From NCBI GenBank assembly GCA_903840355.1, contig CAIMFJ010000008.1, forward strand, positions 1-64,000: a stretch of DNA of 64,000 nt, written 5' to 3'. The DNA is from an uncultured Opitutia bacterium. GTDB lineage: Bacteria > Verrucomicrobiota > Verrucomicrobiia > Opitutales > UBA953. The position numbers were made by a program, and so were the translations under genes. Below the pieces are notes generated by a model. That model was not told the origin of the DNA. It made no database searches and saw only the letters and a program-made list of their open reading frames with translations. Below, in pieces: positions 1 through 64,000 of this stretch. The first letter of the stretch is position 1. Every line of letters begins with the position of its first letter.

Positions 1-55
1 CGTGCTCGCGGATGGCCCGGATCCGGGCCTCCTTCGTGTGGCGCTTCTTACTCAT
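1..55 (-). CDS. Partial ORF, possible transposase N-terminus (edge of window)
   Basis: Only 18 codons are visible before the window ends. They start at an ATG at 55 and read MSKKRHTKEARIRAIREH. The basic start followed by a TKE..I..IREH pattern resembles the helix-turn-helix start of IS3-type OrfA transposases, but the match is short and from memory. The ATG follows a G/C-rich hairpin (73-99) and a stretch that could be the end of an insertion sequence. No inverted-repeat partner is visible. It could equally be an ordinary small basic protein. Confidence 0.3.
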   Translation of the reverse strand, partial: MSKKRHTKEARIRAIREH

Positions 56-72
56 GTCCTGTGGTATGGTCT

Positions 73-99
73 GGGGGTTGGGGTGGGTTGGCAACCCCC
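73..99. repeat. G-rich hairpin with closely spaced G-runs
   Basis: GGGGGTTG at 73-80 pairs perfectly with CAACCCCC at 92-99 around an 11-base G-rich loop. The 5' arm plus loop carries three G-runs of three or more and a GG, so the plus strand could also form a G-quadruplex. On the minus strand it lies just upstream of the edge ORF at 55. Confidence 0.5.
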
Positions 100-326
100 G
101 CTCTATCATTTCAACTGGCACATCTCGGCGTGACCTGCCCATTACCCTATGGCCCTAGTGATCGATTGCTGCTGCAGTATAAAGCCATGCATTACCAGAG
201 ATGGGAATCTTATCTTGGGCCTCGGCCTTACATTACAGCGTAAAGGCGGAGACAGCGGGCGCCCTTCAGCAAACGACCTCCAATTCAAGATTAACCCACG
301 GGCTATCGTTAAAGCCCTAGCTAAAG

Positions 327-343
327 GCTAAACTAAGTTTAGC
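327..343. repeat. Perfect 7-bp hairpin downstream of tRNA-Asn
   Basis: GCTAAAC and GTTTAGC flank a three-base loop. It lies about 50 bases downstream of the tRNA-Asn 3' end (minus strand). It lacks a clear U-tract, so a terminator role is only possible. Confidence 0.3.
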
Positions 344-391
344 TCCGTAATTAAAATAATTGCAGCCACGAAACCTAAATTAAGCCCTTTC

Positions 392-466
<75 letters not shown>

Positions 467-626
467 GTGCGAAAGGATGTTCATCAACGCCAACGAAGGG
501 GTTGGCTGTCAAACAAAAGTCGCTCCGAAGTTACAAAATGAAGCAGGCCAAGACACGGGGGCTAAGCTGGGTTTGTCACGGTTTCGGCGTTTTTCCTAAA
601 GTTTTTTCAAATCTCTGGACTCCGGG

Positions 627-1622
627 GTGCAGGCGGTATTCCCTTGTGGCATGCGCTGGTCTCGACTTCCTGAAACTCCTAACGCCCCCGGCGTGGGTGG
701 TGCCTTTCTGGGCACGTCCGGCGATTTACTTTTACTCGCAGGGGGCGCCAACTTCCCCACGAAGCCCGCTTGGGAAGGCGGCGCGAAAGCGTGGCACGGC
801 GAGGTGTATAGTCTGACTTCCCTGCGCTCGAAAAAATGGGCGAGCTTGGGCAAGCTGCCTCGTCCCTTGGCCTACGGAGTAGGGATCTCGATCCGCCAAG
901 GGTTGCTGACCATCGGTGGGGCCGACGCCCATCGTCACTACGCAGATTGTTACACGTTGTCGGTTGAAGAGGGCGAATTGAAGGTACGCCCCTTCCCCTT
1001 CCTGCCTCGTCCCCTAGCCTACGCAGCGGGTGCCTTGGTGGGGAGCAAAGTGATTGTGGCGGGCGGCACGGAACGTCCCGATGCCACGGTGGCTTCTTCC
1101 ACGGCCTACGCGATCGACTTGGCTAACCTGAACGCGGGTTGGAAAGAATTACCGCTGTGGCCTGGCTCGGGTCGGATGCTCGCCCAAGCGGCTGGCACAA
1201 AGGATACGTTTTATTTGTTCGGGGGCATTTCCTTGTCGCCTAGCAGCAAAGGCGCCGAACGCGAAGTGCTCAAGGACTGCCACGCGTTCACGCTGGGCAA
1301 GGAGTGGCGCCGTCTGGCCGACCTGCCCTCGCCCTGCGCCGCAGCACCGTCGCCATGCCCGATGTTCGACGACGAGATTTTATTAATCAGCGGCGATGAT
1401 GGTCAATTGGCCGGCAAAGTAGAGGCTTCGAAACATCCGGGGTTCTCGCACAAGGTCTTGGCTTACCATCGCACGCAAAACACGTGGTCCGACAAGGGGC
1501 TGGGTTCGAGTGGACTGCTGACGACGGGTTGCGCGAAGTGGCAAGAGGGCTTTGCCATCGTGAACGGCGAAACGCGTCCGTGCGCCCGCTCGCCCGAGGG
1601 CTGGCTTTTGCGTCCCGAATAA
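627..1622 (+). CDS. Kelch-repeat N-acetylneuraminate mutarotase/epimerase-like protein (cytoplasmic form)
   Basis: This beta-propeller protein belongs to the kelch family that includes NanM, which interconverts Neu5Ac anomers. Repeated kelch signatures (LLLLAGGANFP, KVIVAGGT, TFYLFGGIS) are spread across 331 residues, about the family length. The start is uncertain: GTG at 627 gives the longest form, but ATG at 651 (MRWSRLPETP) is equally likely, and neither has a clear ribosome-binding site. No signal peptide is visible in either form, unlike the paralogue that follows. It is the first gene of a six-gene plus-strand unit with sialidase, lyase and transporter, which supports a role in sialic acid use. 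Whether it is a catalytic mutarotase cannot be told from sequence alone. Confidence 0.8.
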   Translation: MQAVFPCGMRWSRLPETPNAPGVGGAFLGTSGDLLLLAGGANFPTKPAWEGGAKAWHGEVYSLTSLRSKKWASLGKLPRPLAYGVGISIRQGLLTIGGADAHRHYADCYTLSVEEGELKVRPFPFLPRPLAYAAGALVGSKVIVAGGTERPDATVASSTAYAIDLANLNAGWKELPLWPGSGRMLAQAAGTKDTFYLFGGISLSPSSKGAEREVLKDCHAFTLGKEWRRLADLPSPCAAAPSPCPMFDDEILLISGDDGQLAGKVEASKHPGFSHKVLAYHRTQNTWSDKGLGSSGLLTTGCAKWQEGFAIVNGETRPCARSPEGWLLRPE

Positions 1623-1673
1623 GGTTTGAGGCTGGCTCAGCCTCCGGCAGGGCTTAAGGTCAGGGCTACCACC

Positions 1674-2720
1674 ATGACCCCTGCATGGACTTTTCCGCTG
1701 CTGGTCCTGAGCGCAGCCCTCAACGCCGCTCCAACGGACTACCCGCCCCTGCCCGATGCCAAGGGGCGCGCTGGCATGATGGCGGCGGTAATTCGCGATG
1801 CCCGCGGTCAAGACTGCGTGCTGGCCGCAGGGGGGGCCAATTTTCCCGACAAGATGCCGTGGGAAGGGGGCACGAAAGTTTTTTACCGGGAGATTTTTCT
1901 TTTAGAAAAAAAGGGTGCGTGGACGTGGCGTAAGGTCGGCGATCTGCCCGAGCCGACGGCCTACGCAGCCTTCTGCGCGAGTCCGGACCAGAAGGGTCTC
2001 ATCCTCGCCGGCGGGGCGAATGGCGAACATCACCTAACTCAGGTCTTGCTGATCGATGCTAATGGGGCGGTGTCGAATTTCTCCCCACCACTCACGACGC
2101 CGCGCGCTTACGCTGGCTTCACCACCATCCAAGGGAGTTTTGCCATGGTGGGGGGCAGCGATAAAGCCGATGCCACCCAAGCACTCGATACGATGACGAT
2201 GTTAGTGCTGCAAAATCCCGATGCGGGCTGGAAGACGAATGAAGCAGATCCGGATCAGGCGCGTATCTTAGCATTCATGGGTTCCAGCGACGGCGTGTTA
2301 GTCTGGGGCGGGGGTTGTCGGTTGTTCGCCCAAGCAGGCCAACCTAAACGCGATTATTTAGAAGACTTGCAACATGTGACCCGCCAAGGGCAAGGGGTGT
2401 CGTTCCATGGATTGGGCGATAAACTTGCGGCGTCCGCTGGACCAGCCGTCGCCGTGAACGGCGGCTTTTGTTTGGTGGGAGGCGACACGGGCAGTCACTA
2501 CGGCCAACCGCCCGCCACGCATCCAGGACATTCACAACAAATCCTCTTCATCGATGGGGATACGTTTGCGACCAAGGTAATCGGGACTTGGCCCACGCCC
2601 CTCGCGACCGCCCCACTGCTGCGCTTGGGGAATGACCTGCTGACCATCAGCGGCGAAACTAAACCGGGCGTGCGCACGCCCGCCACGAGTCACTGGACCT
2701 TACCCGAGAATTATCGATGA
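1674..2720 (+). CDS. Exported kelch-repeat N-acetylneuraminate mutarotase/epimerase-like protein
   Basis: This is a second kelch propeller of 348 residues, sharing the GGANFPDKMPWEGG block with the gene before it. That block is a hallmark of the cyclically permuted mutarotase group. ATG at 1674 is chosen because it is followed by a signal peptide (MTPAWTFPLLVLSAALNAA). An upstream in-frame TTG at 1626 would bury that signal. The last codon overlaps the start of the transporter gene (ATGA at 2717-2720), indicating translational coupling. With a cytoplasmic and an exported copy in tandem, the cell may handle released sialic acid on both sides of the membrane. That division is inferred from the signal peptides only. 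Confidence 0.8.
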   Translation: MTPAWTFPLLVLSAALNAAPTDYPPLPDAKGRAGMMAAVIRDARGQDCVLAAGGANFPDKMPWEGGTKVFYREIFLLEKKGAWTWRKVGDLPEPTAYAAFCASPDQKGLILAGGANGEHHLTQVLLIDANGAVSNFSPPLTTPRAYAGFTTIQGSFAMVGGSDKADATQALDTMTMLVLQNPDAGWKTNEADPDQARILAFMGSSDGVLVWGGGCRLFAQAGQPKRDYLEDLQHVTRQGQGVSFHGLGDKLAASAGPAVAVNGGFCLVGGDTGSHYGQPPATHPGHSQQILFIDGDTFATKVIGTWPTPLATAPLLRLGNDLLTISGETKPGVRTPATSHWTLPENYR

Positions 2721-3955
2721 ACTCGCGTTCGCCCTACCTCTCGACGGCTTGGCTCATGGTCGTGCTGCTCGTGCCCGTGGCCCTGCTGAATTACTTAGAT
2801 CGGCAAATGCTGGCGGCGATGAAGAGCTCGATGATGGCGGACCTGACCACGATCCGTCCAGCCAGCGCCGAAGAGGCGACGTGGGGGTTGATCTTAGGAA
2901 CTTTTAAATGGGTCTACGCCATCTTCAGCCCGCTAGGGGGTTATTTCTCGGATCGTTCGAGTCGGAAAAAAATCATCGTGGTGAGCTTGCTGGTGTGGTC
3001 GGCGGTGACGTGGTACACGGGCCAGGTCCATAACTACTCAGAACTGCTCCTCACGCGCGGGCTGATGGGAATTAGCGAAGCATTTTACATTCCGGCAGCG
3101 TTGGCGTTGTTAACCGATTGGCATGAAGACACGACGCGCTCGCGGGCAACCGGCTGCCACCAAATGGGGATTTACTTGGGCGTGATCCTCGGTGGGTTTG
3201 CAGGCTATGCCGCCGAGACGCCGAGTTTAGGTTGGCGCGGGGCTTTTACGTGGTGCGGCTTAGTGGGCCTGCTCTACGCGGTGCCACTGATGTACTTCCT
3301 ACAAGACCCGCCGGCGTCGCAAACGTCGACGCCGCGTCCCGGCCTCGGCGCCACGGTCCGCGCCCTGCGGCAAAATCGGAATTTCTTATTATTAGTTTTA
3401 TACTTCACCCTGCCCGCCCTGGCCGGCTGGATTATTAAAGACTGGATGCCGGAAATCCTGCGCACGCAGTTTAAACTGGCGCAGGGACCAGCGGGGATGT
3501 CGGCCGTGCTGTATGTGCAAATCGCTTCCATCGCCGGTGTAATCTTAGGCGGCTGGTGGGCGGATCGTTGGATGCGAACGCAAGTGCGCGGACGCATTTT
3601 CGTGAGCGCGTGCGGGATGACCCTCTTCTTGCCCGCGTTGTTTGGCATCGGACACGCCACGACGCTCGCCACGGCCATTGGGTTTCTGATTTTATTCGGC
3701 CTGGGTTGGGGTTGTTTCGACTGCAATAATATGCCCATTCTCAGTCAATTAGTAGAACCGCATTACCGTGCGACCGCTTATGGACTGATGAATTTGCTGA
3801 GTATTAGTTGCGGTGGCTTGGCGGATTGGGGCTTTGGGGCGTTGCGCGATGCCGCGGTGCCGCTGAACTTGATTTTTGGAATTTTCGCTGGCGTTGCTTT
3901 GTTATCGATTGGGGTGGTCTTAGCAATTAAACCCAAGCCGACGCCTCCCGCTTAA
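2717..3955 (+). CDS. MFS transporter, probable sialic acid importer
   Basis: This 412-residue major facilitator protein has about twelve hydrophobic segments. The N-terminal NYLDRQML motif is typical of the anion:cation symporter branch, which includes hexuronate and sialate carriers. The basic loop GGYFSDRSSRKK matches MFS motif A. It overlaps the upstream kelch gene by four bases and is followed after one base by the lyase gene, so it sits in the middle of the sialic acid operon. Substrate is inferred from context: uptake of Neu5Ac (or its anhydro or lactone form). No other importer for sialate is seen in the window. Confidence 0.8.
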   Translation: MNSRSPYLSTAWLMVVLLVPVALLNYLDRQMLAAMKSSMMADLTTIRPASAEEATWGLILGTFKWVYAIFSPLGGYFSDRSSRKKIIVVSLLVWSAVTWYTGQVHNYSELLLTRGLMGISEAFYIPAALALLTDWHEDTTRSRATGCHQMGIYLGVILGGFAGYAAETPSLGWRGAFTWCGLVGLLYAVPLMYFLQDPPASQTSTPRPGLGATVRALRQNRNFLLLVLYFTLPALAGWIIKDWMPEILRTQFKLAQGPAGMSAVLYVQIASIAGVILGGWWADRWMRTQVRGRIFVSACGMTLFLPALFGIGHATTLATAIGFLILFGLGWGCFDCNNMPILSQLVEPHYRATAYGLMNLLSISCGGLADWGFGALRDAAVPLNLIFGIFAGVALLSIGVVLAIKPKPTPPA

Positions 3956-3956
3956 C

Positions 3957-4871
3957 ATGACGCCTTTTAAATTCCACGGGCTCTGCCCCGCCACCCACAC
4001 CCCGTTTAACGCGGCCGGGGACTTGGAGTTAACGGTGGTGGAAAAACAAGCGAAGCACCTGCAAGCACGTAAAATCGATAAGGTGTTTGTGTGTGGCACG
4101 ACGGGTGAGAGCGCCTCACTGCAAGCCAACGAACGCGCGGCCTTAGTCGAACGCTGGGCATCCGTAGGCCCTGCATGGGGCATTCAAGTGGTCGCTCACG
4201 TGGGGACGAATAGTTTGGCCGACGCCAAGAGTTTAGCCGCTCTCGCCCAAACGCATCGACTCGCAGCGGTGTCGATGATCGCACCGACTTACTTTAAGCC
4301 GAAGAGCGTGGCAGAATTAGTGGACTGCTGCGCCGAAGTGGCCTCGGGAGCCCCGGCGTTGCCATTCTATTACTACGATATTCCTCCCCTGACGGGTTTG
4401 CATTTTGCGTGTGATGAGTTCCTGCAATTAGCCGCGAAAAAAATCCCCAACCTCGCCGGGGTAAAATATTCCAATCCCGACCTGGGCACGTACTTGCTTT
4501 GTAAACGTCTGGAGAACGGGCGCTTTGATTTACCTTGGGGCATCGACGAGTATTACTTGGCGGCCTTGGCCATGGGGGCTCAAGGGGGCGTGGGGAGCAC
4601 CTACAACTTTGTGCCAGGCCCGTTGCAACGGATGATCGCAGCCTACGCAAAACACGACCACGCCACGGCTCAACTGGAACAGGCCCGCTTGATGCAAGTG
4701 ATCCGCATCGTGGCCCAACGCGGCTACCTCGGCGCCGCTAAAGCCTTGATGACGCACCTCGGCGTGCCCGTGGGTCCGGCTCGCTTGCCCAATACTAACC
4801 CCAGCCCCGAGAAGTTTCACAGCATGATCAGCGAACTCGAAGCTATCGGCTTTTTCCAATGGAAAGACTAA
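3957..4871 (+). CDS. nanA: N-acetylneuraminate lyase (animal NPL-like)
   Basis: It cleaves Neu5Ac to N-acetylmannosamine and pyruvate through a Schiff base. The 304-residue protein is a class I aldolase of the DHDPS/NAL superfamily. It has the GTTGES carboxylate-binding loop (47-52), the proton-shuttle Tyr in YYYDIPPLTG (Tyr140) and the Schiff-base Lys in GVKYS (Lys170). The blocks YYYDIPPLTG, GVKYSNPDL and MGAQGGVGSTYNF look closer to vertebrate NPL than to E. coli NanA, where the corresponding blocks differ. That comparison is from memory. Position between the transporter and the sialidase supports NAL over dihydrodipicolinate synthase. The end overlaps the sialidase start by 13 bases. Confidence 0.88.
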   Translation: MTPFKFHGLCPATHTPFNAAGDLELTVVEKQAKHLQARKIDKVFVCGTTGESASLQANERAALVERWASVGPAWGIQVVAHVGTNSLADAKSLAALAQTHRLAAVSMIAPTYFKPKSVAELVDCCAEVASGAPALPFYYYDIPPLTGLHFACDEFLQLAAKKIPNLAGVKYSNPDLGTYLLCKRLENGRFDLPWGIDEYYLAALAMGAQGGVGSTYNFVPGPLQRMIAAYAKHDHATAQLEQARLMQVIRIVAQRGYLGAAKALMTHLGVPVGPARLPNTNPSPEKFHSMISELEAIGFFQWKD

Positions 4872-5962
4872 CCGCCTTCCTCCTCGTCGTCCTGACTAGT
4901 GGCCTCAGCCCCTACGCTAGGGCCGCCGATGGCACCGACGTGGTGGTCTTCGAAGGGAAGAAAAATATGACGATGTCGGCCGTGCGCATCCCAGCGCTAC
5001 TGCGCACGAAACAAGACACGCTCGTCGCCGTGGCCGAAGGACGCAACAGCGGTCGCGATCAATCGGGCAACGTGATAATGGGGTCGGTCTCGCACGATGA
5101 GGGGAAATCGTGGTCGAAGCCGGAATTGATTTACGCCCAAGGCGAAGATAGCTGCAACAATCCCTGCGTAGTCCAAGACGCGAAGACGGGGACGATTTAC
5201 CTTTTCTTCCAAACTTTCCCCGCCGGTAAAAGTGAGTTCGGTGGCCTGCCCGCAGGTCCCACCGCCACTGGCGGAAATCGGACGCTCTATGTGGCGTCGC
5301 AAGACGACGGTAAAACCTGGTCGAAGTCCGTCGATGTGACGATGGCTTTAAAACCGGAAGATGCGGTGACGACCGCTTCGGGTCCTGGCATCGGGATCCA
5401 AATCAAACAAGGTGCCCATGCGGGTCGCTTGGTGATTCCGTTCAACTCCCAAGACGCGAAACATAATTTTACTAATTGGGTGGCGTTTAGCGATGACCAT
5501 GGGACGACGTGGAAACGCGGCGCGAAAGTGCCACAGAAAGATTTGCAGTTAAACGAGGTGCAGGTGGCCGAAATTGCGAACGGCGAACTCTACCTGAACT
5601 CGCGCCGCTGGAAGGGCACCAACTTCCGCAAAGTTTCTTACTCGAAAGACGGCGGCGAAACGTGGTCTCCAGCCGCCGATGACGATCACTTGCCCGAGCC
5701 AACCTGCCAAGGGAGTCTGCTGCGCTGGAGCCCGAAGGTGCTCCTCTTCTTGAACCCCGTCGGCAAAGGCCGCGCCAATGGTACGTTGCGCGCTTCGACC
5801 GATGACGGCAAAACGTGGTCAGCCGAACGCTTAGTCTTCCCCGGGCCCTTTGCTTACAGTTGCATGGCTCCGCTCAAAGACGGCCGCGTGGGCGTGCTCT
5901 ACGAACCCAACGGTGCCTCGGTACTGCGCTTCCGAGCGGTCGATTTACCGGAGGTAAAATAA
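4859..5962 (+). CDS. Secreted sialidase (exo-alpha-sialidase, BNR repeats)
   Basis: It releases terminal sialic acid from glycoconjugates outside the cytoplasm. The 367-residue six-bladed propeller starts with a signal peptide (about 1-22). The sialidase Arg-Ile-Pro motif is at 43-45. Five Asp-boxes follow: SHDEGKSW (about 78), SQDDGKTW (about 147), SDDHGTTW (about 211), SKDGGETW (about 262) and STDDGKTW (about 313). The late FAYSCM segment fits the catalytic Tyr region. The ATG lies inside the end of the lyase gene, so translation is probably coupled. The esterase starts one base after its stop. Confidence 0.9.
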   Translation: MERLTAFLLVVLTSGLSPYARAADGTDVVVFEGKKNMTMSAVRIPALLRTKQDTLVAVAEGRNSGRDQSGNVIMGSVSHDEGKSWSKPELIYAQGEDSCNNPCVVQDAKTGTIYLFFQTFPAGKSEFGGLPAGPTATGGNRTLYVASQDDGKTWSKSVDVTMALKPEDAVTTASGPGIGIQIKQGAHAGRLVIPFNSQDAKHNFTNWVAFSDDHGTTWKRGAKVPQKDLQLNEVQVAEIANGELYLNSRRWKGTNFRKVSYSKDGGETWSPAADDDHLPEPTCQGSLLRWSPKVLLFLNPVGKGRANGTLRASTDDGKTWSAERLVFPGPFAYSCMAPLKDGRVGVLYEPNGASVLRFRAVDLPEVK

Positions 5963-5963
5963 C

Positions 5964-7472
5964 ATGCTCCGACTAGCGACCTGCCTCTGTTTCCTCGCTA
6001 GTCTCAGTCAAGCCGTCGAGTTCGACCCGTGGTTCGAAGACCACATGGTCTTACAACGCGACCGCCCAATCATCCTCTTCGGAACCAGCCGACCCAGCAC
6101 GGTCGTGCAAGTGCGCTTAGGGCAAGTAGCCACGAGCGCCAAAAGTTCTTCCGAAGGCGTGTGGCAGGCCCGGTTGCCCGCTCAGCCGTATTCGCTGCAA
6201 CCGCTCGAACTCGCCGTGCGCGACGACCAAGAGGAGCAAGTATTGCACGATGTCTTAATCGGAGATGTGTGGCTCGCAACCGGACAATCCAACATGGAGT
6301 TTCCGTTGGCGCGCGACCAAGCTGCCAAAACCGAAATCCCCCAAGCGAACTTGCCGTTACTTCGCCTGCGGAACCATCGCTTTGCCGGACAATACCACGG
6401 CGCCTCGGCTCTGGATCAAGAAACCGTCGACCATCTAAACGCCCAAGAGTTCTTTAGCGGCCACTGGGAGACTTGCACGCCCAGCAGCGTTCCGGAAATG
6501 TCTGCAGTGGGTTATTACTTTGCCCGACGCATCGTCAAAGCCACCGGTGTGCCCATTGGGCTAGTGAACTTCTCGATCGGCGGTGCCCCGATTGAGGCAT
6601 TCATCTCGCAAAGCGCCCTACAACACAGCCCCGACTTTGATAAAAAAGTCCGCGGCAACTGGTTAGATAACCCTGCGATTGAAGACAGCTTTGTGCGCCT
6701 GCGGGCTCGTCAACACTTGGGCACGAATGCTGCACCCCACGACGATTTTGGCCCCAACCACGGCTACAAACCTGGATTTGCGTGGTTGGCCGGACCCGCG
6801 AAGATCACCCGGTGCCCCATTGCGGGCGTGATTTGGTATCAAGGCGAAAGCAACGCCATCCGCCAAGTCGACGTACAAGAATACGCCGGTCTGATGAAAT
6901 TGCTGATGAGCGACTGGCGTGAGCAATGGCACTTGCCCGAACTGCCGTTTCTCTGGTGTCAGCTACCGAGCATCGATGAACCTGTGCGTCAGTTCTGGCC
7001 CGAATTCCGCGAGGTCCAACGCAAACTCTTAACTCAAGCCGATACTGGGATGGCCGTGACGCTCGACTTGGGCACGCCCCACGATGTCCACCCACGCCAA
7101 AAACTGGAAGTCGGCGAGCGGCTCGCACGGTGGGCTTTATATTATCAATATGGCCAACATGACCACCTCGCTTCCGGTCCCCTGCCCTTAGGCGTCACCG
7201 CCACGGCGGGAGAAGTGCAAGTGAGCTTCCGCTACGCGTCGGGGCTACACTTGAAACCGGAGTTAAAACCTTTGATTGAAGTCGCCGACGGCAACCTGCA
7301 CTTCGTGCCCTGCACCGCCACGGTACAAGAACAGCGGCTGGTGATTAAACTTCCCAAGAATTTTGGGACGCCCACGAGGGTTCGCTACGCGTGGGCGATG
7401 AATGCACCCGCGGCTTTGGTGAATCAGGACAACCTCCCGGCCTCGCCTTTTGAATTAACGATTACCCCTTAA
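5964..7472 (+). CDS. Sialate O-acetylesterase (SASA family)
   Basis: It probably removes O-acetyl groups from sialic acids so that the sialidase and lyase can act. The 502-residue protein has a signal peptide (LRLATCLCFLASLSQA), an N-terminal beta-rich region, the SGNH-type nucleophile motif GQSNMEF (Ser109) and the C-terminal DVHP catalytic Asp-His pair. Length fits the family. It is the last gene of the plus-strand sialic acid unit. Its stop overlaps by 11 bases the end of the convergent zinc-ribbon gene, with no terminator between them. Confidence 0.88.
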   Translation: MLRLATCLCFLASLSQAVEFDPWFEDHMVLQRDRPIILFGTSRPSTVVQVRLGQVATSAKSSSEGVWQARLPAQPYSLQPLELAVRDDQEEQVLHDVLIGDVWLATGQSNMEFPLARDQAAKTEIPQANLPLLRLRNHRFAGQYHGASALDQETVDHLNAQEFFSGHWETCTPSSVPEMSAVGYYFARRIVKATGVPIGLVNFSIGGAPIEAFISQSALQHSPDFDKKVRGNWLDNPAIEDSFVRLRARQHLGTNAAPHDDFGPNHGYKPGFAWLAGPAKITRCPIAGVIWYQGESNAIRQVDVQEYAGLMKLLMSDWREQWHLPELPFLWCQLPSIDEPVRQFWPEFREVQRKLLTQADTGMAVTLDLGTPHDVHPRQKLEVGERLARWALYYQYGQHDHLASGPLPLGVTATAGEVQVSFRYASGLHLKPELKPLIEVADGNLHFVPCTATVQEQRLVIKLPKNFGTPTRVRYAWAMNAPAALVNQDNLPASPFELTITP

Positions 7473-8232
7473 CCGCAGGGTCTTCCTTCGTCACGGGATC
7501 GCCATAATAATCATGAATGGCGGCCGCGAGGAAACGCTTCACGTCTTCGCGAATAAAATTCCCGAAATTAATTTCCTGCTGCTGTGAACTGACAACAATG
7601 GCTTTGAGGGGCGTGCTATTCGAACTCGCTCCGCGATATTCTAAACGAACACGAACGTCGTCTCCTGTGGCCAATTTCCACGTCCAACCCACTCCCGGAA
7701 AACAACGCCAGCGCACGGAAAGCTGATTCGCTTCGAGCAAGAGACGGTAATGTCCCCATGCTAAACTAAACCCGACCAAGAAAAACGGGATGTAGAACAG
7801 CGCCATGAACAGGTAATGAAACACCGAGGCGTGGTCGATTAGTTGGTGATTCATGCGGACCTGGCCCCGCGATAAGCCGTAGAACATGAAGAAGCAATGG
7901 ACGGTCGTGAAGATCAGCCAGAACCAGCCAAAGAACGTGGTGACACGCGTGCGGTAAACGATGGTTTGTCCGATGACTTCCCGGCTTACTCGCGCATGGC
8001 CCGCGGCGACGACTTCCGACGGCAACGTGGGCTCATCGGGAGTCTGCGGCTTGGCTACGCCCACCAAGCGACTAAACATCACATGGGTGAACGGAGCGGG
8101 CTCGGTCTTAGGCGACGGTGGAATCTCGGTGTTCTTCTGACCGCAAGCGGGGCATTGCACAAAGCCTGCAGGCGAAAGGGTTGCCTGCGCTGGCAACGGA
8201 CGCCCACACTGCGTGCAATAGGCCAAACTCAT
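7462..8232 (-). CDS. Zinc-ribbon membrane protein of unknown function
   Basis: I do not recognise a characterised family. The 256-residue protein opens with a zinc ribbon (Cys6, Cys9, Cys27, Cys30), followed by a Pro-rich linker, then two transmembrane helices (about 97-120 and 136-160) and a C-terminal domain of about 90 residues. The ATG at 8232 overlaps the stop of the upstream 2-epimerase gene (ATGA), so the two are translationally coupled. A longer in-frame reading to 8298 would run into the epimerase and is less likely. Coupling to a sialic acid enzyme is suggestive, but nothing in the sequence shows a catalytic role. Confidence 0.7.
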   Translation of the reverse strand: MSLAYCTQCGRPLPAQATLSPAGFVQCPACGQKNTEIPPSPKTEPAPFTHVMFSRLVGVAKPQTPDEPTLPSEVVAAGHARVSREVIGQTIVYRTRVTTFFGWFWLIFTTVHCFFMFYGLSRGQVRMNHQLIDHASVFHYLFMALFYIPFFLVGFSLAWGHYRLLLEANQLSVRWRCFPGVGWTWKLATGDDVRVRLEYRGASSNSTPLKAIVVSSQQQEINFGNFIREDVKRFLAAAIHDYYGDPVTKEDPAVKG

Positions 8233-9425
8233 ACGAGGTTTTCGAGGAGCTGCCAACAGACCAACTGCTGACGCGGTAAGTGGAACGGGCCTTTCCACAT
8301 GGTACCCTTCAGTTCAGAAGTCGGCCGGCCCTGACGATCCAAATACCCAAACCACTCGCCCGCTTCGGGGTCGGGGAAGTGAGCATAGGTCCAATCGTGC
8401 ACTTGCTGGTGCATCTTGGCGTATTTGTCGTCGCCAGTCACGATATGCGCCCAAAGCGTCGCGATGATGGTCTCATTGTGCGGCCACCAGAACTTCATGA
8501 AGTGCCAATACTCTTGGATGGGTTTGCGGTGCACATCGACGAAGTAGAGCAGCCCGCCGTGTTCAGCATCCCAACCGCGTTCCCACATCCAATCAATCAT
8601 TTGCAGCCCAGCTTGTTGCACGGCCGGATCAGGGCGGTAACGTGCTTCACGCAACATAAACCAAGCCGCCTCCATCACATGGCCGGGGTTGAGCAAACGC
8701 CCGTCAAAATGGTCGTAGATTTCGCCGCGAGGCCCGACAACTTCCATGACCGCGCGTAAATCGGGCTTCATGAAGTCTTGGCGAATTTCCTGAATCGCTG
8801 CCTGCACCCACTGCGTGAGCGTTTGGCCCATAACCGTGATGTCGCCTAAGTCCGCTCGCAGGTCTTGTGCCGTGACGATGGTCATCATCAGCGGTGACAA
8901 GCCTTTCATCGGACGCGTCTCGGGATGTGTCTTCGGGGCGATCAACCCCGGCGTGCGGTTATACTTTAAAAAGGTCTCAAACGCTGCGATGGCTCGTTCC
9001 TTCCACTGCCGTTGCCCCGTGGCGTGGTGTAAGGCGCCGTAAGCGATCGCCGCAAAGCATTCGCTAAAAACGTAGCGCCGCATCCGCAGGGGATCGCCTT
9101 CGCTCGTGACGGTGAAATGCAACTTGCCTGTCAAATCCGCACAACGGTCATGAAGAAAATTTCCGCAACTCAGGGCCGCCTCGAGCCATTCAGGGCGCGG
9201 CTCGACGGTGTTGTATAAGTGGGCAAATGTCCAAGCGGCCCGACCTTGAAACCACACGGCCTTGTCGGAATCGAGGAGCTCCCCACGTCGGCCCAACGCA
9301 GTAAAAATCCCGCCGTGTTGACGGTCCATGCCGTGCTTGAGCCAGAAGGGAATGACATCGTGCAACAAGCCATCGCGGTAAACCTTGCGCAATTCTTCGC
9401 GGCGTTGCTGTAAGTAAGGCGTCAC
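8229..9425 (-). CDS. N-acylglucosamine 2-epimerase (AGE/RnBP family)
   Basis: It converts N-acetylmannosamine to N-acetylglucosamine, the step after the lyase. The 398-residue alpha/alpha-barrel protein carries family blocks KFWWPHNETI, DPEAGEWFGYLD and MWKGPFHLPRQ. These resemble mammalian renin-binding protein and include the conserved His residues. A cellobiose 2-epimerase is less likely given these blocks and the neighbourhood. Translation starts at GTG (9425); no ATG fits better. It converges on the sialic acid operon and is followed by the coupled zinc-ribbon gene. No nanE or nanK is seen, so this organism probably uses the AGE route. Confidence 0.88.
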   Translation of the reverse strand: MTPYLQQRREELRKVYRDGLLHDVIPFWLKHGMDRQHGGIFTALGRRGELLDSDKAVWFQGRAAWTFAHLYNTVEPRPEWLEAALSCGNFLHDRCADLTGKLHFTVTSEGDPLRMRRYVFSECFAAIAYGALHHATGQRQWKERAIAAFETFLKYNRTPGLIAPKTHPETRPMKGLSPLMMTIVTAQDLRADLGDITVMGQTLTQWVQAAIQEIRQDFMKPDLRAVMEVVGPRGEIYDHFDGRLLNPGHVMEAAWFMLREARYRPDPAVQQAGLQMIDWMWERGWDAEHGGLLYFVDVHRKPIQEYWHFMKFWWPHNETIIATLWAHIVTGDDKYAKMHQQVHDWTYAHFPDPEAGEWFGYLDRQGRPTSELKGTMWKGPFHLPRQQLVCWQLLENLV

Positions 9426-9467
9426 GAGGATTTGATGATAAACTAGGCCCAGAAGGTCAACGCTCGG

Positions 9468-10391
9468 TCAGGGCTTAATTTCTTGGACGTAGCGGACTTG
9501 GCCGGCGGTATCGACGAGCTTCAACTCCAGGCGGTCGGGCTGAATCTTGAGTGCCGTGAAGCCCGCATAGGTACCAATGAAATCGCTGTCCTTGGTCGAC
9601 AAGACCGGGTATAAATCCGCCGAGTTTCCACAGGTCACGTACGTCACCCCATGGTCGCGCACGACTTCGGCGTGGTGATCATGGCCGTTGAGATAAAGTT
9701 GCACACCATACTTTTGGAACAAAGCGGCGGCGCGAGGCGAGAACGCCTCATCTTCGCCATGCAACCCGTGAGAACGCACCGGTACATGTCCAACGACGAT
9801 TTTCCAACGAGCGGGCTTGGCTAATTCAGCCTCCAACCACGCCCATTCCTTTTGGGCAAACTCCTGACCCGCGGCCGTGCCGTAATTGACTCCCCACGTA
9901 GAGCTCAGCGAACAATTATCGATCACGATTAAATGCAGGTTCGCTTCCGGAAAATCGCGGCTAAAGTAACGCGCTGGCATCACCCAATGCCCTTTGGAGA
10001 CGGCCGTGTAATCGATTTGAGCTTGGTAATTGGTCTCAAAGTCATGATTCCCCAAGGCCACATACCAAGGCACTTGCAACGACTTCGCTTCGTAAACCTT
10101 TTCAAACGAATTCACCCAACGCGGGTCTTGTACGGACGTCACCCCATTCGGGTAAAAATTGTCGCCCACCGAAATAATGCCCTGAATCTTTTCCGACTCG
10201 GCGTAGTGCGCCATCGCCGTCGCAACGGAGCGTTGCAGCGCAGCGTAACGACGCACCACGGGGAATTCTCGCTCCAAGCCCGGATCGGCCCAACCCCAAT
10301 CCCCCAGCGCTAAAAAATGCAAAGGCTCGGGCGAAGGAGCGGCGACGAGCGACGAAGTCAGCCAGCAAGCGTATGCTAAGAACCTTCGCAT
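9468..10391 (-). CDS. Secreted metallophosphoesterase, acid phosphatase-like
   Basis: The 307-residue calcineurin-like phosphoesterase has a signal peptide (MRRFLAYACWLTSSLVAA). It has the metal-binding motifs in order: LGDWG, GDNFYPNG, GNHDF, GHVPVRSHG and GHDHHAE. This order matches the tartrate-resistant (type 5) purple acid phosphatase group. It probably hydrolyses phosphomonoesters outside the cytoplasm. It starts 42 bases upstream of the 2-epimerase gene on the same strand. A divergent esterase starts 75 bases away on the other side, so the two probably share a promoter region at 10392-10465. Confidence 0.85.
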   Translation of the reverse strand: MRRFLAYACWLTSSLVAAPSPEPLHFLALGDWGWADPGLEREFPVVRRYAALQRSVATAMAHYAESEKIQGIISVGDNFYPNGVTSVQDPRWVNSFEKVYEAKSLQVPWYVALGNHDFETNYQAQIDYTAVSKGHWVMPARYFSRDFPEANLHLIVIDNCSLSSTWGVNYGTAAGQEFAQKEWAWLEAELAKPARWKIVVGHVPVRSHGLHGEDEAFSPRAAALFQKYGVQLYLNGHDHHAEVVRDHGVTYVTCGNSADLYPVLSTKDSDFIGTYAGFTALKIQPDRLELKLVDTAGQVRYVQEIKP

Positions 10392-10465
10392 GCGTTTCTT
10401 TTAGAGGTACCACTAGAAGGGAGCAAGCAACTTGCCCTCGGGCAGACCAGCCTCATAGTCAGGCC

Positions 10466-11746
10466 ATGCGCTGGCTTACCCTCTTCCTCCCGCTCTTGGT
10501 TTTGGCGGATGGCAATCAATACTCGGTCCACTACCCCGCCTCTGACAAACCCGGCGAGTTAGTTTTCCCCTCGACTTACAACCTTTGGATCCCGGAAGGC
10601 GTTAAAACCATTCGCACCATCATCGTGCATCAACACGGTTGTGGGTCGGGCTCGAATCAAGGTGCCGTCACCGCGACGGAAGACCTGCATTGGCAGGCCT
10701 TAGCTCGCAAATGGGATGGCGCGCTACTCGGTCCCGTCATTCAACAACCCGATCAAACTGATTGCCACCGCTGGTGCGACCCCCGGCACGGCTCGGAGCA
10801 GGCCTTTCTTAAAGCCCTCCAAGATTTAGCGGCGCAAACACATCACCCTGAAATCGCCGACGCCCCTTGGTGCTTATGGGGACATAGTGGGGGCGGTTTT
10901 TGGGCCAGTATCATGCAGACGCGCCATGCTTCCAAAATCGTCGCCATCTGGTTTCGCTCCGGCACTTCTTACCTCTACTGGCATCCCAGCAGCGACGGCA
11001 AAGCACCCAGCAACCCCATTGCCCCGCTCGAACTTTCCCCCGAAGCCCTTGGCATTCCCATGATGTGCAACCCCGGCACGAAAGAAAACGGCGATGCGCG
11101 TTTTAATGGTGCTTGGGTGGGCTGTCTCGAAATGTTCAAAGCCTACCGAGCGCAAGGCGCACCCATCGGATTCGCACCCGACCCCAAAACCTCACACCAA
11201 TGCGGCGACCAACGTTACGCGGCGATTGCGTTCTTTGATAGCTGCCTAGCCCTCCGTCTCCCCGAGACTGGCCAGCAACTCAAACCCATCGATCAAAGCC
11301 AAGGCTACGTCGCAGCCCTACTCGGCACGCAAGCCACCCCCGCAGGGGCTCACCCCGACCGCACCCAAAGTTGGTTGCCGGCCAAATTCGCCCCCGTGTG
11401 GGAACAGTATGTCACCAAAGGTATCATCGACGACGCCACGCCGCCACCCGCGCCATTTAATATTAAAACTAAGACCACCACCCAAGGGATCGAAATCACT
11501 TGGGATGCCCATGCCGACCTCGAAAGCGGCCTCCAGAGCTTCATCATCCAGAAGAACGGCCAAACTCTCGCCCAAGTGCCTCCCAAGCCTACCAACCCCT
11601 TTGGCAAGCCACTCTTTCAAGGCATGAGTTACGGCGACACCCCAGCCCCCAAGGCACCGCTGATGCGTTACGTCGATGCCCAGGGCCAGCCCAGCGACAC
11701 CTATAAAATCATCGCGGTGAATACGGCCGGCTTGCAGTCGCGTTAA
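10466..11746 (+). CDS. Secreted alpha/beta-hydrolase esterase with C-terminal Fn3-like domain
   Basis: This 426-residue exported protein starts at ATG 10466 with a short signal peptide (MRWLTLFLPLLVLADG). The longer frame to 10373 overlaps the divergent phosphatase gene. The N-terminal part is an alpha/beta hydrolase with an oxyanion-type HQHGCGSGSN segment and the nucleophile elbow GHSGGG. It resembles polyhydroxyalkanoate depolymerase or feruloyl-esterase-like hydrolases. From about residue 330 a beta-rich segment with ITWDAHADLESG looks like a fibronectin type III domain. The substrate is unknown. It is followed by a strong bidirectional terminator. Confidence 0.72.
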   Translation: MRWLTLFLPLLVLADGNQYSVHYPASDKPGELVFPSTYNLWIPEGVKTIRTIIVHQHGCGSGSNQGAVTATEDLHWQALARKWDGALLGPVIQQPDQTDCHRWCDPRHGSEQAFLKALQDLAAQTHHPEIADAPWCLWGHSGGGFWASIMQTRHASKIVAIWFRSGTSYLYWHPSSDGKAPSNPIAPLELSPEALGIPMMCNPGTKENGDARFNGAWVGCLEMFKAYRAQGAPIGFAPDPKTSHQCGDQRYAAIAFFDSCLALRLPETGQQLKPIDQSQGYVAALLGTQATPAGAHPDRTQSWLPAKFAPVWEQYVTKGIIDDATPPPAPFNIKTKTTTQGIEITWDAHADLESGLQSFIIQKNGQTLAQVPPKPTNPFGKPLFQGMSYGDTPAPKAPLMRYVDAQGQPSDTYKIIAVNTAGLQSR

Positions 11747-11762
11747 AAATTTGGGCACAAAA

Positions 11763-11784
11763 AAAGGGCCTCGCAAGGCCCTTT
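11763..11784. terminator. Bidirectional Rho-independent terminator
   Basis: A perfect 9-bp stem (AAAGGGCCT with AGGCCCTTT) and 4-base loop lies between the convergent esterase and enolase genes. A-rich flank on the left gives a U-tract to minus-strand transcripts, so it serves enolase best. Confidence 0.85.
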
Positions 11785-11805
11785 AGAAAAACAACGCGAG
11801 CTCGC

Positions 11806-13249
<1,444 letters not shown>

Positions 13250-13255
13250 TTAAAG

Positions 13256-13332
13256 TGGTGGGAGTAGATGGACTTGAACCATCGACCTCTTGAATGTCAA
13301 TCAAGCGCTCTAACCAACTGAGCTATACCCCC
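13256..13332 (-). tRNA. tRNA-Val(GAC)
   Basis: The reverse complement forms a complete cloverleaf. Acceptor GGGGGTA pairs with TACTCCC with one G-U. Anticodon stem CTTGA/TCAAG encloses TTGACAT, giving anticodon GAC. T-arm GGTTCAAGTCC is normal, discriminator is A, and CCA is encoded at 13256-13258. It is 77 bases long. Confidence 0.95.
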
Positions 13333-13358
13333 AAAAAGACGGAAGGTGAACAAAAGGA

Positions 13359-13376
13359 TGCCAGCATCGGCTGGCA
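13359..13376 (-). terminator. Probable terminator of the NUDIX gene
   Basis: TGCCAGC and GCTGGCA pair around a 4-base loop a few bases past the NUDIX stop. On the minus strand they are followed by TCCTTTTGTT. It separates the NUDIX gene from the tRNA-Val gene. Confidence 0.6.
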
Positions 13377-13381
13377 AGCCT

Positions 13382-13849
13382 TCAATGAATATCTCCTAAG
13401 TATGTCGCCCCGCCACCCCGCAAGGCCGAGGCCAAAACCGACTCCAAACCCTTGGGCGATAGCGGAAAGTCGGCCAATTTATCGAGGGGCAACCACGCGT
13501 AGCCCACTTGACGAGGGTCGGGCAACGTCCCCGCCCCTAGGGGCGAAAAATCGGTACAATGGCAGTGAAAGACCGCCTCGACCTGGTGAAAATGCTCGTG
13601 CAGGTGGCGCATGCCGTGGTTCTTGCCCACGTACTCGCGCACATAAAGCAGGGCCTGAGGTTCGACCGTCAGGCCGAGTTCTTCTTTAAGCTCGCGGCGC
13701 ACGGCTTCCTGCAAGGTCTCGCCATGGTTCTGCCCTCCCCCAGGAAGGACTAAGAATTCGCCATCCTGCGTCCGGATCTTGACCACTAAGAGACGTCCTT
13801 GGTCGACCACCACCGCTCGAGCGGCCGTGCGCACCCCACTATGACGCAT
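13382..13849 (-). CDS. NUDIX hydrolase
   Basis: The 155-residue protein carries a complete Nudix box (GGQNHGETLQEAVRRELKEE, continuing into LGL), the Mg-binding loop for hydrolysis of nucleoside diphosphate derivatives. The fold ends include ARAVVVDQGRLLVV at the start, as in ADP-ribose or MutT-like pyrophosphatases. ATG 13849 is chosen; an in-frame GTG four codons upstream (13861) is possible. The substrate cannot be told. It is transcribed alone, with a hairpin terminator just after it. Confidence 0.85.
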   Translation of the reverse strand: MRHSGVRTAARAVVVDQGRLLVVKIRTQDGEFLVLPGGGQNHGETLQEAVRRELKEELGLTVEPQALLYVREYVGKNHGMRHLHEHFHQVEAVFHCHCTDFSPLGAGTLPDPRQVGYAWLPLDKLADFPLSPKGLESVLASALRGGGATYLGDIH

Positions 13850-13901
13850 CGCAGCAGACACGCTGTTTTCTAAACTAACTCCGCCCGCAGGAAAAGACCA
13901 A

Positions 13902-14645
13902 TTATTCTCCGAGCAACTTAGGATCGATCTCGTGATTGCCGTGTACGGCTTTCACGTCGTCCAAAGCCTCTAAAGCATCGATCAACTCCATGACCGACTT
14001 CGCCACAGCGGCATCGGCAACGGGCACTTGAATCGAGGGCACGTAAGCCAATTCGCTCGATTCGGGCTTAATCGACTTCTCTTGCAGCGCTTTGGCCACC
14101 GCGTCGTAAGCCCCAATCGGGCAAAGCACTTCAAAGTAATCGCCGTGATTGAGCACATCGTCGGCCCCGGCCTCTAAAACTAATTCCATCAAGGCATCTT
14201 CCTTGATTTGGCTCTGGCCGATTAGGAGTTGGCCTTTGCGTTGGAAACTGTGCGACACCGCGCCCGTCTGAGCCATGTTGCCGCCGTTGTCATTGAAAGC
14301 CTGGCGCACTTCGGCCGCCGCGCGGTTTTTATTATCCGTGGTAACTTCCACGATTAAACCCACACCGCCGGGAGCATAACCTTCGTAAACAATTTCTTCG
14401 TAGACCACGCCCGGGATTTCACCGGTACCCTTTTGCACCGCACGCTTGATATTGTCCGACGGCATATTGGCCGCACGGGCTTTATCCATCAAGGTCCGCA
14501 GGCGCGCATTGCTCTCGGGGTTGCCACCACCGGCACGGGCCACGAGGGTGATTTCTTTCGCTAAGACGGAGAAGATTTTGCCGCGCTTAGCGTCGATCAC
14601 GGCTTTGTGCCGCTTCGTCGTATGCCATTTACTATGACCAGACAT
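13902..14645 (-). CDS. yebC: YebC/PmpR family protein
   Basis: This 247-residue protein belongs to the TACO1/YebC family. Members bind DNA as regulators or help ribosomes through proline stretches. The N-terminal signature MSGHSKWHTTKRHKAVIDAKRGK and the block MPSDNIKRAVQKG are diagnostic. It lies 19 bases downstream of yidC on the same strand, so the two are probably cotranscribed. Which of the two family roles applies cannot be seen. Confidence 0.95.
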   Translation of the reverse strand: MSGHSKWHTTKRHKAVIDAKRGKIFSVLAKEITLVARAGGGNPESNARLRTLMDKARAANMPSDNIKRAVQKGTGEIPGVVYEEIVYEGYAPGGVGLIVEVTTDNKNRAAAEVRQAFNDNGGNMAQTGAVSHSFQRKGQLLIGQSQIKEDALMELVLEAGADDVLNHGDYFEVLCPIGAYDAVAKALQEKSIKPESSELAYVPSIQVPVADAAVAKSVMELIDALEALDDVKAVHGNHEIDPKLLGE

Positions 14646-14664
14646 GGGGAGAAAAAGGGGTAAA

Positions 14665-16431
14665 TCAGCTCCGCACTTTCTTTTTAGAAGCAGGAGGGAT
14701 GACTTCTACGTTAGGCTCTTTCGTAAGCCAGGTTTGCAACATGGTCAACAGGTTCTGCAACGTCATGTAGAGCGTCAGGGCCGCGGGAGAACCATAGCAG
14801 ATGACCGGGAACATCAGGGTCATCATCAAGAAAATCATCTTCTGCGACTCATCCGCCGAGGGATTCGGCGTCATGCGCATCGACTGCCACATGCTCAAGC
14901 CCATCAGGATGGGGAGCAAGTTGAAGGGGAAACTACCCACGAGGAAGAGCGTGTCGGGGGCCGAGAGGTCCGAGATCCACAGGAACGAGTGCAGGCGCAG
15001 TTCGACGGTGGTTTGGAAGGCGGTGTAGAGACCGAAGAAAATCGGCATCTGAATCAAAATCGGCAAGCAACCGGCGAAGGGGTTAATCTGATGCTCTTGG
15101 TAAAGCTTCATTAACTCCTTATTCATCTTCTCGGGGTTATCTTTATACTTCTCGCGGATGTCCTTCATCGGTTGCCCGAACTTTTGCATCTTCTTCGCCG
15201 CCTTTTGTTGAGCCGAAGTCAGCGGCCAGGTGATCAGTTTGATGAACACCGTCAAAGCCACAATTGCCCAACCCCACGCCCAGGAACCAGCCCAGTTCAA
15301 GAGGTAGTGCACGCCGCCCAAGCAGGCTAAGAGCAATTTACAAATCGCCCCAAAAGAAATGAACCCAAACAGCTTGGAGAATTGGAGCACCGCGACTTGA
15401 CCGTCGGGTAAATTAGAAACGCGGGCGTATTCCTTGGGACCCACAAAGAAGTCACCCTCTAGAGCCATCGAGAAATCAGGACGCACCGGCGATTCCCACG
15501 AAGCCAGCGCTTGCAAGCCACGCTTGCCAGGAGCGAATTCTACGGGCTTGACCAAAACTTCCGAACGCGCCCCACGCACCGTGGCGTCAGGGTGAATAAT
15601 CGAAGCAAAGAACTGATTTCCCGAAGCCACCCACGCAAAAGGCTTAGGAGCAACGACCGCTTGCTCGGTCTTAGCCTTGCGCGCGCCGAGACCGAAGAAG
15701 CCGCTCGAATCCGTAAAAACATCAATCCCCGTGCGGGTTAAATCTTCGCCATCCGAAGCCAAGACCGAGAGGAATTGATTGGCCGCATCGCCCTTCGTGG
15801 GCTGCCACGAACCAGAAGTCAGCCAGACCTTGGGCACACCCATACCTGGCTTGGCCGGGAAAAGCTGCGTCGAGAAACGCAACGAATAAGGCTCGGGAGC
15901 ATCGGCTCCTTCGCGTGCCAACGTAAACGTCCGCACCACGCGCGTGCCATCCGCGAGGTGACCCACGAGGGTGATAGCCTCCGCCGTCTCTGCCCCTTCA
16001 GGCTTAAATTCCGTGTGCACGACTTCGAGTTGCTTCGTGATCGGATTTTGCACCGCCAAGGCCAACGCCCCCTCGGCGCCTTGGGCATTAAAAATAACGT
16101 TATGATTTTTGTCCGTATCGGCGAATTCACGGAGCAGTTCGATTTGGTCGATGGCCCCACCGCGCGAGGTAAAACTCACCTTCATCGTCTTAGTCGAGCG
16201 GACATACTTAACCGCCTTATCCGCGGGGACTTCGACCGCGTTGCCTGGGGCTGCCTTGAGGCTCGATTCCGCCGGGACCACAGGCTTCGAGGGAGCAGGG
16301 CTGGGCGTAGACCCTAAGGTCTGGATGGGAGCAGGCTCGGCAGGGGCTGTGGGGGCGGGGCGAGCGAGGAAAAACAACGCAAACGCACCGACAATGCAGC
16401 CGACACCTAAAATGAGATTCTTTCGATCCAT
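14665..16431 (-). CDS. yidC: Membrane protein insertase YidC
   Basis: It inserts proteins into the inner membrane, alone or with SecYEG. The 588-residue protein starts at ATG 16431 (MDRKNLILGVGCIVGAFALFF, the typical first helix). The frame's extension to 16479 lacks support. After a Pro-rich linker comes a large periplasmic P1 domain (about 60-345), then the conserved C-terminal five-helix core with KLITWPLTSAQQKAAKKM, NPFAGCLPILIQMPIFFGLY and GSPAALTLYMTLQN. Gram-negative-type length supports a diderm cell envelope. The usual rpmH-rnpA neighbours are absent; yebC follows instead. Confidence 0.96.
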   Translation of the reverse strand: MDRKNLILGVGCIVGAFALFFLARPAPTAPAEPAPIQTLGSTPSPAPSKPVVPAESSLKAAPGNAVEVPADKAVKYVRSTKTMKVSFTSRGGAIDQIELLREFADTDKNHNVIFNAQGAEGALALAVQNPITKQLEVVHTEFKPEGAETAEAITLVGHLADGTRVVRTFTLAREGADAPEPYSLRFSTQLFPAKPGMGVPKVWLTSGSWQPTKGDAANQFLSVLASDGEDLTRTGIDVFTDSSGFFGLGARKAKTEQAVVAPKPFAWVASGNQFFASIIHPDATVRGARSEVLVKPVEFAPGKRGLQALASWESPVRPDFSMALEGDFFVGPKEYARVSNLPDGQVAVLQFSKLFGFISFGAICKLLLACLGGVHYLLNWAGSWAWGWAIVALTVFIKLITWPLTSAQQKAAKKMQKFGQPMKDIREKYKDNPEKMNKELMKLYQEHQINPFAGCLPILIQMPIFFGLYTAFQTTVELRLHSFLWISDLSAPDTLFLVGSFPFNLLPILMGLSMWQSMRMTPNPSADESQKMIFLMMTLMFPVICYGSPAALTLYMTLQNLLTMLQTWLTKEPNVEVIPPASKKKVRS

Positions 16432-16540
16432 GGAAAAGCAAGGTTTGGCGTAGGGAAAGACCGCCTCGGTGCAAGGCAAAGGATACAGGAGACCCTTCCA
16501 GACACCCGAATCCTCAATTATCCTCCGAAAACCCTAAATT

Positions 16541-17110
16541 CTACGACCCAGGCTTCGTGGCAGGCAAAGCCGCCAACTCGGGGGGCAATTGATCAGCCGG
16601 GTAAGTCGGGAACGTTAATTCCAAGAGGGAGACAAAGGGGACGCTGAACTTCGTTTGGCCGCCCGAGCGATCCACCAGCGTGGTCACGGCTACCGCTTGG
16701 GCCCCATGCGCCTTCACAATATCGAGGCACTCTTGCACGCGGCCACCGCGGGTGACGACGTCTTCCGCGATGAGCACGCGCTCGCCGGGACGGAAGGTAA
16801 AGTTACGACGCAGCACGAGACGGTCATTTTCCTTCTCGGCAAAAATAAAGCGGACTCCCAACTGACGGGCCACTTCTTGACCAACCACCAAGCCGCCCAT
16901 CGCGGGCGCAAGGACGACATCGCAAGGGTGCGCGGCGAGCTTCGGTTTTAATAATTCAATTAAACGGGTCACCTTATCGAGGTACTGGCACACTTGGGCG
17001 CACTGGAAAAAGTGGCCGCTGTGCAACCCCGAGCGTAGGACGAAATGGCCCGTGAGTAAGGCGCGGGAGTCGCGGAAAATTTGTAAGACCTCAGCTTGCG
17101 TCGTATCCAT
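16541..17110 (-). CDS. pyrE: Orotate phosphoribosyltransferase
   Basis: It makes orotidine 5'-phosphate from orotate and PRPP in pyrimidine synthesis. The 189-residue protein has the PRPP-binding motif VLIAEDVVTRGG, an early FVLRSGLHSG segment, and Lys-rich FAEKEND typical of pyrE. It is separate from other pyr genes here. A divergent formylglycine-generating enzyme starts 118 bases upstream; that shared region has AT-rich tracts but no clear attenuator. It ends about 110 bases before yidC starts. Confidence 0.93.
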   Translation of the reverse strand: MDTTQAEVLQIFRDSRALLTGHFVLRSGLHSGHFFQCAQVCQYLDKVTRLIELLKPKLAAHPCDVVLAPAMGGLVVGQEVARQLGVRFIFAEKENDRLVLRRNFTFRPGERVLIAEDVVTRGGRVQECLDIVKAHGAQAVAVTTLVDRSGGQTKFSVPFVSLLELTFPTYPADQLPPELAALPATKPGS

Positions 17111-17228
17111 AAGCCCAAGCCTTTAAATACTCTCCCCTGCGAGGGCGAGGCGATATCGCACGCCCCCAGTTTTTTCTAAAAGAAAGGTTCGACCCTCACA
17201 GGCCGTAAAATAGCGTTCCCCTACGGCT

Positions 17229-18299
17229 ATGACGTCCCCTGCCACCCCGCTTCCCCCGCAAGCCCGCGCCGCCCGCCAAAAGATTGTGGCCGTGATGCTG
17301 GTCCTAGTGGCCCTCCCGATTGGTTACCTCATTTGGCAAGCCCAAGCCCAACCCGCCCCCCTTAAAGCCCACCTGGTTAAAATTCCCGGTGGCGAATTTT
17401 ACATGGGCAATGACAAAGCCGACCCCGGCCACCAAGAAGAAGCCCCGCAGCACTTAGTCCAAATCAAACCCTTTTGGATGGATGAAACCGAAGTGACCAA
17501 TGAACAGTTCGCGCAGTTTGTCGCCGCCACAGGTTACGTCACCGACGCCGAAAAGAACCTCGACCCCCGCGACTTCCCGAACGCACCCGCCGAATACTTA
17601 AAAGGCGGCTCCCTGATTTTTAAACACACCGACGTTCCCAATCCCTTCCAATGCACCACCAGTAACACCGGCAATTTACCCTGGTGGAAGTTTACCGCCG
17701 GAGCGACTTGGCAGCATCCCGAGGGACCTGGATCGAACATCTTAGGTCACGAAAAATATCCCGTCATTTGTATCACTTATAAAGACGCCCAGGCCTTTGC
17801 AAAGTGGGCTGGCAAACGCTTACCCACCGAAGCCGAATGGGAATTCGCTGCCCGCGGGGGCTTGAAAAACAAACCCTATGTCTGGGGCGACGAGGAACGT
17901 CCGGGAGGCAAAATCATGTGCAACCACTGGCAAGGCAAGTTCCCCGCCGTCGACACCGGCGAAGATGGTTTCAAAAATGTAGCTCCCGTAAAATCGTTTC
18001 CGCCCAATGGTTACGGGCTCTATGACATGGCAGGCAATGTTTGGGAAATGTGTGAAGACTGGTATGGCACGGATTGGTATGCCAAATCACCTAAAGATAA
18101 TCCCCTCGGCCCCGCCATTGGCCACGACCCCGAAGGCACGGGCTTTGGTCAACACGTGATTCGCGGCGGCTCATGGTTGTGCGATGAAGCTTACTGCTTC
18201 CGCTACCGCCCCACCGCTCGCCAAGGCATCGACGCACTCACCTCGACGAATCACGTCGGGTTCCGTTGCGTGCAAGATACGCCGCCAGCGGCACCGTAA
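17229..18299 (+). CDS. Membrane-anchored formylglycine-generating enzyme (sulfatase-modifying)
   Basis: It probably oxidises a Cys in type I sulfatases to formylglycine. The 356-residue protein has one N-terminal transmembrane anchor (about 19-38) and then the FGE fold: VKIPGGEFYMGND, MDETEVTNEQF, RLPTEAEWEFAARGG and GNVWEMCEDW. The C-terminal GGSWLCDEAYCFRYR keeps both catalytic cysteines (Cys318, Cys323), as in SUMF1-type FGEs. Many relatives such as EgtB or protein-kinase-linked FGE-like proteins lack them. No sulfatase gene is visible in the window. The end converges on the MFS gene with a gap of four bases and no terminator. Confidence 0.85.
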   Translation: MTSPATPLPPQARAARQKIVAVMLVLVALPIGYLIWQAQAQPAPLKAHLVKIPGGEFYMGNDKADPGHQEEAPQHLVQIKPFWMDETEVTNEQFAQFVAATGYVTDAEKNLDPRDFPNAPAEYLKGGSLIFKHTDVPNPFQCTTSNTGNLPWWKFTAGATWQHPEGPGSNILGHEKYPVICITYKDAQAFAKWAGKRLPTEAEWEFAARGGLKNKPYVWGDEERPGGKIMCNHWQGKFPAVDTGEDGFKNVAPVKSFPPNGYGLYDMAGNVWEMCEDWYGTDWYAKSPKDNPLGPAIGHDPEGTGFGQHVIRGGSWLCDEAYCFRYRPTARQGIDALTSTNHVGFRCVQDTPPAAP

Positions 18300-18303
18300 G
18301 CCG

Positions 18304-19566
18304 TTACTTCTTCTCGAGGTAGTCGAGATCCTTACCGAAGGTCTCTTCCATCTTCCACAAGGCGAAGAAGGCGGCCCCAAAACAGAGGGCACCGATGGCC
18401 AAGCCAGCCGTGATTGGGCTCCAGCCACGCAGCCCCAATTGGGCAAACATGAAGGACATCGCAAACAAAGACCCGCGCACGACATTCGGCACGGTCGTCG
18501 CCACCGTCGCGCGTAAATTCGTACCAAATTGCTCCGCGGCAATGGTGACAAACAAAGCCCAATAACCCATCCCTAAGCCCATCACGAAAATCAAAGCGTA
18601 GTAAGCCTGAGCCGACCAACCGGTGGTCAAGTAAAGGTAGATTAAAGCACAGACCAGACTCGCCGTCAGAAAGAGCGCTACGACCTTGCGACGCGAACGG
18701 AACCACTGACTTAAAGCACCACTGCCAATATCCCCAAACGTCAGACCGAGGTAAAACATCGCGACCGCACGATTCGCTTTGATTCCCTGCACTCCGACCA
18801 ACTTAGCGAAGACGACTTCTGATTTAGAAACCAGGATGCCAATCATGTACCAAGTAGGCAGCCCGATGAGAATACAGTAGAGGTAACGTTTAAAACGTTG
18901 GCCGTCCGTGAAGAGTGCCAAGAAATTGCCGCGAGCCACGTCGGATTCCGAGGCGATGGTTTTCGCATGCTGATACATCCCCGACTCTTTCACGCTCACC
19001 CGAGCTAATAACAAACAAAGCCCTAAAGCTCCCCCGATGAAATAGTTGGTTTGCCAACTGACATATTCGGCTACGGCTCCACCCACGACCGCCCCGAAGA
19101 CACCGATGGTGGCTACCATTGCCGTTCCATAGCCGCGACGTTCTTTAGATAAAACTTCGGAGACTAAAGAAATGCAGCCGCCCAGTTCGCCGGCCAAACC
19201 AATGCCCGCCACAAAACGACAAGCGGAATAAAATTCGATACTAGTCGCAAACCCATTGGCGATATTGGCGATAGAATAAAGTAAGATGGAGCCGAACAGC
19301 GTCGTCAAACGCCCCATCCGATCTCCCAACGCCCCAAAGAACAAACCACCCAACAACATCCCAAACATCTGCCAATTGAGCGGGTCGGCGAGAGGTGCGG
19401 GATCACCGACGACATGGAAGGTCGCCAAACTATCTTTCTTCACCGCCATCACCAACGTCAGGTCATAAATATCTACGAAGTAACCCAAAGCGCCGACAAT
19501 CACCGCCGGGTGCAACAAGTCCTTCCACAACGGACGTTCGGGCGCAAAAGACGAGGGTTCTTTCAT
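18304..19566 (-). CDS. MFS transporter (metabolite:H+ symporter-like)
   Basis: The 420-residue protein has about twelve transmembrane segments. Signatures are FGALGDRMGR (MFS motif A) and GIGLAGELGG in helix 4, resembling metabolite:proton or organic-acid symporters. It is the last gene of a packed minus-strand unit and starts 10 bases after the FAD oxidoreductase stop. The substrate is unknown. The Glu in the GELGG motif and the Asp in FVDIYDL suggest proton coupling, but this is inference. Confidence 0.75.
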   Translation of the reverse strand: MKEPSSFAPERPLWKDLLHPAVIVGALGYFVDIYDLTLVMAVKKDSLATFHVVGDPAPLADPLNWQMFGMLLGGLFFGALGDRMGRLTTLFGSILLYSIANIANGFATSIEFYSACRFVAGIGLAGELGGCISLVSEVLSKERRGYGTAMVATIGVFGAVVGGAVAEYVSWQTNYFIGGALGLCLLLARVSVKESGMYQHAKTIASESDVARGNFLALFTDGQRFKRYLYCILIGLPTWYMIGILVSKSEVVFAKLVGVQGIKANRAVAMFYLGLTFGDIGSGALSQWFRSRRKVVALFLTASLVCALIYLYLTTGWSAQAYYALIFVMGLGMGYWALFVTIAAEQFGTNLRATVATTVPNVVRGSLFAMSFMFAQLGLRGWSPITAGLAIGALCFGAAFFALWKMEETFGKDLDYLEKK

Positions 19567-19576
19567 AAGGCAGGGG

Positions 19577-20995
19577 TCAGCCTTTCAGACCATGCAGGTT
19601 CGCCATGGAAATGCCAGACAGCATTGCTCCCGTGACGCCTAAAAACCCTTGGTCGGTACCGATTAAATACAAGTTCGTGAGGTCGGTACGACCGTCCCGT
19701 TGCTTCACCTTGGCCCCGTAAATCGCACCGTTCAAATGACCCGTGAATTTACGCACCGTCCGCGGGGTAAACATGTCGATGGACGTCGGCTCGGCATGCG
19801 GCACGCCCGCAGGAATCGCCGGCAAATGTGCTTTGGCGATCGCCTGCAACTTCGCCCACCAAGCATTTTTCTGGGCCTGATAATCCGCTTCGGGCAAAGC
19901 ACACCAAGCATCGTGATTCGCCAACGCGGTCACGCGCAACCAACCTTCGTCCAGTGCCCTACCAGCCCCGTATTGATAATTATTCGGCAAACAAATCACC
20001 CCCGAACGACCATCAACCAAGTCCGTAGGACTGCGGTAATGAAAACGTTCCGAGTCACAAAAGAACACAATCGTGTCGTGCCAACCAAACTGCTGGAACG
20101 CGTTTAAATTATAGGTCGTGATGGTTTCAGCGTAACCCAAGTTCCCGATGTCGGCCGCTCGGGTGGTCGGGACGACATCAGAGCGCAAGCGGGCCGTTTC
20201 GACCGCACCGGCCGATGAGTAAACTTGGTCCGCCGTCACCTCCGTACCATCATCCAATAGCAACGCACTCACGCGATCTCCTTGCACCGTTAAACGCTGC
20301 ACGCCGCATTTCATGCGACGTTCGACCCCATGCTCGCGACAACGGTCGAGGAGCACGCGCACGACTTGGCGGACGCCGATGAAGGGACGGGCAAAACCCT
20401 CCCGGAAAAGCGACCGCCACATGATGGCGAATTGCGAAACCTCGATGTCATCTTCGAGCGCACTGCCGTAAAAACAGGTCGGCAAAAGCAATAAGTCGCG
20501 TAAGACAGGGTCGCTAATTTTCTCCTCCAGCAAAGCTCGGGCCGAACCACCATGCTCTTGAAGCGCGGCTTCGTCGAGTTGCCCAATCCAAGCATCTAGG
20601 GCTCGAAACGCGTCGGCTTGGTGCGGGAACTGTCGTGCCACATCTTCCAGAAGGTGGGCAAAGTCATTATCCAATCGCAGCGTATACCCACCCATCACCA
20701 CGCGTGAGCCCACTTGCGGACACAAGTCGAGCTCTTCGCGCTTAATGCGCAACTGACGTAAAATTTTCACTAAGGGCGTGCCCTTTGTCCCTTCGGGCAC
20801 CCAGTTCGTGAGAGCGTGCAAGCCCACGTCATACTTCCGCGTACCGCGGGCATAAAAAGAATTCAACCCTGCCGGAGCGTTATGCCGTTCGAGGATTAAA
20901 ACCTTCTTCCCATACATCCCGAGGCGGACTGCCGTGGCTAGGCCCGACATCCCTGCGCCGATAATCACTGCATCATAATGGGGGGCCGAAGACAT
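19577..20995 (-). CDS. FAD-dependent oxidoreductase, phytoene desaturase/retinol saturase-like
   Basis: The 472-residue protein starts at ATG 20995 (MSSAPHYDAVIIGAGMSGLA), with the dinucleotide-binding GxGxxG motif in the first 25 residues. It is followed by the ERHNAPAG FAD-ribose segment. The C-terminal IGTDQGFLGVTGAMLSG resembles the CrtI/retinol saturase superfamily. The start is five bases after the GT9 stop, which rules out the longer reading to 21067. The substrate is unclear: carotenoid, retinoid or another polyprenyl lipid are possible. There is no phytoene synthase nearby. Confidence 0.75.
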   Translation of the reverse strand: MSSAPHYDAVIIGAGMSGLATAVRLGMYGKKVLILERHNAPAGLNSFYARGTRKYDVGLHALTNWVPEGTKGTPLVKILRQLRIKREELDLCPQVGSRVVMGGYTLRLDNDFAHLLEDVARQFPHQADAFRALDAWIGQLDEAALQEHGGSARALLEEKISDPVLRDLLLLPTCFYGSALEDDIEVSQFAIMWRSLFREGFARPFIGVRQVVRVLLDRCREHGVERRMKCGVQRLTVQGDRVSALLLDDGTEVTADQVYSSAGAVETARLRSDVVPTTRAADIGNLGYAETITTYNLNAFQQFGWHDTIVFFCDSERFHYRSPTDLVDGRSGVICLPNNYQYGAGRALDEGWLRVTALANHDAWCALPEADYQAQKNAWWAKLQAIAKAHLPAIPAGVPHAEPTSIDMFTPRTVRKFTGHLNGAIYGAKVKQRDGRTDLTNLYLIGTDQGFLGVTGAMLSGISMANLHGLKG

Positions 20996-21000
20996 GGAAG

Positions 21001-21996
21001 TTAAGCACTCAGACGCAATAATTCCTCGGTGGCTTGCAAAATTTGTCGAGGCGTAATGCGAGACCACGCTCGATTCATACGCTCGCGGTAGTCTTCCAAC
21101 GTCTCGCCTTCAAACCGAGTTGTATCAATCCGCACCACGCGGTGCAACGTCCCCCAAGGACGGGCGCGGGCGTAATCCGAGGAACCAAAAACCCCAATGA
21201 CTGGAACGCCGACGGCGGCGGCCAGTTGCAGAATGGAAGAATCCACCCCTAAGAAGATGCGAGCCTTCTTCAATAAATCAGCCGTCTGGGACCAACGCAA
21301 ACGCCCGGCCGTCGACACCGCTTCAGGCCCAATCAGCTGTGCCAAAGCTTCGGCTAACATTTGCTCCTGCTCATCGGGCCCCGCAGAAATCACAATCCGT
21401 TGCACCTCGCCGGTGGCCAATAAATCCCGGGCGACCTTAGCCCACTTATCGATTTCTAAAAGACGATCGGGGTGTCGCGAACCCGGATGAATCACTGCAT
21501 AACGACGATCATCGAGGTGTAGCCCGTGGTCCTGCATCCGCGAAGAAGCGAACCACATCGTCGGGAGTTCGCCTTTAAAATGAAAAACGTGGGAGAACAC
21601 CTCATGGTCGCGAGCCGCCTCATGCGGGTCGAGCCCACGCAAGTCCACGACCTGGTGCAACCACGGTTGCCACCACCACGAAGCTTGGCCCGCCACCACG
21701 CGAAGTTGAGCCCCACTCCAAGCCACTAAACGCTGCGCGAGCGGGTGTTGCCCTAAAGCAATGGCCGCATCAAAACGCTGACGACGCAAATGCGCTAACA
21801 GGGGCCAACCGCTCGACGAAGGCTCTAAGCCCACCACGTCAACAATCGCTGGACAACCTTCCAGCGCGGGCTCCGAGCCACTCCACGTCACAAAAGTCAC
21901 CTGCACGCCCGGTTGACGTTCGCGGAGGGCACGCAACGCGGCGGTGGTCGCAAGGGCTCCGCGTAAGCGAGAGAGTTTGACCACCAACAAGCGCAT
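21001..21996 (-). CDS. Glycosyltransferase family 9 (heptosyltransferase-like)
   Basis: The 331-residue two-Rossmann-domain protein resembles ADP-heptose:LPS heptosyltransferases. Motifs are MRLLVVKLSRLRGALATTA at the N-terminus, VIHPGSRHPDR in the acceptor/donor cleft, and the donor-binding block FLGVDSSILQLAAAVGVPVIGVFG. It likely adds a sugar to LPS core or another envelope glycan. It starts five bases after the ABC exporter gene, a common pairing for LPS assembly and export. Confidence 0.85.
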   Translation of the reverse strand: MRLLVVKLSRLRGALATTAALRALRERQPGVQVTFVTWSGSEPALEGCPAIVDVVGLEPSSSGWPLLAHLRRQRFDAAIALGQHPLAQRLVAWSGAQLRVVAGQASWWWQPWLHQVVDLRGLDPHEAARDHEVFSHVFHFKGELPTMWFASSRMQDHGLHLDDRRYAVIHPGSRHPDRLLEIDKWAKVARDLLATGEVQRIVISAGPDEQEQMLAEALAQLIGPEAVSTAGRLRWSQTADLLKKARIFLGVDSSILQLAAAVGVPVIGVFGSSDYARARPWGTLHRVVRIDTTRFEGETLEDYRERMNRAWSRITPRQILQATEELLRLSA

Positions 21997-22001
21997 GAAG
22001 T

Positions 22002-23858
22002 TTAAGCAATCCCCTTGGATTGATTATCCCACAGCCGGCGGAAGAGCTCGGACGTTTCGTAAATCTTTTCCCGCGGACCATCCGCCACAATACGTCCGCC
22101 ATCGAAAACTAAGACTCGATCCACATCGCGAATCGTACTGAAGCGGTGGGCGACAATCAACGTCGTGCGCCCCTTCATCAATTGCATTAACGACTGTTGA
22201 ATGCTACGTTCGGTGTCGGTGTCTAAAGCAGAAGTCGCTTCATCTAAAATTAAAATCGGTGCATCCTTCAAGAAAGCCCGGGCAATCGCAACCCGCTGGC
22301 GCTGTCCGCCCGAAAGTTTGGAACCGCGTTCACCGACACGCGTGTTGAACCCTTGCGGCTGAGCCTCGATAAATTCTAACGCGCCAGCCAAGCGAGCCGC
22401 TTCGCGCACTTCCGCATCGGTCGCTCCTGTCTTACCCAAGCGGATATTTTCCAAGATTGATTCATTGAACAACACTGGCTCTTGCGAGACCAAGGCGATG
22501 TTGGCACGCAGGTCGGCTTGCCGCACTTGGCGCAAGTCAAAGCCATCGACCTTCACGCATCCCTCTTGGGGATCGAAAAAGCGCGGCACTAAATTCACGA
22601 ACGTACTCTTCCCGGCTCCACTCGGTCCCACGAGGGCGACCGCTTGGCCGGCTGGAATTTGTAAATTAACATCTTGGAGTACGGGTTCAGCACCGTAACG
22701 GAAGGTCAGGTTTTCGACCTCTAAATCGCCGCGGACGCGACCCAGTGCTTGGGCGTTGGGAGCATCAGCCACTTCGACCTGAGCCGTCAAAACCTCTTCA
22801 AGGCGTTTAAGGGAAGGCAAGGCCATCGCGATGCGATTATTCACCCCACCAATCCGTTTAATCGGGCCGTAAGCCACGTAGAAGGCCGTGATGAGCGAAA
22901 AGATTTCATCGGCTGTAAACCCAATGCTCGCTCCGACCCCAATCGCGACGGCGATCCCCGAGGCCGCCGTGATTTCGACTAAAGGCGAAAGACCCTTTTC
23001 GTAACGCACCAACTTAGCCTGAATGCGTAAACCCTCGGCACTCGCTAAGTTAAAACGGGCGGACTCACGCTTCTGCAAACCATAAGCACGCACCTCGCGG
23101 GCCGATTGTAAGTTCTCCACCGCAATACTGTTTAAATCCGAAGAAGAAATCGTGCTTTGGTGGGCCCGCGTCTGAATCGCCATCCCAATACCTCGCACCA
23201 AAAGCACCGCGACGGGGACGACTAAAAGGCAGAACAGAAACCAGTAGCCATTGGCCTTAGAAAAACACAGGTAAATCACGTAACCAATGGAGAAAATCAT
23301 CGTCAAGGGTTGGACGATTAAATCACTCGAAACATCGACCAAGACCAAGCGCACGGCGTTGGCATCGGTAATCACCCGGGAAAGTAAATCACCGGTGGAC
23401 ATCCGCCCAAAGAAACCCAAGTGCAAATCCTGCAAACGAGCAAACACGTCGCGACGGACTGCTTCCACCACCCGTAAACCGGCAATGTTTAAAAAGTAGG
23501 TGGAGAAAAATTCCCCCGCACCGCGAATGATGAAAATGATGGGCAGAAACGCGACGGCGAAAGCGACTTCATGTCCCTTGGGCAAATAAAACAAGGGCTG
23601 GCCACCCATCCACTTAGGCCAAGACATCAACGGTGCGGCCTTGCGGGCCTCATCACCAAAGGCGGCGGGCAAAACTTTTCCGATTAAAAAGGGTAAACCC
23701 AGGGCATTACTAGCGGCGAAAATGACCCCAAAAACTAAAGCCAGCGCCAAGATGCCGCGACTACCGTTGAGGTAAGGAAGGTAAAGTTTGTAGCGGCCGC
23801 GAAACACAGGGTCAGCGTGGACAAGACTCTGGCCAGTGGAAACACCAAAAGCGGTCAA
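22002..23858 (-). CDS. MsbA-like ABC exporter (fused permease and ATPase)
   Basis: The 618-residue half transporter has an N-terminal six-helix exporter domain and a C-terminal ATPase. The ATPase has Walker A GPSGAGKST, signature LSGGQRQR, Walker B ILILDEATSALD and the H-loop AHRFST. It resembles lipid A flippase MsbA and related lipid exporters. The start is TTG at 23858, overlapping the terC stop as TTGA; the next possible start is a GTG at codon 17. The neighbouring GT9 gene supports a role in envelope lipid or LPS export. Confidence 0.85.
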   Translation of the reverse strand: MTAFGVSTGQSLVHADPVFRGRYKLYLPYLNGSRGILALALVFGVIFAASNALGLPFLIGKVLPAAFGDEARKAAPLMSWPKWMGGQPLFYLPKGHEVAFAVAFLPIIFIIRGAGEFFSTYFLNIAGLRVVEAVRRDVFARLQDLHLGFFGRMSTGDLLSRVITDANAVRLVLVDVSSDLIVQPLTMIFSIGYVIYLCFSKANGYWFLFCLLVVPVAVLLVRGIGMAIQTRAHQSTISSSDLNSIAVENLQSAREVRAYGLQKRESARFNLASAEGLRIQAKLVRYEKGLSPLVEITAASGIAVAIGVGASIGFTADEIFSLITAFYVAYGPIKRIGGVNNRIAMALPSLKRLEEVLTAQVEVADAPNAQALGRVRGDLEVENLTFRYGAEPVLQDVNLQIPAGQAVALVGPSGAGKSTFVNLVPRFFDPQEGCVKVDGFDLRQVRQADLRANIALVSQEPVLFNESILENIRLGKTGATDAEVREAARLAGALEFIEAQPQGFNTRVGERGSKLSGGQRQRVAIARAFLKDAPILILDEATSALDTDTERSIQQSLMQLMKGRTTLIVAHRFSTIRDVDRVLVFDGGRIVADGPREKIYETSELFRRLWDNQSKGIA

Positions 23859-24865
23859 CGTTTAGTCGGAAAGAGCCACGATCCGAGCAACGCCAAGCCC
23901 AGCACACTGCCAATAAACGTCAAAGAGGTTTCCGTCGATAACCCCACGTGCCCCTCTAGTCGGCAAAAACTAGGCACCCAGGCCGCGACCGCACCCGCAT
24001 CCTGACCCCACGTGGCGACCCAAGGCAGCATCATCTTAAGTCCAATAAAAATCAAGATTACCGCCAACGCTGGCTTTAAAAACCGACTAAAGCGCTCGAG
24101 GCCTACGAGGGCAAAGTACATCGAACGCAGCCCCATGATGGCAAAGAGGTTGGACGTAAACGCCACAAACCGACGCTCCTCCACCGACATACCAGACGGC
24201 AAGATTCCTAAAACGGCAGGCACTGAATCCATCGCGAAGATCAAGTCCGTCCCTTCGATGACTAAGAGAACTAAGAACAACGGCGTGAATAATCGCTGCC
24301 CGCCTTCCGACACCACAAAACGCACCCCGCGCAAACCATCCGTTAAAGGCAGCACCTTTTGCAGGGTGCGCACCAAAAAGTTTTCACTCAGAGCTGGGGT
24401 CTCGGGGCGAGATTCACTGCATAAGAATTTAAATCCCGTAATAAACAAGAAGACCCCAAACAAAGGTAGCAACCAGGCGAAACGATCTAAGGCGGCGACC
24501 CCTAAAAGGATAAAGGCCGCCCGGGTGAAAACCGTGCCCAAGATTCCCCAAAATAAAACCCGTTTCTGGTAAGCCGGAGGGATTTTAAAATAAGCAAAAA
24601 TTAGAATAAACAGGAATAAATTATCCACCGATAAGGCCAACTCCAACACATACCCACCGACAAAAAGTTCGCCCACTTCGCGACCACGCCAAGCTCCTAA
24701 TACCCAGGCGAAACCGAGGGCCAAACACCCCCAAACGGCACACCACCCGAGGGCTTGTGAAAAGGATAAGGTTTGCTGCTTCTTTTGCAGAACGCCCAAA
24801 TCCAACCCCACCATCAAGGCCAGAAAGGCGATAAACAATGGCCAAACCCAAACCGGGATTTCCAT
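23855..24865 (-). CDS. TerC family integral membrane protein
   Basis: The 336-residue protein has about nine transmembrane helices. The TerC/Alx signature segments are ELALSVDNLFLFILIFAYF, the conserved acidic GTDLIFAMDSVPAV, and FTSNLFAIMGLRSMYFAL. Family members are linked to tellurite resistance, alkaline pH (Alx) and manganese export. ATG 24865 (MEIPVWVWPLF) is preferred over GTG 24895. It heads a five-gene unit and overlaps the ABC exporter gene by four bases. A metal supply role for exported enzymes is possible but not shown. Confidence 0.9.
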   Translation of the reverse strand: MEIPVWVWPLFIAFLALMVGLDLGVLQKKQQTLSFSQALGWCAVWGCLALGFAWVLGAWRGREVGELFVGGYVLELALSVDNLFLFILIFAYFKIPPAYQKRVLFWGILGTVFTRAAFILLGVAALDRFAWLLPLFGVFLFITGFKFLCSESRPETPALSENFLVRTLQKVLPLTDGLRGVRFVVSEGGQRLFTPLFLVLLVIEGTDLIFAMDSVPAVLGILPSGMSVEERRFVAFTSNLFAIMGLRSMYFALVGLERFSRFLKPALAVILIFIGLKMMLPWVATWGQDAGAVAAWVPSFCRLEGHVGLSTETSLTFIGSVLGLALLGSWLFPTKR

Positions 24866-24985
24866 CGTAGAGGTCGCCAGAAGCAAAGAGGCCACACGGT
24901 AGAGGGTGGCGATACGACCGCTATGTCAAGCCCCTGCGAAGCGGGCTTGCCCTCAGCGGTGACCTACTGCGTAATCACTCACCGC

Positions 24986-25057
24986 GTTCCCGTAGTTCAA
25001 CGGATAGAACATTGGTTTCCTAAACTGAGGATGCAGGTTCGATTCCTGCCGGGGACA
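24986..25057 (+). tRNA. tRNA-Arg(CCT)
   Basis: Acceptor GTTCCCG pairs with CGGGGAC, D-arm is AGTTCAACGGATAGAAC, the anticodon loop TTCCTAA gives CCT, and the T-arm GGTTCGATTCC is standard. Discriminator A at 25057 is followed by GCG, so CCA is not encoded, unlike the other three tRNAs here. The convergent gene stops only four bases past it. Confidence 0.95.
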
Positions 25058-25061
25058 GCGG

Positions 25062-26213
25062 TTAAAAGTGCTTTAAGCGATAGCCCTGAATACGAGTGTC
25101 ATCGGAGCGATGGTAAATAGCGTCCACGTCCTTAATTTGCATCAACACCCAAGGGGCTAAGATCCCGTCCCCATTCTTCGTTAAAACAATGTCATCGGCG
25201 ATGTAGACGCAGGTATGAATCCCTTCGCCCTTATCTACTAAACACAGTACATCCCCAAAGCGATAGGGCACTTCAACGAGATTATAATTCTCCACCAAGT
25301 GGGCAGCGGCTAAACGCGTATCCAGGAAGTAATCCCGGGGGGCCCGGTTAAAGAAGTTCAGGGAAGTCCAGTGACAGTCCGGGAAACGCCCCTTCAAGCC
25401 CAACTCAATATCAGGGAACGTATAAATCCGCTCCCGCATCAAAGTCGGCAAGAAGTGCGTGATGTCGATGGTCTGAGGGGCACGCCGTTCCGTAATCGCT
25501 TTAATAAAAGTCAAGCGCCGCGACTCCGTCTGTCCTGCCGACCAGTAATCTAAGAACTCTTGCCGATTCGTTTTTAACGGAATTTTCAATTCCACCAATA
25601 AACTGCGGACCCGGGTGACCGCCCGAAACACGTTCATCACTTCATCCGAGTTTTTAGCCAGCGAAAGTAAAATCCGGATATCGCTAAAAACTAAAATCTT
25701 ACCCCGTTTCCAAAGCAGTTTTTTAAAGAGTTCCTTCTGCTCCGCATTCAAAGGAGCTTCTTCCAGCCAATCCTCTACATCATTCCCTAGAATAAAAACG
25801 GGGTCACGCTGGTATTCATTTTCGGGGAATTTAGCCAACTCAGCATAAAGGGCACTGCGCACCTCTTGATTGATGGAGAGCAAATCATCCATTTCAGGGT
25901 ACAGACTGATATTACCGTTCGAGTTCATCACCCGCCCTTCCCGGAATAAATGGTTAATCGTCATTTCGGAGACCCCCACGCGACTCAACAACGTCCGTAC
26001 CACCACCGGAGACATCTGATCAAAAGTCCAATGTGGTACCGAGTTAGGCTTTACCACCGCCGCCAACAAAGTCTCGGGGGGTTGTAAATAAACGACATGC
26101 ACATCGAGTTCCCCCCAAGGACCGGGCTTAGCTTGCCAAATAGGCTCGCTTGCCACGAGGGCGGTGGTCAGTGTCACGAGCCATAGGAGAAAAAGTGCAA
26201 AGTGTCTTTTCAC
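25062..26213 (-). CDS. Exported protein of unknown function, possible NlpC/P60-like C-terminal fold
   Basis: I do not recognise a named family. The 383-residue protein has a signal peptide (MKRHFALFLLWLVTLTTALVAS) and starts at GTG 26213. The first 250 residues are mixed alpha/beta with many Glu and Leu. Near the C-terminus, FPDCHWTSLNFFN, then GDVLCLVDKGEGIHTCVYIADD and LTKNG, place a Cys, a His and a polar residue in the order seen in NlpC/P60 cysteine peptidases. That would suggest an envelope amidase or an inactive relative. This is pattern matching, not proof. It shares the AT-rich region 26214-26336 with a divergent gene. Confidence 0.6.
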   Translation of the reverse strand: MKRHFALFLLWLVTLTTALVASEPIWQAKPGPWGELDVHVVYLQPPETLLAAVVKPNSVPHWTFDQMSPVVVRTLLSRVGVSEMTINHLFREGRVMNSNGNISLYPEMDDLLSINQEVRSALYAELAKFPENEYQRDPVFILGNDVEDWLEEAPLNAEQKELFKKLLWKRGKILVFSDIRILLSLAKNSDEVMNVFRAVTRVRSLLVELKIPLKTNRQEFLDYWSAGQTESRRLTFIKAITERRAPQTIDITHFLPTLMRERIYTFPDIELGLKGRFPDCHWTSLNFFNRAPRDYFLDTRLAAAHLVENYNLVEVPYRFGDVLCLVDKGEGIHTCVYIADDIVLTKNGDGILAPWVLMQIKDVDAIYHRSDDTRIQGYRLKHF

Positions 26214-26336
26214 AAGTTTTTACAAGTTTTTTAACAACGGAAATTATGCAAAGTTCCAAAATTGCTTAATTTTAAGTAAACTTATTTTATTTTTATTAAA
26301 TTTGCCTAAAAAAAGGCATCGAAACCCCTAAAAAGC
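26214..26336. promoter_or_regulatory. AT-rich divergent promoter region with direct repeat
   Basis: This 123-base gap separates two divergent genes and is far richer in A/T than the rest of the window. It carries a tandem ACAAGTTTTT repeat next to the left gene. For the right gene a possible promoter is TTGCTT, 17 bases, then TTTTAT. A small TGCCT/AGGCA hairpin lies just before the right start codon. It is the strongest candidate in the window for protein-bound control DNA, but no specific regulator can be named. Confidence 0.45.
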
Positions 26337-27029
26337 ATGTCTCACGACCATTTTCACGTCCACGGCCCGGATCAACACGCTGTCGAACACCAAGCCGAGC
26401 ATGGCGACAGCCTCGCAATTCGCGTTTCCATCATGACAGCCATCCTGGCCACCTTCGGCGCCGTCTTCAGTTATTTAGGTGCGGCACAGCAAGCGGCCGC
26501 CACCGATGCGAAGAACGACGCCATTTTAGCCAAAAACCAAGCTATCCAGTCGCGCACCCAGGCGGCGAACCAATGGTCCTTCTACCAAGCGAAGAGTACC
26601 AAGCAAAACCTCTCTGAATTAGGCTCCGAACTGGCTTCTAATGACATTCTAAAAGAAAAGTACCGCCGCGAGGCGACACGCTACCAAGCGGAAAAGGAAG
26701 CGATTAAGCAAAAAGCGGAGTCCCTCGATCAAGAAGCCGAACATTGGGATGCCCGCGTGGACCCTCTCTTAGAGAAGAGTGCCGCGTTGATGCACCCCCA
26801 CCATGTGCTGGCACAGGCCATCACCCTCATCCAGATCAGCATCGCCCTCGCCTCCATCTGTGCCCTCACCAAAGTCCGGGCCCTCTTCTGGGCCTCGGCG
26901 GCTGCGGCAACGCTCGGCATCCTTTTAGCAGCCTGGGCCTTCCTCCCAGGGGGAAACCACCACCCCTCCCAGCAGGCCGAAAAGCCCGAAAATCACGCCT
27001 CAGGCCCGGCGATGCCGGCGACGAAGTAA
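26337..27029 (+). CDS. DUF4337 domain membrane protein
   Basis: This 230-residue protein matches the DUF4337 pattern. It has a His-rich N-terminus (HDHFHVHGPDQHAVEHQAEH), one transmembrane helix (about 28-50), a long Gln/Ala/Lys-rich coiled coil facing the other side, and two C-terminal helices. Function is unknown. The His-rich tail could bind metal. It starts from the AT-rich region shared with the divergent exported protein; the NYN gene follows 65 bases later and may be cotranscribed. Confidence 0.75.
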   Translation: MSHDHFHVHGPDQHAVEHQAEHGDSLAIRVSIMTAILATFGAVFSYLGAAQQAAATDAKNDAILAKNQAIQSRTQAANQWSFYQAKSTKQNLSELGSELASNDILKEKYRREATRYQAEKEAIKQKAESLDQEAEHWDARVDPLLEKSAALMHPHHVLAQAITLIQISIALASICALTKVRALFWASAAAATLGILLAAWAFLPGGNHHPSQQAEKPENHASGPAMPATK

Positions 27030-27094
27030 TCCCGTGCTTTCGGCATTGAATTAAGTAGGTCTTTAAAACAGGGATAGGCATCCATTTTACTACT

Positions 27095-28255
27095 GTGGCC
27101 CGTCCCAAATCGAAAAGTCCCACCCCTCGCCCAGCAGCCAAGGTTCTGGCAAAACTCCCTAAGGGCCGTCCGACCCAACGGGTCGCCCGTTCCACTTCTA
27201 CCCCCGAAGCGGCTAAGAGCTCTCAGAAAGTCGAGCGCATCGGGCTCCTAATTGATGCCGATAACGTCTCGCATCAACACCTCCCTACCCTCCGCCGTTT
27301 CATCGGGACAACGGCGATTGCTGCGGCCCGTGCCTACGGCGATTTTCAGGGTCGGCTTTTCGGCTGGCGCGAAGCGGCCCAAGGTTGGCCCGAACTACAG
27401 CTCGTTGATCAACGGAGTTATACCCCCGGGAAAAATGCCGCCGATATGCGGCTGACGATTGATGCCGTCAAACTGATGGCCGAAGCCAATCCGCCGACGA
27501 CCCTGATTTTCGTCACCAATGACAGCGACTTCACCCCGGTAGTCGAAGACGCCCAACGTCTCGGCGTGCGTATCATTGTCATGGGCGAGCGCACGCACCA
27601 AGCCCTCCGCACCACGGCCAACCACTACCTCAACCTCTCCGAATTGCGGGCCCGCTTTGAAGAAGAAGACCGCCAACGTACCGACCCTAAAGTCGCCCTC
27701 GCATTGCTCTCCAAGGCCCTGCGTCTACTCGCTCCTAAAGGTAAAACCGAGTTCATCGAGTTGCTGGACCAGTTTGATAAGAAGCTACCCGAAATTATTT
27801 TCGGTTCCCCTCGTCCCCCTCAGTTCACGCGCGAACCACGCGAGCCTCGTCACCCCCGCGCGCCGCGTCCCGCTCCGATGGAACGGGCCCCACGCCCGCA
27901 ACCCGCCCCTCGGGCCCCACGTCACCCACATCCCGTAGCCCGCCCACCTCAGACGGTGCGCCCGGCGGTACCCGTTCCGGCGGAGTCGCTAAGCAAAGCC
28001 GACGCCGATCGCCGCCGCACGCAACTCTTAGCCCGTCCGGATATTATTAATGCCGTGGTCGATGTGGCCGGTGCCCTCATGCCTCCCGGCGAATGGATTA
28101 AAGTCGAAGCCATCCGCAAAGTTTTATTCCAAGAATACCCTGGACTCGATCGCAACGCCCCGCGCTACGATCGCTTCCACGAGATGCTCGAGGACACCGG
28201 CAAATTCCGCCTCAAGTTTGAAGGCCCAGTGGTCTTCGCTCAGTTACAGGATTAA
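27095..28255 (+). CDS. NYN-domain nuclease-like protein with OST-HTH/LOTUS domain
   Basis: The 386-residue protein starts at GTG 27095 with a basic Pro-rich tail. It is followed by a NYN (PIN-like, LabA/DUF88) domain, about 46-190. Acidic metal-binding residues are Asp54 and Asp56 in LLIDADN, Asp117 in NAADMRL, and Asp143 and Asp145 in TNDSDF, so a ribonuclease is possible. A short winged-helix-like segment follows at about 205-240. Then come an Arg/Pro-rich linker and a C-terminal domain (about 300-385) that also resembles a LOTUS/OST-HTH module. These modules bind RNA in other proteins. The stop overlaps the convergent esterase stop. Confidence 0.8.
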   Translation: MARPKSKSPTPRPAAKVLAKLPKGRPTQRVARSTSTPEAAKSSQKVERIGLLIDADNVSHQHLPTLRRFIGTTAIAAARAYGDFQGRLFGWREAAQGWPELQLVDQRSYTPGKNAADMRLTIDAVKLMAEANPPTTLIFVTNDSDFTPVVEDAQRLGVRIIVMGERTHQALRTTANHYLNLSELRARFEEEDRQRTDPKVALALLSKALRLLAPKGKTEFIELLDQFDKKLPEIIFGSPRPPQFTREPREPRHPRAPRPAPMERAPRPQPAPRAPRHPHPVARPPQTVRPAVPVPAESLSKADADRRRTQLLARPDIINAVVDVAGALMPPGEWIKVEAIRKVLFQEYPGLDRNAPRYDRFHEMLEDTGKFRLKFEGPVVFAQLQD

Positions 28256-29274
28256 CGGCCAATCGTGTGTTCGAGGAACGCTAACACCTTCGACGTGATT
28301 TCGGGGGTGTTGCTGTGTTCTGTTTGAACCACTTCTTGACCCTGCTCCCAGCGCACCGCCGTCGAAGTCCATCCCTGACCCTTCGGACGTAAATCAAACG
28401 TGTGCACGCCGCCTTTCACGATGAGGAATTCGTGCGGAATCTTCGCAGCACGCAAAGCGGCCTCTAAGTGATGTGACTCGCTAATATCCACCGTGGTATC
28501 GGCATCACCGTGTAAAATTAAAACCGGCGGTGCCCCTGCTTTCGCGTGCGTCGCAGGCATGAACGCTTGCTCAGCATTGGGTCCCGCTTGAGCCAGCGTG
28601 GCTTTGCCGTGCTTGTTAGACTCCGCGACCCCGTAAAAATCTAATACGGCCGAAACCTGTGAACTGTATTTAGCCTTAGGGTCGCCGCCTAACTCAGGTT
28701 GCTCAGGCGCCAAGCCGACCATTAACGCTAAGTAACCACCCGCCGAGCCGCCGGCGACAGCGATGCGATGTTCATCAAGATTGAGCTCCTTGGCATGCTC
28801 ACGCATCCAACGAATCGCTTGGCGACAATCTGCAATATTCTGCGGCCAAACCGCGGGGTTGCTCTTCGTCGATAAGACGTAGTTACAACTCACCACCACA
28901 TACCCCGCACGAGCGAGATCGGCACTCACACTCGTGCTACGATATTCAGCCTTATCGCCGCCCGTAAAACCACCGCCGTGAATAAAAAGTACGCCGGGAC
29001 GCGGCGTGGTCGCGGACGTGTTGGGTAAATATAAATCCAACTTCTCTTTGCGACCCGTCCCTAAAAACTCCACGTCGCTTAAACGAAAAACGGGCTTAGG
29101 CATCACCTCGGCAGAAGGCTTCGCCCGCGCCGCCTCGGCCCACACTTTAAGATTTTTTAAATCCGGGGTTTGGTCCGCGGGGGCGATTTCGTAGACCCGC
29201 AATTTAACATTATCGACCGCCCCTAAGGCAGCCGTGAGTAAACCTAAAAGAAAACTGAGCTTAAGATAACGCAT
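28252..29274 (-). CDS. Secreted alpha/beta-hydrolase (esterase/lipase)
   Basis: The 340-residue protein starts at ATG 29274 with a signal peptide (MRYLKLSFLLGLLTAALGAV). The HGGG oxyanion motif is in FIHGGGFTGG, the nucleophile is in GGSAGGYLAL, and the Asp of the triad is in LHGDADTTVD. The His is in GGVHTFDL. It fits hormone-sensitive-lipase-like or acetyl-xylan esterase-like enzymes, and may deacetylate plant or algal polymers. It overlaps the end of cimA by 14 bases, so the two may be transcribed together despite unrelated roles. Confidence 0.8.
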   Translation of the reverse strand: MRYLKLSFLLGLLTAALGAVDNVKLRVYEIAPADQTPDLKNLKVWAEAARAKPSAEVMPKPVFRLSDVEFLGTGRKEKLDLYLPNTSATTPRPGVLFIHGGGFTGGDKAEYRSTSVSADLARAGYVVVSCNYVLSTKSNPAVWPQNIADCRQAIRWMREHAKELNLDEHRIAVAGGSAGGYLALMVGLAPEQPELGGDPKAKYSSQVSAVLDFYGVAESNKHGKATLAQAGPNAEQAFMPATHAKAGAPPVLILHGDADTTVDISESHHLEAALRAAKIPHEFLIVKGGVHTFDLRPKGQGWTSTAVRWEQGQEVVQTEHSNTPEITSKVLAFLEHTIGR

Positions 29275-30817
29275 AAGCATAACCATCTGTAATCGCCCGG
29301 AGCGAGGCTTCGACCAGATTTTCGCTCACGCCCACCGTACCCCAATTCATTTTCCCATTAGAAGAACGGATGACGACACGCGTCTTGGCTGCAGTACCTT
29401 CGCCGCCGCCCAAAATACGTACTTTATAATCCACCAGCGAAACTTTGGCGAGACGCGGGAAAGACTTCACCAAGGCCTGACGCAAGGCTTGGTCAAGAGC
29501 ATGCACGGGACCATCCCCTTCGGCGACCGTTAGGGTTTCCTCGTTGTCGATTCGCACGCGCACCACGGCTTCGCAATACGCCCCTTCTTTACCACCGCGG
29601 GCGGTGACATGGTAGGAAATGACTTCGAAGGGAGCCGTCTTGGATTTACCAAGGTGACGACGCAAAAGCAGGGCCAAGGACGCCTCGGCGTCTTCAAAAC
29701 TCCAACCCTCGTGCTCGAGTTTCTTCAACTCATCCAACGCCGTGCTGGTCGCTGGGGAATCGCGATCCAAATCAATGCCTAAAGCTTGAGCTTTTAAAAC
29801 GATGTTACTCCGACCGGACTGATCGCTCACCAATACCGTGCGCTCATTACCCACGGTAGCGGGATCGATGTGTTCGTAGGCCGCCGAGAATTTACGCACC
29901 GCATCCACGTGGGTACCACCTTTGTGGGCAAACGCAGCGGTACCAACCCAGGGACGACGAGGATCAGGGGCCAAGTTGGCCACGCCATCCACGAAACGCG
30001 ACAGGGCGGATAAACCGCGGAGCGACGTGCTGGGGACGCACTTCCAGCCAAACTTTAATTGGGCACAAGGAATGACGGCGGTGAGGTCGCAATTACCCGT
30101 GCGCTCACCAATACCATTCACCGTACCTTGAACATGCGAGGCACCTGCTTCCAATGAAGCCAAGGCATTCGCCAAGCCCAGACCGGCGTCGTCGTGGGTA
30201 TGGATGCCCACCGGCACCTTTAACACCGCGAGAGCGGCCCGCGTGGCAGCGGCAACGGTCGCAGGCAACGAGCCACCATTCGTATCGCAAAGCACTACCC
30301 GATCGGCCCCACCCTCCACCGCAGCCAACATCGTAGCCAAGGCGTACTCGGGGTCTTCTTTCCAACCATCAATCGCGTGTTCGCAATCGTAGATCACTTC
30401 ACGGCGGTGGGATTTCAAGTAAGCCACCGTGTCGCGAATCATCGCTAAATTTTCTTCGGGCGAGCAACGGAGCACTTCGCGCACGTGCAGGGCGGAAGTT
30501 TTACCGTAAATCGTAACCACGGGCGTCTCTACTTCGAGCAAGCCACGTACTTGAGCATCTTCGGAGGCCTTCACCCCTTTACGGCGCGTCGAACCGAAGG
30601 CCGCCAACTTGGCGTTTTTAAACTTAAGCTTCTTCGCCTGGGCAAAGAACTCCACGTCCCGGGGATTGGAGCCTGGCCAGCCACCTTCAATGTAAGTCAT
30701 TCCGAAACGCTCGAGCTCGGCGGCAATACGCAGCTTGTCCTCGACCGTAAAGTGAATGCCCTGCCCCTGTGAGCCATCACGGAGGGTGGTGTCATAGATT
30801 TCGATGGAGCGTGCCAT
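29261..30817 (-). CDS. cimA: (R)-citramalate synthase
   Basis: It condenses pyruvate with acetyl-CoA to citramalate, the first step of the threonine-independent isoleucine pathway. The 518-residue protein has the HMGL-like TIM barrel (YDTTLRDGSQGQG metal site, GIHTHDDAGLGLANA, GTVNGIGERTGN). A C-terminal regulatory domain of LeuA type, from about residue 380, is the likely isoleucine feedback site. The sequence fits the long CimA class better than 2-isopropylmalate synthase. It is preceded by a leader ORF with four Ile codons and alternative hairpins (30857-30949), indicating attenuation. Confidence 0.93.
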   Translation of the reverse strand: MARSIEIYDTTLRDGSQGQGIHFTVEDKLRIAAELERFGMTYIEGGWPGSNPRDVEFFAQAKKLKFKNAKLAAFGSTRRKGVKASEDAQVRGLLEVETPVVTIYGKTSALHVREVLRCSPEENLAMIRDTVAYLKSHRREVIYDCEHAIDGWKEDPEYALATMLAAVEGGADRVVLCDTNGGSLPATVAAATRAALAVLKVPVGIHTHDDAGLGLANALASLEAGASHVQGTVNGIGERTGNCDLTAVIPCAQLKFGWKCVPSTSLRGLSALSRFVDGVANLAPDPRRPWVGTAAFAHKGGTHVDAVRKFSAAYEHIDPATVGNERTVLVSDQSGRSNIVLKAQALGIDLDRDSPATSTALDELKKLEHEGWSFEDAEASLALLLRRHLGKSKTAPFEVISYHVTARGGKEGAYCEAVVRVRIDNEETLTVAEGDGPVHALDQALRQALVKSFPRLAKVSLVDYKVRILGGGEGTAAKTRVVIRSSNGKMNWGTVGVSENLVEASLRAITDGYAYALS

Positions 30818-30856
30818 GGTGTGTAGGGTGGAGAAAGGTGGGTAAAAGGGAAGGTT

Positions 30857-30877
30857 CGTTCCGAAGTCCGCGGAACG
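30857..30877 (-). terminator. Putative attenuator terminator hairpin of cimA
   Basis: CGTTCCG and CGGAACG pair around a 7-base loop; on the minus strand a pyrimidine-rich run ending in TTTT follows (about 30844-30852). The U-tract is interrupted, so on its own it is weak. Its upstream arm is shared with the alternative hairpin at 30873-30903, so the two cannot form together. Confidence 0.55.
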
Positions 30878-30903
30878 GTGAAACGCTGGGAAGCGGGCCG
30901 TTC
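30873..30903 (-). promoter_or_regulatory. Putative antiterminator hairpin of cimA
   Basis: GAACGG at 30898-30903 pairs with CCGTTC at 30873-30878. A nested CGCT/AGCG hairpin lies in its loop. This pairing uses the bases needed for the terminator at 30857-30877. Another hairpin, CGGGC at 30916-30920 with GCCCG at 30906-30910, overlaps the leader codons and stop. It could keep the antiterminator from forming when the ribosome moves on. This is the classical three-state attenuator layout. Confidence 0.5.
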
Positions 30904-30910
30904 TGCGGGC

Positions 30911-30949
30911 TTACAGCCCGATAATAATAATATCCGACTCCGTCATCAT
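30911..30949 (-). CDS. Leader peptide with four Ile codons, upstream of cimA
   Basis: A 12-codon ORF MMTESDIIIIGL ends at TAA 30911, 93 bases before cimA. It reads ATT ATT ATT ATC in a row. An in-frame longer version starts at ATG 31003 (30 codons), with another ATG at 30994. The Ile run is followed directly by a hairpin that covers the Gly-Leu-stop codons, and then by competing antiterminator and terminator hairpins. The enzyme downstream makes isoleucine. By analogy with ilv and leu leaders, ribosome stalling at scarce Ile-tRNA would favour transcription into cimA. The peptide's translation is inferred. Confidence 0.65.
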   Translation of the reverse strand: MMTESDIIIIGL

Positions 30950-31016
30950 GGCACGACCCACCGACAAGGCGAGGGAGGTCGAAGACTGGACCATGGGTTT
31001 CATGAGTGGAGGCAAT

Positions 31017-31045
31017 ACTTCAAACGGCGGGCGGAGGGGAGTCAA
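31017..31045 (-). promoter_or_regulatory. Candidate promoter for the cimA leader
   Basis: A TTGACT -35-like hexamer (31040-31045) and a weak TGAAGT -10-like hexamer (31017-31022) are separated by 17 bases. Transcription would begin near 31010, just upstream of the leader ORF. The -10 match is poor, so confidence is low. Confidence 0.25.
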
Positions 31046-31095
31046 AGGGAAAGCCACGTTCTGAAGAAGTTGGCTCGCCAAAGGGCCCTGAAATT

Positions 31096-31863
31096 ATGAA
31101 AAATAAGCCTATGCGACACCTTTTACCGCTGTGGGCACTCTGGGTGTCGACCTTTTCCGCCTCAGCCCAATGGAGCATTTTTGCGGAAAAAATCCCCACC
31201 CCAGGCCACTGGGCCAATTACCAAATGGAGCGCACCAAAGGCCAAGAGCCTACCACGGTGAGCAACCTACGCCTCTCGGTCCACGACGGGGGTGTGGTTA
31301 ACGGACAACCCCACCTATGGCTCACGGTCGATTCGGTCGAATGGCTCGGCTCTAAATCCAAAGCCCCGTTGCACTTTCTACTCCCCGCCAACCTCAATCG
31401 AGAAGGTGCTTATAAATTTTTAGAATCCTCTGCGGAAATTTTATTCTCCGATCCGAAGGGACCTTGGCACATGACGCCCGACGACTTGAGTGCGCTCGCT
31501 AAACGCGTGGGCTATAAGTGTACGAATAAAATTACGCCCGACCCCGACCAAACGTTGGAAGAACTGAATCTGGGCAATCAGAAGTATAAATGCAGTCGCC
31601 TTAAAATGGAAAGTTACACCATCATCGACCCTCCCGTGGTGGCGAAACAAACCATCATCATTCGCGGCGATGTGTGGCGCGATGAATCCAAACCCTTTTC
31701 CGTGATTCAAGCAAAGTGGACCGAAAAATATATTTCCGGCAGTAAAATCTCTACCGAAGAGAAAAACTTAAAACTACTGGCTCAGGGCGATAACGATAAA
31801 CCCAATCCGCCCACCGACCATGGCGATGATTTTTCGTTTTGGCGCGTAATTTTTCCGCATTGA
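31096..31863 (+). CDS. Exported protein of unknown function
   Basis: The 255-residue protein has a signal peptide, starting at ATG 31096 (MKNKPMRHLLPLWALWVSTFSASA) or ATG 31111. The mature part is rich in beta strands, with HWANYQM, HLWLTVDSVEW and YIIxD-like segments. I recognise no catalytic motif or family. It is divergent from cimA, so its promoter lies in the same gap as the cimA leader. It converges on pectinesterase with a 30-base gap. Confidence 0.65.
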   Translation: MKNKPMRHLLPLWALWVSTFSASAQWSIFAEKIPTPGHWANYQMERTKGQEPTTVSNLRLSVHDGGVVNGQPHLWLTVDSVEWLGSKSKAPLHFLLPANLNREGAYKFLESSAEILFSDPKGPWHMTPDDLSALAKRVGYKCTNKITPDPDQTLEELNLGNQKYKCSRLKMESYTIIDPPVVAKQTIIIRGDVWRDESKPFSVIQAKWTEKYISGSKISTEEKNLKLLAQGDNDKPNPPTDHGDDFSFWRVIFPH

Positions 31864-31893
31864 TTCCTCGCACACGGTGACACGGCAAACCCT

Positions 31894-32889
31894 TTAACGC
31901 GACTGCAGCGACGTGGGTTGCATTTCTGGCACCCAGCCATCCTTCCCCGCCAAGACCTTTGCGGGCGTCAGCTGGGCCGCTTCGGCTGGCTTAAGCGACT
32001 TCATCCAAGCGACCCGCTGCGTCTGCACCGCCCCTGGCCCTGTGCATCCCACCTCGATAAAACGGGAGGTTTGTTGCCGTTCCACCACACGCCAATCATG
32101 CCAGCCCTCGGGCCGAACACAGGTCCCTAATTGGCAATTAATAAAGGCCGTCGCACCATAATCACGCCACGGACGACCCAAGTAAACCTTGGCGGCTTCT
32201 TGCGTACTCGTCACCTCGCAGCCCACAAAGACCAAGCCCCACGGTGAGTTCTGGGGCGTCGAGGGAGCCGTGATATACCCGGTGTCCGAGACAATAATCC
32301 GGCAGTGATTAAAATACGCCGTCGCCGCCCCGAAAATAAAATCCACCGCACCGGTAATTTCGCAGTGCTCGAAATAATGTCGCCCTTGATTCACCAACAA
32401 CGTGTCTTGCCGTCCCAAGAAGTGACAATCCCGAAAAACCACGCGATCTCCATCGACGCGCACGGCGACGGCTTGAGCTTTTTCGGTGGCATCATTTTGC
32501 AACGTCACCCCTTCGATCAAACATTGATTCGCACCAACAAAAAAAGTGCAGGAGTTAAACGTACCGACAAAGGTGCCGTCAGGCTTACGTTGCGCGGCAC
32601 TTAGGGCGAAGACGATTTTCGTTTGGGCAGCATGATCGCCGATGAGACTCACCGGTCCCGCTTCAGCGGGAATACGCACCTGTTCACGATAAACTCCGGA
32701 ATGAAGGTGTATCCGCCATGCGCGACCTCCGGGAGCTGGACCTTTTTTCACTAAGTCATCAATCGCCGCTTGCACCGTCTTGAACGGTTGCGAACCGTCG
32801 GCCGCAACTTCCACATCGTAAGCTGGCACAAGCGCTCCGAGGAGCATCGTGCCCCATAAAAGTCCCAAGGTGCATAGCCCACGAACCAT
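31894..32889 (-). CDS. Secreted pectinesterase (carbohydrate esterase family 8)
   Basis: It demethylates pectin. The 331-residue right-handed beta helix has a signal peptide. Catalytic motifs match the family: GRQDTLL and GAVDFIFG, with the two active-site Asp, and LGRPW with the substrate-binding Arg. A GWHDW block near the end is also typical. No pectate lyase is present in the window. It follows tRNA-Phe on the same strand and is likely transcribed on its own. Confidence 0.92.
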   Translation of the reverse strand: MVRGLCTLGLLWGTMLLGALVPAYDVEVAADGSQPFKTVQAAIDDLVKKGPAPGGRAWRIHLHSGVYREQVRIPAEAGPVSLIGDHAAQTKIVFALSAAQRKPDGTFVGTFNSCTFFVGANQCLIEGVTLQNDATEKAQAVAVRVDGDRVVFRDCHFLGRQDTLLVNQGRHYFEHCEITGAVDFIFGAATAYFNHCRIIVSDTGYITAPSTPQNSPWGLVFVGCEVTSTQEAAKVYLGRPWRDYGATAFINCQLGTCVRPEGWHDWRVVERQQTSRFIEVGCTGPGAVQTQRVAWMKSLKPAEAAQLTPAKVLAGKDGWVPEMQPTSLQSR

Positions 32890-32974
32890 GAAGCCAACTT
32901 ACACCCCCCTCCGAAACCGAGCAAGGCAGAGCTTTCCAGCAGAGATTTCGTAAAGTCCTGCTGGAGGCTGAAAG

Positions 32975-33050
32975 TGGTGGCCTGAGTCGGAATCGAACCA
33001 ACGACACGATGCTCTTCAGGCATCTGCTCTACCAACTGAGCTATCAGGCC
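32975..33050 (-). tRNA. tRNA-Phe(GAA)
   Basis: Acceptor GGCCTGA pairs with TCAGGCC. Anticodon stem GATGC/GCATC encloses CTGAAGA with anticodon GAA. T-arm GGTTCGATTCC and discriminator A are followed by encoded CCA at 32975-32977. It is 76 bases long. Confidence 0.96.
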
Positions 33051-33070
33051 AAATTAACTAAAACCCATCT

Positions 33071-33089
33071 GGGCCAAAACCCTTGGCCC
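33071..33089. repeat. Hairpin between dapL and tRNA-Phe
   Basis: GGGCCAA and TTGGCCC pair perfectly around a 5-base loop. On the minus strand a TTGACA hexamer (33090-33095) precedes it, which could be the tRNA-Phe -35 box. The hairpin could also end dapL transcription, since GGGTTTT follows. Which role applies is not clear. Confidence 0.4.
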
Positions 33090-33124
33090 TGTCAATCCGA
33101 CAACAGAAAACCCTGCGAGAAGCC

Positions 33125-34369
33125 TTAGAAAGTGAACTTCCAAGGGCTTAAACGCCGTTGGACCTCCGCAATCACCGCCGCCTCACCCGCTTCACCACGG
33201 TCGGAAACGAAGGTTACCGAGAAGCGCACGAAGGCTCCGCAGTCATCCCAAGGCACCGTCGAAATGAGGTGTTCGGTGATCATCCACTGCGAAAAGGCTT
33301 CGCCAGAAGCAAAGGTAACCGTGCCCGTCGGGCCAGTAGCCGACTTCGGAGCGGGCATGTATAAGAAGAAGCCGGCACCAGGCTTGCGTACTTGGAAACC
33401 AAGTTGAGCGAGGACGCCCACCAACTGGTCCATGCGACGGGAATACTTCGCCGCAATAGCACGTGGAATCGAAACATCGTCTAAACCCGCGACGCCCGCT
33501 TTCTGAATGCCCAAGAACTGACCCGAGTCGGAATTATCCTTCACGTCGCCGTAAGCACGAACGAGCAAAGGATTGCCGACGACGAAACCGATACGCCAGC
33601 CAGTCATGTTGTGGCTCTTCGACAACGAGTGTAATTCAACAGCGACTTCTTTCGCGCCAGGAACCTGTAAGATCGAGACTTGCTCAGCCCCGAAGTGCAA
33701 CGAGCCGTAAGCGGCATCTTGAATCACCACGAGGTTGTGTTGACGGGCAAAGGCGACCACTTCCTCGAAGAACTTACGCGTCGCGCAAGCACCCGTAGGA
33801 TTATTGGGGTAATTCAAAACCAACACCTTGGCCTTGGCTAAGACATCGGCCGGAATCGATTTTAAATCAGGCAAGAAGTGATTAGCAGCCGTCAGTGGCA
33901 AATTATGCACCAAGCCACCGTAGTACTTAGCGTGCGTGCCAAAGACTGGGTAACCAGGCACCGTCATCAACACATAGTCGCCAGGGTTGATTAAACAGGC
34001 AGGCAGAATCGAGAGGGCGGCTTTGGAGCCAATCGAGTGGAGGATTTCGGTTTCCGGATCTACCGTCACCCCGAAAAGGTTTTGCATGTAGCGAGCGGCG
34101 GCTTGCTTGAAGTCAGCCCCACCATTGTCGGCGTAGCCACGATTCTCAGGCTTGGCGGCTTCAGTTTGCAACGCCTTCACCACGGCAGGGAAAGCCATCT
34201 CGTCGGGCTCGCCCACTCCTAGGTCAATTAAGGCCACGTCAGGCTTGGCCTTTTTGGCGGCGGCCTTGGCGCGCTTAATTTTTTCAAACTTATAAATGGC
34301 CGTCGATTTGCCATAATTCACCCCGCCGATGCGTTCAGCGAAGAGTTGTTGAATATAAGATTCAGACAT
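33125..34369 (-). CDS. dapL: LL-diaminopimelate aminotransferase
   Basis: It makes LL-diaminopimelate in one step from tetrahydrodipicolinate, for lysine and peptidoglycan. The 414-residue fold-type I PLP enzyme has NYPNNPTGA, the PLP-binding Lys in SLSKSHNMTGWR, and the substrate segment GEPDEMAFP. MSESYIQQLF at ATG 34369 is the probable start; the frame's extension to 34507 overlaps the divergent tspO gene. DapL is common in Verrucomicrobiota and rare in Proteobacteria, which supports the taxonomic guess. Confidence 0.92.
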   Translation of the reverse strand: MSESYIQQLFAERIGGVNYGKSTAIYKFEKIKRAKAAAKKAKPDVALIDLGVGEPDEMAFPAVVKALQTEAAKPENRGYADNGGADFKQAAARYMQNLFGVTVDPETEILHSIGSKAALSILPACLINPGDYVLMTVPGYPVFGTHAKYYGGLVHNLPLTAANHFLPDLKSIPADVLAKAKVLVLNYPNNPTGACATRKFFEEVVAFARQHNLVVIQDAAYGSLHFGAEQVSILQVPGAKEVAVELHSLSKSHNMTGWRIGFVVGNPLLVRAYGDVKDNSDSGQFLGIQKAGVAGLDDVSIPRAIAAKYSRRMDQLVGVLAQLGFQVRKPGAGFFLYMPAPKSATGPTGTVTFASGEAFSQWMITEHLISTVPWDDCGAFVRFSVTFVSDRGEAGEAAVIAEVQRRLSPWKFTF

Positions 34370-34462
34370 AGGAGAGGCTTTTAAAAAGACGGCTCTGGTC
34401 GGAATGGCAAGCGGACTTGATGAGGAACCTTGCTCCCCGAGCGGCTTGATGTAGCGTATGGC

Positions 34463-34981
34463 ATGGGCCAGACCAACGAACCTGAAACCCCGGCAGTGGA
34501 CCCTCATCCCCTAGGCCGTAAAATCGGGTTTCTTTTAGTGTGCCTGTTGGTCGGGGGTGCCAGCAGCTTAGTCACCCGCCCCGAAATCCCGCATTGGTAC
34601 GCACAACTCCATAAACCTCCTTTCACGCCCCCACCCTGGCTCTTCGGGCCGGTCTGGACGTTGATCTACATCCTGCTCGCCCTCACGGCCGCACAAACCT
34701 GGTACGCACCACCGAACAATCGTGGCCCCCGCCACCTACAACGCTACCTCGCGGGAGCGATACTCGGCGCCAACGCCCTGTGGTCCTTATTATTTTTTGG
34801 ACTCCACCGACCCGACCTCGCCCTACTCGATATCGGCGCCTACCTACTCTTGCTGCTATTATGGGTTCGCTGGCTGAGCCAAAACTTGGCTCTGAGGTTC
34901 GCATGGCTCCAAGCCTTGCATGTAGTCTGGATTCTTTTTGCGACGGTTTTGAATTTTAGTGTCTGGTGGTTAAACCGCTAA
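34463..34981 (+). CDS. tspO: TspO/MBR family tryptophan-rich membrane protein
   Basis: The 172-residue protein has five transmembrane helices and the family signature HWYAQLHKPPFTPPPWLFGPVWTLIY, split here for reading. Trp and Pro density is typical. Family members bind tetrapyrroles such as heme or porphyrins. ATG 34463 is chosen over an in-frame TTG at 34430. It diverges from dapL with a shared promoter gap of 93 bases. A strong hairpin follows its stop codon. Confidence 0.9.
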   Translation: MGQTNEPETPAVDPHPLGRKIGFLLVCLLVGGASSLVTRPEIPHWYAQLHKPPFTPPPWLFGPVWTLIYILLALTAAQTWYAPPNNRGPRHLQRYLAGAILGANALWSLLFFGLHRPDLALLDIGAYLLLLLLWVRWLSQNLALRFAWLQALHVVWILFATVLNFSVWWLNR

Positions 34982-34983
34982 AC

Positions 34984-35008
34984 AAAAAGGCCCTGCAAAC
35001 GCAGGGCC
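34984..35008 (-). terminator. Terminator of the Gfo/Idh operon
   Basis: GGCCCTGC and GCAGGGCC form a perfect 8-bp stem with a 4-base loop (34989-35008). On the minus strand it is followed by TTTTTGTT. It lies between convergent tspO and the end of the oxidoreductase operon. Confidence 0.85.
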
Positions 35009-35031
35009 GAGGCACCAAGCTCGCGCAACCT

Positions 35032-36201
35032 TTAGACGTCTAACTTCGTCCAGCGAGCGTTGGCCTTCGAAGACTTTACGGCGGCGGCCACGAAAGCCAT
35101 GCCCGTCACGCCATCATCAATCGTGGGGAAGTCGTAGCCTTGCTTCGGAGCTTTCTTGCCTGCCAAACGATCCCGAATCGCTTCGGTGACCGCACGGTAG
35201 ATATTCGCAAAAGCTTCGATGAAAGCTTCAGGGTGACCGAAGGGCGTGCGCGTGTACTTCTTGGCTTCAGGGCCATTGTACGAATTCCCTCGACGCCAGG
35301 TTTGGCGCGGAGCTTCAGCAAACTTCACGATTAATTCATTGGGGTGCTCTTGATGCCACTCCAAGGAAGCCAAGGTGCCGTAGACGCGAATGTTTAAGTT
35401 GTTTTCGTCGCCGGTCGAAATCTGCGATGCGTATAAAACGCCGCGGGCACCGCCCTTATAACGCACCAACATGTTGCCATCGTCATCCAACGGACGACCT
35501 GGGATGAAGGTGCTTAAATCAGCGGCCACTTCTTCGATTTCTAAACCCGTGATGTATTGGGCCAAATTCTCGGCGTGCGTACCGATGTCGCCCATGCAAT
35601 TGGAGAGACCCGAGAGGTTCGGATCCATGCGCCAATTCGAAATCTTGGTATCCTTTTTAGATTTTAACGCCGTGATGGCGTAACCTTGAGGGTACTCGAC
35701 AACGATTTTATTAATCTTACCCAACTTACCCGCCTGCACCATGGCACGAGCTTCTTTGACCATCGGGTAACCCGTGTAGTTGTGCGTGAGCGCAAAAATC
35801 AAACCGCTCTTCTTCGCCAAGGCGCGCAACTTCTTAGCCTCTTCCAATGAGTAAGCCAGAGGCTTTTCACACACCACGTGAATACCGGCTTCCAAGAAAG
35901 CCTTAGCCACGGGGTAGTGCATGTCGTTACGTGCCACAATGGAAACGAAGTCGATACGCTGGCCCACGGGCAAACGAGCTTCGGCCTGTGCCATGGTTTG
36001 GTACGAGCTGTAAACGCGTGCAGGATCGAGGAAAAGATCTTCGCCCGACAGACGCGATTTCTCGGCGTCCGACGAAAAAGCCCCAGCGACTAATTCAATT
36101 TGGCCGTCTAAGGCCGCTGCCATGCGGTGCACGCCGCCAATGAAAGCGCCGCGACCACCACCGACCATCCCCATCAAGAGTTTGCGATGTGTTGTTGCCA
36201 T
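35032..36201 (-). CDS. Gfo/Idh/MocA family oxidoreductase A
   Basis: The 389-residue NAD(P)-dependent sugar dehydrogenase-like protein has a Rossmann motif MGMVGGGRGAFIGGVH at the start and the family's catalytic VVCEKPLA (Glu-Lys-Pro). The C-terminal alpha/beta domain includes the GDIGTHAENL segment. It has no signal peptide, so it acts in the cytoplasm. It is the last gene of a three-gene unit starting five bases after its paralogue. With the TIM-barrel gene upstream, it may act on 3-keto glycosides or cyclitols; the substrate is not identifiable. Confidence 0.85.
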   Translation of the reverse strand: MATTHRKLLMGMVGGGRGAFIGGVHRMAAALDGQIELVAGAFSSDAEKSRLSGEDLFLDPARVYSSYQTMAQAEARLPVGQRIDFVSIVARNDMHYPVAKAFLEAGIHVVCEKPLAYSLEEAKKLRALAKKSGLIFALTHNYTGYPMVKEARAMVQAGKLGKINKIVVEYPQGYAITALKSKKDTKISNWRMDPNLSGLSNCMGDIGTHAENLAQYITGLEIEEVAADLSTFIPGRPLDDDGNMLVRYKGGARGVLYASQISTGDENNLNIRVYGTLASLEWHQEHPNELIVKFAEAPRQTWRRGNSYNGPEAKKYTRTPFGHPEAFIEAFANIYRAVTEAIRDRLAGKKAPKQGYDFPTIDDGVTGMAFVAAAVKSSKANARWTKLDV

Positions 36202-36206
36202 AGGAA

Positions 36207-37289
36207 TTAGAGCGAAACGGGTTTGCCGGATTGAGCCGACGCGTAAATCGCGTCAATCACTTGCATCAAGCGATAAGCTTGCTCAGGCGTGTTGAGCGGC
36301 TTCGCGCGACCTTCGATGGCATCAATGAAGTTAGCCGCCGAAGCGATGCGTCCCATGTCCTCGCAAACCGGCGTCACAATGGAGCGATTCACGCTGTGAC
36401 CGTTTTCTTGGACGTAGAGTTCGCAGGTATCGATGGCCGTGTTGTCTAAACCATCGATGCCAAAGAGACGCTCCACCTTGCCACCGGCTTTGGTGCCTTG
36501 GAAGACGACAGAAACCTCTTCGCGCTTCACCATTTCCGCCCAAGAAACTTGGAGCGTCAAAACTTGGCCGGTCTTAAAGGTGATAAAACCATGGGCGGCG
36601 TTTTCCACATCCGTCACCCCACCGACGCGATCGGGAATGCCCCAAGGGCCTTTGAACGACTTGTCTTGAATAAAGTCATTAAACGTTTGGCCCAAGACGT
36701 GGGCAGGCTCGGGATAACCCATGAAATACATGGCCAAATCAACCATGTGCAACAAGTCGATGAGCGGGCCACCGCCCGAAAGTTCCTTCGTGGTGAACCA
36801 ACCCCCAAAGCCCGGAATGCCCGTGCGGCGAATCCACTTAGCTTGGGCCGAGTTGATTTTACCCACCTGACCTTGCTCCACGTATTTCATCAAAGCCTGC
36901 GACTCCGGACGAGCACGGTTGTTGAAATTAAACATCACGTGCTTACCCGACTGCTTCGAAGCCGCGATAATCTCTTGCACCTCTTTGGCACTGAGGGCGG
37001 GAGGCTTTTCGCAGAACACGTGCTTCCCCGCGCGCAAACCCTGCAAGACTAACGGAGCGTGGAATTTATTCGGGACAATGACGCTGATCGCCTGCAATTC
37101 AGGCAACTCCTTCAGCATGGCATCTACCGACTCGAAGTGGTGTTTGATGTGCCACTTTTCGGCGGCCTTCTGAGCCGCACCAGGGGCGGGATCAGCGACC
37201 GCGATGATTTCCGCGCCAGCCTGTTTAAAACCAGCGGCGTGGTATTGTAACATCCCACCAGCCCCGATAATTCCAACTTTAGTTGCCAT
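36207..37289 (-). CDS. Gfo/Idh/MocA family oxidoreductase B
   Basis: The 360-residue cytoplasmic paralogue of the next gene has VGIIGAGGMLQYHA (Rossmann) and VFCEKPPAL (Glu-Lys-Pro). The His in LLHMVDLAMYF may be part of the active site. It starts 24 bases after the TIM-barrel gene. Two such dehydrogenases with a TIM-barrel partner are typical of pathways in which one oxidises a sugar and the other reduces or reoxidises the product. Substrate is unknown. Confidence 0.85.
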   Translation of the reverse strand: MATKVGIIGAGGMLQYHAAGFKQAGAEIIAVADPAPGAAQKAAEKWHIKHHFESVDAMLKELPELQAISVIVPNKFHAPLVLQGLRAGKHVFCEKPPALSAKEVQEIIAASKQSGKHVMFNFNNRARPESQALMKYVEQGQVGKINSAQAKWIRRTGIPGFGGWFTTKELSGGGPLIDLLHMVDLAMYFMGYPEPAHVLGQTFNDFIQDKSFKGPWGIPDRVGGVTDVENAAHGFITFKTGQVLTLQVSWAEMVKREEVSVVFQGTKAGGKVERLFGIDGLDNTAIDTCELYVQENGHSVNRSIVTPVCEDMGRIASAANFIDAIEGRAKPLNTPEQAYRLMQVIDAIYASAQSGKPVSL

Positions 37290-37313
37290 AAAGAGAAGTG
37301 CGACGCGCGAGGC

Positions 37314-38378
37314 TTACTTGGATTTTTGCTTTTCCTTATCGAAGGCCGCATCGAAGGCGACCTTGTTGGTCGGGAAGTCTAAGCGACGCACGAAAGCGCA
37401 AGACTCTTGGGCGCCATGGAAACGATCCATGCGACCGTCTTCCCATTCCACCGACAAGGGACCCGCGTAACCAACGTCGTTCAAAGCGACCATAATGTCT
37501 TCAAAACGGATGTCGCCGCGACCGACCGAGCGGAAATCCCAAGCCCGGCGGGCATCGCAGAAATCCGTGTGACCGCCGAAGACGCCGACCGTGCCGTCGC
37601 CATGGCCCCACCAAACGTCCTTCATGTGGGCGTGGTGAATTTGCTTGGGGAACGTGCGGATGAACTTCACGTAGTCCACGCCTTGATAACCCAAGTGGCT
37701 GGGATCGTAGTTGAAACCAAAGCGAGGATGATGACCCACCGCTTCCAGAGCGCGTTGCGCCGAGGCGATATCAAAAGCGATTTCCGTGGGGTGCACTTCT
37801 AACGCGAAGAAAACATCATGCTTTTCAAAGGCAGCGAGAATGGGCTTCCAGCGAGCGGCGAAGTCATCGTAACCACGTTGCAAGAACGCTTGGTTGGTGG
37901 GAGGGAAAGCGTAGAGCGCGTGCCAGATGGACGAACCCGTGAAACCGTTCACCACCACTTTACCCGAACCCTTGGGCTTCTTGGACATGTAAGTTTTGCC
38001 CGCATCAAAAAACTTGCGCGCCGCTTCCGCCGTCAAAGCCATCTCCGCCGCCGCGCGTTGGCGAACGCCTTCTGGCTTACCATCGCCCCACACGTGCGCA
38101 GGCAGAATCGATTGGTGACGTTCGTCGATATTATCGCAGGTCGCTTGGCCGACGAGGTGCGAAGAAATCGCCCAGCAGCCTAAATCATGTTTTGCTAAAA
38201 GATCCCACACCGACTCCACGTAGCCTTTTTCGTTAACGGCACGCGTCACATCGAAGTGGTCGCCCCAACAGGCTAACTCGACGCCTTCGTAGCCCATGGC
38301 CTTAACTTTGGGGAGGAGTTCAGCAATCGGCAGATCTGCCCATTGACCAGTGAAGAGAGTAACAGGACGTTGCGACAT
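37314..38378 (-). CDS. Sugar isomerase/epimerase-like TIM barrel (AP endonuclease 2 family)
   Basis: The 354-residue protein is of the xylose isomerase-like TIM-barrel superfamily: [35 protein letters not shown] and [14 protein letters not shown], with metal-binding His, Asp and Glu. Members include epimerases, inosose dehydratases and 3-keto-glycoside lyases. It heads the unit with the two Gfo/Idh genes. It has no signal peptide. It lies 84 bases after xylB, but no terminator is seen in that gap, so readthrough from the xyl operon is possible. Confidence 0.8.
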
Positions 38379-38462
38379 AGGGAGGAAGGGTTAAGTCCTC
38401 TATGTCAGCGAATCCGCTGGGTTTGTTCAAGCGGGCAATCGCTCAAATACCGTAAAAACCAT

Positions 38463-39995
38463 TCACACCGCCAAAGCCTTCGCCAAGGACGCCTCGAGGT
38501 GATCGTAGGCTTGGCGCAAGCTGGGGTCGGGCTCGACCACTCCAGGGGCGGGGGCACAGAAAATTCGCTCTAAATCAGCCATTTTCAGGCCGCAACCCGC
38601 CGCTTCGGCCGCACGTAAAGCCGCCCCTAAAGCTGCCGAGTCAGACACCGCCAAACGGTAGACTGGGGCCCCAAAGACATCGGCAAAAATTTTAGCGACC
38701 GCAGGATTCTCCGAAGCCCCGCCGGTGAGCAATAACTGGGTCGTCGGGGTACCCACCCAGCGACTGTGCAAACGAAGACTCAAGGCCTGGCCTTCCACGG
38801 CTGCCCGGGCGAGGGTGTCCTTGGTCACGGGCTTGCCAAATGCAATTCGACCCGCCGCGCGACGCGGGGTGATCTCGGTTTCTTCAAGAGGCAAGACGGC
38901 GGCTTGCGCCGCGGGTGACGCTTGCACCGCTTGCGCAAAAAGTTCCCACGTGGCATAACCACATTCGCGACGAATCGCTTCGCGAGCCAGCGAGCCGTTG
39001 CGCACGCAAACGAGACTCATGCTCCCGCCCATGGGATTACCAAAAGCGTGACCCAAGCCTGCGGAGTCAGTGCGAATCCCTTCAATCGCAGCAAAGAGCG
39101 TGTCACTCGTACCTAAGCTAATGACCACTTTGCCAGGTCGCGACGCGCCCATACCAACTAAACTCGAGGGATTATCGCCCGTGCCAACCACGACTTTACA
39201 GGAAGGCGAGAAGCCATAACGAGCTACAAAATAGGCACTGATATTACCGGCGACCGTAGAACCTGGACGTACGGGCGGAAGCTTGCGGGCCAAATCAGGA
39301 GCCGTCGCCGCTAAGGCGGCCGGCGACCAGTCTCCGCGACGAATATCCATTAAATTCATCCCGGCACCATCGCCCGTATCAATCGCTACATCCGCACCGG
39401 CCAGGACCGAAGCGAAGAAAGACGACACCAAGTGAACGCGCTCCGTGCGCTGCCAGCTGGCAGGATCTTGTTTGGCCCAGCGACGAATCTGCGGACCCGT
39501 AAAACGCGGCGTAGCCACGCTACCCGTCAAATCACAAACCGCTTGCTGACCACCGAGGGCTTGAGCGATTTCGCGACATTCGACTTCGGTAGAAGAATCC
39601 ATCCAAATCGGCGAAGTGCGACGCGATAAAACCGGCGAGATTTTCTGCGATAAAGTCGTGTTCACCTGACCATCGGCCAGGGCGGCACGATAACCGGCTC
39701 CTAAATAAACGCTCCCATGTTGCTGACCCGAGACCGAAACCGACTCAATCAAAGCGAGGTCGGTTAATTTCGCTAACCGTTGCAAGGCCAACTCCAGACC
39801 ATCCAACCACAGGAGCGGATCCGCGTGCACCTCACCTTGGAGGCCACCGCGGATAAAACCCTCGGGGTGTTGACGGTCAGGAAAATCCGGGCCGAAACCC
39901 GCGCGAGCTCGGGCGATGGTGGTGCCACGTTGCGTGTCAATCACCAGCGCCGTCGCGCTCTGCGTCGAAAGATCTAGGCCAAGAACTAAGGCCAT
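38463..39995 (-). CDS. xylB: Xylulokinase (FGGY family)
   Basis: It phosphorylates D-xylulose to xylulose 5-phosphate. The 510-residue kinase has the N-terminal phosphate-binding LGLDLSTQSATALVID, the SVSGQQHGSVYLG segment, and the C-terminal ATP-site block LLTGGASENPAVAKIFADVF. It begins three bases after the xylose isomerase stop, a clear operon. FGGY kinases vary in substrate, but this pairing makes xylulose very likely. No xylose transporter or XylR is in the window. Confidence 0.9.
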   Translation of the reverse strand: MALVLGLDLSTQSATALVIDTQRGTTIARARAGFGPDFPDRQHPEGFIRGGLQGEVHADPLLWLDGLELALQRLAKLTDLALIESVSVSGQQHGSVYLGAGYRAALADGQVNTTLSQKISPVLSRRTSPIWMDSSTEVECREIAQALGGQQAVCDLTGSVATPRFTGPQIRRWAKQDPASWQRTERVHLVSSFFASVLAGADVAIDTGDGAGMNLMDIRRGDWSPAALAATAPDLARKLPPVRPGSTVAGNISAYFVARYGFSPSCKVVVGTGDNPSSLVGMGASRPGKVVISLGTSDTLFAAIEGIRTDSAGLGHAFGNPMGGSMSLVCVRNGSLAREAIRRECGYATWELFAQAVQASPAAQAAVLPLEETEITPRRAAGRIAFGKPVTKDTLARAAVEGQALSLRLHSRWVGTPTTQLLLTGGASENPAVAKIFADVFGAPVYRLAVSDSAALGAALRAAEAAGCGLKMADLERIFCAPAPGVVEPDPSLRQAYDHLEASLAKALAV

Positions 39996-39998
39996 GAA

Positions 39999-41309
39999 TT
40001 AGTCGATGTATTCGTTGATCAAGTTTTCCAACATCTCTTGACGACCCGAAGCCAGGCGAGGGGCTGCGATGCTTTGGGCGTAGGCGTCTAATTGAGCGAG
40101 GTTCACTTTACCGGCTTCAATCTTCTTGCCGATACCGCTATTCCACGAGGCGTAGCGTTGGTCGACAAACTTGTGTAGCTTGCCGTCCTTGATGATAGCA
40201 TGGGCAATCTTCAAGCCGCGGGCAAAGGCATCCATCCCACCAATGTGGGCGTGGAAGAGGTCGACGGGCTCGTGCGATTCGCGACGACGCTTAGCGTCAA
40301 AATTCAGGCCACCAGTGGTGAAGCCGCCCATCTTCAGAACGCGCAACATGATGTTCGTCGTGAGGTAGAGGTCGGTGGGGAATTGGTCCGTATCCCAGCC
40401 CAACAACGTGTCGCCACGGTTGGCGTCGATCGAACCGAGCGCATCAGCGCCGATAGCCACTTCTAATTCATGCTCCATGGTGTGACCCGCGAGCGTGGCG
40501 TGGTTGGTTTCGATATTTAACTTAAAGTGCGGCAATAAATCGTACTCGCGCAAGAAGTTCAAACAAGCGGCCGAATCCGAATCGTATTGGTGGGTCGAGG
40601 GTTCGCGAGGCTTAGGCTCGATGTAGAATTGACCCTTGAAACCAATCTTCTTCGCGTGCTGCACGGCGAGGTGCAAGAGTGCGGCCAAGTGGTCCAGCTC
40701 GCGCTTCATGTTGGTGTTCAACAGCGTGGCGTAACCTTCGCGGCCACCCCAGAAGACGTAACCTTCACCGCCTAAAGCCTTGGTCGCTTCTAAGGCATGA
40801 CGCACTTGGCTAGCGCCGTAAGCAAAGACGTCGGCGTTAGGCGAGGTTGCGGCACCTTGAGCGTAGCGAGGATGAGCAAACAAGCAGGCTGTACCCCAGA
40901 GCAACTTCTTGCCGGTCGCCTTTTGGTAAGCCTTCAACTCTTGCGTCACGCGAGCCAAGTTGGCGTGCGTTTCAGTCAACGTAGCACCTTCAGGAGCGAC
41001 GTCGCGATCGTGGAAGCAGTAGAAATCGATTTGGCACTTCTCGAGGAACTCGAAGAAGACGGGCACGCGACGGAGGGCGTTGTCGAGGGAATCCGAGTTG
41101 TCATCCCAAGGCATCAAAGCCGTGGCGCCACCAAAGGGGTCGGACAAACCATTGCGCATCACGTGCCAATAGGCCGCGGCGAAACGCAAATGGTCCTTCA
41201 TCAGCTTACCGCCGATTTTTTCCTTCGGGTTGTAATGCTTAAAAGCAAAAGGGTTTTTGGATTTCGGACCTTCGTATTGAATGACCGGAACTTTTGGGAA
41301 GTGCGACAT
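39999..41309 (-). CDS. xylA: Xylose isomerase
   Basis: It converts D-xylose to D-xylulose with two divalent metals. The 436-residue protein is the standard class II length. ATG 41309 ([14 protein letters not shown]) is chosen over the frame's extension to 41357. Blocks [44 protein letters not shown] and [13 protein letters not shown] carry the metal and catalytic residues. It leads the xyl operon; a 155-base gap to the divergent panC gene contains the promoters. Confidence 0.95.
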
Positions 41310-41464
41310 GGAGTTAAAACGGACAACTACCTTTGTGAGTCTCCCCTTCCCTGCCAAGTAAGGATTTCAAAACGGTCGAGGGCCACCTTGTATCATTACG
41401 ACAAAGGGTGTTTTTTGGTTAAGTGTGCCTTGCAGACTGAGCACCCGCCATTTACATTCAAAAA

Positions 41465-42307
41465 ATGCAGGTGATTAAAACCGTACCCGCCCTCCGCCAA
41501 GCCCTCCAACAGGCGCGGCAAGCTGGGCAAGCCGTTGGTTTCGTGCCGACCATGGGCTGTCTCCACGCCGGTCACCTCGCCCTCGTCCAGCAAGCCCGGC
41601 AGGAAAACGCCTGCGTGGTGGTATCGATCTTCGTCAATCCCACGCAATTCGGACCCCAGGAAGATTTCGCCAAATACCCCCGCACCTTTGAGGACGATTG
41701 CGTCCAGTGCCAAGCGGCAGGTGCCGCCATTGTGTTTGCCCCAACGACGGAAGATTTCTATGCCCCCCAAAGTTCGACTTGGGTGGAGGAAACCTTCGTC
41801 ACCCAAGGGTTATGCGGCACATTCCGTCCGGGACATTTCCGCGGTGTCACCACCGTCGTGGCCATGCTCTTCAACGTCGTGCAACCCGATGCGGCCTATT
41901 TTGGTCGCAAAGACCTGCAACAATTAGGTGCCATCAAACGCATGGTGCGGGACTTACATTTTCCAGTTAAAATTGTCGCCCACGATACGGTGCGCGAGGC
42001 CAATGGCGTAGCGATGAGTTCCCGCAATCGCTACTTAAGCCCCACGGAATTCCAGCAAGCCACCGCCATTCCTGCAGCCCTGCAAGCGGCACAACAAGCC
42101 GTGCAGCACGGCGAACGCGAGGCCACCAAGGTTCAACAACTCGCCCTCGCCCGTCTGCAACAAGAACCTGCCTTACAGTTGCAATACTGCGAAGTGATTG
42201 ACGCCGACACCTTGCGCCCCGTCACCACCATCACGCCCGGTCACACTGCCGTGGCCATCGCCTGCTACCTCGGCAAGACGCGGCTAATCGATAATTGCCT
42301 GCTCTGA
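41465..42307 (+). CDS. panC: Pantothenate synthetase
   Basis: It joins pantoate and beta-alanine with ATP to give pantothenate for CoA. The 280-residue protein has the HIGH-type motif in PTMGCLHAGHLALV, the SIFVNPTQFGP segment, YFGRKDLQQL and the KMSKS-equivalent MSSRNRYLS. It is full length. It stands alone on the plus strand between convergent and divergent minus-strand genes. A strong terminator follows five bases after its stop. Confidence 0.95.
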   Translation: MQVIKTVPALRQALQQARQAGQAVGFVPTMGCLHAGHLALVQQARQENACVVVSIFVNPTQFGPQEDFAKYPRTFEDDCVQCQAAGAAIVFAPTTEDFYAPQSSTWVEETFVTQGLCGTFRPGHFRGVTTVVAMLFNVVQPDAAYFGRKDLQQLGAIKRMVRDLHFPVKIVAHDTVREANGVAMSSRNRYLSPTEFQQATAIPAALQAAQQAVQHGEREATKVQQLALARLQQEPALQLQYCEVIDADTLRPVTTITPGHTAVAIACYLGKTRLIDNCLL

Positions 42308-42312
42308 TAACA

Positions 42313-42348
42313 AAAGACCCCGACTCGCGGACGAGTCAGGGTCTTTTT
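42313..42348. terminator. Bidirectional terminator between panC and ThuA-like gene
   Basis: A 15-base arm (AAAGACCCCGACTCG) pairs with its partner around CGGA with one internal mismatch, followed by T5 on the plus strand. The A-rich left side gives a U-run on the minus strand. Confidence 0.88.
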
Positions 42349-42365
42349 CAAAAGGCGTTTAACGC

Positions 42366-43403
42366 TTACTTAGCTTGGGGCTTAGCGTTGGGATCAATCG
42401 GCGGCAACACGCCGACAAAGTCCTTCGCTTCCAAGTTATGACGGTACATGTTAAACGAATACTTGCTGGGATTCCATTCCACCAAGGGAGTCACGTCCGC
42501 CTTCTTGGGTACGTCTAACTTCAAACCCCAGAACACGCCGTTCACTAAAAGACGACGCAAAGACTCATCGCGCAAGTCGCTGGCCGAGGCCATCGTGGTG
42601 CAGAGCACGCGATTCACCGTACCCGACGCATTAGGCACTTCGCGCACCCAAGCTACTGCCATGGGAGGTTGGTTGACGCCTTGCTCGACCTTATCGGTCG
42701 AACGCTTTGCCTTACGCTCACTCAACGCATCATCAGGCTTCATGCTCGCGAGGACTAAACCACGCAGGAGGATTTTAGCATCCGCGGGCGGGTAGGCTTC
42801 GTACACATCGGTGTCGCCGTAAATCGTGCTCACCCCGTTCAACACCGGGTTAGCTTCCGAGCCGGCTTCAATCACGGCGCGCGTGGCTTCAAACTTGTGA
42901 TGACCCCAGTGGCTAACCCACTGCTCACCCAAGACATTCTTACCAAACTTATTGTAACTCGCGTAGGTGCCTTGCAGCCCAGCAAAGCAGTGCGTGCTGG
43001 TACGTACGCCGACGAAGCTGACCCCGCGCTTCACCGCGGCGTCAAACTTGGCCATGGTCGCCTCGGGATACTTACGAAAACGCAGACCAATCACGATTGC
43101 ATCAGCCTTATCCAGCGCGTCCGGGTTACCGAGGCTGGTTTGATTGTTGGGATTAATCACGCCATTGTCGTGCGAGAATAAAACGCTGCAATGGAAGCCG
43201 AAGCGCTCGGAAAGGATGCGAGCCAACATCGGCATCGACTCTTCGGAGCGATATTCTTCATCGCCTGCCAACAGGACGACCGTCTTACCTGCCCCAGGAC
43301 CTTGGCCTCCGGGAAAATCTAACCAACCTGGGCCAGTGGTGAAATTATCAGCGGCGACCAGCGATAGGCAGCTCGCCAAAAGCAATAAGAAGGTGCGTTT
43401 CAT
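42366..43403 (-). CDS. Secreted ThuA-like protein
   Basis: The 345-residue protein has a signal peptide (MKRTFLLLLASCLSLVAAD). The ThuA fold, related to class I glutamine amidotransferases, is seen in TVVLLAGDEEYRSEESMP, DAIVIGLRFRKYPEATM and VSFVGVRTSTHCF. ThuA is linked to trehalose or 3-keto-disaccharide use in other bacteria. In Verrucomicrobiota secreted ThuA-like proteins accompany DUF1501/DUF1553 genes, as here. Terminators on both sides mark it as a single-gene transcript. Confidence 0.8.
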   Translation of the reverse strand: MKRTFLLLLASCLSLVAADNFTTGPGWLDFPGGQGPGAGKTVVLLAGDEEYRSEESMPMLARILSERFGFHCSVLFSHDNGVINPNNQTSLGNPDALDKADAIVIGLRFRKYPEATMAKFDAAVKRGVSFVGVRTSTHCFAGLQGTYASYNKFGKNVLGEQWVSHWGHHKFEATRAVIEAGSEANPVLNGVSTIYGDTDVYEAYPPADAKILLRGLVLASMKPDDALSERKAKRSTDKVEQGVNQPPMAVAWVREVPNASGTVNRVLCTTMASASDLRDESLRRLLVNGVFWGLKLDVPKKADVTPLVEWNPSKYSFNMYRHNLEAKDFVGVLPPIDPNAKPQAK

Positions 43404-43488
43404 GGGGATGGCTTGACCGTACCCCTGAGGCTTAACTTTTCAAGTACCCTGTTACACCAATTTCGTGCAATTAACATCGGCCTAAAAC

Positions 43489-43517
43489 AAAAAAGGCGAA
43501 CGGGGTACGTTCGCCTT
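43489..43517 (-). terminator. Terminator of the DUF1501 gene
   Basis: AAGGCGAAC and GTTCGCCTT form a 9-bp stem with 7-base loop. On the minus strand it is followed by TTTTTTGTTTT. It lies 24 bases past the DUF1501 stop and separates it from the ThuA-like gene. Confidence 0.9.
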
Positions 43518-43540
43518 GATGTCTGATAGAAGGAAGTCGC

Positions 43541-44929
43541 TTAAGCGATGACCTTATCAACAATCTTACCGAAGTTATCGGTAAGGCGGAAGTCACGACC
43601 GTTGTAGCGGTAGGTGAGCTTAGTGTGATCGAAGCCGAGCAAGCGGAGGATCGTGGCGTGCAAGTCGTGAATATCGACGCCGTCAGCCGCCACTTGGCCA
43701 CCGATTTCGTCGGTTTCACCGTAGTGCATGCCGCCCTTAACACCGCCACCCGCCATCCAGCAGCAGTAAGCCTTAGACCAGTGGTCACGACCGCTATTCG
43801 CATTGACGCGACCAGCCGTGGTAGGCGTACGACCGAATTCTCCACCCCAGATGATGAGGGTTTGGTCCAAGAGACCGCGTTGCTTCAAGTCCGCAATCAG
43901 AGCGGCCGCAGGGGTATCCACGTTAGCGGCCGTGCGAGCGGCAGCGGTGAAGATATTGGTGTGGTGATCCCAACCACCCGCATCGACTTGAACGAAGCGA
44001 ACGCCGCGCTCTACGAGGCGACGGGCACAGAGAAGTTTCGCACCGAGGTCGCTCTTACCATAGGCATCGCGCGTCTTTTGCGATTCTTTAGAAATATCAA
44101 AAGCGTCGGTCGCAGCGGTTTGCATGCGGAAGGCCAATTCGAAGGACTCGATGCGAGCTTCTAATTGCTCATCTTTTTGCACCGTCTTCATGTGGGCTTC
44201 GTTCAATTGACGAACGAGGTCGAGTTGCTTGCGCTGAGCTTCTTCGGTCGTGAAGTCGCTTTGCAAGTTGGCGATCACCTTATTGGCAGGAGCGCCCGGA
44301 CGGAAGGAGGTCTTCGCACCTTGGAAGATGGAAGGCAGGAAGGCCGACTGACGACCTTCAGGGCTACCACCCAAGCTGACGAAGCCAGGGAGATCTTGGC
44401 TCTCAGTGCCCAAACCGTAGAGCACCCACGAACCCAAGGAAGGCTTTTGCAGAATCGCCGAACCCGTGTGCATCAACTTGGTCGCAGGACCGTGTGCCGG
44501 AATATCGGAGTGCATCGAACGGATGACGCACATGTCGTCCGCTTGTTCTTGGAGCTTAGGGAAAATTTCGGAAATTTCTAAACCGGACTTACCTGACTTC
44601 TTAAACTCGAAAGGCGTCGGGAACAGTACGCCACCTTGACCGGAAGCGGTCTTCTCGGCGTAAGCCTTCATGCCAGGCTTGTAGTCAAAGGTATCCAAGT
44701 GCGAAGGTGCGCCACCCGCGAAGATGTGGATCACGTGTTTCGCTTTCGCAGGCATCGGAGCGGAGCGAGGCTTCAAGGAAGCGGTGATCTCGGCTTTCGC
44801 ATCGGCGACGAGGTAATCGGCAACCATCGTGCCGAAAGCCAACGTGCCGAGGCTCATGCCAGTTTGACGCAAGAACTCGCGACGCGAATTAGGCGTGGGT
44901 AAACTGTTCGTACAATTTTGAATTTCCAT
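43541..44929 (-). CDS. DUF1501 protein, Tat-exported (copy 1)
   Basis: DUF1501 proteins belong to the alkaline phosphatase/sulfatase-like superfamily, but their reaction is unknown. The 462-residue protein carries a Tat-type signal (SRREFLRQTGMSLGTLAFG). Blocks GGAPSHLDTFDYKPG, SMHSDIPAHGPATKLMHTG, DAGGWDHHTNIF and IWGGEFGRTPTT hold the conserved Asp and His residues that would bind metal. It starts 33 bases after the DUF1549/DUF1553 protein gene, so the two form an operon as usual for this pair. Confidence 0.88.
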   Translation of the reverse strand: MEIQNCTNSLPTPNSRREFLRQTGMSLGTLAFGTMVADYLVADAKAEITASLKPRSAPMPAKAKHVIHIFAGGAPSHLDTFDYKPGMKAYAEKTASGQGGVLFPTPFEFKKSGKSGLEISEIFPKLQEQADDMCVIRSMHSDIPAHGPATKLMHTGSAILQKPSLGSWVLYGLGTESQDLPGFVSLGGSPEGRQSAFLPSIFQGAKTSFRPGAPANKVIANLQSDFTTEEAQRKQLDLVRQLNEAHMKTVQKDEQLEARIESFELAFRMQTAATDAFDISKESQKTRDAYGKSDLGAKLLCARRLVERGVRFVQVDAGGWDHHTNIFTAAARTAANVDTPAAALIADLKQRGLLDQTLIIWGGEFGRTPTTAGRVNANSGRDHWSKAYCCWMAGGGVKGGMHYGETDEIGGQVAADGVDIHDLHATILRLLGFDHTKLTYRYNGRDFRLTDNFGKIVDKVIA

Positions 44930-44962
44930 GGTGATGGGGGATTTGATATTTATAATATGAGT

Positions 44963-47900
44963 TTAGTTAAGGTAGACAAATTCATTCGCACAAATCATTG
45001 ACTGAGCCAGGAGCTCCCAGGGGGAAACGGGCTTCCGGCTGACTTTTTCGCCCAGATTCTCGACTTCCGTGCCCACCACCTTGGTTTGAGGGGTATTGGA
45101 GGCATTGGGGGTCATGGGAGTGCTGGGGGCTAAGGGCTTATTGGCGGCGGCAATAGCCGCCGCACCTTCGGCCTTCCGCTTGGCGGCCAAGGCAGCCTTG
45201 TCAGGCTTAGGGGCAGCGACGGTAGGCTTTTCATCCAAGTAACCACCAATACGGTGCACAAAATCACGCGCCAAAGCCCGCTCTTGAGGCGTAGGGGTGC
45301 GCTGATACATGATCTTGTAAAGTTGGGTAATCTTTTCGTCATCCGAAGAAGCCCGGGCGACTTCTGGACGAGCCACAACCGAGCGAGCGACATCGACCGA
45401 CAGGGCGTTGTTCATGAAGAACAAGGCTTGTTGAGGTACAATCGTCGAACCGCGACGCGAATTGGTCATGTCAGGATCCGCAAAGTCGAACTGCGATTGC
45501 AAGTCGCTCAAGTTCTCCCGACGGATGAAGCCATAAATACTGCGACGATAACTGAAGGGTTCGTCGGTAATATTCACTGGGCGGCCACCGAGCGTGGTGT
45601 CCATCTTGCCCGTAAGCAGCAACATCGAATCACGGATGCTTTCAAAGTCTAAGCGACGCAGATTGGAGTGCCAGAGGAGCTTGTTACCAGCGTCAATTTT
45701 GAGCGGATCCACCGAACCCTTTTGGGCCACGAGTGGGTTCACCGCGGGATTCGCCGATTGGCAGTAGGTCGCCGAAAGGAGAATCTTCTTATGCAATTTC
45801 TTAATGGACCAGCCGTTATCGACGAAGTACGTCGCCAGCCAATCAAGCAGCTCGGGGTGCGAAGGCTTTTCCGACATATTGCCGAAGTCATCAGGCGTGG
45901 AAACAATCCCGGCGCCGAAGTGGTGCAACCACACGCGATTGACCATCACGCGCGAGGTCAAGGGATTGGTACGGCTGGCAATCGAAACCGCTAATTCGCG
46001 ACGACCGCTACCTTCGTAGAAAGGCTGACGTTCGGGACCCGCGAGGATTTCTAAGAATTGGCGAGGCGCCACGGCACCCTTCTTGTTACGATCACCGCGG
46101 ATGTAGACATTGGTGTCATGAGGCTTTTCAGAATCAGCGACAATCATCGCCGTGCCTGGGCCTCCGGGGTGCGTTAATTCTAAAGCGTTAATCGCATCGA
46201 ACTTGAAATAGCGCGGGGGAATGTTGCCATTCCGGAAAGAAGGAGCCGATTGCCAAGGCTCACAGAAGGTCCGACCCGAAACGAGTACGGTCATCATGGG
46301 AGTCGTCGCAATGTCTTCGTAGTTAGGCGTGGGCCAGGGGTAAGCGGCCAATTGGGCCAAGGCCTTATCATCTTGTTCGCCCCGACGGCCCGGCGTACCG
46401 CGCAATTGGTAATGAGCCAAAATGCGGTCATGGTACTTTTGGAAAATTCCTTGGTAAGCAAAGGTAACATCTTCCAAGCTCTTGGGCTTCAAGTTGCGCA
46501 AGCCTTCGGCAATGTAGGGATTCACTTGCAAACGCTTATCGGCCAAGGCCGCTGCGATGACTTCAGGAGCTTTCGCCTCAAACTCCGCATCCTTAAGGTT
46601 ACGCAGGCGAGCCAACGGACCCGTGATGGGCGAGTTATTATTAATCATCAACGAACCATCTACTTCACGTTCCTGAGTGAGCTTGAATTTCTTCTCGATA
46701 TCAAAACCCTTTTCCGAACGCATCCCGCCGGACATTGCCACTAAGGCGCGAGGGCCGAACTCACGGTGTACAATGCTGATGAGTGAAGCGGTGTACTTGT
46801 AGTACCCCTTGACGTTCTCATCCATGAGTTGCTTCATTTGGCGCTCATAATCAGCTCGCACCGCGGCCGGAGCCGAACGCGTGCCGCGAATCGCGGGTTC
46901 CACTAAAGGCTCAATCGTGGACGAGAAAATCCCGTGCATCGAATAATAGTCAGCCGAAGGAATTGGGTCGAATTTGTGATCGTGACAACGGGCACAAGCA
47001 ACGGTCAACGCCATGAACGCCTTCGACGTCGTGTCGATGCGTTCATCAATGGTGTCGTCCATATTGTCAAAACGCTTGCCCACCGTGATAAAGCCCAAGG
47101 CTGCGAGGCGAGGGTCATCCTTGGCTAAGTCGGGCAAACGGTCTGCCGCTAACTGCTCAATGATGAATTGATCGTAGGGCTTATCGTTATTGAAAGCGTC
47201 GATGACGTAATCGCGGTAGGTCCAAGCACTCGCAGAGACATCGGCGTCGGCTCCGCCGCGGCGTACGCCCTTAGTGTCGGAGTAACGAGCCGTATCGAGC
47301 CAGTGACGGGCCCAGCGCTCACCGTAGCGAGGCGAAGCTAAAAGCCGGTCAACGGCACGTTCCATCACGACGGCGGCCGTGTGGCTGGCTTGGCCTTGGC
47401 GTTGGGCAAACTGGTCGCGTGCTGCGGCGGCGTCGTATTCACGCGCAAATGATTCCGCTTCGGCGTTGGTGGGAGGCAAGCCATGCAAATCATAAGTGAG
47501 GCGACGAATCAGTGCTTCACCGTCTGCCGAAGGGCTGGGCTTCAAGCCCGCCTGATCTAACTTCGCTAACACAAAGGCATCGATTTCATTTTGCACCCAA
47601 GCAGGGTTGCTCAACTTCGTGGGCACTTCGGGTTCGGTCACGGGTTTGAACGCCCAGTGATCGCGTGCCTTTTGCGAAAGGCCCGTCAACTTCACCGCGG
47701 CGGGACCAGTGGGTGCAGGGGCACCCATCATCACCCAATTCTCTAAAACTTTAATTTGATTGTCTGGCAACTTGGCACCGGCCTTGCGTGGCGGCATCGA
47801 CAACTCCGGATCGTCTTGGTGTATCGCCACAATCATTAAAGATTTTTTAAGATTACCGGGCACCACCGAAGGGCCTTGATCACCACCCGCGATGAGACCC

Positions 47901-48139
47901 GCGCGTGTGTCCATTACCAAGCCACCCTTGGACACCCCTTCCGCAGCCGAGTGACACTTGTAACAACGCTCAGACAAAATCGGGCGGACTTCTTTCTCGT
48001 AAAATTCCAAGGACGCCTGATCGAATTTCGGAGCATCGGCTTTCGCAGCTTCGTCGGCTGCCATTAACGAAGCGGCCAAGCCTAAGAAGGCCAGCGGGCT
48101 GATTCGTGGGAAACGCTTCATAGAGAAAAAGTTATTCAT
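44963..48139 (-). CDS. PSCyt1-DUF1549-DUF1553 protein with heme motifs (copy 1)
   Basis: The 1058-residue exported protein has a signal sequence (MNNFFSMKRFPRISPLAFLG). A PSCyt1 domain carries CYKCH (59-63), a heme c site. DUF1549 follows with a second CARCH (about 381), then DUF1553 to the end. ATG 48139 is preferred because GAGG lies nine bases upstream, one of the few clear ribosome-binding sites here. Family members are typical of planctomycetes and verrucomicrobia and occur with DUF1501; their reaction is unknown, perhaps oxidation or sulfate/sugar processing at the envelope. The C-terminal region has an Ala/Lys/Pro-rich linker (about 980-1030). Confidence 0.85.
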   Translation of the reverse strand: MNNFFSMKRFPRISPLAFLGLAASLMAADEAAKADAPKFDQASLEFYEKEVRPILSERCYKCHSAAEGVSKGGLVMDTRAGLIAGGDQGPSVVPGNLKKSLMIVAIHQDDPELSMPPRKAGAKLPDNQIKVLENWVMMGAPAPTGPAAVKLTGLSQKARDHWAFKPVTEPEVPTKLSNPAWVQNEIDAFVLAKLDQAGLKPSPSADGEALIRRLTYDLHGLPPTNAEAESFAREYDAAAARDQFAQRQGQASHTAAVVMERAVDRLLASPRYGERWARHWLDTARYSDTKGVRRGGADADVSASAWTYRDYVIDAFNNDKPYDQFIIEQLAADRLPDLAKDDPRLAALGFITVGKRFDNMDDTIDERIDTTSKAFMALTVACARCHDHKFDPIPSADYYSMHGIFSSTIEPLVEPAIRGTRSAPAAVRADYERQMKQLMDENVKGYYKYTASLISIVHREFGPRALVAMSGGMRSEKGFDIEKKFKLTQEREVDGSLMINNNSPITGPLARLRNLKDAEFEAKAPEVIAAALADKRLQVNPYIAEGLRNLKPKSLEDVTFAYQGIFQKYHDRILAHYQLRGTPGRRGEQDDKALAQLAAYPWPTPNYEDIATTPMMTVLVSGRTFCEPWQSAPSFRNGNIPPRYFKFDAINALELTHPGGPGTAMIVADSEKPHDTNVYIRGDRNKKGAVAPRQFLEILAGPERQPFYEGSGRRELAVSIASRTNPLTSRVMVNRVWLHHFGAGIVSTPDDFGNMSEKPSHPELLDWLATYFVDNGWSIKKLHKKILLSATYCQSANPAVNPLVAQKGSVDPLKIDAGNKLLWHSNLRRLDFESIRDSMLLLTGKMDTTLGGRPVNITDEPFSYRRSIYGFIRRENLSDLQSQFDFADPDMTNSRRGSTIVPQQALFFMNNALSVDVARSVVARPEVARASSDDEKITQLYKIMYQRTPTPQERALARDFVHRIGGYLDEKPTVAAPKPDKAALAAKRKAEGAAAIAAANKPLAPSTPMTPNASNTPQTKVVGTEVENLGEKVSRKPVSPWELLAQSMICANEFVYLN

Positions 48140-48268
48140 AAGGTTAAACCTCAACTTTAGGGAAAAGTTCTAAGAGTATTTTGGGGCAGGAGACCTAAAG
48201 TAAGTCTGTAGGTAAAATTATCTACCCGTTCTAGCCGATGTCCAGCGGTAGATTAAGAAATTATTAAA

Positions 48269-48304
48269 TAAAAAGGGTGGGGGCACCCGAGGTCCCCCAC
48301 CCTT
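48269..48304 (-). terminator. Strong terminator of PSCyt1 copy 2
   Basis: AAGGGTGGGGG and CCCCCACCCTT form an 11-bp stem, extended by ACC and GGT with a bulged C. The minus strand then reads TTTTTATTTAAT. It isolates this gene from the next DUF1553-DUF1501 pair. Confidence 0.92.
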
Positions 48305-48317
48305 CAAAAACCTTCAA

Positions 48318-51300
48318 TTAATTGACGTAAACAAACTCGTTCGAGAGCAATAAGGCTTGGGCGAGCAGTTCCAGAGGGGTCAAGGGGGCCCGTGACACCA
48401 TTTCCCCTACATTTTGGAGGACGCCCTCAGCCCCACCGGTGCTTACCGACATCATCATGGCATCGGGGGCATCCACGGACTTGCCGCCCATAGGCTTGTC
48501 CTTCTTGCCCATCATGCCACCCCCCATGTCGTCGTTCATCGTGACGGTCTTGGATTTATCCTTGGTCGTAGCCTTGGTAGCGGCCGTCTTGGTAGCAGTC
48601 GCCCCGGGCTTAGCATTGGCATTCGTGGCCCGCTGGGCGGCAATGGCCAAAGCTTTTTGCTTATCCAGGAATTCCCGAGCCCAACGAATCTCACTCGAGG
48701 TCGCGCGGCGTTGGAAGATGTTCAAGAACATCGCATTGATGCGGGAGTCTTCGGTGATGGCCTTGACTACTTCCGGCTTAGCCGCAACTGCCCGGGCTAC
48801 TTCGACCGACAAGGGATTGTTCATGAAGAACAAGGCTTGTTGAGGCACAATCGTTGAACCCCGACGCGAGTTAGCCATATCTGGATCGGCGTAATCGAAT
48901 TGCGAAAGCGTGTCACTTAAGCGCAAGCGGTCCACATAACCATAGAGACTGCGACGGTAGCTGTAAGGTTCGTCGGTGATATTCGCTGGCTGACCTCCCA
49001 CCATAGGATTCATCTTGCCCGTGAGCAGAATCATAGAATCGCGAATGGCTTCGAAGTCCAAGCGATGCAGATTGCCCCGCCAGAGCAAGCGATTCGGAGC
49101 ATCAATCTTCAGTGGATCTACGGCCCCTTTCTTCGCCACCAAAGGATTCACATTAGGATTAGAATCCTGACGGTAGGTTGCGCTGAGCAAGATTTGCCGG
49201 TGCATGCGCTTGAAAGTCCAACCGTTCTTCATGAAGTCGGTCGCCAACCAATCCAACAACTCGGGGTGCGAAGGCTTTTCCGACATATTGCCTAAGTCGT
49301 CAGGCGTGGAAACGATGCCTTCACCGAAGTGCTTCAGCCAAAGGCGATTCATCGCAACCCGTGCCGTCATGGGATTGTCTTTGCTCGCAATCGATTGAGC
49401 TAACTCCAAACGGCCACTGCCATTGGTGAAGGACTTCCGATCCGTGCCGGATAAGATTTCAAGGAAGCGCCGCGGGGCCACAGGTCCGAGCTTATTCTTA
49501 TCACCGCGGATATAGACATTCGTGTCGCGAGGGGTGGACGCATCTTGTACCGCCATAGCTTCACGTGGCACACCAGGGTGCGAGAGGCGCAATTCATTCA
49601 CTTGCGCGAAACGGAAATAACGGGCGGGCTTCGTGTTGTTTTGTCCGCCGAAAATCGGCCGATTTTGCCAATCGTTGCAGAACTTACGCGAATCGAACAT
49701 TGCGATGAGTTCTTCGTTATCCAGAATGTCTTCAACGTCCGGCAAGGGCCAGGGATAAGCCGCTAACTGCGCAATGGCCGCAGGGGTTTGCTTGCTAGTA
49801 TGACCTGGCTTCGAGCAGCGGTCGATGTGAGCGAGGATGGACTCCTTGCTATCGTTATAAACTTTTTGGTAGGCCAAGGCGATGTCATCAATCGTCTTGG
49901 GCTTGAGACCACGCAAGGCCGCCGCAATCAGCGGATTCACGGGGTGCTTAGTGTCGCTAATCGCTTCGGCTAAAACCACTGGAGCACGCTCCGCAAACGA
50001 AGCGGCCGGGATTTTGGCCACGCGTGCAAACGGACCCGTGATAGGCGAATCGATTTGGATGCGCATAGGCTCGAAGTCCGGCAAGGGCGTTTCGAGTTTA
50101 TACTTTTCATTCACATCACCCCACTCTTCGGAGCCACGCTTCAACGTCGCCGCAATCAAACGTCCCGCCATTTCGCGATCGTAGCGAGCGCGCATTTCGC
50201 GGAAATATTTATAGTAACCCGCCGCACTTTCTTCTTGGAGTTCCTTGAGGCGCTTCTCGAAGTCGGCTCGTTGTGCCGAAGTTTGTGGCGTCAAAGCAAT
50301 CGACGGGTGTTGCAACGGCTCAATCGTCGAAGCAAAAATACCGTGCAAGGAGTAGTAATCGGCCGAGGGAATCGGGTCAAACTTGTGGTCGTGACAACGC
50401 GCACAGGCGACCGTCAAACCGAGGAACGCCTTCGTAGTGGTATCAATGCGCTCATCAATGGTGTCATCCATGTTATCGAAGCGCTTACCGATGGTGATAA
50501 AGCCCAACGCCGTTAAGCGCGGATCACCTTGTTTGATATCAGGAAGTTTGTCGGCGGCTAACTGCTCGATGATGAATTGGTCGTAGCCCTTATCGTTATT
50601 GAAGGACTCGATAACATAATCGCGGTACGTCCAAGCGTAAGCATAGCGATAATCTTCAAAGAGGGTTTTGCCTTGATTGACAGGCAAACCGCGCGTGTCG
50701 GAGTAGCGAGCAGTGTCGAGCCAGTGACGTGCCCAGCGCTCACCGTAGTGCGGCGAGGCGAGTAAGAAGTCGACCTGCTTGGCCACCACTGTGTCGACAT
50801 TCGTAGCGGGTCGACCTTGGTGAATCGCACCAGCGTCTGCCGCTTGAGCGGCTTCGTAAGCCCGATTAAAGGCGTAAACTTGATCGGCCGTCGGAGGCAG
50901 ACCGATTAAATCGTAGAAAAGCCGGCGGAGTAATGATTCGGGATCGGCAGGCGGATTGGGCTGCAAACCCGCGGCTTCTAACTTCGTGAGGACGAAATGA
51001 TCAATCGGCGTTTTGCACCACGCAGCATTTTTAACTTCAGGAACCGCAGGCGATTGCACGGGCTTAAATGCCCAGTGATCACGGGCCTTTTGAGAGAGGC
51101 CGGTTAACTTATTCGTACCACCCACGGGAGCGGGAGCACCCATCTTAATCCACTCTTCCAAGAGCGCAATTTTGGCATCCGCAATCTTGCCACCTTTTTT
51201 CTTGGGAGGCATCGCTAATTCCGGATCCGTGTAGTGCACGGAGCGAATTAACAACGACTTACCGAGATTACCAGGCACCACGGCGGGACCATCATCGCCA

Positions 51301-51521
51301 CCTTTTTGCATTCCCTCACGTGAATCTAAAATCAACCCGCCCTTGGTCGTCGACTTCTCAATCGAGTGACACTCGAAGCAGTGCTCGGACAAAATCGGTC
51401 GAATGTTTTTCTCGTAAAATTCTAAACCCTCCTTGCTCGGCTCATCAGCCGCGAGGAGCGAAACCGATGCCGTGAGCAAACTCGTCGCCACGAGGGAGGG
51501 CAATCGAAGGAAGTGGTGCAT
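48318..51521 (-). CDS. PSCyt1-DUF1549-DUF1553 protein with heme motifs (copy 2)
   Basis: This 1067-residue exported paralogue of the gene at 44963 has a signal peptide. CFECH (48-52) lies in PSCyt1, and CARCH (about 374) lies in DUF1549 with the same KFDPIPSADYY context, then DUF1553. It keeps high similarity to copy 1 through the catalytic blocks, so the pair looks like a duplication. It differs at the end: an Ala/Thr/Lys-rich stretch leads into a Met-rich, Gly-rich segment (about 992-1030) before the final LLAQALLLSNEFVYVN. It lacks an adjacent DUF1501 gene and has its own terminator. Confidence 0.85.
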   Translation of the reverse strand: MHHFLRLPSLVATSLLTASVSLLAADEPSKEGLEFYEKNIRPILSEHCFECHSIEKSTTKGGLILDSREGMQKGGDDGPAVVPGNLGKSLLIRSVHYTDPELAMPPKKKGGKIADAKIALLEEWIKMGAPAPVGGTNKLTGLSQKARDHWAFKPVQSPAVPEVKNAAWCKTPIDHFVLTKLEAAGLQPNPPADPESLLRRLFYDLIGLPPTADQVYAFNRAYEAAQAADAGAIHQGRPATNVDTVVAKQVDFLLASPHYGERWARHWLDTARYSDTRGLPVNQGKTLFEDYRYAYAWTYRDYVIESFNNDKGYDQFIIEQLAADKLPDIKQGDPRLTALGFITIGKRFDNMDDTIDERIDTTTKAFLGLTVACARCHDHKFDPIPSADYYSLHGIFASTIEPLQHPSIALTPQTSAQRADFEKRLKELQEESAAGYYKYFREMRARYDREMAGRLIAATLKRGSEEWGDVNEKYKLETPLPDFEPMRIQIDSPITGPFARVAKIPAASFAERAPVVLAEAISDTKHPVNPLIAAALRGLKPKTIDDIALAYQKVYNDSKESILAHIDRCSKPGHTSKQTPAAIAQLAAYPWPLPDVEDILDNEELIAMFDSRKFCNDWQNRPIFGGQNNTKPARYFRFAQVNELRLSHPGVPREAMAVQDASTPRDTNVYIRGDKNKLGPVAPRRFLEILSGTDRKSFTNGSGRLELAQSIASKDNPMTARVAMNRLWLKHFGEGIVSTPDDLGNMSEKPSHPELLDWLATDFMKNGWTFKRMHRQILLSATYRQDSNPNVNPLVAKKGAVDPLKIDAPNRLLWRGNLHRLDFEAIRDSMILLTGKMNPMVGGQPANITDEPYSYRRSLYGYVDRLRLSDTLSQFDYADPDMANSRRGSTIVPQQALFFMNNPLSVEVARAVAAKPEVVKAITEDSRINAMFLNIFQRRATSSEIRWAREFLDKQKALAIAAQRATNANAKPGATATKTAATKATTKDKSKTVTMNDDMGGGMMGKKDKPMGGKSVDAPDAMMMSVSTGGAEGVLQNVGEMVSRAPLTPLELLAQALLLSNEFVYVN

Positions 51522-51690
51522 AAAAATAATATTTAGGGTAAAAACACCAGTAAGGTGCCGAAGTTAGGGGAAGGTCTTAACTCAACCCAATATAGGGTGA
51601 TAACTTCAGGAATCAAGCGGGCTTAATGGGGCCGAAGATTACCCTTCCCGCCCCTTCATTTAGCCCCATAAAGGAATCGCCGAAGCTTTG

Positions 51691-52803
51691 ATGCGCATCC
51701 TCCTTGCCAGCGACAAATATAAAGGATCCCTCCGGGCTCCAGAAGTGAATCAATGCTTGGCCGAGGGGCTAAAAAAGGCCTTTCCCGACGCGGTTTTCGA
51801 TCATTGTCCCATTGCCGATGGCGGAGAAGGAACCACCGAGGCCATGGTTGCCGCCCTAGGAGCCCAGTGGCAAGAAACGCAAGTCCTTGATGCTCAAAGT
51901 CGTCCGCATCTTGCCCGCTGGGGACTACTCCCCGCTCAAGGAGGGCTAGCCATCCTGGAAATGAGCGCGGCCAGCGGAATTATTTTAGTCTCCGATATTC
52001 CGCTTAATCCCTTTACCGCAACGAGTTACGGAACTGGACAATTACTCAAAGCCGCCCTCGACCGAGGGGTCAAAAAAATCATTATCGGCATCGGCGGAAG
52101 CGCTACCAACGACGGAGGGCTCGGAATGGCCTTGGCTCTGGGCTATCAGTTCTACCGCCAGAACCAACCCTTCACCCCCACCCTCACCACCCTACTCGAA
52201 GCGGATCGGCTAAGCGCCCCGCCAGCTTGGCCGGCCGAGGTACTCGTGGCATGTGACGTTCAAAACCCTCTCCTTGGGCCTCAAGGGGCCACCCGCATCT
52301 ATGGTCCGCAAAAAGGTGTCCAAGATTTTCCGTGGTTCGAAGCACGGCTGGCTCACCTCGTAAAACTCGTGGGTCAAGGCCTTGGACGCCTCCCCAGCGA
52401 AACCCCAGGAGCGGGGGCAGCGGGAGGCCTCGGCTTTGGATTGATGGCTTTCATGGGAGCGACGTTGACGCCGGGCTTCACCTTAATCGCGGAACAATTA
52501 CAAATCCGCCAACGCATCGCGGCCGCTGACTTAGTCATCACCGGCGAAGGTCGCCTCGACGCCCAAAGTCTCAATGGCAAAGGCCCCGTGGGCATCGCCC
52601 AACTCGCTAGTCAACTTGGCAAAAAAGTCGTCGGCGTGGCGGGCAGTATCGAAAGCCCGACGGAGCTCGCCTCGGCTTTTGATTTATTAATTCCCGTTAA
52701 ACCGCTAGAGATGCCTCTAACGACGGCGATGGCGCAAACGCCAGCCCTCATTCAGGCAGCGTTGCTTGCACACCAGGCCGACCTGCAAAACTTAGTTCGT
52801 TAG
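51691..52803 (+). CDS. Glycerate kinase (GlxK/GarK family)
   Basis: It phosphorylates D-glycerate to 2- or 3-phosphoglycerate. The 370-residue protein has LLASDKYKGSLRAPEV at the N-terminus, PIADGGEGTTEAM, GIGGSATNDGGLG and VITGEGRLDAQSLNGKGP, all hallmarks of this family. ATG 51691 is chosen; a TTG codon just before it is in frame. Its stop overlaps the convergent DUF1501 stop by four bases. It sits between two blocks of secreted genes without an evident pathway partner. Confidence 0.9.
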   Translation: MRILLASDKYKGSLRAPEVNQCLAEGLKKAFPDAVFDHCPIADGGEGTTEAMVAALGAQWQETQVLDAQSRPHLARWGLLPAQGGLAILEMSAASGIILVSDIPLNPFTATSYGTGQLLKAALDRGVKKIIIGIGGSATNDGGLGMALALGYQFYRQNQPFTPTLTTLLEADRLSAPPAWPAEVLVACDVQNPLLGPQGATRIYGPQKGVQDFPWFEARLAHLVKLVGQGLGRLPSETPGAGAAGGLGFGLMAFMGATLTPGFTLIAEQLQIRQRIAAADLVITGEGRLDAQSLNGKGPVGIAQLASQLGKKVVGVAGSIESPTELASAFDLLIPVKPLEMPLTTAMAQTPALIQAALLAHQADLQNLVR

Positions 52804-54260
52804 CCAAAAATATTAGCAGGCTTACCTTTACCATCGACCGTGGCGTAGAAGGGACGCCCTTCGATTTCGAACATCGTCTTGGGACTAATGCCCATCGCGG
52901 TGAAAATCGTCGCGTGCATGTCTTCAATACTCACAGGGTCTTTGATCGCGAGCAGCGGACGTTCGTCGGCCGTCGCCCCGTAAATTAAACCTTTCTTCAC
53001 GCCACCCCCAAACATCACCACACTGGTACCACCCGTGAAGTGCCGGTGTAAACCGTAGTGATCAGGGCTCTCCATCGTCGTTCCTTTATGGAACGATTGA
53101 TCGCCCGCCTTAGAACCAGGACGACCCTCAATCATCGCATCGCGACTAAACTCGCTGGCAATGACGACAAGCGTGCGGTCCAATAAACCACGCTTCTCTA
53201 AATCTAAAATTAACTGAGCAATGGGGGCGTCGATAGTGGCATGCATTTCCTCGACCATCTTGTGACCCTTGCCGTGCGTGTCCCAATTAAAGAACGGCAC
53301 ATACTCCGTGGTGACTTCAACGTAGCGGGCACCATTCTCGACTAAGCGACGCGCCAACTGACAGCCGCGACCAAAGCGCGTGGTGCCGTAAGCTTCTTGG
53401 GCTTCTTTGGGTTCCAAAGATAAATCAAAAGCAGCCCGCTCCTTCGCGCTCAAGAGACGATAAGCGTTATCCATCGAACGCAGCATCGATTCTTGTTGGT
53501 AGTCGCTCATTTGATCGCGATGGGGGTTCGCATCGACCAAACGACGGAACTCGCGATCGCGATTCACGAAGCGTCCCGTATCCATGCCCTTAGGCGGGCG
53601 CACCGCGGCCGCCGCTTCATCTGGGTAAGGCAAATTCATCGGACCATACTCACCCCCCAAAAAACCTGCCGTCGTGAAGGCCTTTAATTCTTCGCTCTCC
53701 CCGACCCCTTCTAGACGTTGCCCGATATTAATGAAGGCCGGCATAACTGGATTACGCGGCCCCAACACGCGGGACATCCAGGCTCCAATATGCGGACAAG
53801 CCACGGTCTGAGGAGGAACGTAACCCGTGTGCCAATGGAATTGGTGACGGGAGTGTAAGATGCTACCCAAGTCAGGCTGCACTGCCGAGCGAATCAAGGC
53901 AGCACGATCCATCACCTTGGCAATACGCTCCAAACCCTGACAAATCTGCAAACCATCTACGGCCGTAGGAATGGCTGGGAAAGTGCTCAACACCCGCTTG
54001 TAATCCAAACCCTTTTCGTAAGGCGCGTAACGCTTCGGATCAAAAGTCTCCGGCGCCGCCATCCCGCCCGCGAGCCACAATACAATACACGCATCAGCCT
54101 TAGCAGGCGGCGCAATCACTTTAGGCGCAGCGCCCCACAAACGAGGGGCACCCATGCCCATCGTAACCAGGCCCGCTGCGGCGAGTTGCTTCAAAAATTC
54201 CCGACGCACCAAAGGCTTGGGCAAATCAGGGTCGAAAGAAAAACCAGGGAGAGGATTCAT
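52800..54260 (-). CDS. DUF1501 protein, Tat-exported (copy 2)
   Basis: The 486-residue protein starts at ATG 54260 and has a Tat-like signal (VRREFLKQLAAAGLVTMGMG). Domain features match copy 1: LWLAGGMAAPETFDPK, RSAVQPDLGSILHSRHQFHWH, NWDTHGKGHKMVEEMHA and VVIASEFSRDAM. It is transcribed four bases after the PSCyt1 gene at 54265. The longer frame to 54326 would overlap that gene. Some His and Asp residues replace those in copy 1, so substrate may differ. Confidence 0.88.
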   Translation of the reverse strand: MNPLPGFSFDPDLPKPLVRREFLKQLAAAGLVTMGMGAPRLWGAAPKVIAPPAKADACIVLWLAGGMAAPETFDPKRYAPYEKGLDYKRVLSTFPAIPTAVDGLQICQGLERIAKVMDRAALIRSAVQPDLGSILHSRHQFHWHTGYVPPQTVACPHIGAWMSRVLGPRNPVMPAFINIGQRLEGVGESEELKAFTTAGFLGGEYGPMNLPYPDEAAAAVRPPKGMDTGRFVNRDREFRRLVDANPHRDQMSDYQQESMLRSMDNAYRLLSAKERAAFDLSLEPKEAQEAYGTTRFGRGCQLARRLVENGARYVEVTTEYVPFFNWDTHGKGHKMVEEMHATIDAPIAQLILDLEKRGLLDRTLVVIASEFSRDAMIEGRPGSKAGDQSFHKGTTMESPDHYGLHRHFTGGTSVVMFGGGVKKGLIYGATADERPLLAIKDPVSIEDMHATIFTAMGISPKTMFEIEGRPFYATVDGKGKPANIFG

Positions 54261-54264
54261 AGCA

Positions 54265-56673
54265 TTAACGTACAAGTTGGAATTCGGGGAGCATGAACAC
54301 CGACCATAATAAATCCGCAACCCCACCCTCCGTCAACTTGGGGCCTAAGATTTCGAGGGAGATTTTGAGTTCGGCGGGCGAAGGCTCGCGACAAAGCGCG
54401 GCTTGATATAACCAATGGACCAAAGCCTGGGGGGAAGCCCAGGTGCGTTGCATCAAGTGCGCGGCACCGCGGTTGAGTAAATCAGTCAATCCAGCCCCAT
54501 TCGATAAATCAATCGCCTCCAAAGTGCTTAATTCCGTGGGACGCATGGAGACAATCTGCTCGCGGTTAGGACGACCTAATGAGCGCTGAAGCAAATCCGA
54601 CTTCATCAACGCTGCCCGAGGTAAGAGCATCGTCTTTTTGGACAGCATGGCGTATTGATCTGCTAAGCGACTTTCGCCCTCACCCCAGCCAACATCGGGT
54701 ACCAAGGCGACAGGCTTCCATTCGGTCTTAGCGGGCAAAGCCCCTTGGGCATTAGGCAACGTCGCCGACCATTGCCACGACTTATCCGTAGCCACGACGA
54801 CTTCTTTGTGGTCGGACAACTGCACGTATAATTGCACCCACAACCCCGCAGGATTAGGTGCGGTGCCGCCATTGCGACCCACGGCGATCAGGTCGTTATT
54901 TCCCTTCTTTAAAACGGTCGTGAGATCGTACGATTGCGGCGACTGCCAATCATCCCCCTTACCAACCTTGTGACCATTCACCCAAAGTTCGTAAGTATTG
55001 TCGCAGGCAATCACCAACCCCGCCCGCGTCACGTCGGTCGCTAAACTCACCGTCTTCCGAAAGACTCGAGCTTCGTTAGCGGCAGGCTGTTTACCCTTCG
55101 CCGTGTCATTAGACCAAATCGGCTGAGCTAACAACGCCGCAATGGCTACACCGTCGCGGGCCCGCATCACCCCCGCATCAATCTTAGCAGGTGCCGTTCC
55201 CGTCAGACGCCAAATCGCATCGACGAATTGCTCCGCCGTCAGGCGCTTCGCACGCGGACCATGGTAAACGTAACCTTTGTCATCGGCATCGCGTTGTAAG
55301 ATTTGCGTCTGCGATTGGTAGGCCTGCGAAGTCACGATGAAAAATAGCACTTCTTTTAAGTCATACTTCGTAGTGACCAATTGGTTGGCCAATAAATCCA
55401 AGACATCCTGATTCCAAGGAGCCGTTTGCATCGCATCGACCGGATGCACTAAACCCCGTCCCATCAAACGGTGCCACAAGCGATTTACGATCGTGCGCTG
55501 GAAGCGCCCGTTATCGGGGTGCGTCATCAAAGCCGCCAGTTGCTTTAAGCGTTCGGCGCGCGGCAACGTCGCATCCACTTGGCCTAACTCCGGAAAAATC
55601 CAAGCGGCGGCGGCCATTTTACCCGTTGGAATGTCGCAACGCACGAGTTCCATCGGATGGTCCGAGTAGATTGCCGCGAGGCCGTAGGAATCTTTCAGTT
55701 TCCAACGATCCGTAAAGCTATCGTGGCACGACGCACACTTCATATTGATGCCTAAAAACGTCTGGCCAACGCTTTGCGCAAATTGCATTTCCGGTTTCTG
55801 ACCTGCACTGGTAGCCCCCCGCCAAATAATCCCTTTCGAAAAACCTTCGCTTTCGGGAGCTGGGGCAATGAGTTCGCGCGTAAAAACGTCGTAGGGTTTG
55901 TTATTAATCAGCGAACGATATAACCAAGCGGTGATTTGTTTGCGACCGCCATCGATGTAGCCCGTACCAGCGTAGTCATTACGCAAAAGGTCATTCCAAA
56001 ACACCATCCAATGTTCGGCGTAATCAATCTCGCGGGCTAATAATTCACGGGCAACGACACTCCGCTTATCCTTGTTAGGATTAGCTAAGAAGGCGGCGGT
56101 TTCTTCCGGCGTAGGCAAAATACCGATCAGGTCTAAATAAACCCGACGCAGGTAAGTGCCATCATCTGCCACGGCGGGGGCGGCGATTTTTTGCCGTTGC
56201 AAGTATTCATCTAGGAGTCGGTCAATCGGATGCTCTCGGCCGGGCTGTGCCGCGGGCAAAGCCACGGCTCGTGGTTTCAATGGGGGCTCATAAGCAGGTT
56301 GTTTGAACGCAAAACCTTCGGTCCAGACGGCACCTTCTTTGATCCAATTCTTAAGCACTTCGACCTCGGCAGGCGTCAGACCTGGCCCTTTCGGAGGCAT
56401 GCGCGTATCCGGATCACTACTAACGACTAATTCCAAAATCTTAGATTTCGCTACTTGGCCAGGCACCAGCATCACGCCGTTCTCACTACCCTCGAGGAGA
56501 GTCGCCCGGGTATTCATCGAAAAACTCCCCTTCTTCTTGTCGCCCGCATGGCACTCGGTGCAGTGCTTCTTTAAGAGCGGCACGACTTCGTGGTTAAAAT
56601 CCACTTCCGCATGCAACCCTAGCCCCGCTAAACCTAGCGCAGCCGAAATAACTAGACGCGAGCCCCACTTCAT
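54265..56673 (-). CDS. PSCyt1-DUF1549-DUF1553 protein with inserted beta-sandwich domain (copy 3)
   Basis: The 802-residue exported protein has PSCyt1 with CTECH (38-42), DUF1549 with CASCH (about 313), and the first part of DUF1553 up to about residue 510. A region of about 130 residues (about 515-650) then resembles a galactose-binding-like beta-sandwich (YELWVNGHKVG, YDLTTVLKKGNNDLIAVG). The DUF1553 ending follows. It is shorter than the other two because the central domain is reduced. It sits between the lactonase and DUF1501 genes with 4-base gaps on both sides, a tight operon. Confidence 0.82.
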   Translation of the reverse strand: MKWGSRLVISAALGLAGLGLHAEVDFNHEVVPLLKKHCTECHAGDKKKGSFSMNTRATLLEGSENGVMLVPGQVAKSKILELVVSSDPDTRMPPKGPGLTPAEVEVLKNWIKEGAVWTEGFAFKQPAYEPPLKPRAVALPAAQPGREHPIDRLLDEYLQRQKIAAPAVADDGTYLRRVYLDLIGILPTPEETAAFLANPNKDKRSVVARELLAREIDYAEHWMVFWNDLLRNDYAGTGYIDGGRKQITAWLYRSLINNKPYDVFTRELIAPAPESEGFSKGIIWRGATSAGQKPEMQFAQSVGQTFLGINMKCASCHDSFTDRWKLKDSYGLAAIYSDHPMELVRCDIPTGKMAAAAWIFPELGQVDATLPRAERLKQLAALMTHPDNGRFQRTIVNRLWHRLMGRGLVHPVDAMQTAPWNQDVLDLLANQLVTTKYDLKEVLFFIVTSQAYQSQTQILQRDADDKGYVYHGPRAKRLTAEQFVDAIWRLTGTAPAKIDAGVMRARDGVAIAALLAQPIWSNDTAKGKQPAANEARVFRKTVSLATDVTRAGLVIACDNTYELWVNGHKVGKGDDWQSPQSYDLTTVLKKGNNDLIAVGRNGGTAPNPAGLWVQLYVQLSDHKEVVVATDKSWQWSATLPNAQGALPAKTEWKPVALVPDVGWGEGESRLADQYAMLSKKTMLLPRAALMKSDLLQRSLGRPNREQIVSMRPTELSTLEAIDLSNGAGLTDLLNRGAAHLMQRTWASPQALVHWLYQAALCREPSPAELKISLEILGPKLTEGGVADLLWSVFMLPEFQLVR

Positions 56674-56677
56674 AAAA

Positions 56678-57775
56678 TTAGCGCGTGAATAAAATGGCAG
56701 CTCCGCCAGGGGCCGCTACCGCTTGGTGGGTGTCCGTGAGTTGGCCCGTCTTCTCATCGATGCGGTAGGCGTTTACGGTGCCTGATTTCTGACCGGCACA
56801 AACCAACCATTGGCTATCGGGGCTTAAACCAAACCCGCGGGGCACGGCCGGCACGTTCAAGACATGCTGCACAAGCGCTAGCGTGCCGTTAGGCTGAATC
56901 GCGAAAACCGCCAAAGAATCATGGCCGCGATTCGAGACGTATAAGAAATGTCCCCGGCGATCCGTGAAAATTTCCGCTACCGTGGTACCTTTGATTCCCG
57001 CCGTACCCTCAGGCATGGTGGTAATCGTCTGCAATTCTTTCAACTGACCATCCGCTGGATTAACCGCAAAGGTGGTCACCGAGAGGCCCATCTCATTACA
57101 GACATAGAGGAATTTGCCGTGAGGCGAGAAAGCTAAGTGACGTGGACCTGCCCCTGCGGGGACGCGACCCGACTTGGGGTTTTGTAAAACCAACTCATGC
57201 TTCTCCACTTCTAATTTATAAATAAAGACGTCATCGGTACCCAAGTCAGGAACGTAGACATAGCGATTTTGGGCATCGGGATAAATCCCGTGAGCGTGCG
57301 GACCCGCTTGGCGAGCCACGTTGGGGCCCTTGCCGGTGTGTTGATCAAAGCTGGTCACGGCACCTAAAGAACCATCGGCCTTAATCGGCAAGCAAGCCAC
57401 CGAACCCGAACCATAATTGGCGACTAATAAATTCTGGCCGCTACCATCAACCGCGAGGTGGGTGGCACCTTGGCCTTGCGTCGCTTCCTTATTCAGAAAA
57501 ATTAATTTCGCACCCTCTACACGGTAAGCAGCCACGCCACCCCCATCGGCTTCCACCGTCGTATAGAGAAACTTCCCATCACGGCTTAAGGCTTGGTACG
57601 ACGCTCCTTTGGCAGGAGCAATCAGTTCGGGGGCCGACAAATGCCCCGTCTCGGAATCCAGGTGCCCGAGCATAATACCGGGCGCCTGCGGACCGGCCGT
57701 ACCGATGTAATAAGTAAGATCCATGGCAGAAACTTGCAGAACGGAAAGGGTGAGCAGGGGCAGCAGACAACGCAT
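56678..57775 (-). CDS. Exported lactonase, 6-phosphogluconolactonase-like seven-bladed propeller
   Basis: The 365-residue protein has a signal peptide (MRCLLPLLTLSVLQVSA) and a beta-propeller with blocks AGPHAHGIYPD, GAGPRHLAFSPHGKFLYVCNE and VPRGFGLSPDSQWLVCAG. These match the Pgl-type lactonase family. Export means the substrate is not cytoplasmic 6-phosphogluconolactone; an extracellular or periplasmic sugar lactone is likely. It heads the operon with PSCyt1 copy 3 and DUF1501 copy 2, so it may open a lactone made by, or feeding, that system. Confidence 0.83.
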   Translation of the reverse strand: MRCLLPLLTLSVLQVSAMDLTYYIGTAGPQAPGIMLGHLDSETGHLSAPELIAPAKGASYQALSRDGKFLYTTVEADGGGVAAYRVEGAKLIFLNKEATQGQGATHLAVDGSGQNLLVANYGSGSVACLPIKADGSLGAVTSFDQHTGKGPNVARQAGPHAHGIYPDAQNRYVYVPDLGTDDVFIYKLEVEKHELVLQNPKSGRVPAGAGPRHLAFSPHGKFLYVCNEMGLSVTTFAVNPADGQLKELQTITTMPEGTAGIKGTTVAEIFTDRRGHFLYVSNRGHDSLAVFAIQPNGTLALVQHVLNVPAVPRGFGLSPDSQWLVCAGQKSGTVNAYRIDEKTGQLTDTHQAVAAPGGAAILFTR

Positions 57776-57848
57776 AGGTAAGTTTTATAAAAGATATAGA
57801 GAGCAGGCGGCGCAAGTAGTTCCCACCAAAATCAAAAACTCTCGAATA

Positions 57849-59852
57849 CTACCAAATTTTAACCCGATTTTCGGGAGCTAACCACATGGGGTCGCCAGGC
57901 TTGGTGCCAAACGCTTCGTGAAATTCGTCGATATTTTTCAAAACGACATTGATCCGTTGCGGCATCGGCGAGTGGGTGTCGGACAACAGGCGATTCCGCA
58001 AGGTTTCGGGACGGATATTTCCTGCGAAGGCAAAAGCATGAGCGAGGAAAAAGCGCTGCATCGGAGTCTGACCAGCGATTAACTTACCCGAACGATAGGC
58101 CTCCGTGGTCTTAAAGGCGTCAATCGCCAAGGCCACCCCACCAATGTCGGCAATGTTTTCCCCGAGCGTGAGTCGGCCATTCACATGAATCCCGGGCAAA
58201 GGCTCTTCCTGATTATACTGGGCCACCATTAACTCGCAGCGGTCGCGAAACGCTTTTTCCGTCGCCGGAGTCCACCCTTCTTCCAAGCGTCCGGTGGGGC
58301 CATAGCGTCGACCCGAATCATCAAACCCGTGCGTGAGTTCGTGTCCAATCGTGCAAGCGATAAAGCCATACAGCACGGCATCATCGAGCAAATCCCCGTC
58401 ATAAGTCGGGACCCCTAAAATCGCGGCGGGCATCACAATCTCATTATTCATGGGACTATAATAAGCATTTACCGTGTAAGGCCGCATCCCCCACTCTTCC
58501 CGCTCGGGCATGCCACCAACGCGTGCAAAAGAGCGGCGCTGGGCCCACTGGGCGACGGATAAAATATTACTCGGTAAATCCTCCGAACGAATCTCCACGC
58601 CCTCATAATCGCGATATTTATCCGGATAACCGACGCGCAGTTTAATCGCGGCCAACTTCTTTAAAGCCCACGCTTTCGTGACCTCATCCATCCAAGTTAA
58701 CTTAGGAATCCGTTGCGCAAAGGCTTGGCGGACATTTTCACAAACTAGCCGAAACCGTTCACGTTGCTGGGGACTAAAACGCCGAGCGACAAATTCCTGT
58801 CCGAGCAAGTCACCCAAAGCACCATCCTCCATTCGTAAGGCACGTTCCTTTAGAACCCGTTGTTGTTTCGCACCGGAGAGGATTTCACCCTCAAACATAA
58901 AGGCCGCTTTGGCCGTCTCGGCGTTAATCACTGAGGCCAAGGAGGCGATGCACTGAAAACGCAAATAATCACGCACCGTTTGCGGCGCAGTCGTCGCCAA
59001 AATCTTGCCCAAAGCCGTCACAAACTCCGGCTGCCCTACCACGACCCGCGTGACGGCAGGGGCACCAGCTTTTTGCAAAATGGGCTCCCAGTGAATCCCG
59101 GGAGTTAGGGCATCTAACTCCGCCATCGACATGGGATGGTAGTTTTTATCGGGATCCCGCAACTCGACCATCGGGCGAGAGACCTCGGCCAAACGCGTTT
59201 CAAAGGCCAAGACCGACGCCCCAGCTTTTTCGCCGCTGGCGGCGTCATAGCCCATAAAATGAAGTAAACGGGCCACGTGAGCGGGGAACGCTTCCCGAAC
59301 GCGTTTCGTCGAAGGCTCCGCACTAAAATAATAGGTTTTTTCCGGCAGGGAGGTCCCCGCTTGGTATAAACCCAGCACCACTAAATTCTCATCCTTCTTA
59401 TCCTGCCCAGCATACAGCCCTAAAAAACTACCCGTCCCTTGAGCGTAAAAATCTGCCGCCACCTCCAACATCTCTTGCGGCGACTGAACCTGATCCAATT
59501 TAGCTAAGACCTGCTGCAAACCACGCGGTAAAGCAAACGGCCGATCTTCAAACTTTAGCGCCGACGTCCAAAAAGCGGCTAGGCGACGCTGATTATAAGT
59601 CGCCTGGTCTCCCTTGGTGAGCAAATCGGCATTAATCTCCAACAGGTCCTTCTTCAGTAAATCATCCTGCCAGGCAAAAGAGTTATAAACCGCTCGGTCA
59701 GCTGGCAGGGGAAAACGGCGATTCCATTGTGCATTGGCGTGTAGCCAAAAATCCGTAGTTGGAGGCACCTTAGGGTCGCGGTTGGATTCAATTAAATCAG
59801 CCGACCAGCCGAGCACGGGTAAAACGAGGAACGCGAGGGGTAGACGCCACAT
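57849..59852 (-). CDS. Exported M13 family metallopeptidase (neprilysin/PepO-like)
   Basis: The 667-residue zinc peptidase has a signal peptide (MWRLPLAFLVLPVLGWSA). The zinc site HELTH in IGHELTHGFDD is at about residue 502, followed by the third ligand Glu in GENIADIGG (about 562). The substrate-binding NAYYSPMNNEIVMPAAIL also matches. Length fits the family. It likely cuts small peptides in the periplasm. It lies 73 bases upstream of the lactonase gene on the same strand, but no clear promoter or terminator separates them. Confidence 0.93.
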   Translation of the reverse strand: MWRLPLAFLVLPVLGWSADLIESNRDPKVPPTTDFWLHANAQWNRRFPLPADRAVYNSFAWQDDLLKKDLLEINADLLTKGDQATYNQRRLAAFWTSALKFEDRPFALPRGLQQVLAKLDQVQSPQEMLEVAADFYAQGTGSFLGLYAGQDKKDENLVVLGLYQAGTSLPEKTYYFSAEPSTKRVREAFPAHVARLLHFMGYDAASGEKAGASVLAFETRLAEVSRPMVELRDPDKNYHPMSMAELDALTPGIHWEPILQKAGAPAVTRVVVGQPEFVTALGKILATTAPQTVRDYLRFQCIASLASVINAETAKAAFMFEGEILSGAKQQRVLKERALRMEDGALGDLLGQEFVARRFSPQQRERFRLVCENVRQAFAQRIPKLTWMDEVTKAWALKKLAAIKLRVGYPDKYRDYEGVEIRSEDLPSNILSVAQWAQRRSFARVGGMPEREEWGMRPYTVNAYYSPMNNEIVMPAAILGVPTYDGDLLDDAVLYGFIACTIGHELTHGFDDSGRRYGPTGRLEEGWTPATEKAFRDRCELMVAQYNQEEPLPGIHVNGRLTLGENIADIGGVALAIDAFKTTEAYRSGKLIAGQTPMQRFFLAHAFAFAGNIRPETLRNRLLSDTHSPMPQRINVVLKNIDEFHEAFGTKPGDPMWLAPENRVKIW

Positions 59853-60103
59853 ACCCTCAACGTGTCCAATCGGGACCTTTCCGAAACACTATTTTAGGAA
59901 AAAACGACCTCACCCACCGTCCGTCGTCATAGCCACCGACTGGCTCCCAGCACCAGGGGTCCTAAAAAATATGAAGGAAATATTTACTTTATTATCAACG
60001 ACTTAGGAAATCACCCCCTCAAAAAGGGCGTTTTGGGACCCCTATAGTAGAGGCCCATCCTTCTTTTATTATTCCACAAGAACCAAAACCCACCCCTTTC
60101 CCT

Positions 60104-61039
60104 ATGTACTCCAAACTCCCTACTCCTGCTACGAACGACTTGGCCAAAGTGCTCACGCCCCAGAGCAACCCAAGCACTGAGTCGTCCAACGACGTCTTGA
60201 GTGCCCTGATGGCCAAGGCTCACAGCTACGCACTGTTGGAGAAGGATGCAGAACTGGCCTTGGGCAAAACCATCCAAGCCGGCAAGTTGGGCAATGGCCA
60301 ACTGACGCCCGCAGCGACCCGTGCCTTGCACGAGCTCATCCTGGCGAACCTCCGCCTCTGCATCTTCCAGGCCAAACGCTACCGCCAAGATCGGGAGCAA
60401 GTCATGGAACTCGCGGCGGCGGGTTTCGTTGGGCTCACCGAGGCCGCACTGAAATTCGATCCGCAACGCGAACTGCGCTTCAACACCTACGCCATTTGGC
60501 CCATCCGGAGTCACATGATTCAGCACCTCCGCCAACAGAATCGCATCGTACACCTTCCCAAGCACATTCACGAGGAGATCACCAAACTCATCAAAGCAGA
60601 AGCGTGCTTGGTACAAGTGCTCGGACGCACTCCGACCGAGGAAGAATTGCTGCAGGCTTTGAAGTGGACCAACGAGGCACTTTGCGAAATCCGTTCGCTG
60701 CAAAATTTCCAAAGTTCCCTCGACGCCCCGGTCGAGGATAACGAAGCTCACACCTTAGGTGATACGTTGCCAGACATGAACGCCATCAACCCCGCCCAAG
60801 CAGCGAGCGAAAAAATCGATGGAGATTTTGTGCGGCGCCAACTCAGCGCCCTCGATGCACGCGAAGCTCTGATCATCACGCTTCGCTTTGGCTTAAATGG
60901 TCCGGAACAAACGCTCGATGAAATCGGGGTCACCTTAAAGATTTCGCGGGAACGCGTCCGCCAACTAGAGGAGCGGGCTTTGCTAAAACTCCGCTCCCTA
61001 GCAGATTCGGGTTTTATTGAAGATAAATCCGCGGCCTAA
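60104..61039 (+). CDS. Divergent group 2-type sigma-70 factor
   Basis: The 311-residue factor has regions 1.2-2, 3 and 4: LILANLRLCIFQAKRY (region 2.1), FVGLTEAALKFDPQRELRFNTYA (2.2-2.3), and TLDEIGVTLKISRERVRQL (4.2). Region 2.4 reads AIWPIRSHMIQ where housekeeping factors have ATWWIRQAIT. Thus the second Trp is Pro, and the residues equivalent to sigma-70 Gln437 and Thr440, which read the -12 base, are Ser and Ile. The -35-reading RERVRQLE helix is kept. It therefore probably uses normal -35 boxes but altered -10 boxes. It is followed by a CxxCH gene. Confidence 0.88.
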   Translation: MYSKLPTPATNDLAKVLTPQSNPSTESSNDVLSALMAKAHSYALLEKDAELALGKTIQAGKLGNGQLTPAATRALHELILANLRLCIFQAKRYRQDREQVMELAAAGFVGLTEAALKFDPQRELRFNTYAIWPIRSHMIQHLRQQNRIVHLPKHIHEEITKLIKAEACLVQVLGRTPTEEELLQALKWTNEALCEIRSLQNFQSSLDAPVEDNEAHTLGDTLPDMNAINPAQAASEKIDGDFVRRQLSALDAREALIITLRFGLNGPEQTLDEIGVTLKISRERVRQLEERALLKLRSLADSGFIEDKSAA

Positions 61040-61094
61040 TACCTGCAAAGCGCGAAAAGTGGAACTTGTGACCCCTGCCATCGGTCTTAAACTG

Positions 61095-62399
61095 ATGCGC
61101 ATGGGGTTTGCTCGTTCAACATGCATCTCGTTATTAGGTTTGTTAACGACCGCACTCGCTTTGCCGGCCCAAGAACATGAGGACTTCGAAGATCCTCCCA
61201 TTAATTATTCGGCCACCCTTCCTAAAGATATTGCGGCGAAAATTAATGCCGCTTTTGCCGATAAGGCCGACGAAATCCGCAGTTGGCCCGCACGTAAGCG
61301 CTTACGCTGGCTACTGGAGCAATGCAACGCACCAGTTGAATCCCAGTTAATGGTTTTTAGTAAAACCAGTTTGCAGCGTGATATCATCAGCCCCTCTAAC
61401 CCACGCGTACTTTATTTCTCGGACGAAGCCTACATCGGCTGGGTTCCGGGCGGGAGCATCGAGTTAACGGTCTTTGACCCAACCCTCGGAGCGACTTTTT
61501 ACACCCTCGATGCCCAAGCCACGGAAAGCAAAGAATTGCTCCACCGGAGCAATGAATGCCTCTCTTGTCACAAAAGTTATGAGCACACGCCCTCGTTGCG
61601 CGATCGCTCCATTTATCCCGATGCTCTTGGTGAGCCCTTAAGTGGCTCCAGTACGTCGAACATCGAGGCCTCGACGCCTTTGCAAGAACGCTGGGGCGGG
61701 TGGTATGTTACCGGCATCCCGGGCGATTTCTTCCACCGCGGTAATACCATGGGGAAAAGCGCGGGCGACTTCGAAGGCACCGATGCACTACACAGCAAAT
61801 GCCTCGCTACCCTGCCCGAACAAGTCGACCCCCAACGCTACCTGAAAGCCACGAGCGACATCATCCCGCTCATCGTGCACGACCACCAAGTCTACGTGCA
61901 CAACGTCTTGGCACACGCCAACCTCACTTCGCGCCTCGCCCTGTACCGCTGGCCCGCCATGCGCGACCTGTTAGGACTCCCCGAACAAGCACCGCCCTCG
62001 GGCTCTTGTCTGGTGGTGTTTAACAACCAAGCCGAGAAGATCATTGAAGCCCTCTTATGTAAAGGTGAGCCCGACTGGCCAACGAGAGGTATCCAAGGCA
62101 ATGGTGAATTCGAAAAAGCCTACGCCAAGGAACGACGCCCCGACACTCAAGGTCGTGCGCTCCGCGACCTTGATTTAAAAACGCGCCTCTTTCGCTACCG
62201 TTGCAGCCCACTCATCTACTCCCAGTCCTTCGCCACCCTTCCCCCGTTACTGCGCGAAATCGTCCTCCAACGCCTCGCCACCGGACTCCAAGCGGCAGAG
62301 CCTACCGACGAATTTAAAAACCTTCCCGCCGACGAACGAAAAGCGATTTACGAGATCATCAAGGCCACCCTGCCCGACTTACCCAAAGAGTGGCATTGA
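61095..62399 (+). CDS. Exported protein with one CxxCH heme motif
   Basis: The 434-residue protein starts at ATG 61095 or 61101 with a signal peptide (MGFARSTCISLLGLLTTALALPA). One heme c-type motif CLSCH is at about 155-159, in a segment SNECLSCHKSYEHTPSLRD. The rest holds no domain I can name; later blocks are GSIELTVFDPTLGATFYTLDA and DHQVYVHNVLAHANLTSRLALYRW. It begins 55 bases after the sigma factor with no terminator between, so the two are probably cotranscribed. A strong terminator follows. Confidence 0.7.
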   Translation: MRMGFARSTCISLLGLLTTALALPAQEHEDFEDPPINYSATLPKDIAAKINAAFADKADEIRSWPARKRLRWLLEQCNAPVESQLMVFSKTSLQRDIISPSNPRVLYFSDEAYIGWVPGGSIELTVFDPTLGATFYTLDAQATESKELLHRSNECLSCHKSYEHTPSLRDRSIYPDALGEPLSGSSTSNIEASTPLQERWGGWYVTGIPGDFFHRGNTMGKSAGDFEGTDALHSKCLATLPEQVDPQRYLKATSDIIPLIVHDHQVYVHNVLAHANLTSRLALYRWPAMRDLLGLPEQAPPSGSCLVVFNNQAEKIIEALLCKGEPDWPTRGIQGNGEFEKAYAKERRPDTQGRALRDLDLKTRLFRYRCSPLIYSQSFATLPPLLREIVLQRLATGLQAAEPTDEFKNLPADERKAIYEIIKATLPDLPKEWH

Positions 62400-62424
62400 G
62401 CTAGCGTTGCCAAGTGGGGCATAA

Positions 62425-62455
62425 AAAAGGGCCAACCGTGATGGTTGGCCCTTTT
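62425..62455. terminator. Strong bidirectional terminator
   Basis: AAAAGGGCCAACC and GGTTGGCCCTTTT form a perfect 13-bp stem around a 5-base loop. T-runs are on both sides. It ends the CxxCH gene on the plus strand and the SGNH hydrolase gene on the minus strand. Confidence 0.95.
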
Positions 62456-62472
62456 GCTAAGCGGAAGAAAAA

Positions 62473-63243
62473 TTACTTCGCTAATTCAGCCACTTTATCG
62501 CGGATTGCATCGGCCTCAATCTGGTAACCCTTGGCCGTGAGGTGCAAGAGGTCCTTCATGATTTCAGTCGATAACGTGCCATCGGCGGTGAGGAACTTCG
62601 GGCCAATGTCCAAGTAGTGCACTTTCTTGCCGTCATCAAACTTCTCAATCAGCGCATTGACCTTCTTATTCTTTTCCCGGCCAGGATTGTTCTTCTCCGT
62701 CGCACCCCGAGGGAAGATGGCTAAAAGTAAAATCTTGGTTTCGGGCGAGCGCTTGTGAATCGCATCGATGATATTATGAATGCCATTCGCAATCTGCTCA
62801 GGGCTGTTTTCACCCACGCCGCTGTTGTTGGTACCAATCATCAATACCACCTCTTTAGGCTTAATCCCGTCGAACTCACCATTCTCAACGCGCCAGAGCA
62901 CGTGTTGGGTGCGATCGCCACCAATACCGAAATTCACCGCTTTGTATTGAGCATATTCTTTATCGAACAAAGCCTTTTGACCATTCCAACCCGCGGTGAT
63001 CGAGTCGCCTAAGAACACCACTTGGGCTTCACCTTTTTTAGCGAGTTCGACAAAGGATTGATGTTGCTTGATGAAATTGCCTTGAGGTTGACCATCAGGC
63101 CCGAGTTTGGGGGCGGCCACATCCGCAGGTTGCACGGGCAACTTAACGGCGGGGGCCGCAGGTTTCTTGGGCTCATCGGCCGCCACCAAGGGGGCCACTT
63201 GCAAACAAGCCAAACCAAGCATCAAGGGAAGGTAGGATTTCAT
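62473..63243 (-). CDS. Exported SGNH/GDSL hydrolase (PAF acetylhydrolase-like)
   Basis: The 256-residue protein has a signal peptide (MKSYLPLMLGLACLQVAPLVAA) and an Ala/Pro-rich linker. Catalytic blocks are FLGDSITAGW (Ser), GIGGDRTQHV, MIGTNNSG (Asn) and DLLHLTAKGYQI (Asp-His). These match the platelet-activating factor acetylhydrolase-like group, often acting as carbohydrate deacetylases in this phylum. ATG 63243 is preferred; the frame's extension to 63300 has no signal. Confidence 0.85.
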   Translation of the reverse strand: MKSYLPLMLGLACLQVAPLVAADEPKKPAAPAVKLPVQPADVAAPKLGPDGQPQGNFIKQHQSFVELAKKGEAQVVFLGDSITAGWNGQKALFDKEYAQYKAVNFGIGGDRTQHVLWRVENGEFDGIKPKEVVLMIGTNNSGVGENSPEQIANGIHNIIDAIHKRSPETKILLLAIFPRGATEKNNPGREKNKKVNALIEKFDDGKKVHYLDIGPKFLTADGTLSTEIMKDLLHLTAKGYQIEADAIRDKVAELAK

Positions 63244-63344
63244 AGGGGTGAAGGTGCAGACAGAGAATTCGGGGCCAAGTTCCCTCCTGTCAACCATCAC
63301 ATGCGCGGGCTTGCCCTGTCTGCTATCTAAAATATGAACAAGCC

Positions 63345-63755
63345 ATGACCGCCCAACCCCTCCGCTTCGTCACCCCCAGCGAAGCTCTTAAAGAAGAATA
63401 TAAAGGACGCACGAATTATTGGGTCTGCCGCCCCGACCTAACGGAAACGCAGGCTTTCCAAATTTGCCAAGCCACCTTACCGCCTGGCGAGGGCCACAAC
63501 TTCCACACCCACCCCGAATTAGAAGAAGTGATTTACGTCTTAGCAGGCGAAGTCGAACAATGGGTAGAGCAAACCAAGCGGATTCTCCGCCCAGGCGAAG
63601 TCGCGCATATTCCCGCCGGTCTAGTCCATGCGACCTTTAACGCTTCGTCCCAAGATGCGGTGATCTTGGCGATTCTCTCGCCCGGAAAAACCCAAGGGCC
63701 CTTCATGGTCGACGTCAGTCAAGCAGCGCCGTGGTGTCACTTGCGTCAGCGCTAG
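63345..63755 (+). CDS. Cupin domain protein
   Basis: The 136-residue single cupin has motif 1 (HNFHTHPELEEVIYVLAG) and motif 2 (PGEVAHIPAGLVHATFN). The His and Glu residues would bind a metal. The function is open: cupins include sugar epimerases, dioxygenases and lyases. It diverges from the SGNH hydrolase by about 100 bases and converges on the DUF1080 gene. Confidence 0.75.
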   Translation: MTAQPLRFVTPSEALKEEYKGRTNYWVCRPDLTETQAFQICQATLPPGEGHNFHTHPELEEVIYVLAGEVEQWVEQTKRILRPGEVAHIPAGLVHATFNASSQDAVILAILSPGKTQGPFMVDVSQAAPWCHLRQR

Positions 63756-63761
63756 GCGGGC

Positions 63762-64000
63762 TTATTTTAACTCCAGAATACGCACCTGCCGGTACCAGAC
63801 GCGTTTCGCTTCGTCTTGAAAACCAATATGCCCATCGGCAGGACGCGTCTTCATGGGAGAATCTTCGAGGTTCAGCACAATCGTCCGTTGACCGTTAAAA
63901 TCGACCGAGAGATGGCGGTCTTTTAAAGTGAGGGTGTAGCGGTTCCACTCTCCGGCGGGCTTCGCCATATTTTTGGCGGGAGCCATGGCGCGGATAATCC
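63762..64000 (-). CDS. DUF1080 (3-keto-disaccharide hydrolase-like) protein, C-terminal part
   Basis: Only the last about 79 residues are in the window; the frame is open to its right edge. GEWNRYTLTLKDRHLSVDFNGQ and RPADGHIGFQDEAKRVWYRQVRILEL are the typical end of a DUF1080 (concanavalin-like) domain. Members include 3-keto-glucoside hydrolases or 3-keto-2-hydroxyglucal hydratases in Bacteroidetes and Verrucomicrobiota. The missing part would show the signal peptide and any other domain. Stop codon TAA lies at 63762-63764. Confidence 0.75.
   Translation of the reverse strand, partial: IIRAMAPAKNMAKPAGEWNRYTLTLKDRHLSVDFNGQRTIVLNLEDSPMKTRPADGHIGFQDEAKRVWYRQVRILELK

Follow-up and report, generated by a model that had tools for sequence, protein, structure and literature searches.

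Is isoleucine synthesis governed at citramalate synthase (cimA) by a leader peptide that senses isoleucine supply? The question is raised by a stretch of 64,000 nucleotides from an uncultured Opitutia bacterium (contig CAIMFJ010000008.1, positions 1 to 64,000; here called the window), in which a short open reading frame (ORF) with consecutive isoleucine codons lies upstream of cimA. The gene encodes the entry to the threonine-independent isoleucine route, which is found in many bacteria and is also used in engineered production. To our knowledge, no leader-peptide control of cimA is known. An isoleucine-codon attenuator of the leader-peptide type is nevertheless the reading that an earlier note on this DNA had put forward. 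Such ribosome-mediated control, with charged tRNA-Ile as the signal to which cimA responds, is highly likely given its conservation in 45 loci, promoter-like elements upstream of the ORF and relatives that combine an isoleucine leader with a classical terminator.

The window protein scores 658 bits against its NCBIfam model, for which the cut-off is 450. The genome (2.27 Mb, 99.3% complete) encodes three PF00291 (PALP, PLP family) enzymes, namely cysteine synthase, tryptophan synthase beta and threonine synthase, and no threonine deaminase (IlvA) was found among them. CimA is therefore probably the sole route to isoleucine in this organism. Leaders of the cimA kind do not precede leuA, a separate gene of the same genome, and ilvC directly follows another coding region of the same orientation, with no space for such a leader.

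Leader ORF and alternative helices

Both reading frames lie on the minus strand, where the leader ORF (31003–30911) is followed by cimA (30817–29261).

29261..30817, minus strand: cimA, citramalate synthase, 518 aa (NCBIfam TIGR00977, equivalog)
30911..31003, minus strand: leader peptide ORF of 30 codons, MKPMVQSSTSLALSVGRAMMTESDIIIIGL followed by stop
30920..30931, minus strand: control codons ATT ATT ATT ATC (Ile x4), followed by GGG CTG TAA

The peptide ends in D-I-I-I-I-G-L-stop. Of the 485 short ATG-initiated ORFs that the two strands of the window contain, this is the only one with at least four isoleucines in the last seven codons. The leader RNA holds the following pairing elements, in transcript order:

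30906..30920, minus strand: hairpin 1, CGGGC-TGTAA-GCCCG, spanning the last Ile codon and the stop codon (pause or protector hairpin); 99.5% of cells paired in 41 sequences
30898..30903, minus strand: segment a, GAACGG; a:b has 98.8% of cells paired
30884..30895, minus strand: inner hairpin of the antiterminator, CGCT-TCCC-AGCG
30871..30878, minus strand: segment b, CCGTTCCG, common to both alternative helices and nearly invariant in 41 sequences
30857..30863, minus strand: segment c, CGGAACG; paired with b (b:c), it presumably forms the terminator or off-state hairpin, with 96.3% of cells paired

Hairpin 1 has a fold energy of -8.6 kcal/mol. Helix a:b pairs GAACGG (30903–30898) with CCGTTC (30878–30873) and reaches -9.7 kcal/mol including the inner hairpin, while b:c pairs CGTTCCG (30877–30871) with CGGAACG (30863–30857) at -8.4 kcal/mol. 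The two helices share bases in b and are thus mutually exclusive. The 211-nt leader as a whole folds better than shuffled sequences (z = -3.0; 1 of 200 shuffles was as good). The earlier note had described a short ORF ending with ATT ATT ATT ATC together with hairpins, two of them mutually exclusive; the codon run is exact at 30931–30920, the hairpin elements were all recovered on the minus strand where they had been placed, and the overlap in b bears out the exclusivity.

Conservation within the genus

The named close relatives are mostly Opitutales or Opitutae metagenome-assembled genomes (MAGs) and assemblies, for instance UBA953, UBA957 and Opitutae bacterium BS6. cimA is detected in most genomes of the window's genus. 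All 45 congeneric loci with sequence upstream of cimA, the window and one locus whose sequence ends before the leader start codon (L013) included, carry the leader with its isoleucine-rich tail and hairpins before the gene. The recurring layout consists of a promoter (in most), the tail, the stop-codon hairpin and the exclusive a:b and b:c helices. A typical peptide reads M(E/K)..AQSST...GRAIIPAII(T)IIGL followed by stop, leader lengths are 27, 29, 30 or 33 codons, and every distinct leader has 3–6 isoleucines in its last 10 codons (mean 4.6). A covariance model built from 41 distinct leaders matches 44 of 373 genomes of the order, at a single place each and always within the genus; those genomes of the genus that are not matched have no cimA match or only a cut-off cimA. 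No further copies of the element were found elsewhere in the window genome.

An alignment of relatives, suggested at the outset as a check, shows that isoleucine codons and stems are kept in all 45 loci and that two helices carry compensatory changes. In hairpin 1, a C-G pair is swapped to G-C in L077 and L078. In the inner hairpin, 87.8% of cells are paired and four of the five pairs show changes on both sides somewhere in the genus. The observed covariation score was reached by none of 500 shuffles, in data that come from related sequences of one genus with few independent compensatory events. When the partners are slid by 1–3 columns, pairing falls from 95% to 48% or less. Helices a:b and b:c show no double changes because b hardly varies, as any strand that has to pair with two others should; substitutions in a and c are mostly tolerated as G-U pairs, including a U-A to U-G change of b:c in eight sequences. 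In the alignment, L065 and L070 have a shifted c arm, which by eye can still pair with b.

The sister genus g5 (L071–L074 and L081) has CimA proteins 76–79% identical and a different upstream region. The leader is absent there, which counts against the attenuation reading.

Promoter and ribosome geometry

Two promoter-like elements precede the leader ORF:

31040..31045, minus strand: -35 element TTGACT, present in nearly all congeneric leaders and 17 nt before the -10 element in most
31017..31022, minus strand: -10 element TGAAGT (TGRAGT in most congeners), at conserved spacing in most species

The distance from the -10 element (TGRAGT or a near match) to the leader ATG is 10–13 nt in most species of the genus, and transcription is expected to start near 31010, some nucleotides ahead of the ORF. 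A start downstream of 30911, which had been named as incompatible with a leader peptide, is not what these conserved elements indicate, as they lie upstream of the ORF instead.

The stop codon is separated from segment a by 7–8 nt in every aligned congeneric sequence. A ribosome usually covers about 16 nt downstream of its P site. With this footprint, a ribosome on the isoleucine codons would block hairpin 1 and leave a free, whereas one at the stop codon would cover a, so that the leader spacing provides the geometry that helix switching requires. The following sequence of events is proposed. Transcription would begin a few bases before the ORF of 27–33 codons. When Ile-tRNA is scarce, the ribosome would stall at the isoleucine codons and cover hairpin 1, segment a would remain free to pair with b, and cimA would be expressed. 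When isoleucine is plentiful, the ribosome would reach the stop codon, 7–8 nt before a, and cover that segment; b would then pair with c and cimA would be shut off. The leader would thus very probably let the cell make CimA only when isoleucine is low.

In a classical attenuator, a biosynthetic gene is preceded by a short ORF that is co-transcribed with it; consecutive codons of the ORF specify the product of the pathway, exclusive helices are set by ribosome position, and a hairpin adjoins a T-run. At the sequence level the window has the ORF with promoter-like elements, an isoleucine run before a gene that leads to isoleucine in a genome where no IlvA was found, and two helices that compete for b at a fitting distance from the stop codon. 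The hairpin with an adjoining T-run is absent from the cimA leader of the window and of its genus and occurs in 29 of 87 relatives of another family.

Isoleucine leaders beyond the genus

In this other Opitutales family, 87 distinct cimA upstream regions were compared with their reverse strands as control. Isoleucine-dense leader ORFs are found in 33 of the 87 (9 in reverse), T-run terminators in 34 (2 in reverse) and a leader followed by such a terminator in 29 (none in reverse). In L183, for example, the leader VKSLPIIAAIITIARSPGQVDAA and its stop codon precede a terminator of the form ACCCCGGGC-TTACC-GCTCGGGGT-TTTTTG; the leader of L204 is MSPLPSISIAIIIELQPGSGDSA, followed by stop. By eye, an element resembling GCCCGGGC, located within the leader past the isoleucine codons, can pair with the 5' arm of the terminator and would form an antiterminator. 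Like those of the window's genus, the cimA leaders of other Opitutales, such as L183, L204, L257 and L315, combine the same gene, an isoleucine-dense ORF and alternative pairing partners. Unlike them, they end in CCCCGGGC/GCCCGGGG-type terminators with T-runs, and the peptide usually runs on past the isoleucines with a PG-containing tail. Outside the isoleucine-rich tail, the leader peptides of other families are unrelated to those of the window's genus.

The same architecture is seen in an Acidobacteria MAG (L168), where the leader MFAQIGIIIIAISSPPPGG ends at its stop codon and a 13-bp terminator followed by TTTTGTTT precedes cimA. The remaining Opitutales families yield nine isoleucine-dense leaders on the forward and two on the reverse strand, including MKRTTIVEIIEAIRIS (L217) and MNFLITAGQTKSISAEIISIII (L188), each followed by stop; no terminators were recognised downstream of them. 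A weak survey outside the order gave 15 leader ORFs forward and 11 reverse.

Other short ORFs upstream of cimA were also observed. In another order of the class, L343, L346 and L347 share a conserved putative leader, MASQ(P/S)AIFxIRIIxGLLCA followed by stop, after which L343 and L346 have a hairpin resembling a terminator. ORFs whose last residues before the stop codon are IxRIR or GRIR occur in L190, L191, L250, L251, L199, L233 and L244, with a CCCGGG..CCGGG hairpin after the ORF in the first four, and possibly represent a further type of cimA leader.

The off state

In the window's genus the off state may act on cimA in one of several ways. The interruption of the U-tract had been called the weakest part of the earlier proposal, and rightly so: a terminator scan of the window leader detects no intrinsic terminator, and no T-run adjoins b:c in any of the 41 aligned congeneric sequences. 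The nearest T-run in the window, CTTTTAC, lies about 10 nt past b:c, and most species of the genus have TTT some 8–10 nt past the helix. A standard intrinsic terminator is thus unsupported in this genus. The lack of an adjoining T-run also counts against the attenuation reading, as T-run terminators are used by the window organism elsewhere, being found at 7 of 48 window genes and also upstream of leuA. The segment between b:c and cimA is of a different kind:

30818..30856, minus strand: C/T-rich tract without G that reaches the cimA start, without a Shine-Dalgarno sequence; conserved in 41 congeners

Three candidates are considered for the off state, namely an intrinsic terminator poor in T, an action of Rho at the C-rich tract, and translational control. 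Premature transcription termination at or after b:c, probably with Rho on the tract or at an atypical T-poor terminator, is favoured with low confidence, given the intrinsic terminators that relatives have at cimA.

Within this favoured model, the untranslated tract might recruit Rho when isoleucine is present, with b:c pausing RNA polymerase and no intrinsic terminator involved; we regard this version as a sizeable possibility that nonetheless falls short of being probable. It is consistent with the composition of the tract, which in 41 congeners averages 36.7 nt in length, C making up 53% and G 2.8%, compared with 23% G at the start regions of 21 further genes of the window that have free DNA upstream, and with a precedent proposed for the terminator-less cys leaders of Mycobacterium (PMC1262725). 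The tract is short (21–49 nt), however, and the start region of leuA is likewise C/T-rich, which would fit a role in translation instead. Generic pyrimidine-rich start regions as the cause of the tract were considered and are not seen at the 21 other genes, leuA being similar though. As a separate observation, the Shine-Dalgarno signal is missing from the window in general, with GGAG, GAGG or AGGA in 3 of 48 start regions and 4.05 in shuffles.

It is rather unlikely that the same isoleucine-sensing leader acts on translation, with the cimA start hidden in the off-state RNA, for example by GGUCGUGCCAU in the leader codons pairing to AUGGCACG at this start, until a stalled ribosome uncovers it. 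The missing T-run behind b:c would suit this arrangement, and the window contains a perfect 9-bp match (CGTGCCATG/CATGGCACG) that is part of the predicted minimum-energy fold; matches of 8–9 bp between leader and start recur in many congeners. In roughly 40% of the distinct leaders, however, the match is only 5–7 bp, without compensating changes, so hiding of the start codon by the leader codons, however strong in the window, is not conserved across the genus. Simple occlusion by b:c itself is disfavoured because the helix lies 21–49 nt from the ATG, a distance that is too large and varies too much for the start to be covered, and the T-run terminators of relatives at the same position likewise speak for termination.

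The remaining explanations dispense with attenuation. That the ORF encodes a functional microprotein is very improbable, even though conservation within the genus extends to the ORF and to some of its residues (QS, GRA). Among the 23 distinct 29-codon leaders, the synonymous share of single-base codon differences is 0.31 against 0.30 expected; among the 14 distinct 27-codon leaders it is 0.52 against 0.27, and codons 23–25 stay isoleucine while switching between ATT and ATC. The constraint falls on the isoleucine codons and the RNA stems, and the leaders of other families are unrelated beyond the isoleucine-rich tail. A peptide body weakly constrained in the larger (29-codon) set, next to strongly constrained control codons, fits a leader peptide better than a microprotein. 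Isoleucine codons and hairpins that arose by chance, with no regulatory role, can practically be dismissed, since beyond the small size of the elements nothing favours this view, and an ORF unique among 485 is conserved in 45 loci.

Relation to known attenuators

The ilvGMEDA and ilvBN operons of Escherichia coli are controlled by the leader-peptide attenuators ilvL and ivbL. A leader-peptide attenuator also controls ilvBNC in Corynebacterium (PMC11857589, PMC10272879). The cimA leader resembles these systems in its short ORF with branched-chain amino acid codons, its alternative hairpins and the control of a pathway whose product is sensed. The known attenuators target acetolactate synthase, whereas the present one precedes cimA, has a control run of isoleucine codons only, lacks in the window's genus a T-run after the last hairpin, and is found in the phylum Verrucomicrobiota. 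The cys-operon leaders of Mycobacterium have no intrinsic terminator, and a pyrimidine-rich tract has been proposed as their Rho site (PMC1262725). As in the window's genus, their control codons adjoin the stop codon; alternative hairpins and pyrimidine tract are conserved in the cimA leaders, whereas neither is reported as conserved for the mycobacterial ones (PMC1262725).

A 2010 survey knew leader-peptide systems from Proteobacteria and Actinobacteria and added Firmicutes (PMC2965389). No documented case was found for Verrucomicrobiota, nor was a description of cimA attenuation found in the open-access literature searched, and neither cimA nor Opitutales is mentioned in the main text of two noncoding-RNA surveys and one terminator survey. 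The covariance models of Rfam 15 (T-box, Leu, His and Trp leaders and others) gave no match to the window leader region up to E = 1, and 13 related loci yielded nothing beyond a tRNA and one sub-threshold match. Ribosome-mediated isoleucine attenuation of cimA is very likely and would work in the manner of the ilv leaders, lacking only the T-run of the formal intrinsic-terminator type; it was not found in Rfam or the open-access papers searched.

The finding adds a probable leader-peptide control of cimA with comparative support. We would give even odds to the broader view that isoleucine attenuation of cimA is widespread in Verrucomicrobiota as a so far undescribed way of controlling the citramalate pathway, and that the window's genus does without an intrinsic terminator and acts through the C-rich, G-free tract in a Rho-dependent or translational manner. 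If true, the attenuator of this genus would have preserved its switching helices and would depart from related ones in its mode of output. Gene and signal are shared between one family that has a classical terminator and another that lacks the T-run, a natural comparison by which the evolution of attenuator outputs becomes testable.

A minor observation concerns the peptides of L240, L168 and L237, in which PP(P)G closely follows the isoleucine run. This is reminiscent of polyproline stalling sites and of E. coli ilvL, which contains IIIPPCG.
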